DNA of 64,000 nucleotides from Gemmatimonas sp. Its GTDB lineage: Bacteria > Gemmatimonadota > Gemmatimonadetes > Gemmatimonadales > Gemmatimonadaceae. The translations under genes were made by a program, and so were the position numbers. Location: assembly GCA_011390885.1 (NCBI GenBank), contig JAABRO010000011.1, positions 124,001 to 188,000 on the forward strand. Reading direction: 5' to 3'. The notes under the pieces are model-generated. The model was not told the origin of the DNA, did not search any database, and was given only the letters and a program-made list of their open reading frames with translations. Of this stretch, positions 1 to 64,000 are shown in pieces. The first letter of the stretch is position 1; every line of letters starts with the position of its first letter.

Positions 1-167
1 AAGAGCACGTCCGCGTCGGTGAGCAGCAGCCCCGCGTTGCCCAGGCCGAGCGCCACGGTGCTCGCGGGCACGCGCAGCGCAAGCGGTCGCCCGAATGCCT
101 CCTGGGCGCCCGTCCGACTGGCCGCGACGAGCACGGCCAGCAGGGCGAGCCATGTCCCTCGCCTCAC
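1..167 (-). CDS. Exported PorV/PorQ-like protein, N-terminal fragment
   Basis: The gene runs off the left edge, so only about 55 residues are visible. Its GTG start overlaps the msrB stop by 4 bases (GTGA), which points to translational coupling. The N-terminus reads as a signal peptide: an RR-containing n-region, a Leu/Ala-rich core, and a likely cut after a Gly-Ala-Gln. The mature start includes [18 protein letters not shown], which resembles the opening of PorV/PorQ (UPF0164)-type outer-membrane barrel proteins, where an alanine/glycine-rich strand leads into a D-A-D motif. The family assignment is inference from a short stretch; the export signal is seen directly. Confidence 0.5.
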
Positions 168-571
168 GTGGCGCCCTCGGACGGCGCGAACCCCAGCGAC
201 GCGCTGTTCATGCAGTAGCGCAGCCCCGTGGGACGCGGCCCGTCGTCGAACACGTGCCCCAGGTGCGCGTCGCAGCGCGCGCAGTGCACCTCCGTGCGCA
301 CCATGAACCAGCTGCGGTCCTTCGTGGTCTCCACGGCCTCGGCAGCGATCGGCGCCCAGAAGCTGGGCCAGCCGGTGCCGGAGTCGAACTTGGTGTCGGA
401 CGCGAAGAGCGGCGCGCCGCAGCAGATGCAGGTGTACGTGCCGGCATCGTGATGGTCCCAGTACTCGCCCGTGAAGGCGGGCTCGGTCCCGTGCTGGCGC
501 GTGACCTTGAACTGGATCTTGGTGAGCTGCGCGGCCCACTCCTCGTCGGACTTGCGGATCTTGTCGGTCAT
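164..571 (-). CDS. msrB: Peptide-methionine (R)-S-oxide reductase MsrB
   Basis: MsrB reduces the R-diastereomer of methionine sulfoxide in oxidised proteins using thioredoxin. The 135-residue protein has the complete family signature: two zinc-binding CxxC pairs (CICC near residue 48 and CARC near 97), [10 protein letters not shown], and the catalytic cysteine in RYCMNSASL near residue 120. I chose the ATG at 571; a GTG directly before it (574) would add one residue. No signal peptide is present, so it is cytoplasmic. Its start lies only 7 bases from the divergent acyltransferase start, and msrA follows that gene, so the two halves of the Met-sulfoxide repair system flank one divergent control region. 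Confidence 0.97.
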
Positions 572-578
572 CACTCAA

Positions 579-1217
579 ATGAACGCGATGATCCAGCCCC
601 TCGCCAGCGGGGCGGAGGCGCCGACGCCCCGCCCGGAACTCGGTCCTGCCGTGCCCCAGCACCGGGGCCGGTTCGTCCGCGCACTCGGCCATGCCGTGCT
701 GCGCCTCGCCGGCTGGCGCCTCACCGGCACGATCCCCGACCTGCCGCGCTTCGTCGTGATCGTCGCCCCGCACACCTCGAACTGGGACTTCATCATCGGC
801 CTCGCCACGAAGTGGGCGCTGGGCTTCCACGTCACCTTCCTGGCCAAGGACGCGCTGTTCCGTCCGCCGCTGGGGTGGTTCATGCGCGCCGTGGGCGGCA
901 TGCCGGTGGACCGGTCGGCCCCGAACGCGATGGTGGACCGCACCGCCCGCGAGTTCGCCACGCGCGAGCGCATGGTGCTCGTGCTCGCGCCCGAGGGCAC
1001 GCGGCACAGGGTCACGAAGTGGCGCAGCGGCTTCTGGCACATCGCGCGCACGGCCGACGTTCCCGTGGTGTGCGCGGCGATCGACTGGGGCGCGAAACAG
1101 GTGCGGTTCGGCCCCACGCTCACCGTGCGCCCCGACGTCGACCCCGAGGTGGACATCGCGCGCATCAAGTCGCACTACGACGACGTGCGCGGCTTCCACC
1201 CTGCCCTCCAGGCCTGA
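579..1217 (+). CDS. Lysophospholipid acyltransferase (PlsC-like) family protein
   Basis: This is a glycerolipid acyltransferase-fold protein of 212 residues. It shows the HX4D catalytic motif (HTSNWD, His65 and Asp70) and the substrate-binding PEGTR block at residues 138-142. The spacing is normal for the 1-acyl-glycerol-3-phosphate acyltransferase family. The exact acceptor cannot be read from sequence. Length and the HTSNWDF wording match small PlsC-like proteins rather than the housekeeping PlsC. I chose the ATG at 579; an upstream reading would run antisense into msrB. It is followed after 10 bases by msrA on the same strand, probably as one transcript. Confidence 0.85.
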   Translation: MNAMIQPLASGAEAPTPRPELGPAVPQHRGRFVRALGHAVLRLAGWRLTGTIPDLPRFVVIVAPHTSNWDFIIGLATKWALGFHVTFLAKDALFRPPLGWFMRAVGGMPVDRSAPNAMVDRTAREFATRERMVLVLAPEGTRHRVTKWRSGFWHIARTADVPVVCAAIDWGAKQVRFGPTLTVRPDVDPEVDIARIKSHYDDVRGFHPALQA

Positions 1218-1227
1218 CCGCTCCGCC

Positions 1228-1806
1228 GTGCCCCGAGCCGTGCTCTCCGTGACCAACGACGCTGCCGCCTCGCCCCTCGCCGTCGCCACCCTTGGCGGCG
1301 GCTGCTTCTGGTGCCTCGACGCCGTGTACCGCGAACTGCGTGGCGTGCACGCCGTCGTCTCGGGGTACATGGGCGGCGCCATGCGCAACCCCACGTACGA
1401 AGCCGTGTGCGCCGGCATCACCGGTCACGCCGAAGTCGTGCAGGTGACCTTCGATCCGTCGGTCATCGGCTTCCGCGACCTGCTCGACGTGTTCTTCGTG
1501 ATTCACGACCCCACCACGCTCAACCGCCAGGGCTACGACGAGGGCACGCAGTATCGCTCGGTGATCTTCACGCACGACGACGCGCAGCGCGAGACGGCCG
1601 ACGCCGTGATTGCCGAGCTTGGCGCGCAGCGACTGTGGGCCGACCCCATCGTGACCGAGGTGACGCCGGCGGAGACGTTCTGGCCCGCCGAGGCGTACCA
1701 CCAGGACTACTTCACGCACAACCCGGGCGCGCCCTACTGCGTGGCTGTGGTGGCGCCCAAGGTGGCGAAGGCGCGCAAGGTGTTCTTCGAGCGGCTGCGG
1801 GCATAG
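1228..1806 (+). CDS. msrA: Peptide-methionine (S)-S-oxide reductase MsrA
   Basis: MsrA reduces the S-diastereomer of methionine sulfoxide. The active site GCFWC is present (Cys26 nucleophile, Cys29), followed by GYMGG and the family block around YRSVIF and the C-terminal AYHQDYF. At 192 residues it is full length and single-domain, not fused to MsrB. The GTG at 1228 is used here; in-frame GTGs at 1240 and 1249 are also possible because no clear ribosome site distinguishes them. It follows the acyltransferase by 10 bases. MsrB lies on the other side of the divergent promoter region, so both stereospecific enzymes are kept in one locus. Confidence 0.95.
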   Translation: MPRAVLSVTNDAAASPLAVATLGGGCFWCLDAVYRELRGVHAVVSGYMGGAMRNPTYEAVCAGITGHAEVVQVTFDPSVIGFRDLLDVFFVIHDPTTLNRQGYDEGTQYRSVIFTHDDAQRETADAVIAELGAQRLWADPIVTEVTPAETFWPAEAYHQDYFTHNPGAPYCVAVVAPKVAKARKVFFERLRA

Positions 1807-1929
1807 CACGCCCCCGGGGGCGCGGGTCGACGGCCTCGGCCGCGGGCGGGCGTCCGCCAAACCCGACGCCAGCGTCATATTTTTTCGTGGCCGCCCCTTT
1901 CGCCCGTCACGACGGCGCTGAACATTTCG

Positions 1930-1953
1930 GGGTCCCCCCGCGAGGGGGTCCCC
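1930..1953 (+). promoter_or_regulatory. Leader hairpin upstream of fadN
   Basis: Five C residues, a GCGA tetraloop and five G residues form a perfect stem. Beyond a 2x2 internal loop, three more G-C pairs extend it. It lies about 85 bases before the fadN start, between an AT-rich patch (CATATTTTTT, 1876-1885) and the gene. It may be a leader structure or part of a terminator for msrA. No regulator site is recognised. Confidence 0.3.
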
Positions 1954-2036
1954 AGTGCCGTCCCGCGCTGCGCCACACGCCGGATCCTCCCTGATCCGGT
2001 GCCCGCAGTCCGGGACGACGCCCCACCGGAGAGTTC

Positions 2037-4331
2037 ATGCGCGTCACGACCGTCGGCGTCGTGGGTGCCGGCGCGATGGGGAGCGGCATTGCCGCCCTCG
2101 CCGCCTCGGCCGGCCTCCGCGTCGTCCTGCTCGACATGCCTGGCGCCCCCGATCGAAGCGGGCCGGCCAAGGGCGGGCTCCAGAAGGCCCTCAAGGCCAA
2201 GCCCGCCGCCTTCATGCACCCGAGCGCCGCGACGCGCGTGCGCTGCGGCAACACCGAGGATCATCTCGACTGGCTCGCCGAGTGCGACTGGATCGTGGAG
2301 GCGATCATCGAGTTGCCGGAGCCCAAGCAGCAGCTCTTCGCGCGTCTCGAGCCGCTGCTCAAGCCGTCGGCCATCGTGACGACGAACACGTCGGGCATCC
2401 CCATGGCGCGGCTGCTCGAGGGACGGAGCGAACGCTTCCGCCGCCGCTTCCTTGGCACGCACTTCTTCAATCCGCCGCGCTACATGCACCTGCTGGAGCT
2501 GATCCCCACGCCGGAGACGGACCCGGCGGTGATCGGCGCCATGCGCACCTTCGCCGAGCGCATTCTGGGCAAGGGCACGGTCGTGGCGAAGGACGTGCCG
2601 GGGTTCATCGCGAACCGGCTCGGCGTGTACGGCATGGTGAGCACCATGCGCCGCATGATGGAGCACGGCCTCACGATCGACGAGGTGGACGGCCTCACCG
2701 GCGCGCTCGTGGGGCGCGCGAAGAGCGCGACCTTCCGCACCGGCGACCTCTCGGGGCTCGATGTGCTCGCGCACGTGACGCGTGGCATGGCCGAGGCCAC
2801 GGGCGAGGACCTCGCGCTCCCCGAGTGGGTGCACGGGCTCGTGGCGCAGGGCAGGCTCGGTGACAAGACGGGCGCCGGCTTCTACCAGAAGGCGAAGGAC
2901 GGCGTGCTCACATACGATTGGCGCACCGGCGCCTACGCGCCACAGCAGCGGCTCGGCGGTGGTGACATCGGCCAGCTCACACGACAGCCACACGCGGCGC
3001 GACTGCGCGGCGCGCGCGAACTCACCGGCGCGCACGGCGCCTTCCTGCGCGATCACCTGGTGGACGCGGCGCACTACGCGCTGACGCTCGCTCCCACCCT
3101 GGCGCACGACGTGGTCGCGATCGACCGCGCGCTGCAGTGGGGCTATGGCTGGGAGATCGGCCCGTTCCAGGTCATCGACGCACTCGGGCACGAGTGGCTC
3201 GCCACGCAGTTCGCGGCGCGCGGCCTCGAGGTGCCGTCGCTGCTCGGGCTCGCGCAGGGCGCGTTCTACAAGGGCGGAGAGTACCTCACCTTCAGCGGTG
3301 TGTACGAACCGATCCCCGCGATCCCCGGCAACATCAACCTCGCGCTGCAGCACGAGGCAGGCCGCACCGTGGAGGACGATGGCACGGCGCGCCTGGTGGA
3401 TCTCGGCGACGGCGTGCTCTGCTTCGAGTTCCGCAGCAAGATGAACACGCTCGGGCAGACGCTGCTCGAGGGGCTCGCGAAGGCGATGCGCAAGGTGGAG
3501 CGCGGCGGCTACGCCGGTCTCGTGCTCGGCAACGACGACGCGCGCACCTTCAGCGCCGGCGCCGACCTCGCCGCCGTGTCCTTCGGCGTGGCCGCCGGCG
3601 CGTGGGACGAGATCAACGAGAGCATCAATGGCTTCCAGCAGTCGGTCATGTCGATCCGGCGCGCGCCGTTCCCGGTAGTCGTGGCCGCGCACGGCCTCAC
3701 GCTGGGTGGTGGCTGTGAGTTCGCGCTGCACGCCGATCGCGTGCAGGCGGCGGCGGAGACCTACATGGGGCTCGTGGAGGTGGGCGTCGGTGTGCTGCCG
3801 GGTGGCGGCGGCACAAAGGAACTCGCCTTCCGCTTCACCGAGGCGCTCGCGCCGTACGAGGAGGCCGATCCGTTCGAGGCGATCAAGCGCGCCTTCAAGC
3901 TGATCGCCTTCGCGACCGCGAGCACCAGCGCACCGGAGGCGCGCGCACTCGGCTACCTCCAGGCGAGCGACCGCATCAGCATGAACCGCGACACGCTGCT
4001 CAGCGACGCGAAGCAGCGCGTGCTCGACCTCGCGCCCGACTACGTACCGCCAGCGGAGAAGCGCATGCGCGCGCTCGGCCGCGACGGTTTCGGCAACCTG
4101 CTGTACGCCCTCTGGGCCGCGCAGGAGGCCGGTCAGGCCTCGGCCCATGACGTGCGCGTGGGACGCGCGGTGGCATACGTGCTGTGCGGTGGTGACGGTG
4201 CACCGCGCGAGGTGAGCGAACAGGACCTGCTCGACCTCGAGCGCGAACAGTTCCTGTCGCTGCTCGGCACCAAGGAAACCCAGGCCCGCATCGAGCACAT
4301 GCTCCAGACGGGCAAGCCCCTTCGCAACTGA
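2037..4331 (+). CDS. fadN: FadN-type bifunctional 3-hydroxyacyl-CoA dehydrogenase / enoyl-CoA hydratase
   Basis: This 764-residue beta-oxidation enzyme hydrates enoyl-CoA and oxidises the resulting 3-hydroxyacyl-CoA with NAD. The domain order is dehydrogenase first and hydratase/isomerase last, as in Bacillus FadN and opposite to E. coli FadB. The Rossmann motif GAGAMGSG is at residues 10-17 and the dehydrogenase block GTHFFNPPRYMHL is near residue 140. The C-terminal crotonase half carries SAGADL and LTLGGGCEFALHADR, which form the oxyanion hole. An A/G-rich site (GGAGAG) precedes the ATG. It is followed by the thiolase fadA, and the two form a classic operon. A roughly 230-base leader region separates it from msrA. 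Confidence 0.95.
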   Translation: MRVTTVGVVGAGAMGSGIAALAASAGLRVVLLDMPGAPDRSGPAKGGLQKALKAKPAAFMHPSAATRVRCGNTEDHLDWLAECDWIVEAIIELPEPKQQLFARLEPLLKPSAIVTTNTSGIPMARLLEGRSERFRRRFLGTHFFNPPRYMHLLELIPTPETDPAVIGAMRTFAERILGKGTVVAKDVPGFIANRLGVYGMVSTMRRMMEHGLTIDEVDGLTGALVGRAKSATFRTGDLSGLDVLAHVTRGMAEATGEDLALPEWVHGLVAQGRLGDKTGAGFYQKAKDGVLTYDWRTGAYAPQQRLGGGDIGQLTRQPHAARLRGARELTGAHGAFLRDHLVDAAHYALTLAPTLAHDVVAIDRALQWGYGWEIGPFQVIDALGHEWLATQFAARGLEVPSLLGLAQGAFYKGGEYLTFSGVYEPIPAIPGNINLALQHEAGRTVEDDGTARLVDLGDGVLCFEFRSKMNTLGQTLLEGLAKAMRKVERGGYAGLVLGNDDARTFSAGADLAAVSFGVAAGAWDEINESINGFQQSVMSIRRAPFPVVVAAHGLTLGGGCEFALHADRVQAAAETYMGLVEVGVGVLPGGGGTKELAFRFTEALAPYEEADPFEAIKRAFKLIAFATASTSAPEARALGYLQASDRISMNRDTLLSDAKQRVLDLAPDYVPPAEKRMRALGRDGFGNLLYALWAAQEAGQASAHDVRVGRAVAYVLCGGDGAPREVSEQDLLDLEREQFLSLLGTKETQARIEHMLQTGKPLRN

Positions 4332-4354
4332 TGACGACCAGGGAGAATGCACAC

Positions 4355-5524
4355 ATGAACGACGTCGTGATCGTCAGTTGCGTGCGCACTGCCGTGGGCC
4401 GAGGCAAGGCCGACGGGGCGCTCGCGTCGGTGCACCCGGTGGACCTGTCGGCCACCGTGATGCGCGCGGCCATCGAACGCGCGGGCATCGATCCCGCGCA
4501 GGTGGACGACGTGCAGTGGGGATGCGCGATGCCCGAAGCCTCGCAGGGACTCAATCACGGACGGCTCGCATGGCTGCGCGCGGGCTATCCCGTGGAGACG
4601 CCGGCGGCCACGATCAATCGCTTCTGCTCGTCCGGGCTGCAGGCGGTGGCGTACGGTGCGCAGGCCATCATCGCCGGCCACGCCGACGTGGTGCTCGCGG
4701 GCGGCATCGAGATGATGTCGCAGGTGCCCATGTCGGGCTATCACACGCGTCTCTCGCCCGAGATCACCGAGAGCTACATCGGCATGGGCTTCACGGCGGA
4801 ACGCGTGGCGCAGCGCTGGGGAATCACGCGCGAGATGGCGGACGACTTCGCCTACGCGTCGCAGCAGAAGGCCGGCGCGGCGCTGGCGGGCAAGGTGTTC
4901 GCGCCCGAGATCGTGCCCGTCACGGTCACGCGTGACGCGTGGCAGGGCGCGACGCGCACCACCACCGAGCACGTGGTGGACACCGACGAGTGCCCGCGCC
5001 CCGAGACCACGCGTGAGGCCATGGCCGGCCTGCGCCCCGCGTTCTCGGCGAAGGGCACGGTCACGGCCGGCAATGCGTCGCCCTTCTCGGACGGCGCCGC
5101 GGCCGTGCTCGTGATGAGCCGACGCAAGGCCGACGAACTCGGGCTGCGTCCGCTCGCGCGCTTCGTGACGTTCGCCGTGGCCGGCGTGTCCCCCGACATC
5201 ATGGGCGTGGGACCGATCCACGCGATCCCGAAGGCGCTCGGGCGCGCCGGCCTGTCGCTCGGCGACATTGCCCTCATCGAGTTCAACGAGGCGTTCGCCG
5301 CGCAGGCGCTCGCCGTGATGCACGAACTGCAGATGGACCCGGCGCGCACCAACGTGAACGGCGGCGCGATCGCACTCGGTCACCCGCTCGGCGCCACGGG
5401 GGCCAAGCTCACCACGCAGCTCGTGCACGAACTGCAGCGGCGTGGCGGCGGCATGGGACTGGTCACCATGTGCATCGGCGGCGGCATGGGCGCCGCGGGC
5501 GTGTTCGAGGTGTACCCGGGGTGA
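4355..5524 (+). CDS. fadA: Acetyl-CoA C-acyltransferase (3-ketoacyl-CoA thiolase)
   Basis: Thiolase cleaves 3-ketoacyl-CoA with CoA to give acetyl-CoA and a shortened acyl-CoA. The 389-residue protein has the nucleophile Cys91 in NRFCSSGLQ, the GHPLGATG histidine motif and the C-terminal acid/base cysteine in CIGGGMGA. An ATG overlapping the fadN stop (4331, TGATG) is in frame. The better start is the ATG at 4355, because AGGGAG at 4340-4345 sits 9 bases before it and the protein then begins with the usual MNDVVIVSCVRTAVG. It is co-transcribed with fadN and is followed by a strong bidirectional hairpin. Confidence 0.96.
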   Translation: MNDVVIVSCVRTAVGRGKADGALASVHPVDLSATVMRAAIERAGIDPAQVDDVQWGCAMPEASQGLNHGRLAWLRAGYPVETPAATINRFCSSGLQAVAYGAQAIIAGHADVVLAGGIEMMSQVPMSGYHTRLSPEITESYIGMGFTAERVAQRWGITREMADDFAYASQQKAGAALAGKVFAPEIVPVTVTRDAWQGATRTTTEHVVDTDECPRPETTREAMAGLRPAFSAKGTVTAGNASPFSDGAAAVLVMSRRKADELGLRPLARFVTFAVAGVSPDIMGVGPIHAIPKALGRAGLSLGDIALIEFNEAFAAQALAVMHELQMDPARTNVNGGAIALGHPLGATGAKLTTQLVHELQRRGGGMGLVTMCIGGGMGAAGVFEVYPG

Positions 5525-5600
5525 CATGATCGGCGGCGCGGGTGCGCCCGCGCCACTGCGGGATGCGCGTCGACACGGACGCGAATCGCTCGTGGAACGA

Positions 5601-5637
5601 CAGCGGGGCACCGACCGGTGTGGTCGGTGCCCCGCTG
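5601..5637. terminator. Bidirectional terminator hairpin between fadA and the CHRD lipoprotein
   Basis: A perfect 16-bp stem (5601-5616 with 5622-5637) closes a 5-base loop GGTGT. The convergent genes end on each side. Only a weak T-rich stretch (TGGTTT) follows on the plus strand, so it departs from the classical U-tract terminator. Confidence 0.8.
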
Positions 5638-5661
5638 TGGTTTCGTGCAAACGAACGATCC

Positions 5662-6201
5662 TTACATCGGCGCGCTGGTGGTCTGCGCGCGCAGCTCACC
5701 CTTGGGGTTGGCCTTGGTGTGGATGTTCGTGTAGGCACCGCCGGTGCGCACCGTCTCGCGCAGGTCATCGAACGTGACCCCTTCGGGGAGTGCCGTCTCG
5801 CGCGTGATCGTGCCCATCGCCACCGAGCCGTTGGCGAAGTCGGCGCCGTCCGCGTTGCTGTACAGCGTCGCGATCACGGGGCCCGCCTCCTCCGCACCGC
5901 CGCGATGGATGTGCACCGCCGTGACGCCCATCACGTCGAGGCCGTTGACGACGAAGCCGATGCTGTCGGCATACACCATGTACGTGGCCTCGGCCTGTGC
6001 CTTCGACGCCACCGGATCGGGGCGTTCCTGCGCACCGCTGAGCGTGCTGACGAGCATTTCCATGGACGGCGCTTCGCTGATCATCTCGGCCGTGGGCTCG
6101 GACGACGCGTCGGCGGCCGTATCGGCGCCGCCGCCGCAGGCAGCGAGCAGGAGCGACGCACCGAGGGTGATCGGGACAATGGCAGGGCGCAGCAGGGACA
6201 T
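5662..6201 (-). CDS. CHRD-domain lipoprotein
   Basis: This is a 179-residue exported lipoprotein. The signal peptide ends in the lipobox LAAC with Cys22. An Asp/Ser/Thr-rich linker then leads to a CHRD domain, recognised from LSGAQERP, the VHIHRGG block and GELRAQ near the end. CHRD domains occur in extracellular proteins of bacteria and in chordin; their function here is unknown. The start is set by GGAGG at 6206-6210, just upstream of the ATG. Further upstream in-frame codons would place cytoplasmic residues before the signal peptide and are rejected. Confidence 0.85.
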   Translation of the reverse strand: MSLLRPAIVPITLGASLLLAACGGGADTAADASSEPTAEMISEAPSMEMLVSTLSGAQERPDPVASKAQAEATYMVYADSIGFVVNGLDVMGVTAVHIHRGGAEEAGPVIATLYSNADGADFANGSVAMGTITRETALPEGVTFDDLRETVRTGGAYTNIHTKANPKGELRAQTTSAPM

Positions 6202-6288
6202 GATTCCTCCGAGAGGAGCGGGTGGGGTGGGCGCGCCGAACCGGCGGCCTCCGAACCGGAAATGGCTCATGGTGGGTGGGCAAACGGG

Positions 6289-6294
6289 AATATA
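6289..6294 (-). promoter_or_regulatory. Candidate -10 box for the CHRD lipoprotein gene
   Basis: On the minus strand the hexamer TATATT lies about 88 bases before the start codon, in an otherwise GC-rich context. It would give a leader of about 80 bases. No convincing -35 box is seen. Confidence 0.35.
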
Positions 6295-6376
6295 CTCCGC
6301 GTTCACTCCGGTGGTTCCGTGCCAGCACGTGCCGTGGGCGTGTGTGACGAAGGACACCGGACGCCGATGCGCTGTC

Positions 6377-7474
6377 TTACGGCCGTCCGATGCGCCCCGA
6401 ATCGATCGACGCTACAGCCACGCGACTGAGCAACTCCACCGCCTCGCCCAACCGTGCGAAGCGCGGATCGCTCGTGAGTCCGCGCTCGAAGCGCGCGACG
6501 AGCTGCTGCGCCACGATCGCGAGCTTGAACACGCCGTACACGTGACAGAAGACGGGATGCGCGACGTCGCGTCCACTGCGCTCGGCGTAGCGCATGACGA
6601 GCTCGTGTCGCGATGGCATGCCGGGGTGCGTGGTGATGCCGAGGCCCAGCGCTCGCAGCAGCGGTGGGTCGTCCGGCTCGATCCAGTACGCGAGCGTCGT
6701 GCCCAGGTCGAGCATCGGACAGCCCACGGTGGCCATTTCCCAGTCGAGGATGGCGCACACGCGTGTGAGGTCGGCACGATCGAGCACGAGGTTGTCGAAC
6801 TTGAAGTCGTTATGCAGCAGGGACACGCCCGCATCATCCGGGCGGTTCGCCTCGAGCCACGCCGCGATTGCATCGAGACGCGGCACGTCGCGCGTGCGCG
6901 CCTTCTCCCACCGCGCGGTCCAGCCTCGCACCTGGCGCTCCACGTAGCCCGCGCCGCGGCCGAGGCCGGCGAGCCCGAGAGACGCCACGTCGAGCCGGTG
7001 CAGTGCGACCAGTTCGTCGACGAACGCGTCCGCGAGCCGCGCGGCGATCGACGCATCGAAGTGCGCGCCCTCGGGGGGCGCCGCGCGCAGGATCACGCCG
7101 TCCACGTACGTCATGAGGTAGAACGGCGCGCCCAGCACGCTCTCGTCGTCGCAGGCCGCGAGCGGCTGGGGCACCTGCAGCCCGGCCGCGTACAGCGCGG
7201 CGAGCACCCGGTGTTCGCGCAGCACATCGTGCGCCGCGCCCTCACGCTCGCCGCGCGGCGGCCGGCGCAGCACCATCGGCCGCGCGGCGCCATGCACCCG
7301 ATACGTGAGGTTGGAGAAGCCGCTCATGAACTGCGTGAGGCGCAGCGGATCGTGTCCCGTGCCGAGCAGATGCGGGGCCGCGGCATGCAGCCACGCCGTG
7401 AGCGAGGCGGCGTCGAGCACCTCGCCCGGTCGCATGGCGACCGTGTCGTGTGGCCCACCCGCTGCGTCGCTCAC
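6377..7474 (-). CDS. APH-family phosphotransferase (ACAD10/11 or LvaA-like small-molecule kinase)
   Basis: The protein (365 residues) is an aminoglycoside phosphotransferase/choline-kinase-fold enzyme. The catalytic loop HNDFKFDN and the metal-binding ILDWE are both intact, as is the N-terminal nucleotide region around MVLRRPP. Proteins of this subtype partner with acyl-CoA dehydrogenases: they are fused to one in mammalian ACAD10/11, and separate as LvaA in Pseudomonas putida, where the kinase phosphorylates a 4-hydroxyacyl-CoA. It is the last gene of an SDR, dehydrogenase, kinase operon, 24 bases after the dehydrogenase. That context favours an acyl-CoA substrate over antibiotic resistance. 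GTG at 7474 is used; an internal ATG at 7435 is possible. Confidence 0.88.
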   Translation of the reverse strand: MSDAAGGPHDTVAMRPGEVLDAASLTAWLHAAAPHLLGTGHDPLRLTQFMSGFSNLTYRVHGAARPMVLRRPPRGEREGAAHDVLREHRVLAALYAAGLQVPQPLAACDDESVLGAPFYLMTYVDGVILRAAPPEGAHFDASIAARLADAFVDELVALHRLDVASLGLAGLGRGAGYVERQVRGWTARWEKARTRDVPRLDAIAAWLEANRPDDAGVSLLHNDFKFDNLVLDRADLTRVCAILDWEMATVGCPMLDLGTTLAYWIEPDDPPLLRALGLGITTHPGMPSRHELVMRYAERSGRDVAHPVFCHVYGVFKLAIVAQQLVARFERGLTSDPRFARLGEAVELLSRVAVASIDSGRIGRP

Positions 7475-7498
7475 CCGAGCCGGGCCGGGCGCGCGCGA

Positions 7499-8713
7499 TC
7501 AGCCACGGCGATGGGCGTCCAGGGCGCGCCGCGCAATCACCGTCTTGTGCACCTCGTCCGCCCCGTCGTAGATGCGCGCCGCCCGTTCGTGGCGATACCA
7601 CCACGCGATCGGCGTGTCGTCGGTCATGCCGAGCGCCCCGTGCACCTGCAGCGCACGATCCAGCACTCGCTGCAGCACGTTCGCCACGAACACCTTGATG
7701 TACGCCACCTCGGCGCGTGCTGCCCGCTGCCCGTCGCGCTCGATGCGCGCCGCGGCATCGAGCACCATGAGCCGCGCAGCGTGGATCTCGATGCGCGACT
7801 CCGCGATCCAGAACTGCACCTGCTGCTGCTCGGCCAGCGGATGGCCGGGCGTGAGCTCGCGCGAGAGCGCGTACCGGCACATGAGCGCGAAGGCGCGCTC
7901 GCACACGCCGATCCAGCGCATGCAGTGGTGAATGCGACCGGGGCCCAGGCGCTCCTGCGCCAGCATGAATCCCGCGCCCGCGTCGCCGAGGCGATTGTCC
8001 ACCGGCACGCGCACGTTCTCGAGCGTCACTTCGGCGTGGCTCGCCCAGCCGCCGCCCGTCTCGCCCATCACGGAGATGTTGCGCACGAGCGTGAAGCCGG
8101 GCGTGGGGAGCGGCACAATGATCTGCGACGCGCGCGCGTGCGGCGTCGCCTCCGGCTCGGTCACCGCCATCACGATGGCGAACGCGGCCCCGTCGGCACT
8201 CGACGTGAACCACTTGTGCCCCGTGATCACGTACTCGTCGCCATCGCGCACCGCGCGCGTGGAGAGCTGCGTGGGATTGGAGCCCGCGTGCTCCGGCTCC
8301 GTCATCGCGAAGCAGCTGCGGATCTCACCGCGCGCCAGCGGACCCAGCCACCGCGCCTGCTGCTCCGCGGTGCCGAACTGGTGCAGCAGCTCCATGTTCC
8401 CCACATCGGGCGCCTGGCAGTTGCACACGTAGTGGCCGAAGGGCGTGGTGCCGAGCACCTCGGACAGCTGCGCGAACGCGGAGAGCGACAGCCCCTGCCC
8501 GCCAAGCGCGACGGGCAGGAACGGTGCCCACAGGCCGCGTTGCCTGGCGTCGGCGCGCAGTCGCGCGAGCTGTGGTTCGATCGTGGCCCAGTCGCCGTGC
8601 AGCAGCGCCGGCTCGCACGGGATCAGCACCTCGCGCACGAAGGCGCGCGCCGCGTCCAGCAGCCGCTCGAGCGTCGACTCGGCCACGTCGCGCGCGTGCG
8701 CCCCTGCACTCAC
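7499..8713 (-). CDS. Acyl-CoA dehydrogenase (ACAD11/LvaC-like)
   Basis: This 404-residue flavoprotein belongs to the acyl-CoA dehydrogenase family. It carries the FAD/substrate blocks CFAMTEPEHAGSN and GHKWFTSSADGA, and a C-terminal RIYDGADEVHKT. The GTG start at 8713 overlaps the stop of the upstream SDR by 4 bases, so the two are translationally coupled. Members near ACAD10/11 and LvaC do not simply desaturate. With a partner kinase they rearrange phosphorylated 4-hydroxyacyl-CoA, a role known from those systems and only inferred here. A general short- or branched-chain dehydrogenase remains the alternative. Confidence 0.9.
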   Translation of the reverse strand: MSAGAHARDVAESTLERLLDAARAFVREVLIPCEPALLHGDWATIEPQLARLRADARQRGLWAPFLPVALGGQGLSLSAFAQLSEVLGTTPFGHYVCNCQAPDVGNMELLHQFGTAEQQARWLGPLARGEIRSCFAMTEPEHAGSNPTQLSTRAVRDGDEYVITGHKWFTSSADGAAFAIVMAVTEPEATPHARASQIIVPLPTPGFTLVRNISVMGETGGGWASHAEVTLENVRVPVDNRLGDAGAGFMLAQERLGPGRIHHCMRWIGVCERAFALMCRYALSRELTPGHPLAEQQQVQFWIAESRIEIHAARLMVLDAAARIERDGQRAARAEVAYIKVFVANVLQRVLDRALQVHGALGMTDDTPIAWWYRHERAARIYDGADEVHKTVIARRALDAHRRG

Positions 8714-9507
8714 ACCAGGTACCCGCCGTCGGCCATGTACACGCCACCGGTGCAGAACGCCGAGGCGTCGCTCGCGAGGAAGAGCACCAGCCCTGCGATG
8801 TCGTCCGGCACGCCGATGCGCCCGATCGGCTGCCGATCGGCGATCGTGTGCACCATCTCGTCGTCCCACAGCACCTTGCTGAAGCGTGTCTTCACCAGCC
8901 CGGGGCACACGACGTTCGCGCGAATGCCGTCGGCGCCCCACTCCTGCGCCATCACCTTGGTGAGCGAGATGAGCGCCGCCTTGCTCACCGAGTAGAGTCC
9001 GAGGCCGGGCTCCGGCGAGATCCCGCCGATGGACGCGATGTTCACGATCGCGCCGCCGCCACGCGCCTGCATCACCGAGTGTGCGGCGCGGCACAGCTCG
9101 AGCGGACCGAACACGTTCACGGCCATGATCTTCGCGAACACCTCCTCGCCCTGCTGCTGCAGCGGCCCGAACACCGGGTTGGTGGCGGCGTTGTTCACGA
9201 TGATGTCGATGCCGTCGTAGGCCTCGACCGTGCGCGCGGCGAGCCCGCGCACATCGTCCATCTGCCCCATGTGGGCCACCACGCCCGTGACGTCGAGACC
9301 GTCATGCCGAAGGGCCGCCGCGGCCGCCTCCACGTGCTCGGGCTTTCGGCTCGACACCACCACCCGCGCGCCGGCGCGCGCCAGTGTGGTCGCGGTCGCG
9401 AACCCGATGCCACGCGTGCCCCCGGTGACGATGGCGACCTTGCCGTCGAGCCGGAGGCGCGCGAGGGCGTCGGCATCGCGGGGAGTGACGGGTTCATGCG
9501 TGCTCAC
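8710..9507 (-). CDS. Short-chain dehydrogenase/reductase (SDR)
   Basis: This is a classical SDR of 265 residues. The cofactor loop TGGTRGIG, the NNAA motif, the catalytic Ser in NIASIGG and the YSVSK Tyr/Lys pair are all present. Arg residues shortly after the first beta-strand (VVVSSRKPE) suggest NADP(H), though this is not decisive. It heads a minus-strand operon with the acyl-CoA dehydrogenase and the APH-family kinase. In the P. putida levulinate pathway the SDR LvaD reduces the 4-keto group; a similar role is plausible here. The 143 bases upstream hold only a weak 6-bp hairpin (9588-9607). Confidence 0.9.
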   Translation of the reverse strand: MSTHEPVTPRDADALARLRLDGKVAIVTGGTRGIGFATATTLARAGARVVVSSRKPEHVEAAAAALRHDGLDVTGVVAHMGQMDDVRGLAARTVEAYDGIDIIVNNAATNPVFGPLQQQGEEVFAKIMAVNVFGPLELCRAAHSVMQARGGGAIVNIASIGGISPEPGLGLYSVSKAALISLTKVMAQEWGADGIRANVVCPGLVKTRFSKVLWDDEMVHTIADRQPIGRIGVPDDIAGLVLFLASDASAFCTGGVYMADGGYLV

Positions 9508-9650
9508 GGCAACTCCTCGAGGCGGACTGGGTCGACGACAGCCGCCACGGTGGCGACCGCAGGCGCGTCGCCCACATGGCCACGCGCCCGGGCTACGCTA
9601 GGCCCGGCGCCGAGGGGGCGCAACCAGCGTTCCCCCGACAAGCCGGCGAC

Positions 9651-11243
9651 TCAGCGGTTTGGCCGATCGAGGCGCTGCACGCGTCCCGTGGACGGCGCCA
9701 CGACGCGCCCGTTCATGCGCTCGACATGGGCGATCACCAGCGCCGCACTGCGCGGCGCGCGCGTGGCATCGGCCTCGAACGCGGCGCACGTCTCGCGTGC
9801 CTCCGGGATTTCGTAGCCATCACCGCCCCGGCAGCTCGGGAACGACGGAAAGGAAACGCGCAGCACCTCGTCGTCCCGGATCTCCCGTCCGTCCTCGCGA
9901 CGCAGCGGACCCACGAGGCGCGACCCGCTCGGCTGCCGGGCATCGAACGCGAAGCGCACGCCGCTCACCTGCGGATAGGCGCCGCTGCCGAGGCGCCGCT
10001 GCGACACGCCGTGCTCGAGCAGCGCGCGCAGCCGCGCGCCCGTGAGCGGGAAGGTCACCACGCGCGTCTCGTCGGCGAAGAGGAACACCGATTCGAGCTC
10101 GTGCGCCGTGATCGGCCCCGGCCCCAGCACGTCGTCGAAGCGCATCGCCCCAGAGTTCACGAGCGCCACGTCGGCGCTCGTCCCCTCGCGATAGGCGTCC
10201 GCCACCAGGTTGCCGAAGCGGCTCTCGCCGCCGCGCGACGTGCTGTCCACCGCGTCGATGAGCTCCGGCGCCTGCCCGAGCACGCGGTCGGTCCCGATGC
10301 GGCGCACGAGCGTGTCGCGCCAGGCGGCCGTGATCTCGGCCGTGGCCTGCTGCTCGCGCCAGCCGCGCGCCGGCCGAATGAGCGTGTCGCGCAGCCGCCA
10401 GCCGGCCCCCTCGCGCATGGCCTCGACGTACGCCGCCGTGCGTGCGTTCGACGCGGCCTTGATGAGCAACCGCCCGTCACGCGCGATGCGGCGGCCGTCG
10501 TGCTCGTGCCCGCCCAGGAGCACCGTGATGCGCGGCTCGCGCACCAGCGTGGCGCTGTCGTGCCAGATGAACTGGTGGGTGAGCGCCACCACGAGCTCGG
10601 CGCCGAGCGCCTCCAGCGTGTCCACCGCCGCGCGCGCGGCCACGTCGGGATCGCTGCACCGCACCCACGAGCGGTACTCGGCCAGCACCGTGGTGCCGAA
10701 GATCCCCACCTTCGTGCCGCTCACGGTGAGCGTGTCCCAGCCGCGCACGTTCGGAAACGGAGCGCCGTCGCCGTAGCGGCAGTTCGCGGAAAGCCAGCGA
10801 AAGCGCGACTCGGTGACGCGCGCGGTGAACTGCTCGCGATCCACGTCGAACTCGTGGTTGCCGAGCGTGCCGTAGTCGAGCCGCGACGCGTTGAACGCCT
10901 GCACCATCTGGCGGCCGTTGTACCACTTGCTCAACAGCGATGGCGAGAACAGATCGCCGGCGAAGAGGAAGAGCACACGCTCGCCGTGCGCGTCCTCGAC
11001 CGAGTCACGCCAGGCGGCCACGCGGGCGAGTCCGCCGCTGCCATCGCGCAGCGTGTCGGACACATAGACGTCGTTCACCAGCAGCAGGCGCACCGGCGCC
11101 GGAGCCGATGGCGGCGGCAGGTACACGGTACGTCGCGCCGGCGCGCACGCCGCCAGCGCGACGGTGACGATGCACACGAGCGCGGTGGCGATCCTGGTCG
11201 CCACCGCGCTCCGTCCGCCGCTCGTTCGCGCCATCACCTGCAT
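9651..11243 (-). CDS. Lipoprotein 5'-nucleotidase/metallophosphoesterase
   Basis: This is an exported 530-residue member of the UshA/5'-nucleotidase family. It has a signal peptide with lipobox LAAC (Cys33). The metallophosphatase half carries GDLF (Asp97), GNHEFD (128-133), LTHQF and GGHEHDG. The C-terminal substrate-binding half carries ALVNSGAMRFDD. The first metal motif reads NDVY (57-60) where the family has NDxH, so one metal-ligand histidine is replaced by Tyr. It is membrane-anchored, probably at the outer membrane. The serpin gene ends 12 bases upstream on the same strand, so both lipoproteins are likely made together. ATG at 11234 is an alternative start. Confidence 0.88.
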   Translation of the reverse strand: MQVMARTSGGRSAVATRIATALVCIVTVALAACAPARRTVYLPPPSAPAPVRLLLVNDVYVSDTLRDGSGGLARVAAWRDSVEDAHGERVLFLFAGDLFSPSLLSKWYNGRQMVQAFNASRLDYGTLGNHEFDVDREQFTARVTESRFRWLSANCRYGDGAPFPNVRGWDTLTVSGTKVGIFGTTVLAEYRSWVRCSDPDVAARAAVDTLEALGAELVVALTHQFIWHDSATLVREPRITVLLGGHEHDGRRIARDGRLLIKAASNARTAAYVEAMREGAGWRLRDTLIRPARGWREQQATAEITAAWRDTLVRRIGTDRVLGQAPELIDAVDSTSRGGESRFGNLVADAYREGTSADVALVNSGAMRFDDVLGPGPITAHELESVFLFADETRVVTFPLTGARLRALLEHGVSQRRLGSGAYPQVSGVRFAFDARQPSGSRLVGPLRREDGREIRDDEVLRVSFPSFPSCRGGDGYEIPEARETCAAFEADATRAPRSAALVIAHVERMNGRVVAPSTGRVQRLDRPNR

Positions 11244-11255
11244 TGCATGTGCCTG

Positions 11256-12509
11256 CTATCCCTGGGGTTGCTCGACGATGCCGGCGAAGAGGATCGTGCC
11301 CGACAGCCGCTCCCGAATGAAGAAGAGGAACGGGCGGTCCACGTGCATGACGGCGCGCTGCGGCACGGAGGTGACGCCGACGCCGACCGACGTCACGGCG
11401 GCCGCTTCGGTGCCCTCCTCGTTCACGTCGATGAAGACGTCCTGGTTGACACGCGAAATGTACAGTTCGCCCGGTCCGATGCGCGAGAAGTCGGCCGCTC
11501 GCGGCGTGAAGGCGAGCCCCATGCCCATGCTCGTGAGCGAGGGCACGAGGTCGAAGCCGAGCGAGAGCCGGAACTTCGGCAGGGCGAGGTCCACATCGGT
11601 CGTGCGCAGTGAGGCCAGTCCGGCAGCCAGCGCCGGCGCGTCGAGCCCCGTGAGCCAGGCGTCGGGCGTGCTCGCCTCGTCCGGCAGCACCACGGTCATG
11701 ACATACGCGGTGTTGCCGTACGGCAGCTCGACGACCTGCGCCCCGCGCACCTCGCCGTACGTCATGTCGTCGGTGCGATGCATGGTGGGCACCGACGGCG
11801 TGGCCCCCGCGCGTGTCGTGAACGGCACGAAGCGCGTGCGTGTGGTTTCGAAGCGGTCGCGCCACGCGCCCTTGAAGTAGAGCGCGTTCATGAGCATCGC
11901 GACGAGTTGCGGGTCGAGCGACTCGACCACCTTCGGAATGCGCCCGTTGGTCTGCTGCGAGGCCCACGTGTTCATGTCGTTCACGGTGGACGGCCCGAAG
12001 TCGCCGGTGCGCACCTGCGCCGAGAACACCTGCTGCATCTCCTGCGTGTACGACGGCAGCACCGGGAAGCCCGTGCGCACCCAGAGCGCGTTCGCGCTGC
12101 GGAACTCCACCTTCGGGTCGAGGCCTGCCAGCAGCGACGGCAGGTCGCGATAGCCCGCCAGGATGTCCGCACGGCTCGCAGTGCCCCAGCCGAGCGTGCG
12201 CTTCATGGAATCGGCGGTGGCCCCGTCGGCGCCGGCGTACGCCATGCCGAGCGCCACGGAGGCACTGAGCGGCGAGAGCACGACGTTCGAGTCGGGCGTA
12301 CCGGCCGCCACCTCGCGAAGCAGCGACAGGCCGAAGTCGTTGCTGGCACGCACGGCCTCCTGCTCGAGCGCGCTCAGCGCTCGGGGCAGTGCGGTGATCG
12401 GTGCCGGTCGATCGTCCGAGGGCGCGGTGCCCGCCGTGCAGGCGGACAGGGCAGCCGTCACGACGGCCAGACGGGCGACGGTGCGAACGGCGCGGTGCAG
12501 CTTCGGCAT
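11256..12509 (-). CDS. Lipoprotein serpin (serine protease inhibitor)
   Basis: This 417-residue protein is a full-length serpin exported as a lipoprotein (lipobox LSAC, Cys24). Conserved elements include NVVLSPLSASVALGMAYAGA (75-94), the SANALWV strand and the C-terminal DRPFLFFIRE. The reactive-loop hinge EEGTEAAAVTS (364-374) has small residues at P12-P9 and Thr at P14, the pattern of inhibitory serpins. Counting 13 residues from P14 places the scissile bond at Thr380-Ser381, which suggests elastase- or subtilisin-like targets. The loop is about two residues longer on the C-terminal side than alpha-1-antitrypsin, so P1 could shift. A GGAG precedes the ATG. It likely protects the cell surface from its own or foreign proteases. 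Confidence 0.95.
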   Translation of the reverse strand: MPKLHRAVRTVARLAVVTAALSACTAGTAPSDDRPAPITALPRALSALEQEAVRASNDFGLSLLREVAAGTPDSNVVLSPLSASVALGMAYAGADGATADSMKRTLGWGTASRADILAGYRDLPSLLAGLDPKVEFRSANALWVRTGFPVLPSYTQEMQQVFSAQVRTGDFGPSTVNDMNTWASQQTNGRIPKVVESLDPQLVAMLMNALYFKGAWRDRFETTRTRFVPFTTRAGATPSVPTMHRTDDMTYGEVRGAQVVELPYGNTAYVMTVVLPDEASTPDAWLTGLDAPALAAGLASLRTTDVDLALPKFRLSLGFDLVPSLTSMGMGLAFTPRAADFSRIGPGELYISRVNQDVFIDVNEEGTEAAAVTSVGVGVTSVPQRAVMHVDRPFLFFIRERLSGTILFAGIVEQPQG

Positions 12510-12627
12510 GACGAACTCCGGATCGGGGGACGCCGGTTCCTACCCCGAAGGGGCGCGCGTTGACCACGCGCCGTGACGTGGCGCACGTCGGGCGCACCAA
12601 CGGCGCACGCCCGACTCGCGCCGCGGC

Positions 12628-13893
12628 TCAGGCGATCGTGGCTGGATCGATGCCGCGAATGGCGAAGATGCGCGCGATCGTCTCGCCGATCTTGTTGTTC
12701 GGCGTGCTCGCGCCCGCCGTCACGCCGATGTGCAGCGGTCGCCCCGTGGGCATCCAGTCGCCCGTCGTGACCAGCTCGCCGTGCGGCCCGATGGTGCGAT
12801 GGCGTGCCGTGTTGGTCGCGACATCCACTTCGTCCGGGTCGGCGATGTGGTAGGTGTGCACCTGCTCGGCGCACAGCGCCGCCAGCGAGATCGTGTTGCT
12901 GGAGTTGTAGCCGCCCACCACGACCATCACGTCGAGCGGCTCGCGCAGCATCTCCACCACGGCGTCCTGCCGCTCCTGGGTGGCGCTGCAGATGGTGTCG
13001 AACGAACGGAAGTGCGCGGCGCGGTGCTCGGCGCCGTACGCGCGCTCCATCGCTTCACCCACCGCGCGCGCGATGTCGAGCGACTCGCGCGCGAGCATCG
13101 TGGTCTGGTTGGCCACGCCGATGCGCACGAGGTGCACGTCGGGATCGAAGTGCGACGGCACCTGCTTCGCGAACCGCTCCAGGAACGCCTCGCGCGAGAG
13201 CGCCGGCCGCGCCGTGGGCTTGCCCTGCGACGCCTCGATGTAGTCCATGACCAGCTCGGCTTCGGCCATGTCGCGCACCACGATGTACGTGCCACCCGGG
13301 TACTTCTCCACCTGCGACGCCGTCGCGCGCGTCTCCTCGTGGTAGTACTTGCCGTGAATGAGCGCCGTGAAGCCGTCGCGCGCGTAGGCCTCCACGCGCT
13401 TCCACACGTTGAGCACCGAGCCGCAGGTCGTGTCCACGATCACGCAGCCGAGCGCGCGCAGCGTCTCGAAGTCGTGAATCGTCACGCCGAAGGCCGGCAG
13501 CAGCACCACGTCGGCGGGCTCCACGGGCGCATAGTCGAAGCCGGTGCCCTTGGCCGAGAGGAACGTGATGCCCATGCTCTGGAGCTTCGCGTTCACGTGC
13601 GGATTGTGGATGATCTCGCCGGCCAGGAAGATGCGCTTGTCGGGGAACTTCTGGCGCGTCTGGTAGGCGTAGTCCACCGCGCGCTCCACGCCGTAGCAGA
13701 AGCCGAACTCGCGCGCGAGGCGCACGGTCGTGTCGCCCACGGTGAGCGTGTAGCCGCGCTCACGGAGCAGGTCCACGAGGTGGCCGGTGTAGTCGGCGGC
13801 GAGGGTGTCCTGCACCTCGGCCTTGAGGCCGAAGCCCTTGCGGACGTATTCGCCCGCGGGGGCGGCGGTCGGAGTCGCGGCAGTGTCGGTCAT
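12628..13893 (-). CDS. ispH: 4-hydroxy-3-methylbut-2-enyl diphosphate reductase IspH
   Basis: IspH is the last MEP-pathway enzyme and makes IPP and DMAPP with a [4Fe-4S] cluster. The three cluster cysteines are in GFCYGVERAV (Cys66), VDTTCGSV (Cys157) and TICSATQERQ (Cys302), and HNPHVN is present. At 421 residues it has the N-terminal extension and longer inserts of the plant/cyanobacterial-type enzyme, compared with about 316 for E. coli. It starts one base after the stop of a thioesterase gene, so it is probably translated by coupling because no Shine-Dalgarno sequence is seen. Confidence 0.97.
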   Translation of the reverse strand: MTDTAATPTAAPAGEYVRKGFGLKAEVQDTLAADYTGHLVDLLRERGYTLTVGDTTVRLAREFGFCYGVERAVDYAYQTRQKFPDKRIFLAGEIIHNPHVNAKLQSMGITFLSAKGTGFDYAPVEPADVVLLPAFGVTIHDFETLRALGCVIVDTTCGSVLNVWKRVEAYARDGFTALIHGKYYHEETRATASQVEKYPGGTYIVVRDMAEAELVMDYIEASQGKPTARPALSREAFLERFAKQVPSHFDPDVHLVRIGVANQTTMLARESLDIARAVGEAMERAYGAEHRAAHFRSFDTICSATQERQDAVVEMLREPLDVMVVVGGYNSSNTISLAALCAEQVHTYHIADPDEVDVATNTARHRTIGPHGELVTTGDWMPTGRPLHIGVTAGASTPNNKIGETIARIFAIRGIDPATIA

Positions 13894-13894
13894 A

Positions 13895-14380
13895 TCAGCG
13901 AAAAATAGCGAGGTCGGCCAGTTCGCGGCGCATTGGCGCCGAGGCCGCGCGGGCCGTTTCCTGGTCCATCACGTACGGCGCGACCGCCTCGCGGATCATG
14001 GCCGGCAGTGGCCGCTTCACGAACGCGTCGCGCGTCACGCACACGATCACCACGGTGGCGGTCACCTTGAGGTCGCCGGTGGCCAGTCCGAACAGGTCCA
14101 CCTGAAAGGTGAGCGAGGTCTCCCCGACGCGCGGCACGAAGGTCACCATGGCCAGCGCCTCGTCGATCCTGGCCGGCGCGAAGTACTCGAGCGCGAGGTG
14201 GCGGCGCGGCATCCAGATGTCCGGTGCCATGAAGATCTCGCCGTACGGCAGCCCCGCCTCCCGCAGCCACTCCTGCTCGGCGTGCTCGACGAAGCGCGTG
14301 AAGGCGCTGAAGCGCGCGATGCCGACGAGATCCACGTCGGCCCAGCGAATGCGCTCGGCGCACACGTGCGGCTGCTGCAT
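13895..14380 (-). CDS. 4HBT-family acyl-CoA thioesterase
   Basis: This 161-residue hot-dog-fold protein is of the 4-hydroxybenzoyl-CoA thioesterase/YbgC type. The early block RIRWADVDLVGIARFSAF contains the conserved Asp (normally in RYxDxD..GHV..) that begins the catalytic loop. The protein lacks transmembrane segments. GGGAG at 14385-14389 supports the ATG at 14380. It is directly upstream of ispH with a 1-base gap. The functional link is unclear and may only be shared transcription. Confidence 0.75.
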   Translation of the reverse strand: MQQPHVCAERIRWADVDLVGIARFSAFTRFVEHAEQEWLREAGLPYGEIFMAPDIWMPRRHLALEYFAPARIDEALAMVTFVPRVGETSLTFQVDLFGLATGDLKVTATVVIVCVTRDAFVKRPLPAMIREAVAPYVMDQETARAASAPMRRELADLAIFR

Positions 14381-14469
14381 GATGCTCCCGCGATCGGAGT
14401 CGGACCGCGCGTCAGGGATTTCCTCGCGCGGGTCGGGTATGCCGCCTCACGCGGCGACGCCCGCGGGAA

Positions 14470-14475
14470 TATACT
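14470..14475 (+). promoter_or_regulatory. Candidate -10 box for the universal stress gene
   Basis: TATACT sits about 65 bases before the start codon in a very GC-rich region. The 11-mer GGGAATATACT (14465-14475) recurs identically at 6286-6296. No clear -35 box is visible. Confidence 0.4.
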
Positions 14476-14540
14476 ATGCCGTATCGTGACACTCGGCGTC
14501 TGGCCGATCCTCTCCTCTCGCGTGCAGCTTCGGGGTCATC

Positions 14541-15473
14541 ATGCTTTCGACCATTCTCGTTCCGCTCGATGGCTCGGCGTTCAGCGCCAAGGCCCTGCCC
14601 GTTGCCGCCGCCATTGCGAAGCGCACCGGTGCCGCCGTGAAGGTGGTCACCGTGCTCGACCCGAGCGCCTACGTGCCCTTCGTGCCGGGCGAAGTGCTCG
14701 TGCCCGTGATGGACACCGACGCGCTGGCCGCGCGCCGCGCCGCCGACGAGGAGGCCATCAAGGCGGAAGCCGAGCGGCTCGTCGCGGACGGCGTGAAGGC
14801 CGAGGGACGCCTGCTCGAAGGCACCGTCGTCGAAGCGATCGCGGAGTACGCGCTCGAGATCGGCGCCGACCTCATCGTGATGACGACGCACGGCCGGAGC
14901 GGACTCGAGCGCCTCTGGCTGGGCAGCGTGGCCACCAGCTTCCTGCAGCGTGCCCCCTGCCCGGTGTACCTCGTGCGACCGGTCGGCAGCGCCACGGACT
15001 CGGACCTGCCCACGGGCACCATGCTCGTGACGCTCGACGGCTCCCCCTTCGCCGATTCCATGCTGCCGCGCGCCGCAGCCTTCGCCGAGGCGGTGGGCAT
15101 GTCCATGCGCCTCTTCACGGTGGCGATCCCGAACGCCATCCCGATGGCGCCGTTCGGCACCGAGGCGCTGCTCGCGGACGAAAGCGACCTCACGCGGCAG
15201 GAGCACGAGGCCAAGGAGCGCCTCGACGCCCTGGCGGCCACGCTGCCGGTGCCCTGCACCACCGAGGTGGCCACCGACATGACGGCCACGCGCGCCATCC
15301 TGGAGCAGGCCGAGGCGAGCGACGTGGGACTGATCGCCATGGCCACCCACGGCCGCACCGGGCTCGCCCGCCTCGTCATGGGCAATGTGGCCGATTCCGT
15401 GCTGCGCGCCGCGCCCAAGCCGATGCTGCTCTACCGCCCGGTCGCCACCGAGGTCGCGGCGGCGGAGCATTGA
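14541..15473 (+). CDS. Tandem universal stress protein (two Usp domains)
   Basis: The 310-residue protein consists of two UspA domains in tandem. Each opens with the typical strand (STILVPLDGS and TMLVTLDGS). Each ends with the ATP-binding motif: THGRSGLERLWLGSV in the first half and THGRTGLARLVMGNV in the second. Both therefore appear able to bind ATP. These proteins act in the cytoplasm during starvation, oxidative or other stress. The gene is monocistronic, with its own candidate promoter and a strong hairpin directly after the stop. Confidence 0.93.
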   Translation: MLSTILVPLDGSAFSAKALPVAAAIAKRTGAAVKVVTVLDPSAYVPFVPGEVLVPVMDTDALAARRAADEEAIKAEAERLVADGVKAEGRLLEGTVVEAIAEYALEIGADLIVMTTHGRSGLERLWLGSVATSFLQRAPCPVYLVRPVGSATDSDLPTGTMLVTLDGSPFADSMLPRAAAFAEAVGMSMRLFTVAIPNAIPMAPFGTEALLADESDLTRQEHEAKERLDALAATLPVPCTTEVATDMTATRAILEQAEASDVGLIAMATHGRTGLARLVMGNVADSVLRAAPKPMLLYRPVATEVAAAEH

Positions 15474-15477
15474 GGCC

Positions 15478-15518
15478 CTGTGGCAGGCGTCGCGGCCGTC
15501 CCGCGACGCCTGCCACAG
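15478..15518. terminator. Bidirectional terminator hairpin between Usp and NTPase genes
   Basis: A perfect 18-bp stem (15478-15495 with 15501-15518) closes the loop CCGTC. It begins 4 bases after the Usp stop and ends 9 bases before the convergent gene's stop. No U-tract follows on either strand. Confidence 0.8.
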
Positions 15519-15527
15519 AGCCCCGCC

Positions 15528-16097
15528 TCAGCGCCCGTCGTAGAACGCCGGCGCGAGCAGCGGGGCGAGCGCGTAGGTGACCAGCGGCTCGTAGGCGGCC
15601 TGCCGGTCGATGAGGCCGGCGGTGAGGATCCCCACCGCGCCGCGCCCCGTCTTCGTGCCGGTCACCTGGGCCTCGGCATCCATCGCCAGGCCGAGCTCCT
15701 CGCCGGCCCGCAGCCGCGCGGCCACCCGGTCGGGGAGCGGCATGGCCAGCGAACCGCCCACCCCCTCGCGGCCGTCCCGCGTGAGGGCCACGGCCCAGGC
15801 GCAGGTGCGCACGTGTCCGCCCGGCTCCTCGACCACGCCCCCCTCCAGCCCGATCGCGAGGTCCGCGGCGTGCTCCGCCAGCGCCGCGCGCGCCCGGGCA
15901 CGTGCGCCGGCGATCGTTTCCGCGTCGCCCCACGGCTGGTCGGGCACGCCGGACGCCACCGGCACCGCGATCACCTCCGCCTGCGGGGCCACGCGCGCCA
16001 GCACCGCCACCACCGCGGCGCGCTTGACCGGATTGGTGCTGCCGACGACGACGGTGCGCAGGTCAGGCAGCGAAACAGGGGGACGTCGGTCGGTCAT
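15528..16097 (-). CDS. Inosine/xanthosine triphosphatase (YjjX-like)
   Basis: This 189-residue protein hydrolyses non-canonical purine nucleoside triphosphates to keep ITP and XTP out of nucleic acids. Diagnostic features are the opening VVVGSTNPVKRAAV, the SGVPDQPWGDAETIAGARARA block and IGLEGGV followed by the CAWA strand, all typical of the YjjX/DUF84 family. The start at 16097 gives the normal N-terminus. It is convergent with the Usp gene and divergent from the CGNR regulator. No partner gene suggests a different role. Confidence 0.88.
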   Translation of the reverse strand: MTDRRPPVSLPDLRTVVVGSTNPVKRAAVVAVLARVAPQAEVIAVPVASGVPDQPWGDAETIAGARARARAALAEHAADLAIGLEGGVVEEPGGHVRTCAWAVALTRDGREGVGGSLAMPLPDRVAARLRAGEELGLAMDAEAQVTGTKTGRGAVGILTAGLIDRQAAYEPLVTYALAPLLAPAFYDGR

Positions 16098-16130
16098 CGG
16101 ACGCGGACATGGTGATTCGAGAGACGCGGC

Positions 16131-16192
16131 ACGTAGCGCACGCGTGTGCAAATTGCTTGCTTGCAGGCACGTATGCGAGTAACGTAGCGCAC
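16131..16192 (+). promoter_or_regulatory. Direct repeats and candidate promoter before the CGNR gene
   Basis: The 11-mer ACGTAGCGCAC occurs at 16131-16141 and again at 16182-16192, 51 bases apart. Between them lie TTGCTT (16157-16162) and, after 17 bases, TAACGT (16180-16185), which could be -35 and -10 boxes. An inverted TGCAA...TTGCA pair lies at 16147-16165. The second repeat overlaps the putative -10 box and start site, a position suited to repression. Confidence 0.35.
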
Positions 16193-16197
16193 ACTGC

Positions 16198-16884
16198 ATG
16201 ATCGCCTCCTCTACCGCGCCGGTCCGCCCCGATCCGCGGGTCCCCGCTCCCGACGGGAGCGCACCGCGCCGGCGGCTGTGGCTCGACTTCGTCAACACCG
16301 ACACCGCGCCGGTCGTGCCGCGCGGCGACCTGTTGCGCGACTTCGGGACATTGCTGCGCTGGCTCGTCGACGCCCATGTCGTGGACGACGAGCGCGCCGG
16401 CGGACTCGCGCGCCGCGCGCTGCTGCAGCCGGCCGCGGCCACGGCCACCCTGGTCGACGCCCGCCGCGTGCGCGCGGCGCTGCGCGGGCTCGCCGAGCGC
16501 GGCGCCACCTCATCGCGGCTGCGCGACGAGGCGATCGCCGAGATCAACCGCGTGCTCGGACGCTCGGCCGGCTCGCGCCGCCTCGAGCAGATGGCGCCCG
16601 GGCGCTTCGTGCGGGTGTTCGTGCCCACCGGAGACGCGTTCGCGGGCCTCATGATCCCGATCGTGGAGTCGGCCGCCGACTCGCTGGTGCTCGACGAACT
16701 GGGCCGCGTGCGCCGATGCGCCGATCCGCGGTGTGCCCGCGTGTTTCTCGACACGTCCCGAAACGGCACGCGCCGCTGGTGCGACATGGGCACGTGCGGC
16801 AACCGCGCGAAGGCCGCGCGGCACCGCGCCCGCCAGCGGGACGTCGGGGCGACGGCCCCCGACGTGGACGACGAGACGCGCTGA
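16198..16884 (+). CDS. CGNR zinc-finger (ABATE-type) regulator
   Basis: This 228-residue protein has a C-terminal CGNR zinc finger: CADPRC, then WCDMGTCGNRAKAARHRAR, giving four cysteines followed by basic residues. The N-terminal half matches the ABATE-type region that opens with LDFVNT. Such proteins are thought to be stress-linked transcription regulators; the ligand is unknown. The ATG at 16198 has no Shine-Dalgarno sequence and lies 12 bases after a possible -10 box. The downstream coiled-coil gene starts 2 bases after the stop, so both are probably one operon. Confidence 0.85.
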   Translation: MIASSTAPVRPDPRVPAPDGSAPRRRLWLDFVNTDTAPVVPRGDLLRDFGTLLRWLVDAHVVDDERAGGLARRALLQPAAATATLVDARRVRAALRGLAERGATSSRLRDEAIAEINRVLGRSAGSRRLEQMAPGRFVRVFVPTGDAFAGLMIPIVESAADSLVLDELGRVRRCADPRCARVFLDTSRNGTRRWCDMGTCGNRAKAARHRARQRDVGATAPDVDDETR

Positions 16885-16886
16885 GC

Positions 16887-17744
16887 ATGGACGCGCGCCG
16901 CACCCCTGACCATCCGATCCCCGGCGTCCCGCGACACACGCCGGACCCCACGCTCGAGCGCGGGTTCGTGGCATCGCTCCGCTGGCTTGTGGCCGAAGGC
17001 GAAGCGCGCGGCGTTCGCCGCATCGCGGTGGAGTTGCGCGCCCTGCGCGAGGCGCTCACCACGCTCGACGAGACGCGGCGTGCACGCGATGAGCATGCCG
17101 ATCGGGCCGCCACGCTCGACCGCGAGATGCAGGACGCGCTGCGCATGCTTGGCGACGCGACACGCGTCGAGGGCAACGGCTCGCTCGTGGCGCGCCTCTC
17201 GCGGCTGCGCGAGATCCTGGGGCGCGACCTCGCCAACCGGCGGTCCCTCGTGCAGGAACGCGACAGCTGGCGCGCCATGTGCGAGTTCCAGGTGCGCTCG
17301 CGCGCGATGGTGCACCAGCTGCTCGAAGAGTCCGAACGCGAGCGCGAGGCACTCGAGGCGGAGGCGGGCACGCTGCGTGAGCGCATCGTCGTGCTCACGT
17401 CGGTGCACCAGGAGACCGTCAGCGCCGTGGCGGATCAGCGACGCGCCGCGTCGATGGCGGTCACGGAGCTCGCGCGACTGCAGGAGACGGCGGCCACGCT
17501 GCGCGAACGCGTGGTGGCCCTCGAGCGGGAGCGCGCGCAGGTGGCCGTGCTGCGCGATCGGCTGCACGCCACGGAAACGGAGCGCGACATGGCGCTCGAC
17601 GATGTGCGTCGAGCCACCGCGGAGGCGCAGCGCTCGGCCGACGAACTGGCGCAGCTGCGCGGCCGACTGCGGCAATGGAGCGGCACGGTGGAGCGCGCCC
17701 TCGCCGAACTCACGCGCGCCGCGTCCGCGCTCGACGCGGACTGA
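16887..17744 (+). CDS. Coiled-coil protein of unknown function
   Basis: I do not recognise a family. The 285-residue product is almost wholly helical, with long runs of heptad-like Leu/Ala/Arg/Glu sequence from about residue 45 to the end. Examples are RAVELRALREAL-type and LRERVVALERERAQ-type stretches. There is no signal peptide, membrane segment or cysteine pair. The ATG follows the CGNR stop after 2 bases with no ribosome site of its own, so translational coupling is likely. It could be a scaffold or partner for the CGNR regulator, but that is only inferred from adjacency. Confidence 0.7.
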   Translation: MDARRTPDHPIPGVPRHTPDPTLERGFVASLRWLVAEGEARGVRRIAVELRALREALTTLDETRRARDEHADRAATLDREMQDALRMLGDATRVEGNGSLVARLSRLREILGRDLANRRSLVQERDSWRAMCEFQVRSRAMVHQLLEESEREREALEAEAGTLRERIVVLTSVHQETVSAVADQRRAASMAVTELARLQETAATLRERVVALERERAQVAVLRDRLHATETERDMALDDVRRATAEAQRSADELAQLRGRLRQWSGTVERALAELTRAASALDAD

Positions 17745-17749
17745 CGGCC

Positions 17750-17786
17750 ATCGCGCACCGCGTCCGGTGCGGACGCAGCGCGCGAT
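17750..17786. terminator. Bidirectional hairpin between coiled-coil and sigma-factor genes
   Basis: An outer stem ATCGCGC/GCGCGAT and an inner stem GCGTCC/GGACGC are separated by a symmetric 3x3 internal loop and close the loop GGTGC. It lies between convergent stops and has no T-run. Confidence 0.6.
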
Positions 17787-17792
17787 GCGTGC

Positions 17793-18485
17793 TTACGCGG
17801 CGGTGACCGCGATCGCCGACGGCTTGATGTAGCCCATGTCGACGGCGTAGCCGGCCAGCTTCTTCTGCAGGATGCGACGCCCGCGGAACAGGCGCGACTT
17901 GACCGTGCCCTCGGGCACACCGAGCGCCTCGGCGATCTCGGCGTAGCGCAGCCCCTGCAGGTCGCTCAGCACGACGGCCGCCCGGTACTCCTCGGGGAGC
18001 GCGCGAATGGCGCGCGTGATCTCGTCGTCGAGGAAGGAGTCGTAGAAGCGGCCTTCCGGATCCGCCTCGCCGACCGCCTCGAACAGCGCCCACCCCTCGG
18101 TGTCCTCGGGCTGCTGCACTTCGCGCGCATCGATGCGGCGCTTGCGGCTTACGAACACGTGATAGAGGATCGTGAACAGCCAGGCGCGGATGTTGGTGCC
18201 GAGGTGGTACTGCTCCCACCGCTCGATCGCGCGCAGCATCGTGTCGCTCACGAGATCTTCCGCGTCGTCGCGCGAGCGGGCGAGCTTGAGCGCGAAGGAG
18301 TAGAGCGCATCGAGGTGCACCAGCGCTTCGCGCTCGAACTGGGCACGACGGGCCGCACGATCGAGCGCGGCGGCGTCGTCGGATTTCTCCACGACGGCCG
18401 TCGCGGCCGTCGTCGGATGCACCACGTCGTCGCTCGTCTCGCGCTGTGCCGGCTGCCGCACCATCGTCTCGCTGGTCGTCACCAT
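17793..18485 (-). CDS. ECF-type RNA polymerase sigma factor
   Basis: This sigma-70 family ECF factor (230 residues) has region 2 at DAEDLVSDTMLRAIERW with the following RAWLFTILYHVF. Region 4 is ALPEEYRAAVVLSDLQGLRYAEIAEALG-type, ending in GVPEGTVKSRLFRGRR, the DNA-binding helix. An unusual N-terminal extension of about 45 polar residues precedes region 2. The ATG at 18485 is preferred because GGAG lies about 9 bases upstream; a GTG at 18491 is possible. No anti-sigma gene adjoins it, so control may be transcriptional or by an unlinked partner. Confidence 0.93.
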   Translation of the reverse strand: MVTTSETMVRQPAQRETSDDVVHPTTAATAVVEKSDDAAALDRAARRAQFEREALVHLDALYSFALKLARSRDDAEDLVSDTMLRAIERWEQYHLGTNIRAWLFTILYHVFVSRKRRIDAREVQQPEDTEGWALFEAVGEADPEGRFYDSFLDDEITRAIRALPEEYRAAVVLSDLQGLRYAEIAEALGVPEGTVKSRLFRGRRILQKKLAGYAVDMGYIKPSAIAVTAA

Positions 18486-18583
18486 TGCCACTCGCTCCTC
18501 TGCCGCGTCATGCGCGGCGCCACCTGCCGTTGCCGATCGTCACGTCCGGGACCTTGGCGCCCCGGGCGAGCCGACCGGGCCCG

Positions 18584-19207
18584 CTACTCGACTCCGCGTC
18601 CGCCCTGCAGCGCCACGGCTCCGCCGTCGCGCACGTGCGTTCCGATGAATCGCTTGAGGTCGATCGCGATTCCCTCGAGCACGCCGATGTCACGCTTCAC
18701 GCGCGTCATGAGCACGGCGCCCTCGAGCGTCGCGATGATGAATCGCGACAGCCGCACGGCATCCACGTCGTCGTGGAGTTGCGGACGTGCCTCCCACAGC
18801 AGCGAGCGGATCTGGCTCGCCCACCGCTCGAACACCGCTTCGATGCGCACGCGGAACCCCTCGTGCGCATCGGCAAGCTCCGCCGCCAGGTTGCCGAACG
18901 GCGACCCGCCGCGGCCCCCACGCTCCGACTGCAGCGCGACGACGGCGTCGATGAACAGCGAAAGGCGCTCGAGCGGGTCGATCATGGGCTCGCGAAGGAT
19001 CGCGAGGCCGCGCTCGGTGAACCGCTCGAACTGGCGATTCAGCACTTCGTAGCCCAACTCTTCCTTGCTGCGGAAGTAGTGGTAGAAGTGGCTCTTGCCG
19101 CTGAGCTTCGCGCCACGGATGACATCGTCCACCGAAGTGGAGTTGTATCCGCGCTCGGCGATCAGGGTCGCGGCAGCATCGAGAATCTGGAGGCGTCGGT
19201 CAGACAT
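18584..19207 (-). CDS. TetR/AcrR-family transcriptional repressor
   Basis: The 207-residue protein has the TetR helix-turn-helix at its N-terminus: ILDAAATLIAERGYNSTSVDDV, then the recognition helix in SHFYHYFRSKEEL. The C-terminal ligand domain is divergent, as usual, so no inducer can be named. The upstream region carries a 14-bp palindrome exactly between -35 and -10 boxes (separate entry), which strongly suggests self-repression. No transporter or enzyme gene is directly co-oriented with it. The divergent GNAT gene at 19373 is the nearest possible second target. Confidence 0.92.
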   Translation of the reverse strand: MSDRRLQILDAAATLIAERGYNSTSVDDVIRGAKLSGKSHFYHYFRSKEELGYEVLNRQFERFTERGLAILREPMIDPLERLSLFIDAVVALQSERGGRGGSPFGNLAAELADAHEGFRVRIEAVFERWASQIRSLLWEARPQLHDDVDAVRLSRFIIATLEGAVLMTRVKRDIGVLEGIAIDLKRFIGTHVRDGGAVALQGGRGVE

Positions 19208-19216
19208 CGTGCCATG

Positions 19217-19245
19217 ATATTAGGACCGAGCGGTCCAATGCGCAA
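19217..19245 (-). promoter_or_regulatory. TetR gene promoter with embedded operator palindrome
   Basis: Reading the minus strand, TTGCGC (19245-19240) and TAATAT (19222-19217) are separated by exactly 17 bases. The spacer holds GGACCGCTCGGTCC, a palindrome with 6-bp arms and a 2-base centre (19223-19236). The start codon follows the -10 box after 9 bases, so the transcript would be nearly leaderless. An operator placed between the promoter boxes is the textbook arrangement for autorepression by a TetR protein. Confidence 0.7.
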
Positions 19246-19372
19246 GGGCGATAGTTCCTTATGTCTCAAGACGCTGTCATACAACAACTTGCTATCATCC
19301 GGCAAACTCGGCCCTCGAGCCGTCACACTTCCGTGACACGCCACTGACGCGGTGCTGTCGATAAATCACGCA

Positions 19373-19984
19373 ATGAAATCTCCCACCGATCGGACATCGA
19401 GTCCTAGCACCGTGCGCACCGTCGCGGTGGAGCGCACTTACCTCACGCTCCCCTCCCCCGACGCGTTTCGCCCGGGAGCGGCACCGCGGGCCAGCGCGCA
19501 GCTGCGCGCGCTCGCGCCCGACGACCTCGCCGGGTGGCGCGCACTCTACGCCACCGTGGGCGCGCCGTGGCACTGGCACGACCGCGATGCGTGGCCGGAC
19601 GCGCAGCTCGCCAAGTATCTCGCGCAAGCGACCGTGCGCGTGTGGGCCGTCGACCTGCTCCCCGACACGGCCGGTGAGCCGGGTGATGCGCACGCAGCCA
19701 CGAAGGCGACCCCAAGCACGCGCGACGTCGGCATGCTCGAGCTGTGTCACCACGCGGACGGCAGCGTCGAGATCGTCTACCTCGGACTCGTGCACGCCGT
19801 GCACGGACGCGGGCTTGGTGCGTGGCTGCTCGGCGAGGCCGTGCAGCGCGCGCTCGCGTGGGGCGCCACGCGCGTGTGGCTGCACACCTGCACGCTCGAT
19901 GGGCCAGCGGCGCTGCCCAACTATCGCGCGCGTGGCTTCGTGGTGGAGCGCACGGAAACCTACGAGGCCGAGCTCACCGACTGA
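19373..19984 (+). CDS. GNAT-family N-acetyltransferase
   Basis: This is a 203-residue GNAT protein. The acetyl-CoA binding motif appears as VHGRGLGAWLL, followed by CTLDGPAALPNYRARGF, the C-terminal motif B. It begins with PDAFRP and LRALAPDDL, similar to acetyltransferases of unknown small-molecule specificity. I use the ATG at 19373; a GTG at 19352 is less likely. The upstream 165 bases include an AT-rich island (about 19250-19310) with a possible -10 hexamer TATCAT at 19293-19298. It is convergent with the DEAH helicase gene, 19 bases apart. Confidence 0.82.
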   Translation: MKSPTDRTSSPSTVRTVAVERTYLTLPSPDAFRPGAAPRASAQLRALAPDDLAGWRALYATVGAPWHWHDRDAWPDAQLAKYLAQATVRVWAVDLLPDTAGEPGDAHAATKATPSTRDVGMLELCHHADGSVEIVYLGLVHAVHGRGLGAWLLGEAVQRALAWGATRVWLHTCTLDGPAALPNYRARGFVVERTETYEAELTD

Positions 19985-20003
19985 GCGCGACGGCAGCTGC
20001 GGA

Positions 20004-22739
20004 CTAGCGCCGGCGGCGACCGCCTCCCTTGCCGCCGCGCTTCGGCCCGCCGCCGGGGGGCCCGCCGCCTGAACGGCCACCACCACTGCGATCGCCACCG
20101 GAGCGGCCACCACCGGATCGCCCGCCGCCCCCACGCCCACCGCGCTGACGCTCGGTGCGCGCCTGGTCGCGCGCGCGCTGGTGCGCCGCGATCTCCTCGT
20201 CGGTCCACGGCGCGTCCAGCTTCTCCTGCAGCTCGTCCAGCGTGTCCGCGCGCACCGCGCCGCGCTGACCGCGCGTGACCACGAAGCGCAGCGGCCGGTC
20301 GGCGATCGCCGTGGGCACGGCCGGCAACTCCTCGGTCGCCAGCGAGCGCGCCAGCTTCTCCGGCAGACGCAGCCGCACGATCGGCGTCCGCGAGCCATCG
20401 GCGGCCTCTTCCACGTCGTAGTCGAGCGGCACCGGCCGCTCGCGCACGAGCACCTCGTCGGGCAGTGCGAGCGCGCGCTCGAGGTCGGCGTCGGACACGA
20501 ACGTGCCCACGTCGAAGCGGAGCGGCAGCCGCCGCACGTCCTCCCAGCTGTGCGCATCGCCAAGCTGCGCGGCGTACCAGGCCGTGAGCTCCGCGAGCCC
20601 CAGTCGTGCCGTCGTCCCGCCGAGCCGCCGCCACACTTCGCGCACCGTCTCGATGCCATCGTGGTTGCGCTTGACCGCGTGATGGCGGAGCCGCCCGCTT
20701 GCGAGTCCTTCGGCCACCAGCTCGCGCGCGCGCGCCGCCTGCTCGCCTTCCCACTGCCGCAGCGGCTCCGACTCGCGCGAGAGCTCGAACCCGAAGTACG
20801 ACACGCGACGTCGCTCCACGACCGGCGTGTGCCCGCGATCGGGATCGAGCACCAGCTCCGGGGCGTGGCGATGCGCGTGACGGCGAATGAGGTCGAGCGA
20901 GAGCTGCGTGCCCTCGATGCCGGCGCGCGGCACGCCGAAGCGGTCGGCGAAGAAGCGCAGCGGACCGGCCACGGCGCCCCAGCTGCCGCACACGCTCGTG
21001 CGCGAGACGCGCGCCGACTGGCCGTCCACCGTTTCCTCGTCGATGACGAGGTCGAACGGCATGAACTCGGCCAGCAGCTCCTGGAACCGGCGCAGGGTGT
21101 GCTCGCGCGCGAAGGGCAGCGCCGTGGGCAGCGGCGTGCTCACGCTGCGGTACACGCTCGCCATGGCGAGCGCGGCATCCTCGAGCGACTTCACCAGCAC
21201 ACCGCGACGCTCGGCCCACGGCTCGATGCGCTCGGGGTCGAACAGGTGGCGCGCGAGGCCGTACACATCGCCCACATACCCCGCCTCGGCGAACGCCTCG
21301 GCGTACACGTTGTACGCCGTGAGGTGGTCGCTGCCGTGCAGCACGAGCCCCTGCAGGTCGCGATCGTCGCGCGTCATGCGATGCAGCGAGTCGATGCCGC
21401 TCATGACCGCGAGATACGGCAGCAGCTCGTCCTCGCCATGCACGATCAGTTCCCCCCACGCGCGCTCCACGGGCAGCGCCTCCACCGCACGGCCGTAGTC
21501 GGTGAGGCGGCCACCATCGACCAGCCCGCGCGATTCGAGCAGCGCGAGCGCGCGGCGGTACGCGGCGCGATCGAGCGGCACCGGCAGGTCGAGGTCGTCC
21601 GCGCGCACGCCGAGGTCGGCGCAGGTGAGCGCGACGCGCTCCGAATCGCCGGCGAGCTGGAACTCGGGCTCGGTGGGGCGCAGCGACGCGAAGTGGATGT
21701 CGCGGTCGCTCAGGATGAACACGCGTCCGCCCGCCACGCGCCCGTGCACACGTCCTGCCATCTGCAGGATTTCGTTCGCACCAAGGTGCGTGCGCGTGAG
21801 CACGTTGCGCCCGCGCATGATCACGTTGGTGAAGCGCGAGTCGTCGATGATCACCGTGTCGAGCCCGGGCACGTTGAGTGCGCTCTGCCCGGCCGCCGTC
21901 ATCGAGAGGAAGAACGGCTTGCCCACCTCCCCCTCGAGGAACGGGCGGATCACGCGAATGGGCTCGCCGCCGTGATAGTGCGCGGCCGCGATGCGCGGGT
22001 AGCGCGACTGCACCCACGCGGCGGCCTCCTCCACCATCGCGCGCGTCGGCAGGAACATCGCCACACCCCGCCCGCCCTTGACCGCCTTGCGCAGGAAGCC
22101 GTCGTCGAGGAACTCCACGGGCTGCTTGCGCACGACCTCCACCTTCGCGGCCTTCTCCGGGTCGAAGGTGCTCACCTGCAGCACTTCGGCGCTGTCGAGG
22201 TAGCGCGCGTAGAACGCCGGATCGACGGTGGCCGACAGCCAGATGAAGCGGCACCCGGTGCGCTTGCCGAGCGCGAGGCAGAGTTCGAGTTCGGCGCTCG
22301 TCTGGTGGATCTCGTCCACGATGAGCGTGTCCTGCGGCAGGATGTCGCCGTCCTGGAACCAGCACCGCGCAATGCCCGTCGTCACGATGATCACATTCCA
22401 CGCGGGCGTCTCGGGCGTGGCCTCGCGCTCGCGGTTGATCACGCCCACGCGCAGCTCGCCGGTGCCGAGGATCGTCTCGGCGATGGGGCGAATGGCCAGC
22501 GTCTTGCCGGAGCCGGTGCCGGCCACGATGCCGAAGCCCTTGCCGCTCGCGGCCAGGCGGCGCAGGTCGTCGCCGCGCGTGCGCTCGAGGAACGTCTCGA
22601 TGCGCAGACCGACGGCGAGCTCGATGGTCTCGCAGGCGGCGCGCGTGGGCGCGATCACGATCACGCGGCCCGTGGGCGGTTCGGCCGCGACGAAGGCGTC
22701 GTGGTCCGGGGGCAGGAAGCGGTCGTGGACGGTGCGCAC
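20004..22739 (-). CDS. DEAH-box helicase (HrpA/HrpB-like) with RGG-type tail
   Basis: This is a large superfamily 2 helicase of about 911 residues. Walker A GTGSGKT is at about 74-80 and the DEIH box at about 142-145, followed by LSAT and the motif VI region QMAGRVHGRV. A long C-terminal region includes DVEEAADGSRTP. The last 50 or so residues are a low-complexity Gly/Arg/Ser tail ending in GGGRRRR, as in RNA-binding RGG proteins. RNA remodelling is the likely role. I prefer the GTG at 22739, because a GTG at 22766 would extend across the divergent serine-hydrolase start. Confidence 0.88.
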   Translation of the reverse strand: MRTVHDRFLPPDHDAFVAAEPPTGRVIVIAPTRAACETIELAVGLRIETFLERTRGDDLRRLAASGKGFGIVAGTGSGKTLAIRPIAETILGTGELRVGVINREREATPETPAWNVIIVTTGIARCWFQDGDILPQDTLIVDEIHQTSAELELCLALGKRTGCRFIWLSATVDPAFYARYLDSAEVLQVSTFDPEKAAKVEVVRKQPVEFLDDGFLRKAVKGGRGVAMFLPTRAMVEEAAAWVQSRYPRIAAAHYHGGEPIRVIRPFLEGEVGKPFFLSMTAAGQSALNVPGLDTVIIDDSRFTNVIMRGRNVLTRTHLGANEILQMAGRVHGRVAGGRVFILSDRDIHFASLRPTEPEFQLAGDSERVALTCADLGVRADDLDLPVPLDRAAYRRALALLESRGLVDGGRLTDYGRAVEALPVERAWGELIVHGEDELLPYLAVMSGIDSLHRMTRDDRDLQGLVLHGSDHLTAYNVYAEAFAEAGYVGDVYGLARHLFDPERIEPWAERRGVLVKSLEDAALAMASVYRSVSTPLPTALPFAREHTLRRFQELLAEFMPFDLVIDEETVDGQSARVSRTSVCGSWGAVAGPLRFFADRFGVPRAGIEGTQLSLDLIRRHAHRHAPELVLDPDRGHTPVVERRRVSYFGFELSRESEPLRQWEGEQAARARELVAEGLASGRLRHHAVKRNHDGIETVREVWRRLGGTTARLGLAELTAWYAAQLGDAHSWEDVRRLPLRFDVGTFVSDADLERALALPDEVLVRERPVPLDYDVEEAADGSRTPIVRLRLPEKLARSLATEELPAVPTAIADRPLRFVVTRGQRGAVRADTLDELQEKLDAPWTDEEIAAHQRARDQARTERQRGGRGGGGRSGGGRSGGDRSGGGRSGGGPPGGGPKRGGKGGGRRRR
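20035..20150 (-). repeat. Low-complexity repeat encoding the helicase RGG tail
   Basis: Imperfect 15-21 base units rich in CCACCA and CGGAGCGG encode repeated Gly-Gly-x-Arg-Ser-Gly-Gly blocks. Such tracts can slip and vary in length between strains. Confidence 0.7.
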
Positions 22740-22748
22740 GCTGAAAGG

Positions 22749-22754
22749 TAATAT
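22749..22754 (+). promoter_or_regulatory. Shared divergent -10 box TAATAT
   Basis: TAATAT ends 5 bases before the serine-hydrolase ATG (22760). TGGACG at 22726-22731 gives a -35 box with 17-base spacing. On the other strand ATATTA overlaps the same bases and lies about 10 bases before the helicase GTG. Both transcripts could therefore be leaderless. Confidence 0.45.
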
Positions 22755-22759
22755 CGGGG

Positions 22760-24307
22760 ATGACACGGCCCCTCCTCTCCGCCCTGCTGGCCGTCGTGAT
22801 GTCGGCCACCGCCCTGGCCGCGCAGTCCGCCCAGATCCCGCGCGACTTCGCCCGCACCCTCGATGCCTTCGTGGCCCAGGGCGTGCGGGATTGGGGCATT
22901 CCCGGCTTCGCGATCACCGTGGTGCGCGGCGACTCCGTGCTCTTCACGCGCGGCTACGGCGTGCGCGCCACGAACGACACCGGACGGGTGGACACGCGCA
23001 AGCTCTTCGGCATCATGTCCACCACCAAGGCGATGACCGCGGCCTCGCTCGCCATGCTCGTGGACGAAGGCAAGGTGCGGTGGGATGACCCGGTCACGCG
23101 GCACCTGCCCTGGTTCCGGTTGTCCGAACCGCTCCGCACCGATGACCTGCGGGTGCGCGACCTGCTCACGCACTCCGCCGGACTCCCCAACGCCGACGTG
23201 CTCTGGGTGCGTGGCGACGTGGCCAGCGACGAGATCCTCCGGCGCGTGCGCGGCGTGCCGGCCGCGTACCGACCGGGGCGCGGCTTCATCTACCAGAACG
23301 TGATGTACCACGCGGCGGGCGCCGTGATCGAGGCCGCCAGCGGCCTGCGCTACGGCGAGTTCCTGCGCACGCGGCTCTTCGCGCCACTGGGCATGACGCG
23401 CACCTACGCGAGCTTCACCGAGGCGGCGGCGGCAGATGCGCAGAACATCTCGCGCGCCCACGACGTGGTGCAGGGCACGTTGCGCGTGATCCCCGAGCAG
23501 GCAGTGGACGCCGCGCCAGCGGCCGGATCGGTGTGGAGCACGGCCGACGACCTGTCGCGGTGGACGCGCTTCCTGCTCGACAGCGCGCGCGTGAACGGGC
23601 GTCGTCTCATCAGCGACAGCGCGTTCCGCGAACTGTTCACGCCGCAGGTGATCGTGCCGGCCGGCGAGTTCTATCCCACGCGGCGGCTCACGGCGCCGAT
23701 GTGGACCACGTACAGCTTCGGCTGGTTCCAGCAGGACTACGACGGGCTGCGCGTGTCCATGCACACGGGCAGCCTGCCGGGGCGCATTGCACTCGTCGGC
23801 CTGCTGCCGGACGAGCGCATCGGGGTGTTCGTGGTGGGCAATCGCGATCACGCGGAGTTCCGCCACGCGGTCATGTTCCGCGTGTTCGACCTGCTCACGG
23901 GGCGGCCGGCGCGCGACTGGAGTCGCGAATTCCGGGCGCTGTACGCGCCATCCGACTCGGCGCGCGCGACGCGCGAAGCGGCGCTGCTCGCGCAGCGCGA
24001 CACCAGCATGCGACCGAGCGTGCCGCTCGCCGCCTTCGCGGGCACGTATGCGCATCCGCTGTGGGGCACCGTGGTGGTGCGCCTCGAGCGCGACACGCTG
24101 CGCTACGCCGCCGGTGTGGGGCCCTACAACACGGGCGTGCTGCTGCACTGGCGCGGTGACACGTTTCGCGAAGTGAACAGCGTGGGCATGCCCGGCACGC
24201 CGTGGGTGTTCCAGCGAGGGCTCGACGGGCGCCCGGTGCGCGCGTCGGCCGGCGGCAGCGATCAGATGGTGTTCACGCGGCAGGAGCTGGGGCCCGCGCC
24301 GCGCTGA
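22760..24307 (+). CDS. Exported serine hydrolase, beta-lactamase class C family
   Basis: The 515-residue protein has a signal peptide (cut near ALAAQS) and a class C beta-lactamase/penicillin-binding fold. SxxK is STTK (Ser87, Lys90), YxN is YQN, and the third motif is HTG in MHTGSLPG. A C-terminal extension of about 110 residues resembles the DUF3471/lipocalin-like domain of EstB-type esterases and peptidases. It is probably a periplasmic or outer-membrane peptidase/esterase rather than a resistance enzyme. The ATG is 5 bases after a -10-like box and has no Shine-Dalgarno sequence. Confidence 0.9.
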   Translation: MTRPLLSALLAVVMSATALAAQSAQIPRDFARTLDAFVAQGVRDWGIPGFAITVVRGDSVLFTRGYGVRATNDTGRVDTRKLFGIMSTTKAMTAASLAMLVDEGKVRWDDPVTRHLPWFRLSEPLRTDDLRVRDLLTHSAGLPNADVLWVRGDVASDEILRRVRGVPAAYRPGRGFIYQNVMYHAAGAVIEAASGLRYGEFLRTRLFAPLGMTRTYASFTEAAAADAQNISRAHDVVQGTLRVIPEQAVDAAPAAGSVWSTADDLSRWTRFLLDSARVNGRRLISDSAFRELFTPQVIVPAGEFYPTRRLTAPMWTTYSFGWFQQDYDGLRVSMHTGSLPGRIALVGLLPDERIGVFVVGNRDHAEFRHAVMFRVFDLLTGRPARDWSREFRALYAPSDSARATREAALLAQRDTSMRPSVPLAAFAGTYAHPLWGTVVVRLERDTLRYAAGVGPYNTGVLLHWRGDTFREVNSVGMPGTPWVFQRGLDGRPVRASAGGSDQMVFTRQELGPAPR

Positions 24308-24336
24308 TGGCGCGTTAGTCGCGCGCCAATCGCGCG

Positions 24337-25317
24337 CTAGCGCTGGATCAGCTTCACCCGCTGGCCGTCGCGAAAGACCTCCACGCGATCCACACGCCCG
24401 TCACGGTCACGGTCGGTCCACACCTGCAGCAACTGGTTGCCGTTGGCGTCGAGGAAGATCGCGCGCCACGGCGTGCCGCGCCCCTGGTCGGGGAGCCGAG
24501 CGACGAACTCGTTGGTGCCGAGCCACTGCGCGACCTCGGTGCTGGGCCGCCCCTGCAGGATGTCCACCACCGACTGCATGCGCGGCAGCACCTGCGGATA
24601 CGGCTGCGAGGCGAAGGCGGGCAGGTCATCGCAGCGACCGTCGCGATCCCGGTCGAGGCAGGGCGGCGGCCCGAAGCGGAAGTCGTCGCACCAGCCGTCT
24701 TCGTCGCGATCGAGACAGGAGGCCGAACCGCGGCCCGGTGGCGGGGCGCCTGGCGCGAAGTAGCGAGGATCGCCGATCGGTCCGGTGCCCACGAGCAACC
24801 CACCCTGCCCGACCCAGGCCTCGTAGCCGGCACCTGGGCTTCCCGGCACCGCCTGCCCCGGAGACGACGAAACCGGCAGGGTCCCCTGCCGGTCGCCGAA
24901 GAGCTGATCGTCCGTGATCCGCTTCGAATCCCAAGGCGGCCGCCCCGCGTCGCTGATGTCGGGGCGCCCGGGGAGCCGCACGGGCGGCACGCCAGTGGTG
25001 CCGCGCCCGTCGAACCGCTTGATCGGCGTCTCGTTGAGCGCCTTGCCGCGCGCGGCGCCCTTCTTGGGACCGTAGATCACGCGCCCGTTGGGCGGCTTGT
25101 TCCGCACGGCCACGCTGCACTCCGTGGGCGCGGGCTGCTGAGCGGCCGGCACACCATCGAGCCAGATGCGACACATGTTCTCGGGAGGCACGAACTCCTT
25201 CGGCACGCTGTCGAGCGCTGCCCGTGCGCCCGCCGATGCCGACTGCGCGCCGCTCGGCGCCCAGGGCAGCAGCGTGCCGAGCACCACGCCCGCGACGGTC
25301 AGGATTCGACGTACCAT
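24337..25317 (-). CDS. Exported protein with thrombospondin type 3-like calcium repeats
   Basis: The product (326 residues) has an N-terminal signal peptide ending near SGAQS. Its middle is Gly/Pro-rich. Near the C-terminus lie CLDRDEDGWCDD and CLDRDRDGRCDD, with a third DRDRDGRVDRVEV close to the end. Alternating Asp at positions 1, 3 and 5 with Cys is the signature of thrombospondin type 3 or EF-hand-like calcium sites. The final 40 residues may form a beta-rich domain ending in QRVKLIQR. Function is unknown. It lies downstream of pfk on the minus strand after 204 bases. Confidence 0.75.
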   Translation of the reverse strand: MVRRILTVAGVVLGTLLPWAPSGAQSASAGARAALDSVPKEFVPPENMCRIWLDGVPAAQQPAPTECSVAVRNKPPNGRVIYGPKKGAARGKALNETPIKRFDGRGTTGVPPVRLPGRPDISDAGRPPWDSKRITDDQLFGDRQGTLPVSSSPGQAVPGSPGAGYEAWVGQGGLLVGTGPIGDPRYFAPGAPPPGRGSASCLDRDEDGWCDDFRFGPPPCLDRDRDGRCDDLPAFASQPYPQVLPRMQSVVDILQGRPSTEVAQWLGTNEFVARLPDQGRGTPWRAIFLDANGNQLLQVWTDRDRDGRVDRVEVFRDGQRVKLIQR

Positions 25318-25417
25318 TCTTCCTCCGGTGCAGGGCCTGCCGGCCTCCTGATGAGACCAGGCACGCCTTCTTCCCGATTGCAGTGCACGAGCCGTGCCAG
25401 TGTGTGTCGATGGCCGC

Positions 25418-25442
25418 CTCCGAGGGAAACTCGGCCTCGGAG
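25418..25442 (-). promoter_or_regulatory. Mutually exclusive hairpins between pfk and the TSP3-like gene
   Basis: CTCCGAG (25418-25424) can pair with CTCGGAG (25436-25442). Its inner CCGAG can instead pair with CTCGG (25430-25434) across GGAAA. The site could end the pfk transcript or form an attenuator-like leader. The rest of 25318-25521 holds nothing I recognise. Confidence 0.25.
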
Positions 25443-25521
25443 CGACCCAATCCGTCCCCTCCGCAGGACGATCGCGTCACCCGGAGGTGACGCCGCCGTC
25501 CTCCTCGCGGACGCTATCTGG

Positions 25522-26610
25522 TCATACCCCGCGGTCGCCGAAGCTGATCCCGACGGCGCGCGCCGTGCGCACGATGTCGTGATCCGGCTCCACCCGCTTG
25601 GGCTCGCGGAGCACCTCGTCGATCGGCACCGTCACGATGTGCGGCGACTGCAGGGCCACCATGTGCCCCCACTTGCCCGCTTCGACGGCTTCCACCGCCG
25701 CCCCGCCGAACCGCGTGGAGAGCAGCCGGTCGTAGCCCGTCGGCGAGCCACCGCGCTGCAGGTGCCCCAGCACCATCGACCGCGTCTCCTTGCCCGTGCG
25801 CACCTGGATCTCGCGCGCGATCGTCTCCGCCACGCCGCCCACGCGCCGCAGCTGGCCGGGCAGCGACTCCCCGATGATGCCCACCTCGCCGTTCGGCAGC
25901 GTTGCGCCCTCGGCCACGACCACGATGCTGAACCGGCGGCCGGCCGCATCGCGCGAGCGGATCTTCTCGCACACCAGGTCCATGGACCACGGAATCTCCG
26001 GCACCAGGATGACGTCGGCCGTGCCGGCCACCCCCGCGTACAGCGCGATGAAGCCGGCGTCGCGCCCCATCACCTCGAGCACCATCACGCGATCGTGGCT
26101 CTCGGCCGTCGTGTGCAGCTTGTCGATCGCCTCGATGGCCGTGTTCACGGCCGTGTCGAAGCCGAACGTCATGACGGTGCCGGCCACGTCGTTGTCGATC
26201 GTTTTCGGCACGCCGACGATGCGCATGCCCTTCCGCACGAGCTGCTGCGCAATCGACAGCGATCCGTCGCCGCCGATCGAGATGAGCGCATCAATGCCGA
26301 GGTTGCGCGCGTTCTCGATGATCTCGTCGGAGCGATCGATCTCCTTGTACGAGCCGTCCGGCTGCAGCACCGGGTAGGCGAACGGGCTCCCGCGATTGGT
26401 CGTGCGCAGGATCGTGCCGCCGTGCGCCATGATGCCGCGCACGGAGTCGGTGGTGAGCGGGATGATCTCGTCGTCGCCGAGCAGCCCGGCAAAGCCGCGC
26501 TTGCTGCCGAGGACGTCCCAGCCGCGACTGCGCGCCGAGAGCACGGCGGCGCGAATGACGGCGTTGAGGCCGGGAGCATCACCGCCCCCGGTCGAGATGG
26601 CTATGCGCAT
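25522..26610 (-). CDS. pfkA: 6-phosphofructokinase, mixed-substrate group III
   Basis: PFK phosphorylates fructose-6-phosphate in glycolysis. The 362-residue protein has GGGDAPGLNAVIR, GGDGS (113-117), the catalytic PKTIDND (135-141, Asp139), MGRDAGF and GHLQRGG. Gly116, equivalent to E. coli Gly104, is typical of ATP enzymes. Lys136, equivalent to position 124, is typical of pyrophosphate enzymes. This Gly/Lys mix marks group III, so the donor (ATP or PPi) cannot be fixed from sequence. It follows a small lipoprotein gene by 66 bases. Confidence 0.95.
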   Translation of the reverse strand: MRIAISTGGGDAPGLNAVIRAAVLSARSRGWDVLGSKRGFAGLLGDDEIIPLTTDSVRGIMAHGGTILRTTNRGSPFAYPVLQPDGSYKEIDRSDEIIENARNLGIDALISIGGDGSLSIAQQLVRKGMRIVGVPKTIDNDVAGTVMTFGFDTAVNTAIEAIDKLHTTAESHDRVMVLEVMGRDAGFIALYAGVAGTADVILVPEIPWSMDLVCEKIRSRDAAGRRFSIVVVAEGATLPNGEVGIIGESLPGQLRRVGGVAETIAREIQVRTGKETRSMVLGHLQRGGSPTGYDRLLSTRFGGAAVEAVEAGKWGHMVALQSPHIVTVPIDEVLREPKRVEPDHDIVRTARAVGISFGDRGV

Positions 26611-26676
26611 GGATGTTCGGTGCAGCGTGGGAAGGATCGGCGGGATACGGCGTCGGAAATGTACAGCGCGCCGCGA

Positions 26677-26943
26677 TCAGGGGACCGGCATGCCCATCAG
26701 GTTGGCCATGCGGCGCAGCGTGCTGTCCTGCCGCGCCACCACGAACTGCAGGGAGTCCACCTGGCCCTGGAGCATGGCGGTTTCCTCCCGCATCTGCACG
26801 AGCAGGTCCTGCAACTCGTACAGGGATTCCTGCAACTCCACGCTGGCGGTGGGGTTGGTGAGCTGCTGGCAGGCAAGCAGCGGCAGGCAGCAGCAGACGG
26901 CGACGAGGGCGCGGCCGGGATGCAGCCGGAGACGGGGGGACAT
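26677..26943 (-). CDS. Small coiled-coil lipoprotein
   Basis: This 88-residue lipoprotein has a Cys-rich hydrophobic signal ending in the lipobox LLAC. A heptad-rich helix follows, from about residue 35 to the end (ELQDLLVQMREETAMLQGQ-like), ready to oligomerise. It resembles Lpp-type or YbgF-N-terminal trimerising helices in build only; no family is assigned. An ATG at 26982 is in frame, but GGAGG at 26948-26952 lies just before the ATG at 26943, which decides the start. It is upstream of pfk on the same strand. Confidence 0.75.
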   Translation of the reverse strand: MSPRLRLHPGRALVAVCCCLPLLACQQLTNPTASVELQESLYELQDLLVQMREETAMLQGQVDSLQFVVARQDSTLRRMANLMGMPVP

Positions 26944-27031
26944 CCGACCTCCACGAGGCGGCAGGGGAAGGCGCAACGACATGACACCGGCGGCAACGTT
27001 TTGATGACGCGTCGCCTGGCAGACGAGGTGA

Positions 27032-27037
27032 TATAAC
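27032..27037 (+). promoter_or_regulatory. Candidate -10 box for the pseudopilin gene
   Basis: TATAAC lies about 24 bases before the GTG start, with the ribosome site GGGAGG at 27051-27056 in between. The -35 region is not convincing. Confidence 0.4.
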
Positions 27038-27061
27038 GCCATCACCCATCGGGAGGAACTC

Positions 27062-27481
27062 GTGCGCCGCTCCGGCCTCACACTCGTGGACCTGCTGCTC
27101 GGCCTCTGCCTGACCACCATGCTGCTCGCCATCGCACTGCAGGGCGCCGGGGCGCTGCGCGACGGCCTCGCGGTGCACGCGGCGGCGCGCGCCGTACGCG
27201 ACGCCTTTGCGCTGGCCCGCGAACAGGCCATCGCCGGCGGGGCGCGCACCGCCGTGCGCCTCGGCCGGCTCGACGGTTCGGTCACGGTCCATCAGGAGGG
27301 GGACTCGCTGCTGCGCCTGCCGCTGGGGCGCACGCACGGCGTGTCACTCGACGCCACGCGCGACTCCATGGCGTACCTCCCATCGGGGCTGGGCTACGGC
27401 GGTGCGAACCTGCGCGTGATCCTGCGTCGCGGCACCCGCGCCGACTCGATCACCGTGAGCCGGCTCGGGCGCGTGCGATGA
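27062..27481 (+). CDS. GspH/FimT-like pseudopilin
   Basis: The 139-residue protein begins with a type IV prepilin-like signal: RRSG then LTLVDLLLGLCLTTMLLAIAL, a hydrophobic N-terminal helix. Cleavage is expected after the Gly. The conserved Glu5 of pilins is Asp here (LTLVD instead of FTLVE). The later ARAVRDAFALAREQAIAGGARTAVRL matches the GspH/FimT pattern. It is probably a minor pseudopilin of a type II secretion or type IV pilus system. No other pilus gene is in this window, so it is an isolated member. GGGAGG supports the GTG start. Confidence 0.8.
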   Translation: MRRSGLTLVDLLLGLCLTTMLLAIALQGAGALRDGLAVHAAARAVRDAFALAREQAIAGGARTAVRLGRLDGSVTVHQEGDSLLRLPLGRTHGVSLDATRDSMAYLPSGLGYGGANLRVILRRGTRADSITVSRLGRVR

Positions 27482-27496
27482 GCGCCCCGCCGCTGT

Positions 27497-28699
27497 TCAG
27501 ACGGCGGTCGCGGCGTCGCCGTGCGCGGCCGCGGCCGCCGTTGCGGCCACGGTGCCGAAATCGAAGCCCGGCACCGAGATGCGCGGAATCTCCTGGCCGA
27601 TCACGCGCTCGATCGTGCGCACCATGCCGATCTCGTCGGGCGACATGAACGTGTACGCATCGCCGGTGGACGCGGCGCGACCGGTGCGGCCGATGCGGTG
27701 CACGTAATCCTCGGGCGCCTGCGGCACGTCGAAGTTGATCACGTGCGAGATGCCGTCGATGTCGAGACCACGCTGCGCAATGTCGGTGGCGACCAGCACG
27801 CGAATGGCACCGGTGCGAAAGTCCTCGAGTGCGCGAATGCGCGCCGGCTGGGACTTGTCCGCGTGCATGGCCGCGGTGGGAATGCCGTGCCTGGTGAGCT
27901 CGCGCTCCACCTTGTCGGCTCCGTGCTTGGTGCGCGTGAACACGAGCACCGAGTCGTGGTGCGACTTCGTGAGCAGGTCCACGAGCAGGTCGGTCTTCCG
28001 CTCCTTGCGCACCGGATACACGGCGTGCGTCACGGTGCTCGCCGCCTGCGAGCGGCGCCCCACCTGCACCACCACCGGCCGGCGCAGGTACTTGCGGCCG
28101 AGCGCCTCGACCTCGGGCGGCATGGTGGCCGAAAAGAGCATCGTCTGCCGGTAGCGCGGAATCTGCTCCACGATGCGCTGCAGCTGCGGCGCGAAGCCCA
28201 TGTCGAGCATGCGGTCGGCTTCATCGAGCACGAGCATCTCGAGGTACGAGAAGTCGACGTTGCGACGATCGAGCTGGTCGATGAGGCGACCGGGCGTGGC
28301 CACCACGATGTCCACGCCGGACCGCAGCGCCTTCTCCTGCGGTTCGTAGCTCACCCCGCCGAACACGGGAATCACGTCGAGCGGCGCGTACTTGGAGTAC
28401 TTGCGCACGCTCTCCTCCACCTGGAGGCACAGCTCGCGTGTGGGCGTGAGCACGAGGGCGCGCGTGCGGCGCGGCCCGTGCATGAGGCGGTTCAGGATCG
28501 GCAGCGTGAAGCTGGCGGTCTTGCCGGTGCCCGTTTGCGCGAGGCCGATGAGGTCGCGCCCCTTGAGCGCCACCGGAATCGCATCGGCCTGGATCGGGGT
28601 GGGGCGTTCGTAGCCTGCGTCGCGGATCGCGTCGAGCAGTTCCGGGGCCAGCCCCAGGGAATCGAACGTGGGCAGCTGAGTCGTGTCGTCAGTCATCAT
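27497..28699 (-). CDS. DEAD-box RNA helicase (RhlE-like)
   Basis: This is a cytoplasmic ATP-dependent RNA helicase of 400 residues. The Q motif (YERPTPIQADAIP), AQTGTGKT, PTRELCLQ, DEAD, SAT, ARGLD-type RGLDIDG and HRIGRTGR are all present. The C-terminal tail is short and Ala-rich, without a long basic extension, so it sits nearest to the RhlE group. Probable roles are ribosome assembly or mRNA turnover. Two adjacent ATG codons start it. A gene of unknown function ends 50 bases upstream on the same strand. Confidence 0.94.
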   Translation of the reverse strand: MMTDDTTQLPTFDSLGLAPELLDAIRDAGYERPTPIQADAIPVALKGRDLIGLAQTGTGKTASFTLPILNRLMHGPRRTRALVLTPTRELCLQVEESVRKYSKYAPLDVIPVFGGVSYEPQEKALRSGVDIVVATPGRLIDQLDRRNVDFSYLEMLVLDEADRMLDMGFAPQLQRIVEQIPRYRQTMLFSATMPPEVEALGRKYLRRPVVVQVGRRSQAASTVTHAVYPVRKERKTDLLVDLLTKSHHDSVLVFTRTKHGADKVERELTRHGIPTAAMHADKSQPARIRALEDFRTGAIRVLVATDIAQRGLDIDGISHVINFDVPQAPEDYVHRIGRTGRAASTGDAYTFMSPDEIGMVRTIERVIGQEIPRISVPGFDFGTVAATAAAAAHGDAATAV

Positions 28700-28749
28700 G
28701 TATGAACGGGAAACCTAATCACGCCGGCGCCCCGGACCATGACCCTGCC

Positions 28750-29907
28750 TCACACGAGCTCGATCTGGCGTCCGGCCAGCCGGGCAATGAGCCCCAGGCG
28801 GAACGTCACGTCGACCGAGCAGTCGTCGCCGACCTCCTGCTGATCGCTGAGCGGCATGGTGGGCCAGACCCAATCGGGGGTGCTGGGGGGCATGCACACC
28901 GACCGCGGCGGGGTCCAGATGCCACGGCGATCCCGGTCGTCGAGCAGCTTGTCGAGCAGCCGCGACCACCCCTCGTTGCGCCGCAGGAAGCCGAGGCGGG
29001 CCATGAGCTCCAGCCAGGCCAGCGCCGTGGGCATGTCGGCGTCCATGATGTGGCGCGACGGGAGAATGTCCCCGAGCGCGAGGTGCGGCTGCTCCACCAG
29101 GTGCTCGCCCACCTGCTGGATGGGGGTCATGCGGGGCAGCGGCAGCGAGAGGTACTGATACAGCCGCTCCATGTGGTCGTGATGCTCGCTCCGGAAGTGG
29201 GGCATGTACGCGAGCATGACCAGCGTGTGGAACGACGGCGGTGCGGCGTCGTGCGGCAGCACGTGCTGGTTGCCCACCCGGACGAACGGCTTCTCGGCCG
29301 CCGGCGAGCGGAGGAACGCCCCCACCCGGTCGAGGATGCGGCGCGCCGCACCACGAAGCCGCGGATCCGACTCGTAGCCGGCTTGCGCCAGCGCCGCGGC
29401 GGCGGCTTCGCGCAGGATCTGTCGGCCGCGCTTGATCAGGTCGACGTCGGTGCCGGCCTGGTCGGCCAGTTCATACAGGAACGACGGGTCGTTGTCCTCG
29501 GGGAGCAGTCGGAAGAGCAGGCGACGGGCCGTGGCGAGCGGGGCCGAATCGGCCGCCCACCCGAGTTCGAGCAGCCGCCGGTAGGCGGGAATGCACCCGA
29601 CCGCCGGCGCGCTGCCGAGCACCGGTCCCGGCACGGTGAGCAGGCCGTGGCCCCAGGTGCCATCGGGGTGCTGGTGGTAGAGCAGCTCCCACCCCTGCCG
29701 ACTGGCGTAGGGCACGCGGTCGAACCGCGAGCCCGCCGGCGCCTCGAGCCCCGCCACCTCGGTGAACGCGCGGTAGGCCACCGAAGGCGCGCCGCGCGAG
29801 AGCAACCAGTCCAGCGCAAAGGACGCGGGCGGCTGCGGCTGCACCGGTGCGGGGGCCGGAGCCGGCAGCGAGAACGCGAGCGAGGTCGAGGTATCGGGCA
29901 GGGTCAC
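28750..29907 (-). CDS. Alpha/alpha-toroid-like protein of unknown function
   Basis: I do not assign a family. The 385-residue protein is helical. It has QHPDGTWGHGLLTVP near residue 85 and DRRGIWTPP near the end, resembling the DGxWG turns of prenyltransferase/terpene-cyclase toroids. Helical pairs with many Arg and Leu lie between them. It lacks the DDxxD or DxDD acid motif of terpene cyclases, and no signal or membrane segment is seen. The GTG at 29907 is chosen because a -10-like TATGAT lies 46 bases upstream, inside any longer reading. Confidence 0.6.
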   Translation of the reverse strand: MTLPDTSTSLAFSLPAPAPAPVQPQPPASFALDWLLSRGAPSVAYRAFTEVAGLEAPAGSRFDRVPYASRQGWELLYHQHPDGTWGHGLLTVPGPVLGSAPAVGCIPAYRRLLELGWAADSAPLATARRLLFRLLPEDNDPSFLYELADQAGTDVDLIKRGRQILREAAAAALAQAGYESDPRLRGAARRILDRVGAFLRSPAAEKPFVRVGNQHVLPHDAAPPSFHTLVMLAYMPHFRSEHHDHMERLYQYLSLPLPRMTPIQQVGEHLVEQPHLALGDILPSRHIMDADMPTALAWLELMARLGFLRRNEGWSRLLDKLLDDRDRRGIWTPPRSVCMPPSTPDWVWPTMPLSDQQEVGDDCSVDVTFRLGLIARLAGRQIELV

Positions 29908-30209
29908 GGCGGGGGCGGGGTTGGACCGGCGTCGGATCGGCCAAGTCTCGATATCATACAGGTTTTGGGCGAGGACGCCAGACCTGTGGAGCGAGCGCGG
30001 GACCACGAATTTCGTGTCGTACCCCACAAAAGGCCGCGAGGTCGCGCTCGGCTCGCCTGCGGCCACCCCGCCAGCCCCGCCTCCCCTCGCCCGGAGCGCC
30101 TTAACGCGTCCGGCCCCGCCACGTCTCACAGGTCGTGGCGCGGCTCGACTGCGCCTCCCGCGAGCGGGACCGCTCGATGCCCTTCACAGTCCACGAGGAT
30201 CCGGTCGCC
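29908..30209. promoter_or_regulatory. Divergent intergenic region with candidate promoter
   Basis: This 302-base gap between divergent genes holds TATGAT on the minus strand (29953-29958), a good -10 box for the toroid-like gene. A small hairpin CGCCACG/CGTGGCG (30117-30140, loop 10) lies nearer the Spy-like gene. No open frame that looks coding is present. Confidence 0.4.
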
Positions 30210-30620
30210 ATGATGTCCCTCAGGAAGTTCGCTGCAGTTGCAGTGCTCACGCTCGCCGTGAGCGTCACGGCCGAAGCGCAGGGTGGTGGCATGGGCGGTG
30301 GTCGCGGCGGCAACATGGCCGAGATGCAGCAGCGCCAGCGCGAGATGATGTTCGCCGGGATCACGCTCGACGAGGCGCAGACCAAGAAGGTCGATTCGAT
30401 CCAGGCCGCCACGCGCACCAAGCAGCAGGAGATGATGCAGGCCGCGCGCGGGGGCGGTGGCGACCGTCAGGCCATGATGGCCCAGGTCCAGGAGATGCGC
30501 ACCGCCGAGCGCGCCGCGATCCGCGAACTGCTCACCAAGGAGCAGCAGGAGCTGTTCGACAAGAACGTGGCCAACATGCCCGCCATGGGTGGCCGCGGCC
30601 GCCCGCCCGCACCGCGCTGA
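30210..30620 (+). CDS. Spy/CpxP-like periplasmic protein
   Basis: The 136-residue protein has a signal peptide (MSLRKFAAVAVLTLAVSVTA, cut after AEA). The mature part is methionine- and glutamine-rich and helical, with LDEAQTKKVDSIQ and LTKEQQELFDKNV. These are LTxxQ-type motifs of the Spy/CpxP chaperone family, which bind misfolded periplasmic proteins. Gly-rich segments flank the helices. GAGGA upstream supports the start at 30210; the second ATG at 30213 is equally possible. A weak terminator hairpin follows. Confidence 0.78.
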   Translation: MMSLRKFAAVAVLTLAVSVTAEAQGGGMGGGRGGNMAEMQQRQREMMFAGITLDEAQTKKVDSIQAATRTKQQEMMQAARGGGGDRQAMMAQVQEMRTAERAAIRELLTKEQQELFDKNVANMPAMGGRGRPPAPR

Positions 30621-30669
30621 CGAAGCGCGGCGTAGCGGTTCGGCAACGAACCACGCGCCATCGCGAACG

Positions 30670-30712
30670 TGCATGAAGGGGTGACTCCGCGTCGGGGCCA
30701 CCCCTTCGTGCA
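30670..30712 (+). terminator. Terminator-like hairpin after the Spy-like gene
   Basis: TGCATGAAGGGGTG (30670-30683) pairs with CACCCCTTCGTGCA (30699-30712) as a 14-bp stem containing one G-U pair, with a 15-base loop. No T-run follows. Confidence 0.6.
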
Positions 30713-30769
30713 TGCCGTCCACGCGACCGGTCCCTTGTCGCGCACTTCCCGGAGCGATGAGATTGCGGC

Positions 30770-30943
30770 ATGCCCCCCTCGATGCCGCCGACTCCCGCTG
30801 CGCCGCTGCCGCCTCGGCCGCCGTGTCCGCGATGCGGGGCACGACTGGGACGGCTGGCCACCGAGGAGCGCCCCGAGGCATCCGCCGACTACTACTGCGG
30901 CTGCTGCGGCCTGATCGTGTCCACCGCGCCGCCCGCCGGCTGA
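30770..30943 (+). CDS. Small zinc-ribbon protein
   Basis: This 57-residue protein was found by reading a third frame. After a Pro-rich start come CPRCG and, 25 residues later, CGCCG, four cysteines that would bind one zinc ion. The stop TGA overlaps the ATG of the alpha/beta hydrolase by one base (TGATG), so the two are coupled. An ATG at 30782 is an alternative start. The ribosome site is weak (GGAG at 30751-30754). Its function is unknown; a role as a small regulator or metal sensor is only a guess. Confidence 0.6.
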   Translation: MPPSMPPTPAAPLPPRPPCPRCGARLGRLATEERPEASADYYCGCCGLIVSTAPPAG

Positions 30944-31788
30944 TGCGCGGAGAGTTCGTCGACGTACACGACAGCCGGCTGTACTGCTATGCCGCCGGCA
31001 CGCGCGGCGAGGGCGAGCCGATCGTGTTGGTGCACGGCGCCTTCACCTCGTCGCACATCTGGCGCGACGTCGTGGCGCGGCTCCCCAAGGGGCACCGGGT
31101 CCTCGTGCTCGACCTGCTCGGACACGGGCGCAGCGACCTGCCGCCGCAGGCCCGCTACGAGGCGGCGGCCCATGCCGGGCGCCTCGGGGCGCTGCTCGAC
31201 CTGCTCGGGGTCGAACCCTCGTGCCTCGTCGGACACGGATTCGGCGCGGCCGTCGTGGCCGAACTCGTGCGCCGCGAGCCGCAGCGGGCCACGCGCGTCC
31301 TGCTCTGCAACCCCTGCCTGCTCGCCGCCGGTGAGGAGCGCGGCACCGCGCCCGCCGGGCTGCGACGGCTCGCGCGCGCGACGCCGCTCTGGCGTCGCCT
31401 CCCCCCCGCCCTGCTCGCCTCGGCGCTGCACACGGCACTCGCGCGTGGCTACGCGAACCGGACGTTCGCCGGCCATGTGCTCGACGTGTACCTGCGCCCC
31501 TACCGGACCGAGGCGGGACGCGCGGCGGCGCTGCGGCAGCTGGTCGCCCTCGCCGATACCGACGCCGCGGTGTCGCTCCGGACGGGCGCCCTCCCGATGC
31601 CGGTAACCGTCCTGCTTGGCACCAGCGACCCGTTCGTGCCGCAGGGTGGCGAGCCGCTGGCTGCGGCGCTCGCCACCGTCGTGACCGGTCCGCTGCTCGT
31701 GCACCGGCTCGCCGGCATGGCCCACGCCCTTCCCGAAGAGGCACCCGATCGCGTGGCGATCGCCGTCGCCGAACTGCTCGTGCCGTGA
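30943..31788 (+). CDS. Alpha/beta hydrolase-fold protein with Gly in place of the nucleophile
   Basis: The 281-residue protein has the alpha/beta hydrolase layout: VLVHGAFTSSHIW near residue 25, DLLGHGRSD, and the C-terminal LLGTSDPFVP acid and GMAHALPEE histidine. The nucleophile elbow, normally GHSxG, reads GHGFG, so the serine is glycine. The fold is retained but hydrolase activity is doubtful. It may be a binding or cofactor-independent lyase-like protein. The start overlaps the stop of the zinc-ribbon gene. A GTG-initiated TPR protein follows 24 bases after the stop. Confidence 0.82.
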   Translation: MRGEFVDVHDSRLYCYAAGTRGEGEPIVLVHGAFTSSHIWRDVVARLPKGHRVLVLDLLGHGRSDLPPQARYEAAAHAGRLGALLDLLGVEPSCLVGHGFGAAVVAELVRREPQRATRVLLCNPCLLAAGEERGTAPAGLRRLARATPLWRRLPPALLASALHTALARGYANRTFAGHVLDVYLRPYRTEAGRAAALRQLVALADTDAAVSLRTGALPMPVTVLLGTSDPFVPQGGEPLAAALATVVTGPLLVHRLAGMAHALPEEAPDRVAIAVAELLVP

Positions 31789-31812
31789 ACCGTCCCACTC
31801 CAAGGTGAACTC

Positions 31813-32127
31813 GTGAACGCATCCCGCATCGATTCCTTCCGCGCCATGATCGCGCGCCAGCCCGACCACGTGCTCGCGCGCTTCGGCCTCGCCACCGAGG
31901 TGGCGAAAGCCGGTCTGCACGAGGAGGCCGCGGAGCACTTCGCGCACTACCTGCGCGTGCACGACGACGAAGGCAACGGCTGGATGCGCTACGCCGAGTC
32001 GCTGCACGCGCTCGGACGCACCGACGAGGCGCTGGCGGCCATCGACCAGGGCATCGCGTCGGCCGGCCGGCACGGGCACCCCGGCCTCGTGGCCGACCTC
32101 GAGGCGCTGCGCGAGTCAATGGAGTAG
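31813..32127 (+). CDS. Small tetratricopeptide-repeat protein
   Basis: This 104-residue, all-helical protein has two to three TPR-like units: VLARFGLATEVAKAGLHEEAAEHFAHYL, then GWMRYAESLHALGRTDEALAAIDQGI. Ala/Gly/Leu positions match the TPR consensus. It probably mediates protein contacts. There is no export signal. The GTG start is preceded by AAGGTG. It follows the hydrolase by 24 bases and ends at a hairpin shared with the convergent kinase gene, so it is the last gene of a short operon. Confidence 0.75.
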   Translation: MNASRIDSFRAMIARQPDHVLARFGLATEVAKAGLHEEAAEHFAHYLRVHDDEGNGWMRYAESLHALGRTDEALAAIDQGIASAGRHGHPGLVADLEALRESME

Positions 32128-32143
32128 CCCGCGGTCGGGCTAC
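32124..32143. terminator. Hairpin between the TPR and kinase genes
   Basis: GTAGCCCG/CGGGCTAC form an 8-bp stem around CGGT. The left arm includes the TPR stop codon. It separates convergent genes. Confidence 0.5.
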
Positions 32144-32150
32144 CGCGGCC

Positions 32151-34520
32151 TCAGAGCCGGCGCAGCTCGTCGGCCACGTCGAGCGCGCGGCCGATGTCGT
32201 GCGAAATCGCGCGCGCTTCCTGCGTGGCCATGGTCACGTCGCCGATCGCGGAGCCGACGCCGAGCGCGCGCAGCTTGACCACGTCGAGGCGCAGCGAGCG
32301 CAGCGCGAGCGAGGCCCGCTCGAGCTGGTGCTCGAGGGTGTCCTGCCGCTCCACCAGTTCGGTGAGCGAGGCCCGCTGCCGCTTGAGCAGCGAGAGCCGA
32401 CGCTCCTGGTCTGGTGTGGCCGCGGCGGCTTCCGCCTCCGCGATGCGCGCCTCGAGCGTCGGCAGCGTATGCGCCTCCACCGCCCCTTCGAGCCGCGCCA
32501 GGCTCGTGGACAGCGCGGCGATGCGGTCGAGCAGCGCGTCGGCGGTCGGGGCGACGTCGGCCACCATGTCCCGATCGGCGGGGTCGAGCTTCGCCCACGT
32601 CTCGCGAATGGTCTGCCGATCGTCCACCGCCTCGCGCAGCGCGCGACCGGCGCGCGACTGCAGCACCTCCGCATCGGCGAGACGCGCCAGTTCGGCAGCC
32701 ATGCGCTCGCCGCGCGTGCGGTCGTCGAGCGCCTCGAGCTTCGATTCCCAGCCATCCCCGTAGGCGTCCGTCGGCCCGATGCCGAGCCGGCGCAGTCGCC
32801 AGGTGTGGCGCACGAGAAAGGCACCGTGCAGGAGGGCCAGCCCGCCCCCAACGCCGAACGGGACGAGGAAGGGCTCGGCGCCCGTGCTCGCCGCCATGGC
32901 GAGCGAGGCCGCCGAGACGCCGAGGGCCCCCACGGTCCACTTGAAGCGACGCTTCCAGGCGGCGACGAGGTCGCGCGCGAGCGCGATGCGTTCGGGAGCG
33001 GTGAGACGCGAGAGCGGGGTGCGGGCGCGCACCGCGCGCCCCTCGACCGGCGCCGCCCCCGACATCGCGTCGACCTTCTCGCGCCAGCGTTCCCCGATCG
33101 CATCGCGCACGCCGAGCCCCACGTCCCACAGGCGGAACGTCTGGCGCACGAGACGCAGCGCGTTCACCACGGAGAGGAGGCCGGCTCCCAGGAACGGGAT
33201 GATGAACGCGGGGCTGCCGTCGGAGGCGGCGATCCCCACGACGCAGCCGGCCGCGACCATCGCGCTCACGCCCAGCCGCCGCGCGCGCTGCTTCCAGTCC
33301 GCGAGCACGGCCATGGCCCGGTCGGCACGCGACTCCATCGGCGCGCCGGCGGGCGCACCCGCCGGCGCCGCTCCCGCGACGCCCAGCGCACCGGCCGCAG
33401 CCCGCACCGGGGCCACGCCCGCGGGGGCCACGCGAAGAGGAGCCGCGCCCGCGGCGGCCGGTGCGCCGGCACCGCGCCGCAGCTGCTCGCCCGCATACGC
33501 GAGCGAGGCGTTCATGCGATCGAGCGCATCGGTCAGGGGCCCATGCATCGCGAGCGCATCGGGACGCGGCCGGTCAGGGCCGTCGAGCCGCGCCACCGAC
33601 GACACCGATGCCACGACGTCGCCCTCGCTCGCGCGCAGGGCCGCCGCGAACGCCGCCGCGTCGGGCCAGCGCGCCGCCGGCTCGCGCGCGATCGCGCGTG
33701 TGATCGCGTCCACGATCGCGAACGGCAGGTCGGGGCGGAAGTTGGCCAGCGGGAACGGCGTGCCCTGCACGTGCGCGAGCAGCATGCCCGCGCTCGTCTC
33801 GGCATCGAAGGGCAGCCGGTTCGCGAGCATGAGGTACCCCACGAGCCCCAACGAGTACACGTCGCTGCGCCCATCCACCTCGCGCTGTCCCATGGCCTGC
33901 TCGGGACTCATGAACGCCGGCGTGCCCACGGCAATGCCGGTCTGCGTGAGGCGCGAGCCCGACTGCACCGCGCGCGCGATGCCGAAGTCGGTCACGATGG
34001 CGCGCCCCGTGCTCTGTTCGAGCAGGATGTTGTCGGGCTTGATGTCGCGATGCACCACGCCGGAGCGGTGCGCATAGGCGAGGGCGTCGGCCACCTGCGC
34101 CAGCACGTTGCGCACGAACGCCAGCGGCGGCTTGCGCTCGCGCTGCAGGCGGCTGGCCAGGCTCTCGCCCTGCACCAGCGCCATGACGAAGAAGACGAGA
34201 CCGTCGGCCTCGTCCACCGCGTAGATCGGCACGATGTTCGGGTGGTTGAGCCGAGCCGCGGTCTGGGCCTCGCGCACGAATCGCTCGCGCACATCGGCGC
34301 GGAAGGCGAGTTCGGGGGGCAGCACCTTGAGCGCGATGTCCCGATTCAGCTTGCGGTCACGCGCGGCGTACACCACCGCCATGCCGCCACGGCCGATCTC
34401 CCGCAGCCCGTCGTAGCGATCGGCCACCGCCATGCGGACGCGCGCGAGCAGCAGCTCGCCCTCCTCGGCACGTCGCCGCGCGGTGCGCTCCGCGTCATCC
34501 ACGGGCGTGACCATCGTCAC
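32151..34520 (-). CDS. Membrane Ser/Thr protein kinase with duplicated 2TM module
   Basis: The kinase domain is at about residues 35-290: GRGGMAVV loop, Lys65, HRDIKPDN (157-164), DFG (178-180) and a PEQ activation-loop end. It is a complete, active-looking Hanks-type kinase. An Ala/Pro-rich linker follows. Two related segments come next (about 409-487 and 522-600). Each starts WK-R, carries two hydrophobic stretches and ends RLxxxG, so a 2TM unit has been duplicated. The C-terminus is a long coiled coil that shares DVAPTAD with the neighbouring kinase. GTG at 34520 is used, with ATG at 34514 as an alternative. It follows the second kinase by 4 bases. Confidence 0.93.
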   Translation of the reverse strand: MTMVTPVDDAERTARRRAEEGELLLARVRMAVADRYDGLREIGRGGMAVVYAARDRKLNRDIALKVLPPELAFRADVRERFVREAQTAARLNHPNIVPIYAVDEADGLVFFVMALVQGESLASRLQRERKPPLAFVRNVLAQVADALAYAHRSGVVHRDIKPDNILLEQSTGRAIVTDFGIARAVQSGSRLTQTGIAVGTPAFMSPEQAMGQREVDGRSDVYSLGLVGYLMLANRLPFDAETSAGMLLAHVQGTPFPLANFRPDLPFAIVDAITRAIAREPAARWPDAAAFAAALRASEGDVVASVSSVARLDGPDRPRPDALAMHGPLTDALDRMNASLAYAGEQLRRGAGAPAAAGAAPLRVAPAGVAPVRAAAGALGVAGAAPAGAPAGAPMESRADRAMAVLADWKQRARRLGVSAMVAAGCVVGIAASDGSPAFIIPFLGAGLLSVVNALRLVRQTFRLWDVGLGVRDAIGERWREKVDAMSGAAPVEGRAVRARTPLSRLTAPERIALARDLVAAWKRRFKWTVGALGVSAASLAMAASTGAEPFLVPFGVGGGLALLHGAFLVRHTWRLRRLGIGPTDAYGDGWESKLEALDDRTRGERMAAELARLADAEVLQSRAGRALREAVDDRQTIRETWAKLDPADRDMVADVAPTADALLDRIAALSTSLARLEGAVEAHTLPTLEARIAEAEAAAATPDQERRLSLLKRQRASLTELVERQDTLEHQLERASLALRSLRLDVVKLRALGVGSAIGDVTMATQEARAISHDIGRALDVADELRRL

Positions 34521-34524
34521 GCCG

Positions 34525-36582
<2,058 letters not shown>

Positions 36583-36822
36583 GCGGGGAATCCGGGGTAT
36601 TGACGGGGAGGACGATCCGGAGGGCCTGCGAAGTGTAGCACCCGGGGGCGTCGATTCGACAGCGGACGCGACCAATGCGCCGAGGCGGCAGGCGTCCTGC
36701 CGGAACTACGTAGGGAACCCCTCGGAAAGTTACAGAGCCTGCCACAGTGGCCGGTTCCCGCGGGTGCGGATCGTGCAACCACACTGCACATTCTCATTCC
36801 CCCAAGCCAGGAAACGAACCTC

Positions 36823-39363
36823 ATGGGCGAACGCCAGACACTGCCGGTCCTGCCGCTGCGCGGAACGGTCATGTTCCCGGGTATCACCGCACCGATTGCG
36901 GCGGGCCGACCGGGCACGTTGCGAGCCATCGAGGCCGCCCTCAAGGGCGACCGCGTCGTCTTCGCCGTGGCCCAGCGTGACAACACCGAGGAGCCCTCGT
37001 CCGACATCCTCTACAACATGGGTGTCATTGCCCGGATCGGGCAGATCCAGCGCGGGCTCGGCGGCGTGCAGCTGCTGCTGCAGGGCGAGCAGCGCGCCAC
37101 CGCGCTCCAGTTCACCGAAACCGACGGTCACCTGCAGGCGGTCGTCGTCGCGGCCGACGAGATGATGCCGCTCGAGCCCAAGGACGCCGCCTTCGAAGCG
37201 CTCCACAAGGAGACGCGCGAGCGCGCGGCCGAGCTGGGTGAAAAGCGCGGCCTCCCCGAGGAGGTGCTGCACCAGGTCCTCGACTCCGTCACCGAGCCGG
37301 GGCGCTTTGCCGATCTCGTGGCCGGCTACATCGAACTCACCGTGCCCGAGAAGCAGGGATTGCTCGAGACGCTGTCCATCGAGGAGCGCCTGCGGCGTGT
37401 GCTGGTGCACGTGCAGCGCCAGATCGGCCTGCTCGAGGCGCAGGAGGACATCAAGTCGCAGGTGCAGGAGGAGCTCGGCGAGCGCCAGCGCGAGATGTTC
37501 CTGCGCGAGCAGCTCAAGGCCATCCAGAAGGAGCTCGGCGACGACGACCAGTCCAAGGAGATCGAGGAGCTGCGCGAGAAGCTGAACGCGCTGCAGCTCC
37601 CCAAGGAGGCACGCGCCGAGGTGGAGCGCGAGCTGGGGCGCCTCGAGCGCACCGGCCGCGAGTCCATGGAGGCGCAGGTCATTCGCACGTATCTCGAGTG
37701 GATCGCCGAGCTGCCGTGGAGCACCCGCAGCGACGACCAGCTCGACCTGACGGGCGCGCAGTCGGTGCTCGACGAGGATCACTACGGCCTCAAGGACGTG
37801 AAGGATCGCGTGCTCGAGTTCCTCGCCGTGCGCCAGCTCCGCGCGCAGCAGCTCGCCGAGGAGGTCACCACGACCGGCGAGTTCCCGGCGTCGCGGCTGC
37901 GCGACGACGAGAACGGCGGCAAGCCGCACGACGACCACAAGATCACCGACGCGCGCGAGGCGAAGGCCCGCGCGATGGCCAAGGGGCCGATCCTGCTCTT
38001 CACCGGACCGCCGGGCGTGGGCAAGACGTCCATCGCCAAGTCGATCGCGCGCGCGCTCGGCCGCGAGTACGTGCGCGTGGCGCTCGGTGGCGCGCGGGAC
38101 GAGGCCGACATCCGCGGCCACCGGCGCACGTACGTGGGGGCCATGCCGGGGCGCATCATCCAGGGCATGAAGCAGGCCGGCAGCAAGAACCCGGTCTTCC
38201 TGCTCGACGAGATCGACAAGCTCGGTTCGTCATTCCAGGGCGATCCGTCGAGCGCGCTGCTCGAGGTGCTCGATCCGGCGCAGAACGACTCGTTCACCGA
38301 CCACTACCTCGGCGTGCCCTTCGACCTGAGCGAGGTGCTGTTCATCGCGACCAGCAACTTCGTGCAGAACATCCCGGGCCCGCTGCTCGACCGCATGGAA
38401 GTGGTGGACTTCAGCGGCTACACCGAGCGCGAGAAGCTCGAGATCGCGAAGAAGTACCTCATCCCGCGGCAGCTCGACGAGTCGGGGCTGGGCGGCCGCA
38501 ACCTCTCGTTCGACGACGACGCGGTCATGAAGGTGATCACCGAGTACACGCGCGAATCGGGCGTGCGCCAGCTCGAGCGGCAGCTCGGCGCCGTGGCGCG
38601 GAAGGTCGCGCGACGTGTGGCCACCGGCGATTCGGCCGTGATCGCGGACAGCCGCGTGGATGTCGACGAGGTGCGTGAGCTGCTCGGCCGACCCAAGGTG
38701 CACCCCGAGCGGGCCGCCGAGCACGACGAGGTGGGCATCTCCACCGGCATGTATTACACGCCAATGGGCGGTGACATCATGTTCGTGGAGGCGTCGATCC
38801 GCCGCGGTGGTGCGCCGCGCCCGCGCACCGACGAGGAGACGGAGACAGTGCGCGTCGGGCCCATCGCGCTCATCCTCACCGGCCAGCTTGGCGACGTGAT
38901 GAAGGAGAGCGCGCGTGCCGCGCTCACCTACGCCACGAACAACGCGGACCTGCTCGGCATTCCCGCCGACCGGCTCGCGACCGCGAGCGAGGCGCACATC
39001 CACGTGCCGGCCGGCGCGATCCCGAAGGACGGCCCGAGCGCGGGCATCGCGATCGCGACGGCCCTCGTCTCCGAGATGTCGAACCGCAAGGTGCGGCGCG
39101 ACGTGGCCATGACGGGGGAGATCACACTGCGCGGACGGGTGCTCCCGATCGGCGGCCTGAAGGAGAAGGTGCTCGGTGCGCACCGCGCGGGCATCACCAC
39201 GGTGATCCTCCCCAAGAGCAACGTGGACGATCTCGAGGACGTGCCGCAGGAAGTGCGCGACGTGCTCACCTTCCACCCGGTGGAGACGCTGCGCGACGTG
39301 CTGGCGATCGCCCTCGTGGGCGGCGGCCGCGAGGCCGAGGTGCCCGAGTTCGCGGGCGTGTAG
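36823..39363 (+). CDS. lon: ATP-dependent protease Lon
   Basis: Lon degrades misfolded and regulatory proteins in the cytoplasm. The 846-residue protein has the N-terminal LAN domain (LPVLPLRGTVMFPG), Walker A GPPGVGKT (395-402), FLLDEIDK and the proteolytic dyad Ser739 in PKDGPSAG and Lys782 in GGLKEK. About 40 extra residues (341-387, acidic and Lys-rich) are inserted just before Walker A, where E. coli Lon has a short link. AGGAAA precedes the ATG. It is divergent from the two-kinase operon, and a GC-rich hairpin follows the stop. Confidence 0.97.
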   Translation: MGERQTLPVLPLRGTVMFPGITAPIAAGRPGTLRAIEAALKGDRVVFAVAQRDNTEEPSSDILYNMGVIARIGQIQRGLGGVQLLLQGEQRATALQFTETDGHLQAVVVAADEMMPLEPKDAAFEALHKETRERAAELGEKRGLPEEVLHQVLDSVTEPGRFADLVAGYIELTVPEKQGLLETLSIEERLRRVLVHVQRQIGLLEAQEDIKSQVQEELGERQREMFLREQLKAIQKELGDDDQSKEIEELREKLNALQLPKEARAEVERELGRLERTGRESMEAQVIRTYLEWIAELPWSTRSDDQLDLTGAQSVLDEDHYGLKDVKDRVLEFLAVRQLRAQQLAEEVTTTGEFPASRLRDDENGGKPHDDHKITDAREAKARAMAKGPILLFTGPPGVGKTSIAKSIARALGREYVRVALGGARDEADIRGHRRTYVGAMPGRIIQGMKQAGSKNPVFLLDEIDKLGSSFQGDPSSALLEVLDPAQNDSFTDHYLGVPFDLSEVLFIATSNFVQNIPGPLLDRMEVVDFSGYTEREKLEIAKKYLIPRQLDESGLGGRNLSFDDDAVMKVITEYTRESGVRQLERQLGAVARKVARRVATGDSAVIADSRVDVDEVRELLGRPKVHPERAAEHDEVGISTGMYYTPMGGDIMFVEASIRRGGAPRPRTDEETETVRVGPIALILTGQLGDVMKESARAALTYATNNADLLGIPADRLATASEAHIHVPAGAIPKDGPSAGIAIATALVSEMSNRKVRRDVAMTGEITLRGRVLPIGGLKEKVLGAHRAGITTVILPKSNVDDLEDVPQEVRDVLTFHPVETLRDVLAIALVGGGREAEVPEFAGV

Positions 39364-39387
39364 CGCATCACGCGGGGTGTGCGTCGC

Positions 39388-39420
39388 GGCGCCGGCCGGT
39401 GCAGTCAGCCGGTCGGCGCC
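39388..39420. terminator. Terminator hairpin between lon and the flavin oxidase gene
   Basis: A 12-bp stem (39388-39399 with 39409-39420) with one G-U pair closes a 9-base loop. It lies between convergent stops, with no U-tract. Confidence 0.7.
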
Positions 39421-39427
39421 GTGTCGT

Positions 39428-41032
39428 TCATCCCGCCACGCCGAGTGCCGCGAGCAGTGCCTTCGCGGCCCGCTCGCCCGTCTCGCACCCGCCCTCCATG
39501 TACCCCTGCGCCTCGAGCGAGCAGTGCTCGCCGGCGAAGTGCAGCGTGCCCACCGACTGCCCTTCGAGGCCGCGCACCGTGGTCCACTGACCGGCGAGGT
39601 AGCTCGCGTAGCTGCCGCGCACCCAGCGGTTGGTGGGCCAGTGGAAGCGTGCTTCGGTCATCCCCTCGCGCGCCGCCTCCACACCGGGGAAGATGCGCTC
39701 GAGGTCACGCACGAGGGCGCGCGCCTGATCGGCGGGCGAGCCCTGCCCCACGGCCACGCCGTGCTGACCGCCACTGAAGTTGGTGAGGATGCCGGCGCGG
39801 CCGGCCTGCAGGCGACTCGTTTCCCACACGAGCTGAAACGGCAGGTCGGTGACCACGCTGCCGTTCGAACCGTGCCGCTCGCGCCAGGGGCGCGACGAGA
39901 ACCCGATCATGAGCTTGGCGTTCGTGCCGTAGCCAAGCTCGGCGATGGCGCGCCGCTTTGCCGGCGACATGGGCACATCGAGCTGCACGTCGCGCAGCAG
40001 CGTGAACGGCATGGCCAGCACGACGTGCCGCGCGATCACGGTGCGCGTGCCGCTGTCGCGGCGGAACGTGAGCGTGAAGCGGCCGTCGGCGCGCTGCGCC
40101 ACCGCTTCGAGCACGCTGCCCGTCTCCACCTGCGAGGCCACCCGCTCGGCGAGTGTCGTGACGATGCGGTCGTTGCCGCCCTGCACGTGAAAGCGCTCGT
40201 CGCTGTCACCGAACACGCGGAACGGCGGCGTCTTCGGATCGATCATGAGCAGGAAGTTGAGCGCCGACTGGCGATCGATCTCGAGCCCATACTCCGTGGT
40301 GTAGGCCACGTTCAGCAGCGTGCGGAGCCAGCCGCTCACGCCCTCGCGGTCGAACCATTCCGTGAGCGTCAGGCGATCGAGCGCCTCGGCGCCCTGCGGC
40401 GCGGCGGCGGTGGGATCGAACGCGTCACCGAACGGCTCGAGCGTGTCGAGAATGCGGCGCGCGAGGGGCATGAACGCCTCGACCAGCTCCTGCTCGGTGC
40501 GCTTCGCCCCCCCGACGAACCAGACGGTCTCGTCGAGCGCGGGATCGTCGGTGGCGAGGTCGTTCAGGCCGATGCCCAGTTCGTCGGCCAGCGCGCGGAT
40601 CTGCGTGTGCCCCGTGTCGATCAGCTCTCCACCGAGCTCGCACACCTGGCCGTCGGCGAAGGAGTCGCGCAGCGAGAACATGCGCCCCCCCGTGCGCATC
40701 TGCGCCTCGAACAGGCGAACGGGCAGGCCGGCCGCACGCAGGCGATACGCGCAGGTGAGGCCGGCGATGCCGCCCCCCACGATCGCCACGGGCTCCTCGT
40801 CGCGACGCGCGACCACCGCGGATCCGCTCGTGGCGCGTGTGCCGGCCGCACAGCCACCGAGCGCGAGGCCGGCCACCGCCGCCGACGTGCCGGCCACGAA
40901 CGAGCGCCGCGTGACACCCGCCGCGTCGCGCCAGGCCTCCACGACACTTGACGGTGACTCGCCGGTGGCGTCGGCGTGACGGGCGAGGTGCAGCGAACGG
41001 CGGAGCAGCGTGAAGAGAGGGGTGCGCGACAC
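39428..41032 (-). CDS. Tat-exported flavin amine oxidase
   Basis: The 534-residue flavoprotein belongs to the amine oxidase family. FAD binding is shown by VGGGIAGLTCAYRL and RTGGRMFSL, and by the C-terminal FAGEHCS and GYMEGGCETG. About 45 residues precede a twin-arginine motif TRRSFVAG, a hydrophobic stretch and LGGC, so it looks like a Tat-exported lipoprotein. Because Tat carries folded, cofactor-loaded enzymes, this fits. L-amino acids or polyamines are possible substrates; the sequence does not decide. GTG at 41032 has GGAG upstream. Confidence 0.88.
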   Translation of the reverse strand: MSRTPLFTLLRRSLHLARHADATGESPSSVVEAWRDAAGVTRRSFVAGTSAAVAGLALGGCAAGTRATSGSAVVARRDEEPVAIVGGGIAGLTCAYRLRAAGLPVRLFEAQMRTGGRMFSLRDSFADGQVCELGGELIDTGHTQIRALADELGIGLNDLATDDPALDETVWFVGGAKRTEQELVEAFMPLARRILDTLEPFGDAFDPTAAAPQGAEALDRLTLTEWFDREGVSGWLRTLLNVAYTTEYGLEIDRQSALNFLLMIDPKTPPFRVFGDSDERFHVQGGNDRIVTTLAERVASQVETGSVLEAVAQRADGRFTLTFRRDSGTRTVIARHVVLAMPFTLLRDVQLDVPMSPAKRRAIAELGYGTNAKLMIGFSSRPWRERHGSNGSVVTDLPFQLVWETSRLQAGRAGILTNFSGGQHGVAVGQGSPADQARALVRDLERIFPGVEAAREGMTEARFHWPTNRWVRGSYASYLAGQWTTVRGLEGQSVGTLHFAGEHCSLEAQGYMEGGCETGERAAKALLAALGVAG

Positions 41033-41109
41033 GAGGCGGGACTCCGGAACGGGAGGAGGATGGCAGAAGATTCCGCGCCAACCCGCCCGCCACAAGTCCG
41101 CCGCGGTCT

Positions 41110-42231
41110 TCAGGCCACGGCGAGCGCCCGCGCGGGTTCGACCGCGGGCGACGGCAGTTGCCGGCAGGACGGATTGCGGCACCCGGGGCAGCGCTCGCGA
41201 TACTTCGCGTGGTGGAGGTCGCCGCTCACGAGGTGACCGCGCACGAGGTCCGCCATCGCATCGAGGAACGCGGGCCGCGTGTTGAGCGACGGCGCGCGCC
41301 GGAAGCCGGTGAGCCCCAGCTCGTGCGCGAGCTCCGCGTACTCGATGTCGATCTCCGAGAGCGTCTCGATATGGTCGCTCGTGAACGCCACGGGCACCAC
41401 GAGCACGTTCCTGCGCTGGTCGGACGCCAGGCGGCGGATCATCTCCTCGGTAGACGGCCCGAGCCAGCGCACCGGCCCCACCTCCGACTGATAGGTGAGC
41501 ATGTACGGATTGCGCGCGCCGAGCGTCTCCATCACGCGTTCCACCGTCGCACCGACTTCCTGCGGGTACGCATCGCCGCGGTCGATCACACTGAGCGGCA
41601 GCGAGTGCGCGCTGAACATGAGCAGCACGTCATCTCGCTCACGCGGGGCATACTGCTGCAGCCCCTCCTCGACAGCCTCGCCCATGGCCCGCACAAAGCC
41701 CGGGTGCGTGGGCCAGCGGTCGATGAGGCTCCATTCGAACGCGTCCTCGAGCCCCTCGCGCTCGAGTGCACGCCACAGCTCGTTGAGGCTCGACCCGGTC
41801 GTCGTGCACGAGTACTGCGGATACTGGGAGAAGGCGACCGCACGCGTGATGCCATCCGCGCGCATCGCGCGCACGGCATCCTCGGCAAAGGGTGCCACGT
41901 AGCGGAAGGCGACGTAGAAGCGATGCGGCGCCGTGGCCGGCGACAAGGCATCGAGGCGCTCGACCATCCCCTGCCCCTGCGCCGTGGTCCAGCGCAGGAT
42001 CGGCGATCCTCCGCCGATCGCATCGTACAGCCCGCGAACCTTCGGCGCCCGTCGCTTCGCGATGAACTTGCCCAGCACATCCTGCCACGGGAGCGTGAGC
42101 AGTTCACGGTCGGCGAAGAGGTGCAGCAGGAACGGCTCGACGTCGTCGACCGTCTGCGGCCCACCCATGTTCAGGAGCACGATGCCGGTGCCACCGGATG
42201 GCGACGGTACGGCATGATGTGAAGGCAGCAC
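41110..42231 (-). CDS. hemH: Ferrochelatase with vertebrate-type [2Fe-2S] ligands
   Basis: Ferrochelatase inserts iron into a porphyrin in haem biosynthesis. The 373-residue protein has QYPQYSCTTTGSS, FSAHSLPLS (catalytic His209) and SDHIETLSEID. Cys142 lies at the position of human Cys196. The C-terminal CPGCRNPSC (Cys348, 351, 356) matches human CPLCVNPVC, so all four cluster ligands of the animal enzyme are present. No signal or membrane segment is seen. The GTG at 42231 is the best start, with a weak ribosome site. It lies between an oxidase and an ABC ATPase gene. Confidence 0.96.
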   Translation of the reverse strand: MLPSHHAVPSPSGGTGIVLLNMGGPQTVDDVEPFLLHLFADRELLTLPWQDVLGKFIAKRRAPKVRGLYDAIGGGSPILRWTTAQGQGMVERLDALSPATAPHRFYVAFRYVAPFAEDAVRAMRADGITRAVAFSQYPQYSCTTTGSSLNELWRALEREGLEDAFEWSLIDRWPTHPGFVRAMGEAVEEGLQQYAPRERDDVLLMFSAHSLPLSVIDRGDAYPQEVGATVERVMETLGARNPYMLTYQSEVGPVRWLGPSTEEMIRRLASDQRRNVLVVPVAFTSDHIETLSEIDIEYAELAHELGLTGFRRAPSLNTRPAFLDAMADLVRGHLVSGDLHHAKYRERCPGCRNPSCRQLPSPAVEPARALAVA

Positions 42232-42341
42232 GTGAGAATCCGCCGGAGTGAGTCGGGGCGGCGCGCCGACGGCGCGCTGGACACTCCGCAACCTCGACGT
42301 GCGCGCCGGCCTCGACCATTCGCAGCGCTACGCGGACCGCC

Positions 42342-43256
42342 TCAGTAATTCTGCGGAGTCCGCGAGGCGACCGGTGCGTCCGAGGCCTGCCGCCGGCGTG
42401 CGAGCTCGGCAAAGAACACGTCCTCGAGGTCGGGTTCGATCGCCGCGTAGGCAGGGGTCGGTGGGGTCGGCCCCGTCGCGTGCAGCACCACGGCCCCCGG
42501 AGCCAGTCGCGTGGAGATCACGGCCGGATGCGCGCGACCGGCTGCGGCCTCATCCCGCGACAGCCGCGCCCGCCAGAGGCCGCCCCGCAGCGGCGCCACC
42601 AGTTCGGCCGGTGTGCCCTCGCGCACCACCTCGCCGGCGAGCAGGATGGCCACACGCTGGCAGACCGCCTCCACATCGGCCACGAGGTGCGTGGAGAGCA
42701 GCACGACCACCTCCTCGGCCACCCCCGCGAGCAGGTCGAGCAGGCGGTGCCGTTCGGCCGGATCGAGGCCGGCCGTGGGCTCGTCCACGATCAGCAGGCG
42801 CGGCGACGCCACGAGCGCGATGGCAATGCCCAACCGCTGCCGCATGCCCCCGCTGAACCCGTCCACGCGCCGGTGCCGCACGTCCTGCAGGTTCACGCGC
42901 TCGAGCATCGCGTCCACGCGAGCGCGCCGGGCTGCGGGTTCCGTGAGCCCCTTGAGCACGGCGAAGTGATCGAGGATCTCCTCGGCGGTCAGCGACGGAT
43001 AGAGCCCGAACTCCTGCGGCAGGTAGCCGAGCGTGGCACGGAGGGCGGCCGGGTCGGCCAGCACATCGAGGTCACCGAACCGGATGCGTCCCCGGTCCGG
43101 GCGCTGCAGCGTGGCGATCGTGCGCATGAGCGACGACTTGCCCGCGCCGTTGGGACCGAGGAGCCCGAACAGGCCGGGGCGCACGGTGAGCGAGACGTTG
43201 CGCAGGGCGCGCACGCCGTTGGCGTAGGACACGTCGATCGAGTCGAGCTGCAGCAT
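42342..43256 (-). CDS. ABC transporter ATP-binding protein (ABC-2 type)
   Basis: The 304-residue ATPase has Walker A GPNGAGKS, the Q loop LPQEFGLYP, signature FSGGMRQR, Walker B LLIVDEP and the H loop STH. The C-terminal part beyond about 220 is variable, as in export-type subunits. Its permease is not next to it in this window, so the substrate is unknown. I choose the ATG at 43256; a GTG at 43283 would add 9 residues. It lies 110 bases upstream of hemH on the same strand and may be transcribed with it. Confidence 0.9.
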   Translation of the reverse strand: MLQLDSIDVSYANGVRALRNVSLTVRPGLFGLLGPNGAGKSSLMRTIATLQRPDRGRIRFGDLDVLADPAALRATLGYLPQEFGLYPSLTAEEILDHFAVLKGLTEPAARRARVDAMLERVNLQDVRHRRVDGFSGGMRQRLGIAIALVASPRLLIVDEPTAGLDPAERHRLLDLLAGVAEEVVVLLSTHLVADVEAVCQRVAILLAGEVVREGTPAELVAPLRGGLWRARLSRDEAAAGRAHPAVISTRLAPGAVVLHATGPTPPTPAYAAIEPDLEDVFFAELARRRQASDAPVASRTPQNY

Positions 43257-43411
43257 GCCACACGGGAGCAACGGGATGGTCACATTCCTGCTCTGCCTTG
43301 CACGCGGCCCGCGGAGGCGTCAGCTTGCGATCGGGGCCGTATGGGTGACGGCGTCCGGTCACGCGTCGACGCGTTCCGCTGGATTGGTACCATGCATCGC
43401 TGGAGGAAGCC

Positions 43412-43699
43412 ATGAACGATGTGTCCATGAACGGGACATCCGCGCACGGGATGTCCGTGGAATCGACACTGCGTGAGGCCGGTCGGCAACGGCGCAAGGT
43501 TCGCGCGCGCATCCGGTTCGATGCCGAGAGCGGCGAGACGGAGTACGAGCGCAGCTACGAGCCGTACGCCATCGAGGACGATGCGGTGGTGGTGTTCTCG
43601 CTCTTCCGCAACGAGTTCCGCACAATTCCGCTGGCGGACATCAAGCGCGTGGAGATGACGGAGGGGGAGTTCCGCCCCCGTCGCCCGGTCGAACTGTAG
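43412..43699 (+). CDS. Small protein of unknown function
   Basis: I recognise no family. The 95-residue protein is acidic and polar, starts with a Met-rich segment, and has a short beta-rich core with EYERSYEPYAIEDDAVVVFSLF. There is no signal, membrane or cysteine motif. GGAGGAAG directly before the ATG shows a good ribosome site, so it is a real gene. It is divergent from the ABC ATPase and convergent with the penicillin-binding protein. Confidence 0.75.
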   Translation: MNDVSMNGTSAHGMSVESTLREAGRQRRKVRARIRFDAESGETEYERSYEPYAIEDDAVVVFSLFRNEFRTIPLADIKRVEMTEGEFRPRRPVEL

Positions 43700-43725
43700 C
43701 CGTCACCCGGAGTCGTGCGGTCGAA

Positions 43726-43750
43726 ACGGGCGCTCCTGCGGGGCGCCCGT
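43726..43750. terminator. Hairpin between the small protein and PBP genes
   Basis: ACGGGCGC/GCGCCCGT form an 8-bp stem around a 9-base loop, between convergent stops. Confidence 0.5.
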
Positions 43751-43767
43751 CGTCGTTCGCGCCCCGA

Positions 43768-45831
43768 TCAGTGGCCGATCGGTCCGAGCCGGAAGATCGC
43801 CCACGGCCACGCCGCTGCAGCGCCCGGCTGCGTGCCGTCGAGGAACCACTCGGTGTATCGGCGCGCCACGGGAGTGAGCGCGTCGGCGTCGCGTCCCGAG
43901 TCCCGATCGAGTTCCACCGACACGAGGCCGGCGGGCGGCGCCCAGGCCGCGGCGCCCCGCGTGGATGCGGCGGCCCCGAGCAGGCGCCCCACGATCGGTG
44001 CGGCCAAGGTGCCACCGGCCGCGCCGGGGGTGATCATCTTCGGCGTGTCGAAGCCGAGCCAGGCGCCCGCCACGAGGTCGGGAGTCATGCCCACGAACCA
44101 GACGTCCGCGTTGTCGTTGCTCGTGCCCGTCTTGCCGGCGAGCGGGATCGCGGCCGGCACCGCGCGTCGGGCGGCCGTTCCAGTGCCGCGCTCCACGGCA
44201 TCGCGCATCATGTCGCGCACCACGAAGGCCACGCGCGGATCGAGCGCGGGGGTGGGCGGCACCGCGCGCGCCGCGTGCACCACCTTGCCGGCGCGATCCT
44301 CGATGCGATCGATGAAGCGCGGCTCCACCGCCATGCCCCCGTTGGCGAACGGCGCATACGCCACCACGAAGTTGAGCGGCTGCACCACGCTCGCGCCGAG
44401 CGCGCTCGACGGGAACGGCGCGATGGCCGACCGCAGGCCGGCGCGCCGCGCGACCGAACGCACGCTGTCGAGCCCGACGCGCAGCGCCAGCTCCACGGCC
44501 ACCGGGTTGCGCGAGCGGGCCAGCGCCTCGCGCATGGTGAGCTCCCCGTCGAAGGTGCCGTCGGCGTTCGACGGCGAGTACGTGCGCCCCTCCGGCAGCG
44601 CCACCTGCAGCGCCGTGTCGGCCACGGCCGCGTTGGCGGTGAGGCCGGCGCCGACCGCCGTGGCGTACACGAAGGGCTTGAAGGTGCTGCCCGGCTGTCG
44701 ATTGCCGTCCACGGCGCGGTTGAACGACGACGCGCCGTAGTCGCGCCCGCCCACGAGCGCGCGCACGTCACCGGTCCACGGATCGAGCGCCACGACCGCC
44801 CCCTCGAGGCACTCACGCGGGCCACGCGCGGCGGCGCGGCAGGGACCGTGCCGCCACCCCGGGCGCGACTCCATCTCCGCGATCCCCTCCACGAGTGCGC
44901 GCACGGCGGCCCGCTGCACGGTCGGGTCGATCGTGGTGCGCACCACGAAGCCACCCTGCTGCACCGGCACGCCAGCCCGCTCCGCCTGCACCCGCACCAC
45001 ATCCACCACCCAGGGCGCCTCGACCACGCCGAAGTCCGGCGCCGTGCGCAGCGGCGTGCGCTGGGCCGCCGCGGCCTGGGCGGCCGTGAGGTACCCCTGC
45101 TCGCGCATGAGCGCGATCACGAGGTCGCGCCGCTCCTTGTTGCGCGCCGGGTTCCGGATGGGGTCGTACTGCACGGGGCTCTTCGGCATGGCCGCGAGCG
45201 ACGCCGCCTCGGCGACCGTGAGCTCGGCGGCCGGCTTGCCGAAGTAATGCCTGGCCGCGAGCTCGATGCCGTGCAGCCCGCGACCGAAGGGGATCTGGTT
45301 GAGGAACGCCTCGAGGATCTGCGCCTTGCTGTAGCGCTTCTCCATGTCGCGCGCCGCCTGCTGCTCGCGCAGCTTGCGCCCGAGCGACCGGTCGCGGCGG
45401 TCGATGATCTCGGGGTGCATGTTGCCCACGAGCAGCTGCGTGATCGTGCTCGCGCCGCGCACGTCGCCGCTCGTGGCGGCGTCCTTGATCGCGGCCGCGA
45501 CGCCCACCAGGTCCACCCCGTCATGCTGGTAGAAGCGCTTGTCCTCCACGGCCACGAACGCCTGCCCCACGTGGCGCGGCAGCGAGGCGAGCGGCACGGA
45601 CAGGCGGCGCTCCGAGCCGAGGGTCCCGATCAGGGAGCCGTCGCGCGCGAGCACGAGCGAGGCCTGCGGCACGTCGATGATGCGCCACGGCTCCGGCGCG
45701 GTCTGCGCGGAGAGCGTGGCGGGCCCGAGGAGCGCGAGCGCGACGGCGACGAGCCCGTTGCGCCACAGCCGAGCTCGGAGGCGGTCGGGTGATGCAGACC
45801 GGGGCAGCGTGCGGGATCCAGCCGGGGACAT
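43768..45831 (-). CDS. Class A penicillin-binding protein (PBP1A-like)
   Basis: This bifunctional peptidoglycan synthase (687 residues) has the glycosyltransferase motif VEDKRFYQHDG (Glu96) and GASTITQQ-like GASTITQL. The transpeptidase motifs are STFK (Ser381, Lys384), SRN (439-441) and KTGTS (566-570). The N-terminal hydrophobic segment anchors it in the inner membrane, or may be cleaved near SAQT. The C-terminus lacks the long Gly/Pro tail of some homologues. It makes and cross-links septal or side-wall murein. It is divergent from nadE. Confidence 0.95.
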   Translation of the reverse strand: MSPAGSRTLPRSASPDRLRARLWRNGLVAVALALLGPATLSAQTAPEPWRIIDVPQASLVLARDGSLIGTLGSERRLSVPLASLPRHVGQAFVAVEDKRFYQHDGVDLVGVAAAIKDAATSGDVRGASTITQLLVGNMHPEIIDRRDRSLGRKLREQQAARDMEKRYSKAQILEAFLNQIPFGRGLHGIELAARHYFGKPAAELTVAEAASLAAMPKSPVQYDPIRNPARNKERRDLVIALMREQGYLTAAQAAAAQRTPLRTAPDFGVVEAPWVVDVVRVQAERAGVPVQQGGFVVRTTIDPTVQRAAVRALVEGIAEMESRPGWRHGPCRAAARGPRECLEGAVVALDPWTGDVRALVGGRDYGASSFNRAVDGNRQPGSTFKPFVYATAVGAGLTANAAVADTALQVALPEGRTYSPSNADGTFDGELTMREALARSRNPVAVELALRVGLDSVRSVARRAGLRSAIAPFPSSALGASVVQPLNFVVAYAPFANGGMAVEPRFIDRIEDRAGKVVHAARAVPPTPALDPRVAFVVRDMMRDAVERGTGTAARRAVPAAIPLAGKTGTSNDNADVWFVGMTPDLVAGAWLGFDTPKMITPGAAGGTLAAPIVGRLLGAAASTRGAAAWAPPAGLVSVELDRDSGRDADALTPVARRYTEWFLDGTQPGAAAAWPWAIFRLGPIGH

Positions 45832-45892
45832 CTTCCAACATACCCCGCCGCCCGCGAGTTGATCGGCGACGCGCGTCACGTAAGCTTCCCCC

Positions 45893-47797
45893 ATGCCTGT
45901 CGACCCGATCCGTCCGCTGACCCTCGCGGTCTGCCAGTTCGCCCCTCGCAAGGGCGACACCGCCGCCAACCTCGCCCGGCTGGGCGGGCTGTGCGCCCAG
46001 GCGACCGCTGTCGCCCCCGTACCGCAGGTCATCCAGTTCCCGGAGACGGCGCTGTCCGGCTACTACGTGGAGGGGGCCGTCCGTGAAGTGGCCTGCACCG
46101 CCGGCGGCCTCGCCACCGACCTGGACGAGGCCTACCGGCACGCCTGCGAGGACGAGGGCCGCGCGCCGGTGACCGTCGATGTCATCGTCGGCTTCTACGA
46201 GCGCTGGCGCGAGACGCTCTACAACAGCGTCGCGTACATCACGATCGGCCTCGCCGACGGACCGCCGGCCGTGCGGCACGTGCATCGCAAGAACTACCTC
46301 CCCACCTACGGCATGTTCGACGAGGAACGGTTCGTCGAGCGCGGCACCATGATGCGGGCCTTCGAGACCCCGTGGGGACGCGCCGCGATGCTCGTGTGCG
46401 AGGACGCCTGGCATTCGCTCTCGGGCACGATCGTGGCCCTCGACGGCGCGCAGGTCGTGTTCGTGGTGAGCGCCGCGCCGGCGCGTGGTCCGCAGGCCCG
46501 CGATGATGGCGGCCCGGGGCCGGCCAGTGTCGCGCGCTGGGAGCGGCTCATGCGCGACATCGCCGACGAACAGGGGGTGTTCACCTGCTACTCCAACCTC
46601 GTGGGCACCGAGGGCGGCAAGCGCTTCTTCGGCGGCTCGCTCGTGGTGGGCCCCGCTGGCGACATGCGCGTGCGCGCGCCCATGTGGGAGGAGCATCTGG
46701 TCGTCGCCACGGTCGATCTCGACGACCTCGTGCGCGCGCGCGCCGACGCGCCGCTGCTCGCCGACCTGCGCGTGGCGCTGCCGCACGTGCTCGAGCAGCT
46801 GCGCGCCGTGCGCGCGCAGGAGCCGTTCGCGCTCCAGTACGATGGCCCCGAACCGGTCGCCGCCGACCTGCTGCGGGAGGCGCGCGGCTTCCACACGGGC
46901 GAGTTTCCCGTGCCGACGGCGCCCGCTGCCGACCCGACCGACGGCATCGCCGTCACGCGCGTCTCGCTGAACGATCATGGCGGGCCGCCCGCCCTCGGTA
47001 TCGATCCGACGCTCACGACCGAGTGGCTCACCGGCTTCCTGCGCGAGGAGTTCGCGAGGCGCGGCTACACCAGGGCGCTCGTCGGACTCTCCGGCGGCCT
47101 CGACTCCGCGGTCAGCGCGTACCTTGCCGCGCATGCGCTCGGCGCCGAGAACGTGATCGGCGTGCGCATGCCGTATCGCAGCTCGAGCGCCGATTCGCTG
47201 GAGCATGCGCAACTCGTGATCGACGCGCTCGGCATCGAGGCGCGCACGGTCGACATCTCGGCGGCCGTGGACGGCTATCTCGCGCAGGAGCCCGACGCCG
47301 ACGCCACGCGCCGCGGCAACGTCATGTCACGCCTGCGCATGATCACGCTCTTCGACCTGTCCGCGAAGCATCACGCACTGCCGGTGGGCACGGGCAACAA
47401 GACGGAGCGCCTGCTCGGCTACTACACGTGGCACGGCGACGACTCGCCGCCGGTCAACCCCATCGGCGACCTGTACAAGACGCAGGTGCGCGCGCTGGCG
47501 AAGTACCTGCGCGTGCCGTCCGTGATCATCGACAAGCCGCCCACCGCCGACCTCGTCGCCGGACAGACCGACGAAGGCGACCTCGGCGTCACCTACGCCG
47601 CCGCGGACGAGATCCTGCACTGGCTGCTGCACGGCTGGTCCACCGATGCCCTCGTGGCCCACGGTTTCCGCCCCGATGCCGTGCAACTGGTGCGCCAGCG
47701 GCTCGAACGCACGCACTGGAAGCGGCGCGGTCCGTCGGTCGCCCTGCTCAGCAACACCGCCATCGGCGAATCCTACCTGCGGCCGGTGGACTACTGA
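45893..47797 (+). CDS. nadE: Glutamine-dependent NAD+ synthase NadE
   Basis: NadE makes NAD from deamido-NAD using glutamine. The N-terminal nitrilase domain has the triad Glu51 (FPETALSGYY), Lys133 (HRKNYLPTYG) and Cys169 (LVCEDAWH), which provides ammonia. The C-terminal ATP-pyrophosphatase domain has SGGLDSA at 400-406 and GTGNKTERLLGYYT. The 634 residues fit the two-domain enzyme. It is divergent from a penicillin-binding protein, 61 bases apart. It is followed by a terminator and a convergent P-loop kinase that could also act on pyridine nucleotides. Confidence 0.97.
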   Translation: MPVDPIRPLTLAVCQFAPRKGDTAANLARLGGLCAQATAVAPVPQVIQFPETALSGYYVEGAVREVACTAGGLATDLDEAYRHACEDEGRAPVTVDVIVGFYERWRETLYNSVAYITIGLADGPPAVRHVHRKNYLPTYGMFDEERFVERGTMMRAFETPWGRAAMLVCEDAWHSLSGTIVALDGAQVVFVVSAAPARGPQARDDGGPGPASVARWERLMRDIADEQGVFTCYSNLVGTEGGKRFFGGSLVVGPAGDMRVRAPMWEEHLVVATVDLDDLVRARADAPLLADLRVALPHVLEQLRAVRAQEPFALQYDGPEPVAADLLREARGFHTGEFPVPTAPAADPTDGIAVTRVSLNDHGGPPALGIDPTLTTEWLTGFLREEFARRGYTRALVGLSGGLDSAVSAYLAAHALGAENVIGVRMPYRSSSADSLEHAQLVIDALGIEARTVDISAAVDGYLAQEPDADATRRGNVMSRLRMITLFDLSAKHHALPVGTGNKTERLLGYYTWHGDDSPPVNPIGDLYKTQVRALAKYLRVPSVIIDKPPTADLVAGQTDEGDLGVTYAAADEILHWLLHGWSTDALVAHGFRPDAVQLVRQRLERTHWKRRGPSVALLSNTAIGESYLRPVDY

Positions 47798-47804
47798 GGC
47801 AGCG

Positions 47805-47842
47805 CGCGCGGCGGCGGACCGACCACGAGCCGCCGCCGTGCG
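47805..47842. terminator. Terminator hairpin after nadE
   Basis: A 13-bp stem (47805-47817 with 47830-47842) with one G-U pair closes a 12-base loop. It separates nadE from the convergent AAA gene. Confidence 0.7.
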
Positions 47843-48394
47843 TCAGAAGAGCGAGATCTGCGGCGGAGCCAAGGGCAAGCCGCTCGCGCGCAGCACGTCG
47901 TCCACCCAGCCGTCGCGGTGCGCCGGATCGAGCGTCACGCACGCCACGCCGAACTCGGCGGCGAGCGTGTCGATGAGGCGGTCGATCTCGCGCTGGAACT
48001 GCGTGCTCGTGTCGCGCGTGCCGTCGAACGAGGGCGGATCGAGCACCGGCACCTTGATGAGCCGGTGATAGCTCGCCACCCACTCGGCCACGAGCGCATC
48101 GTACGACGCGCGGCGCCCGGTGGCGTGCACCAGGTACGCGTAGTTGTCGAGCACCGACCGGTCGCACACGATCACGTCGCCACGCGCCTGCGCCGCGATC
48201 TCCTGCGCCACCTGCGTGTGCAGGATCCACGCCTGGGCGTCGATGGTCGTGTCGCGATTGATCGGCAGCGGACAGCTGCGCGCCACCTCCATCACGAGGT
48301 CCACCGTGCGATCCTGTCGCTTGAGGCGCGCCGCCAGCTCGTAGCACAGCGTGGTCTTGCCAACGCCGTGCGACCCGATGAATGCGATCTTCAC
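47843..48394 (-). CDS. P-loop kinase of the AAA_28 (NadR kinase) type
   Basis: The 183-residue protein starts with KIAFIGSHGVGKTTLC, a Walker A motif. MEVARSCPLP and VIVCDRSVLDNYAY follow. This layout is the AAA_28 family, which includes the ribosylnicotinamide kinase half of NadR and other nucleoside or deoxynucleoside kinases. The P-loop is intact and no other domain is present. Proximity to nadE makes a pyridine-nucleotide role attractive, though unproven. A GTG start is used. Its promoter may be the GTATAC box shared with the nitrilase gene. Confidence 0.75.
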   Translation of the reverse strand: MKIAFIGSHGVGKTTLCYELAARLKRQDRTVDLVMEVARSCPLPINRDTTIDAQAWILHTQVAQEIAAQARGDVIVCDRSVLDNYAYLVHATGRRASYDALVAEWVASYHRLIKVPVLDPPSFDGTRDTSTQFQREIDRLIDTLAAEFGVACVTLDPAHRDGWVDDVLRASGLPLAPPQISLF

Positions 48395-48461
48395 GGCGTG
48401 CGCTCGCCGTGACGGGGCGGCGCGACGGCGGCCGATCGAACAGATGAGGGCATGCCGGGTA

Positions 48462-48468
48462 GTATACG
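48462..48468. promoter_or_regulatory. Palindromic GTATAC, possible divergent -10 boxes
   Basis: The plus strand reads TATACG, about 64 bases before the nitrilase start. The minus strand reads TATACT, about 68 bases before the kinase GTG. Both could use the same overlapping site. Confidence 0.45.
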
Positions 48469-48531
48469 GGGTTGTTCCCCGCCCTGCGCGCCCGTGGCGC
48501 CCGCCCCGTTCCCTCACCACGGAGGCCCCGC

Positions 48532-49422
48532 ATGGAGCGACTGCGCGTCGCTGCACTCCAGTATTTCATCCGTCCCGTCACCACGTTCGAGCAGTTCCGC
48601 GACCAGGTCGATGCGCTCATGCAGACCGCCGCCGACTATCGCTGCCAGCTCGTCGTGCTCCCCGAGTATTTCTCGGTGCAGCTGCTCACGCTCGGCGATG
48701 TGCGGCGGCCGATTCGCGACCAGATCCGCTCGCTCGCCGACCAGGCGCCGGCGGTGATCGACCTGCTCTCCGGTTGCGCGCGCCGTCACGGCCTGTACAT
48801 CGTGGGCGGCACGGTGCCGGAGCGTGATCCGGTCGAGCCCGACATCGTGCGCAACCACTGCTGGGTGCTCTCGCCCACCGGCGCGCGCGGACTGCAGGGC
48901 AAGCTGCACATGACGCGCTTCGAGCGCGACGAGTGGCACGTGTCACCCGACAGCACGCTGCGCATCTTCGAGGCACCCTTCGGCCGCTTCGCCGTGGCGA
49001 TCTGCTACGACGTGGAGTTTCCCGAGATCGCGCGCGCCGCCGCCCGCGCGGGCGCCGACATTCTCTGCGTGCCCAGCTGCACCGACGACCGGCAGGGGTT
49101 CTGGCGCGTGCGCTACTGCGCGCATGCGCGCGCCATCGAGAACCAGATGTACGTCATCAACGCCGGCACGGTGGGCTCGCTGCCGCAGGTGCCGGCCGTC
49201 TCGCTCAACTACGGGCTCGCGTCCATCCTCACGCCCAGCGACTTCCCGTTCGCGCGCGACGGCATCCTCGCCGAAGGCAACGTGAACCAGGAAATGATGG
49301 TCATCGGCGACCTCAACCTCGACACGATCCGGCGCAGCCGCGAGGAAGGCACGGTGCTCCCGCTGCTCGACAGCGAGCGCACCTCCGACCTCGTCGCCTC
49401 GCCGATCCGGGTGCCACTGTGA
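48532..49422 (+). CDS. Carbon-nitrogen hydrolase (nitrilase superfamily)
   Basis: This 296-residue amidase-like enzyme has the nitrilase triad Glu45 (LPEYF), Lys124 (GKLHM) and Cys158 (AICYDVEFPE). GGAGG at 48521-48525 supports the ATG. The stop overlaps the next gene's GTG by 4 bases. In many bacteria a close relative is fused to a GNAT acetyltransferase; here they are two genes with the nitrilase first. The substrate is unknown. N-acetylated or amide compounds are candidates. It was probably acquired and kept with its GNAT partner. Confidence 0.9.
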   Translation: MERLRVAALQYFIRPVTTFEQFRDQVDALMQTAADYRCQLVVLPEYFSVQLLTLGDVRRPIRDQIRSLADQAPAVIDLLSGCARRHGLYIVGGTVPERDPVEPDIVRNHCWVLSPTGARGLQGKLHMTRFERDEWHVSPDSTLRIFEAPFGRFAVAICYDVEFPEIARAAARAGADILCVPSCTDDRQGFWRVRYCAHARAIENQMYVINAGTVGSLPQVPAVSLNYGLASILTPSDFPFARDGILAEGNVNQEMMVIGDLNLDTIRRSREEGTVLPLLDSERTSDLVASPIRVPL

Positions 49423-50219
49423 TCACGCCGCACGAATCGCCGCCGCGCACTGCGCCTCGCCCGCGGCGGCGTGTAGTGGTGCGGAACACCACCCCGGCCG
49501 ACTTTCCCGGCATCATCGCCCTCACCGAGGCCACGTATCCCGAAAGTCCCCCGTGGAGCGAGGCGCAGCTCGCGTCGCACCTCGCACACTTTCCCGACGG
49601 GCAGTTCGTCGCGCTCGACGGCGCCACCGGCCAGGTGGTCGGCATGGCGGCCAGCCTGATCGTGCTCTGGGACGACTACGACTTCGACGCGCCGTGGCGC
49701 GACTTCACCGCCAACGGCACGTTCGCCAACCACGACCCGGAGCACGGGCGCACGCTCTACGGCGCCGAGGTGATGGTCGATCCCTCACGTCGCGGGTACG
49801 GCATCGGCAAGGCGCTGTACGCCGCGCGACGCGACCTCGTGCAGCGGCTGGGGCTGCGTCGCATTCGCGCCGGCGCCCGACTGCGCGGCTATCACCGCGT
49901 GGCGCACCGGCTATCGGCGGCCGAGTATGTGGCGCGCGTGGTGGCCGGCCGCCTGAGCGATCCCACGCTGAGCTTCCAGCTGCGGCAGGGATTTCACGTG
50001 CTGGGCGTCGTGCCCGGCTACCTCAAGCAGGACCCCGAATCCCTCGGCTGGGCCGCCGTGATCGAGTGGACGAACCTGGCGCTCGCCCCGACCGATCAGC
50101 GCGGCACCATGCCGGCGCACGACTCGGCACCCGGCGGGTCCGGGGCCCCCACGTTCGACACCACCACGCGCGCCGGCGAGTCCGCCGAGCCCGGCACCAC
50201 CGCGAACAGCGCCGCGTAG
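49419..50219 (+). CDS. GNAT acetyltransferase coupled to the nitrilase
   Basis: The 266-residue protein has a GNAT core: VRNTTPADFPGIIALTE at the N-terminus and VDPSRRGYGIGKALYAARR as the acetyl-CoA motif A. The GTG start overlaps the nitrilase stop. The final 41 or so residues are polar and low-complexity, and are encoded antisense to the end of the histidine phosphatase gene. That tail may be a read-on rather than a functional domain. In related organisms the two activities are on one polypeptide, so they likely act on one substrate in turn. Confidence 0.82.
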   Translation: MITPHESPPRTAPRPRRRVVVRNTTPADFPGIIALTEATYPESPPWSEAQLASHLAHFPDGQFVALDGATGQVVGMAASLIVLWDDYDFDAPWRDFTANGTFANHDPEHGRTLYGAEVMVDPSRRGYGIGKALYAARRDLVQRLGLRRIRAGARLRGYHRVAHRLSAAEYVARVVAGRLSDPTLSFQLRQGFHVLGVVPGYLKQDPESLGWAAVIEWTNLALAPTDQRGTMPAHDSAPGGSGAPTFDTTTRAGESAEPGTTANSAA

Positions 50220-50677
50220 CGCGCATCGCACAGGTCGGGCATGCGCGGACCACCGAGCGCATGCACGATCATGGGCACCGTGTTGCTGTGTCCCACCACC
50301 AGCACCACCTTGCCCGCCTGCCGGCGCACCGCGGCGGCGATCTCCTGCACGTGCGCCTCCATGCTCGCGCCGAAGCCGATGACCTCCGGCTGGATCCCGC
50401 GGGCCGTCGTGAGCGGCGCAGCCGTGAGCGCGGTGCGCTGGCGCTGCGTCACGATCACGTGATCCACGTGCGCATCGGCGAGCGCCTCCGCGATCGCGAG
50501 GGCGCGCGCCGTCCCCGCCGCGCTCAGGGCCGGGTCGGCGCTGTTGTCCACCTTCTCGGCGTGGCGCACGACGAGCACGAGCGACGGCCCCGACTGGGCA
50601 GCGGCCGGAGCGGCAAGCAGGGCGAAGGCGATGGCCGCTTGCGCGAGCCAGGTCTGGAGGCGTCGGGGGCTGGGCAT
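50096..50677 (-). CDS. Exported histidine phosphatase (phosphoglycerate-mutase family)
   Basis: The 193-residue protein has a signal peptide (MPSPRRLQTWLAQAAIAFAL, cut after AAAQ). The histidine-phosphatase motif RHAEK contains the phospho-acceptor His, and VGHSNTVP the second His. It is a periplasmic phosphatase of unknown substrate. The last 124 bases overlap the GNAT gene on the other strand. I start it at the ATG 50677 because upstream codons would add residues before the signal sequence. Confidence 0.85.
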   Translation of the reverse strand: MPSPRRLQTWLAQAAIAFALLAAPAAAQSGPSLVLVVRHAEKVDNSADPALSAAGTARALAIAEALADAHVDHVIVTQRQRTALTAAPLTTARGIQPEVIGFGASMEAHVQEIAAAVRRQAGKVVLVVGHSNTVPMIVHALGGPRMPDLCDARYAALFAVVPGSADSPARVVVSNVGAPDPPGAESCAGMVPR

Positions 50678-50799
50678 GCACGAAAACTCGGCGCGCGGCC
50701 GCCGGCGCGCCACTGGCGCCCGGCCGCCCGCCATGGCACCATGTCGCAGGCTCGGCGGGGCACCAGCACGCCGTCATCGTTCCCTCGTGGTCCCGACGC

Positions 50800-51936
50800 A
50801 TGCGCGTGCTCGCCTCCCCGGCGTTCATCAACCGCTGGATGAACCCGTACAACTGGCTGCTCAACACACACCTCGCTTCGCTGGGGGTGCGGGTGGCGGG
50901 CGCCGCGCCGTGGCGCGTGCTGCGCGGTCAGGGCGACGTGTGGCATGTGCACTGGCCCGACCACGTCTTCAATCAGCCGAGCGCGGCCCGCGCCGCGCTG
51001 GGGGCCCGCGCGCTGCTTCACCTGGCACGCGAAGGACGGCAGCGCGGCCTGCGCCTCGTGTGGACCGTGCACAATCTGCGCGCGCACGACGGCCGGCACG
51101 CCGTGCTCGAGGAGCAGTTCTGGCAGGAGTTCCTGCCCCTGGTGGACGGCGTCATTCACCTCACGCACGCCGGTCTGGCCGCCGCGAGCGAGCGCTTCCC
51201 GGCGCTCGACGCACGTCCGATGTGGGTGATCCCGCACGGCGACTACCGCAGCGAATACGTCACGCCCCACGACCGCGCCGCCGCCCGCCGACAGCGCGGG
51301 CTGCCCGCGGATGCCCCCCTCGTGCTGTACACGGGGCGCATTCGCCCGTACAAGAACGTGCCCGCGCTGCTCGACGCCTTCGCCGGCGTCACGGATCGCT
51401 CCGCACGGTGCCTCGTGACGGGAGCCGTGACGGAACCCGGGCTTCGACAGGCGCTCGCGCGCGGCGCGCAGGCGGACGCGCGCGTGCGGCTCGACCTGCG
51501 CCACCTGCGCCGCCCCGAGCTCGCGTCCGCCCTTCGTGCGGCCGACCTGGTCGTGCTCCCCTACCGCGAAATCCTGAACAGCGGCAGCGCTCTCCTCGCG
51601 CTCTCGCTCGACCGCCCCGTGCTGGTGCCGAATCGCGGGGCGCTCGCCGAGCTCGCCCGGCAGGTGGGGAGCGATTGGGTGCGCTGCTACGACGGCGACC
51701 TCACCACGGCCGTGCTCGAGGAGGCGATCGCGTGGGCGCGGGAGACGCCGCGTGCCGCGCGCGCGCCACTGGAGGACTTCGCCTGGCCGCGCATCGCCGA
51801 GGCGCATCGTGACGCCTACGCCTCGCTGATCGGTTCGCACACCGCGCGGCCGCTCCATGCGACCGTCGTGCCGGCCGACGCGCAGCGCCTGGGCGCGCGC
51901 CTACGCCCGCGCCTCCCGCGGCTCGCCACCGCGTGA
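50800..51936 (+). CDS. GT4-like glycosyltransferase
   Basis: The 378-residue GT-B fold enzyme has the N-terminal WHVHWPDHVFN and a C-terminal donor half with LYTGRIRPYKN and LPYREILNSGSALLALSL. The latter corresponds to the E-x7-E donor site of the GT4 group, with only the second half clear. It probably transfers a sugar to an exopolysaccharide or lipid. The gene is followed after 19 bases by a UPF0104 membrane protein. This pairing is common in glycolipid or cell-envelope polymer clusters. Confidence 0.85.
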   Translation: MRVLASPAFINRWMNPYNWLLNTHLASLGVRVAGAAPWRVLRGQGDVWHVHWPDHVFNQPSAARAALGARALLHLAREGRQRGLRLVWTVHNLRAHDGRHAVLEEQFWQEFLPLVDGVIHLTHAGLAAASERFPALDARPMWVIPHGDYRSEYVTPHDRAAARRQRGLPADAPLVLYTGRIRPYKNVPALLDAFAGVTDRSARCLVTGAVTEPGLRQALARGAQADARVRLDLRHLRRPELASALRAADLVVLPYREILNSGSALLALSLDRPVLVPNRGALAELARQVGSDWVRCYDGDLTTAVLEEAIAWARETPRAARAPLEDFAWPRIAEAHRDAYASLIGSHTARPLHATVVPADAQRLGARLRPRLPRLATA

Positions 51937-51955
51937 CAGCGGCGAGTGCCCTGCC

Positions 51956-52822
51956 GTGAGCACGTGGCTCGTGATCCATGCGAGCTGCGTCGCGCTCGCA
52001 CTCGTGAACCTCGTGGTGCGCACCTGGCGCACGCAGGTCATCTTCGCGGGCCTTGGCCGACCGGTCGGATTCTGGGACATCGCCACCGCCAACCTCGCCG
52101 GCGATGCGGCCGCTGCGCTCACGCCGCTGCGCGTGGGCGGGATCCCGGCGCAGGTCGCCTTCTTCCAGCGCATCGGCGTGCCGGCGCAGGTGACGGTGCC
52201 CACGCTGCTCGTGGAGTCGATCCTGCTCTATCCGGTGTACGCGGTGCTCGGCGCCGCGCTCGCGCTTGGAGCCGGCCTCGAATGGCTGGCGCTGCTGCGG
52301 GGCGCGAGCAGCGGGGCCGGCCGCATGGTCGTGAACGTGGGCGGCCTGTTCCTCGTAGGCTGGCTGCTCGTGCTCATCGTGCGCCGCGCCGCACCGAAGA
52401 AGTCGGCCATGGTGGGCCGCTCCATGCGTGACGGATTCGGTCTCGTGCGGCGCATGGGTCCCGCGCCCGCCCTGGCCACGGTGCCGCTCACGGTGCTCGA
52501 CGTGCTCACGCGCATCGCCCTGCTGCCGATCCTCGCCATGGGCCTGGCCGGTGCCCCGCCCGCCGACGTGCTGGCGATCGCATCCTTCGCCATGCTCTAC
52601 GGACAGATCGCCATGCCCACGCCCGGCGGCGCCGGCATCGTGGACATGGGACTCATGGGCGGTGCGGCGGGTGATCTCGGCGCCGACGCCGGTGGCATCG
52701 TGCTGGCGTGGCGCGTGTACACCGCCGGTCTGCACATCGCGCTGTGCGCGCCCTTTCTGTGGTGGCGGCTGGCGCGACGCCCGCGGCTCGTGCGGGCGGC
52801 CGAGGTGCGCCGCGCGTCCTGA
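51956..52822 (+). CDS. UPF0104/lysylphosphatidylglycerol-synthase-like membrane protein
   Basis: The 288-residue multispanning protein has at least six hydrophobic segments. Family motifs are TPLRVGGIPAQVAFF near the first third and the late PTPGGAGIVDMGLM (the PTPGGxG block). The family includes flippase-like domains of MprF. The C-terminal catalytic domain of MprF is missing. GTG at 51956 is used. It follows the glycosyltransferase and may move the glycolipid it makes. It is convergent with the PepSY gene with no hairpin seen. Confidence 0.85.
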   Translation: MSTWLVIHASCVALALVNLVVRTWRTQVIFAGLGRPVGFWDIATANLAGDAAAALTPLRVGGIPAQVAFFQRIGVPAQVTVPTLLVESILLYPVYAVLGAALALGAGLEWLALLRGASSGAGRMVVNVGGLFLVGWLLVLIVRRAAPKKSAMVGRSMRDGFGLVRRMGPAPALATVPLTVLDVLTRIALLPILAMGLAGAPPADVLAIASFAMLYGQIAMPTPGGAGIVDMGLMGGAAGDLGADAGGIVLAWRVYTAGLHIALCAPFLWWRLARRPRLVRAAEVRRAS

Positions 52823-52852
52823 CGCACGGCTGCGATCGGCGCCGGCAGTGCC

Positions 52853-53380
52853 TCAGTGCGCCGACGCCGCCGTGCGCGCCTTCGCCCGACGCGCGCGAAT
52901 GGGCACGAGGAACAGGTAGATGCCGGTCACCCACAGGCCGAACACGATGACCCCCGACGGCAGGAAGAGCCACAACTTGGCCAGCGGGTGGAACCAGGAG
53001 CCGTCGTGCAGCGTCTCGAGCAGGTCCGACCGCCGATAGGCGCTCTGCAGCACCGCGCCGCTCTGCGCGTCCACCTGGATCTCCCACCGGGAGTTGCCGA
53101 TCACCTTCACGAGCCCCTTGCCGGGACGCACGTCGAGGCGGTCCACATCGTCCCATGAGGCGATGCCCGCCTCGGGCACGGTGCGCGCTGCCGCGAGCAC
53201 CGCCTCCATCGAAACGAGCGGCGCGCCAGGCGTGCCCTTCTGCTCCACCGGCTGCACCCACGGCACCTGCTTCTTCACCTGCAGGAGGAGCCCCGTGCCG
53301 ATGACGACGAGAAAGGGCACGGCGGCAGCGATCGCGCCCCACCGATGCAGCTTGCGGTTCCAGATGCGAGGATTCGACAT
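52853..53380 (-). CDS. PepSY-domain membrane protein
   Basis: The 175-residue protein begins with NRKLHRWGAIAAAVPFLVVIGTGLLL, the first transmembrane helix of the PepSY-associated family. A periplasmic PepSY-like domain follows (WEIQVDAQSGAVLQSAYR). The second membrane helix near residue 140 (LPSGVIVFGLWVTGIYLF) is followed by a short Arg/Lys-rich cytoplasmic tail. Such proteins often assist iron or redox systems. No metal-transport neighbour is present. Confidence 0.85.
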   Translation of the reverse strand: MSNPRIWNRKLHRWGAIAAAVPFLVVIGTGLLLQVKKQVPWVQPVEQKGTPGAPLVSMEAVLAAARTVPEAGIASWDDVDRLDVRPGKGLVKVIGNSRWEIQVDAQSGAVLQSAYRRSDLLETLHDGSWFHPLAKLWLFLPSGVIVFGLWVTGIYLFLVPIRARRAKARTAASAH

Positions 53381-53433
53381 CCCTCAATAACGCACGGCGC
53401 ACGCGTCGCGCTGAAGCCCCGAGAGCTCGCCGT

Positions 53434-53787
53434 TCAGGCCGCCAGCCGCCGCCGACCGGTCGGCGACGCGGCGTCCTCCTCCGCGAAGGCGAGGCTCACC
53501 GCGCGTCGTGCAATGCGCTTGAGCGCGCGATGCACCGTGCACGCGTAGCGCAGGAAGTGGCGACCGGCCCACGGATGGCGCGCGAAGAACTCCTGCGGGA
53601 GCAGGTCGCCCTTCATGCGATTGCACGGCGCACACGCCACGACGAGGTTGAGCGGGTCGTGCGCCCCGCCGCGCGCCACCGGATGCACATGATCGAGCGT
53701 GGCGGACCACGCGTCGAGCGGCGTGGCGCAGTACACGCACCGCTGGCCGCAGTCGCGCAGCGCGACCTTGCGCATGGCGCGTTTCAT
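53434..53787 (-). CDS. HNH endonuclease-domain protein
   Basis: This 117-residue protein has a compact HNH motif: CGQRCVYCATPL, then LDHVHPVARGG, NLVVACAPCN and RMKG. The two CxxC pairs bind zinc and the His of DHVHP is catalytic. It resembles stand-alone HNH nucleases of McrA-like and unknown type. No restriction, toxin or mobile-element partner lies nearby. The ATG at 53787 is preferred; 53775 is possible. The 221 bases to the HIT gene hold only a minor hairpin (53822-53851). Confidence 0.85.
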   Translation of the reverse strand: MKRAMRKVALRDCGQRCVYCATPLDAWSATLDHVHPVARGGAHDPLNLVVACAPCNRMKGDLLPQEFFARHPWAGRHFLRYACTVHRALKRIARRAVSLAFAEEDAASPTGRRRLAA

Positions 53788-54008
53788 TGCGCCGCGTGGC
53801 GCCCCCCGAGCCGTCGAGCCGCTCCCGCGGCGCAACGGCCGCTCACGGGAGGTGGTGCACAGATGCGCCGACCGTCGGCGCATCGGGGATGGCGTACCAC
53901 GCGCTGAGTGCATCGTCCTCCAAACTCGACGGGGAGCAAGGGAGTCCAACCACCACACAGCCTACACTGCAGTCCGCACGCGCACGTCGTCAAGCGGACA
54001 CGATTCGG

Positions 54009-54497
54009 TCACGACCGGGCCGGCACCCCACCCTTGTGATTGCGCAGCGCCGCGCCGATGCGCGCCGCCATCGCGTCGAGCAGGTGGCGGTTCGGCATCT
54101 CCGAGCCGGGGAACGGCAGCGGCACGTCGAACCCGTCGCCCGCGCGGCGCGGAATGAGGTGAATGTGATAGTGGAACACATTCTGCCCCGCGGCGGCGCC
54201 CGAGTTCACCACGATGTTCATGTCCTCGGCGCCCGACACCTGCTGGATCACCGGGATGAGCCGCGTCGCCACCTCGTACATGTGCATGCCGACGTCGCGC
54301 GGGATGTCCTTGAGCACCTCGTAGTGCTCGCGCGGGACCACCAGCACGTGCCCGGCGTTGACCGGCTGGATGTCCATGAAGGCGATCACCGTGCCGTCCT
54401 CGTAGCACATCGAGACCTCGGCCGCGCCGCGAATCAGGTCGCAGAAGATGCAGTGGTGACCGGAGGAGACACCGGTGGGGTGGACGGGAGCGTGCAT
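54009..54497 (-). CDS. HIT-family nucleotide hydrolase
   Basis: The HIT-fold protein (162 residues) has the catalytic HYHIHLIPR and a zinc-type CIFCDLI near the N-terminus. HIT enzymes hydrolyse nucleotide phosphoramidates or dinucleotide polyphosphates. Activity is expected because all three motif histidines are intact. The ATG at 54497 avoids an N-terminal extension. It is divergent from the E1 fusion gene. Confidence 0.93.
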   Translation of the reverse strand: MHAPVHPTGVSSGHHCIFCDLIRGAAEVSMCYEDGTVIAFMDIQPVNAGHVLVVPREHYEVLKDIPRDVGMHMYEVATRLIPVIQQVSGAEDMNIVVNSGAAAGQNVFHYHIHLIPRRAGDGFDVPLPFPGSEMPNRHLLDAMAARIGAALRNHKGGVPARS

Positions 54498-54687
54498 GCA
54501 GACGACCGGACAGAGGCAGGGGAGGACGGCCCGCGCTCGCCGTGGCGCGGATTCCGGATATGGCAGCATCGGAGGAGGACCGCCACCTGTCAAGCACGCC
54601 TGACACCCGACCCCGAGACTGGCCCGGAAGCGGTCACCGGGGGTACGTTAGGGGGTTCCCTCTGAACCTGACCCGGGAGTGCACCTC

Positions 54688-56832
<2,145 letters not shown>

Positions 56833-56851
56833 TCCGGGCGCTCGGGAAAAC

Positions 56852-56883
56852 ACGAACGGCACGCCGCGAGGCGTGCCGTTCGT
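56852..56883. terminator. Bidirectional terminator after the E1 gene
   Basis: A 14-bp stem closes a GCGA tetraloop. On the minus strand a TTTT run follows, making it a proper intrinsic terminator for the DUF4412-like gene. On the plus strand no U-tract is seen. Confidence 0.85.
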
Positions 56884-56905
56884 CGTTCCGGGGGCCGTCT
56901 GGTGC

Positions 56906-58021
56906 TCAGAACGGGCGGCGGCGCAGCAGCCCGCCGATTCCCTTCTTCACGGCTTCCTTGCCGGCGTTGCGTGCCTCCTGCTTGGCCTGGTCCATGGCGC
57001 CCTGCTTGGCGGCTTCCTTGAGCGCCTCGGCGATGTCCTCGTCCTTGTAGCCGGCCTGCTTCATCGCGGCCTTGAAGTCCACGGTGTCGAGCCCCGCCGC
57101 CTTCATCGAGTCGGAGAGCGCGGCCATGTTGGGCATGTCGACGGCCTTGAACCCCTTCGGCAGCTCCAGGTCGGCGGCCGACACGTCGCCCTTCGACCAG
57201 TCGACCACTTCCATCGTGGTGACGGAGAACTGCGTCTTGCCCTTGTCGGAGGTGGTCTTGCTCATGGCGTGCATCTTGAGCGCCGCCGCTTGCGGCAGCT
57301 CGCGCGACGGCCCCATCACCACCTGCTCCCACTCCTTGTTGCCCTCGAACATCGACCCGATGTTGCGGGCCATGTCGAGGAACGGGTTCATGAGTTCAGC
57401 CGTCTTCAGCTGCGGCGCCATCCACAGGGTGGTGGTGCTCTCCTCGGTGGTCGTGGTGCCGAAGCCGAAGGTCTTGATGCTCATGGTGTAGCCCTGCTTG
57501 AGCTCCCACTTCTCCGTGGCGTAGCCGAGCATCGACTCCCCGGCGCCAAGCTTGCGCACCGACATGCTCGGGTTCTTCACCTCGATCTTCATGAGCCCGC
57601 CGGCCATTGACGAGAGCGACGACATCATGGAGCCGAGCGCCTTCGCGTCGATCTTCATGTACTGCTTCTCCTTCGTGTCCACCATGTACATGGTGGCGCC
57701 GCCGTCGTGCAGCAGCATGTAGCCGTCCTTGCCCATCGCGGGCGACGGCCCCTTCACGTCGCTGAAGTCGATGCGCGACTTGTCGCCGGCGATCCGCACC
57801 TTGCCCGTGTAGGCCGTGAGCACCTTGCCGGCCGCCGCGAAGCTCTCGTCCGACTCGGCCGCGGACATCTTGAAGGTGTACGTCTGGCCGGGCACGAACA
57901 GCGCGCGGACGGACGGCGTGAAGGCGGTCGTGGCAGCCGCGAGTGCGAACGCACCGGCAGCCCAGGCCACGCGGTGCGTCACGCGTCGGCGCGTCACGGC
58001 GGGGGGGCGAAGGGAGGACAT
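56906..58021 (-). CDS. Exported DUF4412-like protein
   Basis: The 371-residue protein has a signal peptide with a hydrophobic Ala-rich core. The mature region is a beta-rich fold with repeated K-x-x-x-Y/M strands (YTFKMSAAE, QYMKIDAKAL, KWELKQGYTMSIKTFGF). It resembles DUF4412 periplasmic or outer-membrane-associated proteins. The C-terminal 60 residues are Lys/Ala-rich and helical (KEAAKQGAMDQAKQEA-like), ending in RRRPF. The function is unknown. Confidence 0.7.
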   Translation of the reverse strand: MSSLRPPAVTRRRVTHRVAWAAGAFALAAATTAFTPSVRALFVPGQTYTFKMSAAESDESFAAAGKVLTAYTGKVRIAGDKSRIDFSDVKGPSPAMGKDGYMLLHDGGATMYMVDTKEKQYMKIDAKALGSMMSSLSSMAGGLMKIEVKNPSMSVRKLGAGESMLGYATEKWELKQGYTMSIKTFGFGTTTTEESTTTLWMAPQLKTAELMNPFLDMARNIGSMFEGNKEWEQVVMGPSRELPQAAALKMHAMSKTTSDKGKTQFSVTTMEVVDWSKGDVSAADLELPKGFKAVDMPNMAALSDSMKAAGLDTVDFKAAMKQAGYKDEDIAEALKEAAKQGAMDQAKQEARNAGKEAVKKGIGGLLRRRPF

Positions 58022-58187
58022 GGCAGTCTCCGGAGGGGATCGACGAGAGGAAACGACGAGGCGCGATCATCGGCGCCGCGATGACGGCTGTCAGTGCAGG
58101 CGCAGAACGGCCCGCGCGCCCGCCACACCCGTGCTTTCAACCTACGTCGGTCGGTGGAGCCGGCAAGTCACGGCACCGGCACGCGCA

Positions 58188-58850
58188 TCAGAAGTACAGG
58201 GTGCCGAGCACGGCAATACGGCCGAGAAAGAGGCTCGTCGAAGTACCGGTCAGGTCGGTGGTGGACGAGGGACTTCCACGAAACCGTTCCCGATCGCGAC
58301 CGACCACCGCCTGCGCGCCCCACTTCGCGCCGAGCGAGAGCGAAGGCGTGACCATCCATTGCGCGCCCACGTCGGCCACGACGCCGGCGAAGTACGACGT
58401 GCGCGTGGAACGCACTTCGACCGTGCCCGGGTCGGGAAAGGTGGACTGCCGCGAGGTCGCTTCGAAGCGCCGCGAGCCGAGCACGCCGCCCAGCGTCACG
58501 AACTGCGACACGTTGGGCAGGACGGCGCGGAACCAGCGATGCCCCGCGGTCACGTCGAGTTGCGACGAGGTGCGGTCAGGGAGGTTGCCCTCCGGCGTCT
58601 GTCGCGTGTAGTCGCCGGACACCGTGCCCACCCACGCCCGGCTCGGCGCGCGGAAGCGCACGAAGCCTGCGCTCGTGTAGGAACCGAGGCCGAACTCGGC
58701 GCCCCACTGCCCGGCGCGAAATGGCAGGCTGGCCGTGTCTGACGACGAGGGAGGCGGGGACTGCGCCGCAGCGGGCTCGGCGGCGAAGAGGGCCGCCAGC
58801 AGGAGGGCGGACGCTGCCGACCGACGACGAAGGCGCGAGAATCGTGGCAT
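58188..58850 (-). CDS. Outer-membrane beta-barrel protein of unknown function, copy 1
   Basis: This 220-residue exported protein has a signal peptide cut near AAAQS and alternating beta-strand patterns. It ends in GTLYF, an aromatic C-terminus as used by the BAM machinery. Shared features with the upstream gene are LPFRAGQWGAEF and QWMVTPSLSLGAKW. They are paralogues. No Shine-Dalgarno sequence precedes the ATG, which is only 7 bases from the previous stop, so translational coupling is likely. Confidence 0.75.
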   Translation of the reverse strand: MPRFSRLRRRSAASALLLAALFAAEPAAAQSPPPSSSDTASLPFRAGQWGAEFGLGSYTSAGFVRFRAPSRAWVGTVSGDYTRQTPEGNLPDRTSSQLDVTAGHRWFRAVLPNVSQFVTLGGVLGSRRFEATSRQSTFPDPGTVEVRSTRTSYFAGVVADVGAQWMVTPSLSLGAKWGAQAVVGRDRERFRGSPSSTTDLTGTSTSLFLGRIAVLGTLYF

Positions 58851-58857
58851 CGTGCGC

Positions 58858-59487
58858 TCAGAAGTAGAGGGTGCCGCGCAGCGCCATCGGCTGCGCCCCG
58901 AAACGGATCGTCGTGCCCGGCGGATCGAATGGCGGAGACGCCGAGACCCGTTCAGCCCGGTTCCGCTCGATCGAGGCCTGCACCCGCCACGCCGCGCCGA
59001 GCGCCAGGTGAGGAGTGACCAGCCACTGGGCACCGACCTCCCAGTACGTCAGCCCGACGAGCAGTTCGTCGTCCACGACCGCAGGCGGCGTGTTGCCGGT
59101 ACCGATCTGGATCTCACGCCGATCGCTCAGGAAGCCCGCGCCGATGCCGACGCCCCAGAACGGCGCAATCGCGCGGCCCGCCGGTCGATACCAGCGATTC
59201 CCCACGAGCACCTGGGCCCGCGCGCGTCGCTCTTCCCCTCGATCGGCGTCCGCGTGAAAGAGCTCACCGGAGAGCGTCGCGATCCACGCCTGCGTCGGCG
59301 CGTGGAAGCGCAGGGCGCTGGCCGACGCGGCGTCCCGCACCTCGAACTCGGCGCCCCATTGGCCGGGGCGAAACGATAGGGAGTCGCGAACGCTCGGCGC
59401 GGAGGCAGCGGGCTGCGACAGCAATGCCGACGGCAGGACGAGCGCGGTCAGCACGGCGCCGCGTGTGCGCCGGAGCAACGATCGCAT
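58858..59487 (-). CDS. Outer-membrane beta-barrel protein of unknown function, copy 2
   Basis: The 209-residue exported protein has an N-terminal signal (LLRRTRGAVLTALVLPSALL) and the paralogous block LSFRPGQWGAEFEV. QWLVTPHLALGAAW and the terminal ALRGTLYF match copy 1. The two genes arose by tandem duplication and have diverged considerably. No Shine-Dalgarno sequence lies before the ATG at 59487. The fold suggests a small 8- to 10-strand barrel; no substrate is known. Confidence 0.75.
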   Translation of the reverse strand: MRSLLRRTRGAVLTALVLPSALLSQPAASAPSVRDSLSFRPGQWGAEFEVRDAASASALRFHAPTQAWIATLSGELFHADADRGEERRARAQVLVGNRWYRPAGRAIAPFWGVGIGAGFLSDRREIQIGTGNTPPAVVDDELLVGLTYWEVGAQWLVTPHLALGAAWRVQASIERNRAERVSASPPFDPPGTTIRFGAQPMALRGTLYF

Positions 59488-59596
59488 GGGAGGAGCGGAA
59501 GGAGAATCGGGCGGGACCGCGCGATGCAGCGGGGGCGCGGTGGGGATGTCGTACGCTACCCACCGCGGCCAACGCGGGTTCCGCCTCGCCGCGTCG

Positions 59597-60385
59597 CTAC
59601 ACCCGCCGCCGTGCCGCGAGCGACATGGAGAAGAGCGTCGTTGCCGCGAGCGCGAAGTCCAGCGCGCCGAACGCGAGGCCGGCCAGCCAGGCCTTGGTGG
59701 TCGTACCGGCGCGCAGGTTCGAGCCCACGGCCGCCCCCAGCGCCGCCGCCGCGAGCAGGGCGAGCACGAGCCGGTCTCCCTCGTGCCGCGCGCGCTTCGG
59801 CAACGGCTGCGGCTCGAGCGCACGCCAGCGCCACAGCAACCGACGCTCGGCGATGTGCGCACACATCCACAGGCCGGCCACGCCCAGGACGACCGTGAGC
59901 CAGAGCTGCAGCGCGTCGTGCAGCGGCACCGCGCCACCGAACGACGGCACCGGCGTCCGCAGCCACGGCAGGTGTGTCACCGCCCAGCCGGAATGGCCAC
60001 CGTGCGTGATGCCGTCGAGGGCCCAGTGCGAGACGCCACCCAGCCAGGCGGAGACGGCGGCCACGGCCCAGCCGCGCCGTCCCGTCGGCGGTCGCAGCGC
60101 GGCGAGGTCGTGCAGCCGAAGGCGTGGATGGTCCCGCACGAACGGCAGCAAAGGCGGCAGCACGATCGCCGTGAGCAGCCAGATGAGCAGCAGCGTCAGC
60201 GGCGTCGAGAAGTAGAGCTGCGCGGCGAACGTATGACTGATGATCCAGTCGTCGTGCATGCGCCCGATGAACTCGAGATCGGGCGCCATGCTGCCGATGC
60301 AGAGCGCGAGCCCATGGAAGTGCCGAGGCCACCGCAGCTTGAGCGGCAGCACCAGCGCCTGATGCGCGAAGATGGTGGCGGGCAT
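59597..60385 (-). CDS. DUF4184 family membrane protein
   Basis: This 262-residue inner-membrane protein begins with PATIFAHQALVLPLKLRWPRH. GSMAPDLEF follows, the hallmark of DUF4184, and then HDDWIISHTF. About six to seven hydrophobic helices are seen. The Asp and His residues in these motifs recall metal-dependent hydrolases, so a membrane enzyme role is possible but unproven. A cytochrome c gene ends 91 bases upstream on the same strand. Confidence 0.85.
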   Translation of the reverse strand: MPATIFAHQALVLPLKLRWPRHFHGLALCIGSMAPDLEFIGRMHDDWIISHTFAAQLYFSTPLTLLLIWLLTAIVLPPLLPFVRDHPRLRLHDLAALRPPTGRRGWAVAAVSAWLGGVSHWALDGITHGGHSGWAVTHLPWLRTPVPSFGGAVPLHDALQLWLTVVLGVAGLWMCAHIAERRLLWRWRALEPQPLPKRARHEGDRLVLALLAAAALGAAVGSNLRAGTTTKAWLAGLAFGALDFALAATTLFSMSLAARRRV

Positions 60386-60476
60386 GCCCCAAAGGCTCGC
60401 CCGCCGGCATCACCATTGCGCGATGTGGGCGTCGCGAAACGTGGACGACCGCGCAACGGCACCGCGACGATCGGGC

Positions 60477-60920
60477 TCAGGGATACAGCTTCTTCACCTC
60501 GGCCGCCGTGAACGGCGTGGACCGCGCCTTCGTCGCGGCGCGCACCTTGGCCACGTCGGCGGCGGTCGCGGCCGAGGCCTTGTTGCCCCACTGCGACCGG
60601 ATGTAGGTGACCACGTTGGCGACCTCCTGGTCGCTGAACATCGCACCCCACGGCGTCATCACGCCGTTGTACTTCGCGCCCTTCACGGTCACCTCGCCCT
60701 GCATGCCGTGCAGCACGAGCGCGATCGGCACCTCCACGCGCCCGGTCACCCACTCCGAGCCGGCCAGGGGCGGGAAGGCACCGGCGAGGCCAAGGCCGGT
60801 GGGCATGTGGCACGCGGTGCAGGTGGCGTAGACCTCGGCGCCGGTCTTCGCGCGCTGTGCGGGCAGCGCGAGCGGAAACGCACACAGCAGGGCAACCAGC
60901 GAGGCAGACGGGAAACGCAT
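60477..60920 (-). CDS. Exported c-type cytochrome
   Basis: The 147-residue protein has a signal peptide ending near ALPAQ and one haem motif CTACH, with the axial Met probably in GVMTPWGAMF. The arrangement is a class I cytochrome c, as found in electron carriers and in the cytochrome c domain of dehydrogenases. A Lys-rich C-terminus (KVRAATKARSTPFTAAEVKK) follows. It is divergent from the S9 peptidase gene. Confidence 0.9.
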   Translation of the reverse strand: MRFPSASLVALLCAFPLALPAQRAKTGAEVYATCTACHMPTGLGLAGAFPPLAGSEWVTGRVEVPIALVLHGMQGEVTVKGAKYNGVMTPWGAMFSDQEVANVVTYIRSQWGNKASAATAADVAKVRAATKARSTPFTAAEVKKLYP

Positions 60921-61066
60921 GCGGTGACTCGGGTGCGGGAGGCGGTGAAAGCAGATCGCGTCGATACGTACCCCCAAAGGTTATCCGGGATCGAGCAGTC
61001 CGTCGACGTTCCGCCATTCCAACTCTCCCCGTAACTTCCTCGGGTTCCCCCCTCCCGGAGACTCGC

Positions 61067-63976
61067 ATGCAGTTCCGTACCCGGGCGACGACCATGATCG
61101 CCGCCGCCCTCCTGCTCGGCCCCACCCTGCACGCCCAGAGCGGCGCGCTCGCCTCCGCGCCCCGGCCCATGACGCCGGTGGACATCGCGGCCTGGAAGTC
61201 CATTCGCAGCACCCAACTCAGCCACGACGGCCAGTGGTTTGCCTACGTGCTCGCCCCCAACGAGGGGGACGCGGAGGTGATCCTGCGCCAGGTCGCCGCG
61301 AACGGGCGCGAGCACCGCTTCCCGGTGGGCGACGTGGGGAACAACCCCGCGCTCACGCTGTCCCCGGACGGCAAGTGGGCCGCCTTCCTGGCATGGCCCA
61401 AGGCCGACGACGCCGCGCGCCTGCGCCGCGAGCGTCGCCCGATCCAGGGCAAGGCCGTGATCGTGGAGCTGGCCACGGGACGCACGCGCGAGATCGACAA
61501 GGTGCGCGCGCTCGCCTTCTCGAGTGAGCGCCCGCGCTGGATTGCGCTGCACGGCTACGGGCCCGACGCGCCGGCCGGCGGTGCGGGTGGAGGAGGTGGC
61601 GCGGCCCCGGCGGGCGCGCCCACACCGGGCACCCGCCCCGGCATCGGCAACGGGGGCGGCGGCAGCGATCGCGCCATCGGCACCGACCTCGTGCTGCATG
61701 AGCTGGGCACGAACACCATGCTCAACGTGGGCAGCGTGAACGAGTTCGCGTTCGACCACAGCGGCCGCTGGCTCGCCTACACCATCGACGCCACCAACAA
61801 GCTCGGCAACGGCGTGCAGCTGCGCGACATGACCACCGGCGCCGTGCGCGGCATCGACGCCGGCGAGCGTGCCACGTACCGCCGCCTCGCGTGGGCCGAC
61901 ACCATGCCGGCGTTCAGCGTGCTGCGCACGACGATCGACTCGTCGGGCAAGGACACCGTGATCGCGGCCATGGGCGTGAGCCGCGTGGGATCGCCACAGG
62001 AGCGCACGGTCGCCATCGCGCACGCCGGCCGCGCCGACTGGCCCGCGGGAACGCGCGTGAGCACCGAGCGCGCGCCGCGCTGGTCGCACGACCTCGACGG
62101 CCTCTTCTTCGGGCTCGCCGTCGTACCGCCGGCCGTGCCGCGCGATTCGCAGCTCACCGACGACGACCGCCCCTCGCTGCGGCTCTGGCACGAGAACGAC
62201 CAGCGCCTGCAGTCGCAGCAGGACGTGCAGGCCACGCAGGACCGTACCTTCTCCTTCCTCGCGGCCTACTGGCCGTCGAGCGACAAGGTGGTGCGCCTCA
62301 CCGATGACGCCGCCCGTAGCGGCAGCCCCACCGACCTCGATCGCTGGGTGGTGACGAACGACGTCACGCCCTACCAGCGCCAGGCGAGCGTGGACGGCAT
62401 CAACCGACGCGACGTGTACGTGGTGAATCCGCGCACCGGCGAGAAGCGGCTCGCGCTGCAGGGGCAGCAGGGCGCCGCCTCCCCGTCGCCCGACGGCCGC
62501 CGCATGGCCTTCTGGCACGACGGCGAATGGCACGTGCTCGACATGGCCACGCTCGCGAAGACGCCGCTCACCACGGGCGGCCGCTTCATCAACGTGGAGG
62601 ACGACCACAACGTGGACCGCCCGAGCTATCCGCTCTTCGGCTGGGCGGCCGACGGCAACGCCTTCCTGGCCTCCGACGGCTGGGACGTGTGGCGCGTCAA
62701 CGTGAGCGGTGGCGCCCCGGTCAACCTCACCAAGGACGGGAAGGCGCGTGGCATCCGCTACGGACGCCCCATGCAGTTCGACCCGCGGCAACGCGGCGTG
62801 AACCTGAACGCACCGTTCATGGTCACGGCCCGCGAGGAGCGCACCAAGCGTGAAGGCATCGTGCGCGTCGACCCGCGCGCCGGTCGCGTGACCGCGCTCG
62901 AGTGGAAGGACGCGCGCATCATGCCCATGAAGGCGCGCAACGCCGACGTGTGGGTGGCGAGCATCTCCACCGCCGCGCGCTACCCCGACTACTGGCGCGT
63001 GACGTGGGGCGGCGACTCGCTCCGCCTCACCGACGGCGCGCCGAACATGAACGGCGTGGCGTGGAGCGCCGGCTCGCGCCTCGTCACCTACGTGAGCGAC
63101 AAGGGGGACACGCTGCAGGGCGCGCTCTTCCTCCCCGCCGGCTACGAGGAGGGGAAGAAGTACCCCACGGTGACGTACATCTACGAGAAGATGTCCGACA
63201 ACCTGCACACGTTCTACGCGCCCACCTTCAGCAGCTCGTACACGCCGAGCATCTACACGAGCCGCGGCTACGCGGTGTTCATGCCCGACATCGTGTACAA
63301 GATCAACGACCCCGGCATGTCGGCCGTGTGGTCGGTGGTGCCGGCCATCAAGGCAGCCGTGGCCACCGGCATCGTGGACGAGGGCAAGGTAGGGTTGCAC
63401 GGCCACTCGTGGGGCGGCTACCAGACCGCGTTCCTCGTGGGCCAGACGAACATCTTCAAGAGCGCCGTGGCCGGCGCGCCGCTCACCGACATGGTGAGCA
63501 TGTACAGCTCCGTGTACTGGAACACCGGCTCCGCCAACCAGCCCATCTTCCAGAGCTCGCAGGGGCGCTTCAAGGGCAACTTCATCGACAACAAGGACGC
63601 CTACGAGCGCAACTCGCCCAACCGCTACGCGGACAAGATCAACACGCCGCTCGTCATCCTGCACAACGACCGCGACGGCGCCGTGGACTTCAACCAGGGC
63701 ATCACCTTCTACAACACGCTGCGCCAGCTCGACAAGGACGTGATCCTGCTCGAGTACCAGGGCGAGAACCACGGCCTCTCGCAGCTCAAGAACCGGCGCG
63801 ACTACACGATCCGGCTCATGGAATGGTGGGACACGCACCTCAAGGGACAGCCGGCCCCCGACTGGATCGAGCGGGGCGTGCCGCGCCTCGAGATGGACGC
63901 GCACTATCGCGCCCGCAAGCCGCTGTACACGCCGCCGAAGAAGGCCGAGGAGAAGAAGCCGGCCCTCGTGCCCTGA
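61067..63976 (+). CDS. Exported S9 prolyl oligopeptidase-family peptidase
   Basis: This large, exported serine peptidase (969 residues) has a signal peptide ending near LHAQS. An N-terminal beta-propeller follows (several LSxDGxWxA blades) and then a C-terminal alpha/beta-hydrolase domain. The nucleophile motif is GHSWGGYQT, with Asp in HNDRDGAVDF and His in GENHGLSQ. A Gly-rich segment (GGAGGGGGAAPAGAPTPGTR-like, residues about 170-190) lies inside the propeller. It probably trims peptides in the periplasm. GGAG at 61057-61060 supports the start. Confidence 0.92.
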   Translation: MQFRTRATTMIAAALLLGPTLHAQSGALASAPRPMTPVDIAAWKSIRSTQLSHDGQWFAYVLAPNEGDAEVILRQVAANGREHRFPVGDVGNNPALTLSPDGKWAAFLAWPKADDAARLRRERRPIQGKAVIVELATGRTREIDKVRALAFSSERPRWIALHGYGPDAPAGGAGGGGGAAPAGAPTPGTRPGIGNGGGGSDRAIGTDLVLHELGTNTMLNVGSVNEFAFDHSGRWLAYTIDATNKLGNGVQLRDMTTGAVRGIDAGERATYRRLAWADTMPAFSVLRTTIDSSGKDTVIAAMGVSRVGSPQERTVAIAHAGRADWPAGTRVSTERAPRWSHDLDGLFFGLAVVPPAVPRDSQLTDDDRPSLRLWHENDQRLQSQQDVQATQDRTFSFLAAYWPSSDKVVRLTDDAARSGSPTDLDRWVVTNDVTPYQRQASVDGINRRDVYVVNPRTGEKRLALQGQQGAASPSPDGRRMAFWHDGEWHVLDMATLAKTPLTTGGRFINVEDDHNVDRPSYPLFGWAADGNAFLASDGWDVWRVNVSGGAPVNLTKDGKARGIRYGRPMQFDPRQRGVNLNAPFMVTAREERTKREGIVRVDPRAGRVTALEWKDARIMPMKARNADVWVASISTAARYPDYWRVTWGGDSLRLTDGAPNMNGVAWSAGSRLVTYVSDKGDTLQGALFLPAGYEEGKKYPTVTYIYEKMSDNLHTFYAPTFSSSYTPSIYTSRGYAVFMPDIVYKINDPGMSAVWSVVPAIKAAVATGIVDEGKVGLHGHSWGGYQTAFLVGQTNIFKSAVAGAPLTDMVSMYSSVYWNTGSANQPIFQSSQGRFKGNFIDNKDAYERNSPNRYADKINTPLVILHNDRDGAVDFNQGITFYNTLRQLDKDVILLEYQGENHGLSQLKNRRDYTIRLMEWWDTHLKGQPAPDWIERGVPRLEMDAHYRARKPLYTPPKKAEEKKPALVP

Positions 63977-64000
63977 CGCCTGGCATGCGATGACGACACG

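Follow-up and report, generated by a model that had tools for sequence, protein, structure and literature searches.

What compounds are processed by the products of three adjacent genes on the minus strand at positions 6377-9507 of a 64,000-nucleotide stretch of Gemmatimonas sp. DNA (hereafter the window)? The initial annotation had described this cluster as encoding an SDR, an ACAD and an APH-family kinase, and had matched it with the levulinate (lva) operon of Pseudomonas putida. The window is part of a draft genome of 4.07 Mb that is 95% complete. All three genes, their Pfam domains and their shared strand were confirmed. In the order of transcription, they encode an SDR oxidoreductase (9507-8710; 265 amino acids; PF13561/PF00106, E 2.8e-60), an atypical ACAD of the ACAD10/11/LvaC type (8713-7499; 404 amino acids; PF00441/PF02770/PF02771, E 4.1e-38), and an APH-fold kinase (7474-6377; 365 amino acids; PF01636, E 9.2e-53), each beginning with a GTG start codon. 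The overlap reported for the first two genes is visible in the sequence as a GTGA at 8710-8713 on the minus strand, whose four bases include both the SDR stop codon and the ACAD start codon. This arrangement suggests that the SDR and ACAD genes are probably translationally coupled. A gap of 24 bases separates the ACAD gene from the kinase gene.

A nearby fadN-fadA pair had also been noted, and its location was borne out. The first gene encodes a FadN-type 3-hydroxyacyl-CoA dehydrogenase/enoyl-CoA hydratase of 764 amino acids (2037-4331, plus strand) with the domain order 3HCDH_N, 3HCDH, ECH, although its score of 525 bits against NCBIfam NF052272 is under the cut-off of 999. The second encodes a FadA thiolase of 397 amino acids (4331-5524, plus strand; Thiolase_N, E 3e-72; Thiolase_C, E 1.6e-47). 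Because these genes reside on the plus strand, they are convergent on the minus-strand cluster, with 852 bases between the kinase and FadA genes. This interval contains a gene for a CHRD-domain protein (5662-6357, minus strand; PF07452, E 1.1e-18) that probably is outside the pathway. The convergent arrangement is a conserved synteny in the family, with FadA found beside the kinase in 25 loci, all from Gemmatimonadota except for one contig of doubtful label.

In our assessment, the operon most likely encodes a split bacterial equivalent of the ACAD11 route for 4-hydroxy acids, and possibly for 4-oxo acids. Judging from its sequence, it very probably channels 4-hydroxy fatty acids into the usual degradation of fats, as human ACAD10 and ACAD11 do. 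An acyl-CoA ligase encoded elsewhere in the genome would supply 4-hydroxyacyl-CoA. Upstream of the kinase, the SDR might reduce 4-oxoacyl-CoA to 4-hydroxyacyl-CoA, which would be a role like that of LvaD carried out by a different SDR subfamily. Alternatively, it might interconvert the enantiomers of 4-hydroxyacyl-CoA through the ketone, an option raised by the preference of the ACAD10 kinase for the R form (PMC11342911). The APH-type kinase would then use ATP to phosphorylate the 4-hydroxyl group and create 4-phosphoacyl-CoA, from which the atypical ACAD, with bound FAD and no net oxidation, would eliminate phosphate to yield 2-enoyl-CoA. This product could enter beta-oxidation through the nearby FadN-FadA or through other enzymes of that pathway. 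We infer the kinase and ACAD reactions from conserved residues and from the biochemistry of ACAD10/11 and LvaA/C, whereas the SDR step and the substrate chain length are guesses. The lack of an acyl-CoA ligase or transporter within the cluster counts against this route.

Several residues distinguish ACAD10/11 and LvaC from ordinary ACADs, including an Asp in place of the catalytic Glu, an HCMR motif whose His is preceded, eight positions upstream, by an Arg, and a Pro (PMC12440821, PMC11342911). The HCMR motif is required for the activity of mouse ACAD11 (PMC12440821), and both the Arg and the Pro that opens the active site are features of ACAD10/11 (PMC11342911). The window ACAD carries all of these. 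Its YDGADEVH segment has Asp at the position of the catalytic Glu (equivalent to D753 of mouse ACAD11), ERLGPGRIHHCMR includes the HCMR motif (equivalent to H634-C-M-R637) and the upstream Arg (equivalent to R626) near the FAD, and NCQAPDVGN contains the Pro that corresponds to P463 of human ACAD11. Six other ACADs from the same genome could be aligned (a further PF00441 match, missed when the window ACAD served as the query, is unscored), and these all have the catalytic Glu and lack the diagnostic Asp, HCMR, Arg and Pro. These features make the window ACAD a candidate for an enzyme that eliminates phosphate from 4-phosphoacyl-CoA.

Phylogenetic analysis of 135 ACADs places the LvaC-type proteins, mouse ACAD11, PDB 4hr3 and the window clade in one group (SH-aLRT 99) apart from ordinary ACADs. 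Long-branch warnings were issued among the outgroup rows of this tree, and therefore little weight should be placed on how the outgroups are ordered. The window ACAD thus resides inside the ACAD10/11-LvaC clade, and not outside of it, which the initial annotation had named as evidence that would speak against its proposal. Its equation of this protein with LvaC holds as far as this shared clade, but the window ACAD is nearer to ACAD11 than to LvaC. Specifically, the window and ACAD11 groups are sisters with LvaC outside both, and sequence identity is 43% to mouse ACAD11 and 44% to PDB 4hr3, compared to 37-39% for LvaC-type proteins. The LvaC-type proteins from lva-organised Pseudomonas loci, which do not include LvaC of KT2440 itself, are 33-37% identical to mouse ACAD11. 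These values are discrepant with the 56-62% identity between LvaC and the ACAD10/11 domains given by Paquay et al. (PMC11342911).

The best solved relatives of the window kinase are PDB 9o56 (E 2.7e-79, 40% identity) and the kinase domain of ACAD11 (E 1.2e-51, 35% identity). In models of ACAD11, R86 and R176 contact CoA (PMC12440821). Equivalents of these two residues and of the catalytic D220 and N225 are all present in the window kinase and are kept in 117 of 117 members of its clade, whereas both CoA-contacting arginines are absent from LvaA-type kinases. In a kinase tree rooted on 3ats and 9fsg, an ACAD11-3dxp group (100/99) and a group formed by the window kinases and 9o56 (100/99) are joined in a 98/97 clade, and the LvaA-type kinases (100/99) are located outside of it. 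The window kinase therefore belongs to neither named subclade, that of ACAD10/11 included, and represents a third clade, which has ACAD10/11 rather than LvaA as its closer relative. The expectation that this kinase would fall within the ACAD10/11-LvaA clades was correct in that it is inside the clade spanning both, but not for either subclade. Together, the residues and the phylogenetic positions are those expected for a kinase/ACAD pair of the 4-hydroxyacyl-CoA type, as had been suggested, and we propose that the kinase acts on 4-hydroxyacyl-CoA. The separation of its clade from both characterised groups counts against this assignment, as does the distinguishing mark of the clade, which is a catalytic-loop HND in place of HGD in the window kinase and in 114 of 117 members. 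Our literature search found no reports of biochemistry or activity for this clade.

In 108 of 129 loci distributed among many phyla, the kinase gene is adjoined by a same-strand ACAD gene of the HCMR type, indicating that the arrangement is not due to chance. The same succession of kinase and ACAD might instead act on another hydroxylated CoA ester, such as one derived from a branched, dicarboxylic, aromatic or steroid side-chain compound. The distinct kinase clade is consistent with this possibility. Furthermore, some related clusters adjoin ABC transporters with a binding protein that, as read from its sequence, resembles the branched-chain-amino-acid type, and one adjoins a phenylacetate-CoA ligase-type gene. 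These differences suggest that substrates probably vary by lineage. However, characterised members of the wider group use straight-chain 4-hydroxyacyl-CoAs (PMC11342911, PMC12440821), and the residues that contact CoA and phosphate are unaltered in the window proteins. We consider a different substrate class unlikely, and favour the route for 4-hydroxy acids.

Far less probable is a true lva operon, which would make LvaD of the SDR, LvaC of the ACAD and LvaA of the kinase. The co-occurrence of a kinase, a phosphate-eliminating ACAD and an SDR is indeed shared with lvaABCDE of P. putida, and the three enzyme classes are identical. However, the window kinase is only 21-24% identical to LvaA-type proteins. 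Similarly, the SDR is 31-34% identical to LvaD, and a grouping of window-type SDRs with LvaD was rejected (AU p = 0.00025), so that the SDR subfamily is another point that counts against the proposed route. The order of transcription, SDR-ACAD-kinase, is the reverse of lvaA-B-C-D, and the one-to-one correspondence proposed by the initial annotation is not supported. A scan of the genes between 2.0 and 12.5 kb revealed no LvaE ligase, no LvaF/LvaG transporter or symporter, and no LvaR. On these observations, orthology to the lva operon is largely refuted.

The claim that LvaB has no obvious counterpart was correct. This protein corresponds to DUF6285, as confirmed with an annotated lva operon and operon-organised Pseudomonas loci, and no match above the cut-off was detected in the 95% complete genome. 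A sub-threshold DUF6285 match is located in a frame whose translation resembles a TPR protein, and was rejected as LvaB. The absence of LvaB is not fatal to an lva assignment, since it is missing from the lva cluster of P. citronellolis as well (PMC6692424). Assays of ACAD10/11 and of a related bacterial kinase/ACAD pair were likewise run in its absence (PMC11342911). These precedents indicate that LvaB is dispensable for the chemistry in general. When searched for the lva operon, Pseudomonas inefficax yielded no DUF6285 and a single kinase, which belongs to the clade of the window kinase.

The least credible reading, in which an ordinary acyl-CoA dehydrogenase shares its operon with an unrelated phosphotransferase such as one resembling aminoglycoside or thiamine kinases, draws on the generic names in databases and on weak NCBIfam matches to thiamine and antibiotic kinases, but these matches are far under the cut-off (33 bits versus 299), the active-site residues of the ACAD are of the phosphate-eliminating type, and its pairing with the kinase is conserved across phyla. 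Generic names are also given to the closest solved relatives, PDB 9o56 ('Aminoglycoside phosphotransferase') and PDB 4hr3 ('Putative acyl-CoA dehydrogenase'). With identities of approximately 40%, these structures already fix the folds of the kinase and ACAD.

The window operon shares both domains and the diagnostic residues with mammalian ACAD10 and ACAD11 (mouse ACAD11, PDB 8v3u/8v3v). In the mammalian proteins, the kinase and ACAD are fused, whereas the window encodes them as separate genes, with a kinase from a sister clade, no HAD domain and a co-encoded SDR. In vitro, the ACAD10 domains can be substituted by a related bacterial kinase and ACAD (PMC11342911). The operon is not new in kind, but is a bacterial relative of a known pathway, widespread and for the most part unstudied. 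As such, it gives the 4-hydroxy acid pathway recently defined in mammals a broad bacterial counterpart that is distinct from the lva operon and lacks LvaB.

Among named families, DHRS4 is the nearest to the window SDR. In the PDB, this SDR is best matched by the three sequences of DHRS4 (E 6.8e-63 to 8.3e-52), and its score against NCBIfam PRK07035 is 249.6 bits, under the cut-off of 373. An SSRK motif and an S-Y-K triad can be read from the sequence, and our guess is that the protein is an NADPH-dependent 4-oxoacyl-CoA reductase or similar enzyme. The SDR groups with human and C. elegans DHRS4 with moderate support, both in a quick tree (94 for this inner group and 90 for the whole DHRS4-containing group) and in a careful tree (86/81). 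Other SDRs from the window genome are placed elsewhere. SDRs that group with DHRS4 are found in kinase-ACAD loci from Gemmatimonadota, Bacteroidota, Planctomycetota, Thermodesulfobacteriota, Spirochaetota, Bacillota and Pseudomonas, although these loci were collected with the proteins of the window as queries and are therefore biased towards SDRs like its own. Some of the loci carry SDRs from different subfamilies.

An SDR gene was seen near the kinase gene in only 56 of the 129 loci, which counts against the proposed route, with many of the loci being too short to reveal one. Among 298 genomes from the phylum, the SDR is present in 41, and 36 of these 41 also carry the kinase, with the two genes adjacent on one strand in 24 cases. 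The Fisher p of 3.5e-19 takes no account of shared ancestry and is indicative only. DHRS4 is peroxisomal, like ACAD11, and to our knowledge its natural substrate is unsettled. Given that the SDR accompanying the kinase and ACAD is often DHRS4-like, a role for DHRS4 beside ACAD11 is suggested. We tentatively raise the rather speculative idea that the SDRs of this module across several phyla are DHRS4-family enzymes, and that DHRS4 is the animal reductase that turns 4-oxoacyl-CoAs such as levulinyl-CoA into the 4-hydroxyacyl-CoA substrates of ACAD11. The recurrence of this SDR makes the orphan animal reductase a testable candidate for the missing step.

Unnamed bacterial clusters annotated with an acyl-CoA dehydrogenase, a phosphotransferase, a histidine phosphatase and an SDR have kinases of the same clade, the same pairing with an ACAD, and often the SDR. 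Unlike the window, many of them carry additional genes. Within 4 kb of the kinase, 90 loci from other phyla include 24 with a histidine phosphatase, 19 with a TetR regulator and 15 with a 3-hydroxyacyl-CoA dehydrogenase, and genes for ETF, MaoC or enoyl-CoA hydratase are present near the kinase in some. Alongside the window cluster, there is no histidine phosphatase, TetR, ETF, MaoC, or extra dehydrogenase or hydratase gene, with the exception of the convergent FadN. The HAD domain that restrains ACAD10 is a natural point of comparison for the histidine phosphatase that recurs in other phyla.

The kinase and ACAD trees are in conflict for several of the loci compared from other genomes (L050, L059, L061, L104/L111 and L144), where a kinase of the window clade is accompanied by an ACAD partner from the group containing mouse ACAD11 and PDB 4hr3. 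Because of this conflict between the two trees, kinase and ACAD seem to have exchanged partners at these loci. The kinase matches of four relatives (L024, L025, L029 and L040) are each listed with one stop codon within the aligned stretch, which may lie near the C-terminal end or may be real.

Among loci of phyla other than Gemmatimonadota, 24 of 90 encode a histidine phosphatase at most 4 kb from the kinase-ACAD pair (L082, L113, L127, L062, L063, L168, L170 and others), and the lva cluster of P. citronellolis also includes one (PMC6692424). This phosphatase may clear dead-end phosphoacyl-CoA. A parallel is proposed with mammalian ACAD10, in which the HAD domain restrains the enzyme.

A complete lva operon with an annotated lvaB is carried by the P. 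aeruginosa plasmid p12939-PER (L163:6001-13053). Its LvaA sequence suggests recent transfer, since it is nearly identical to that of another compared genome (G355). A Rhodococcus plasmid carries one ACAD between two phosphotransferase-family kinases (L165:2032-5975), and this set is adjoined by a CoA-transferase and an AMP-binding gene.

One contig labelled Candidatus Kuenenia stuttgartiensis (L069) has the Gemmatimonadaceae-type gene order and an SDR with 73% identity to that of the window; it is probably misbinned. The window also contains a serpin-family protease inhibitor gene at 11256-12509 on the minus strand (PF00079, E 1.7e-97).
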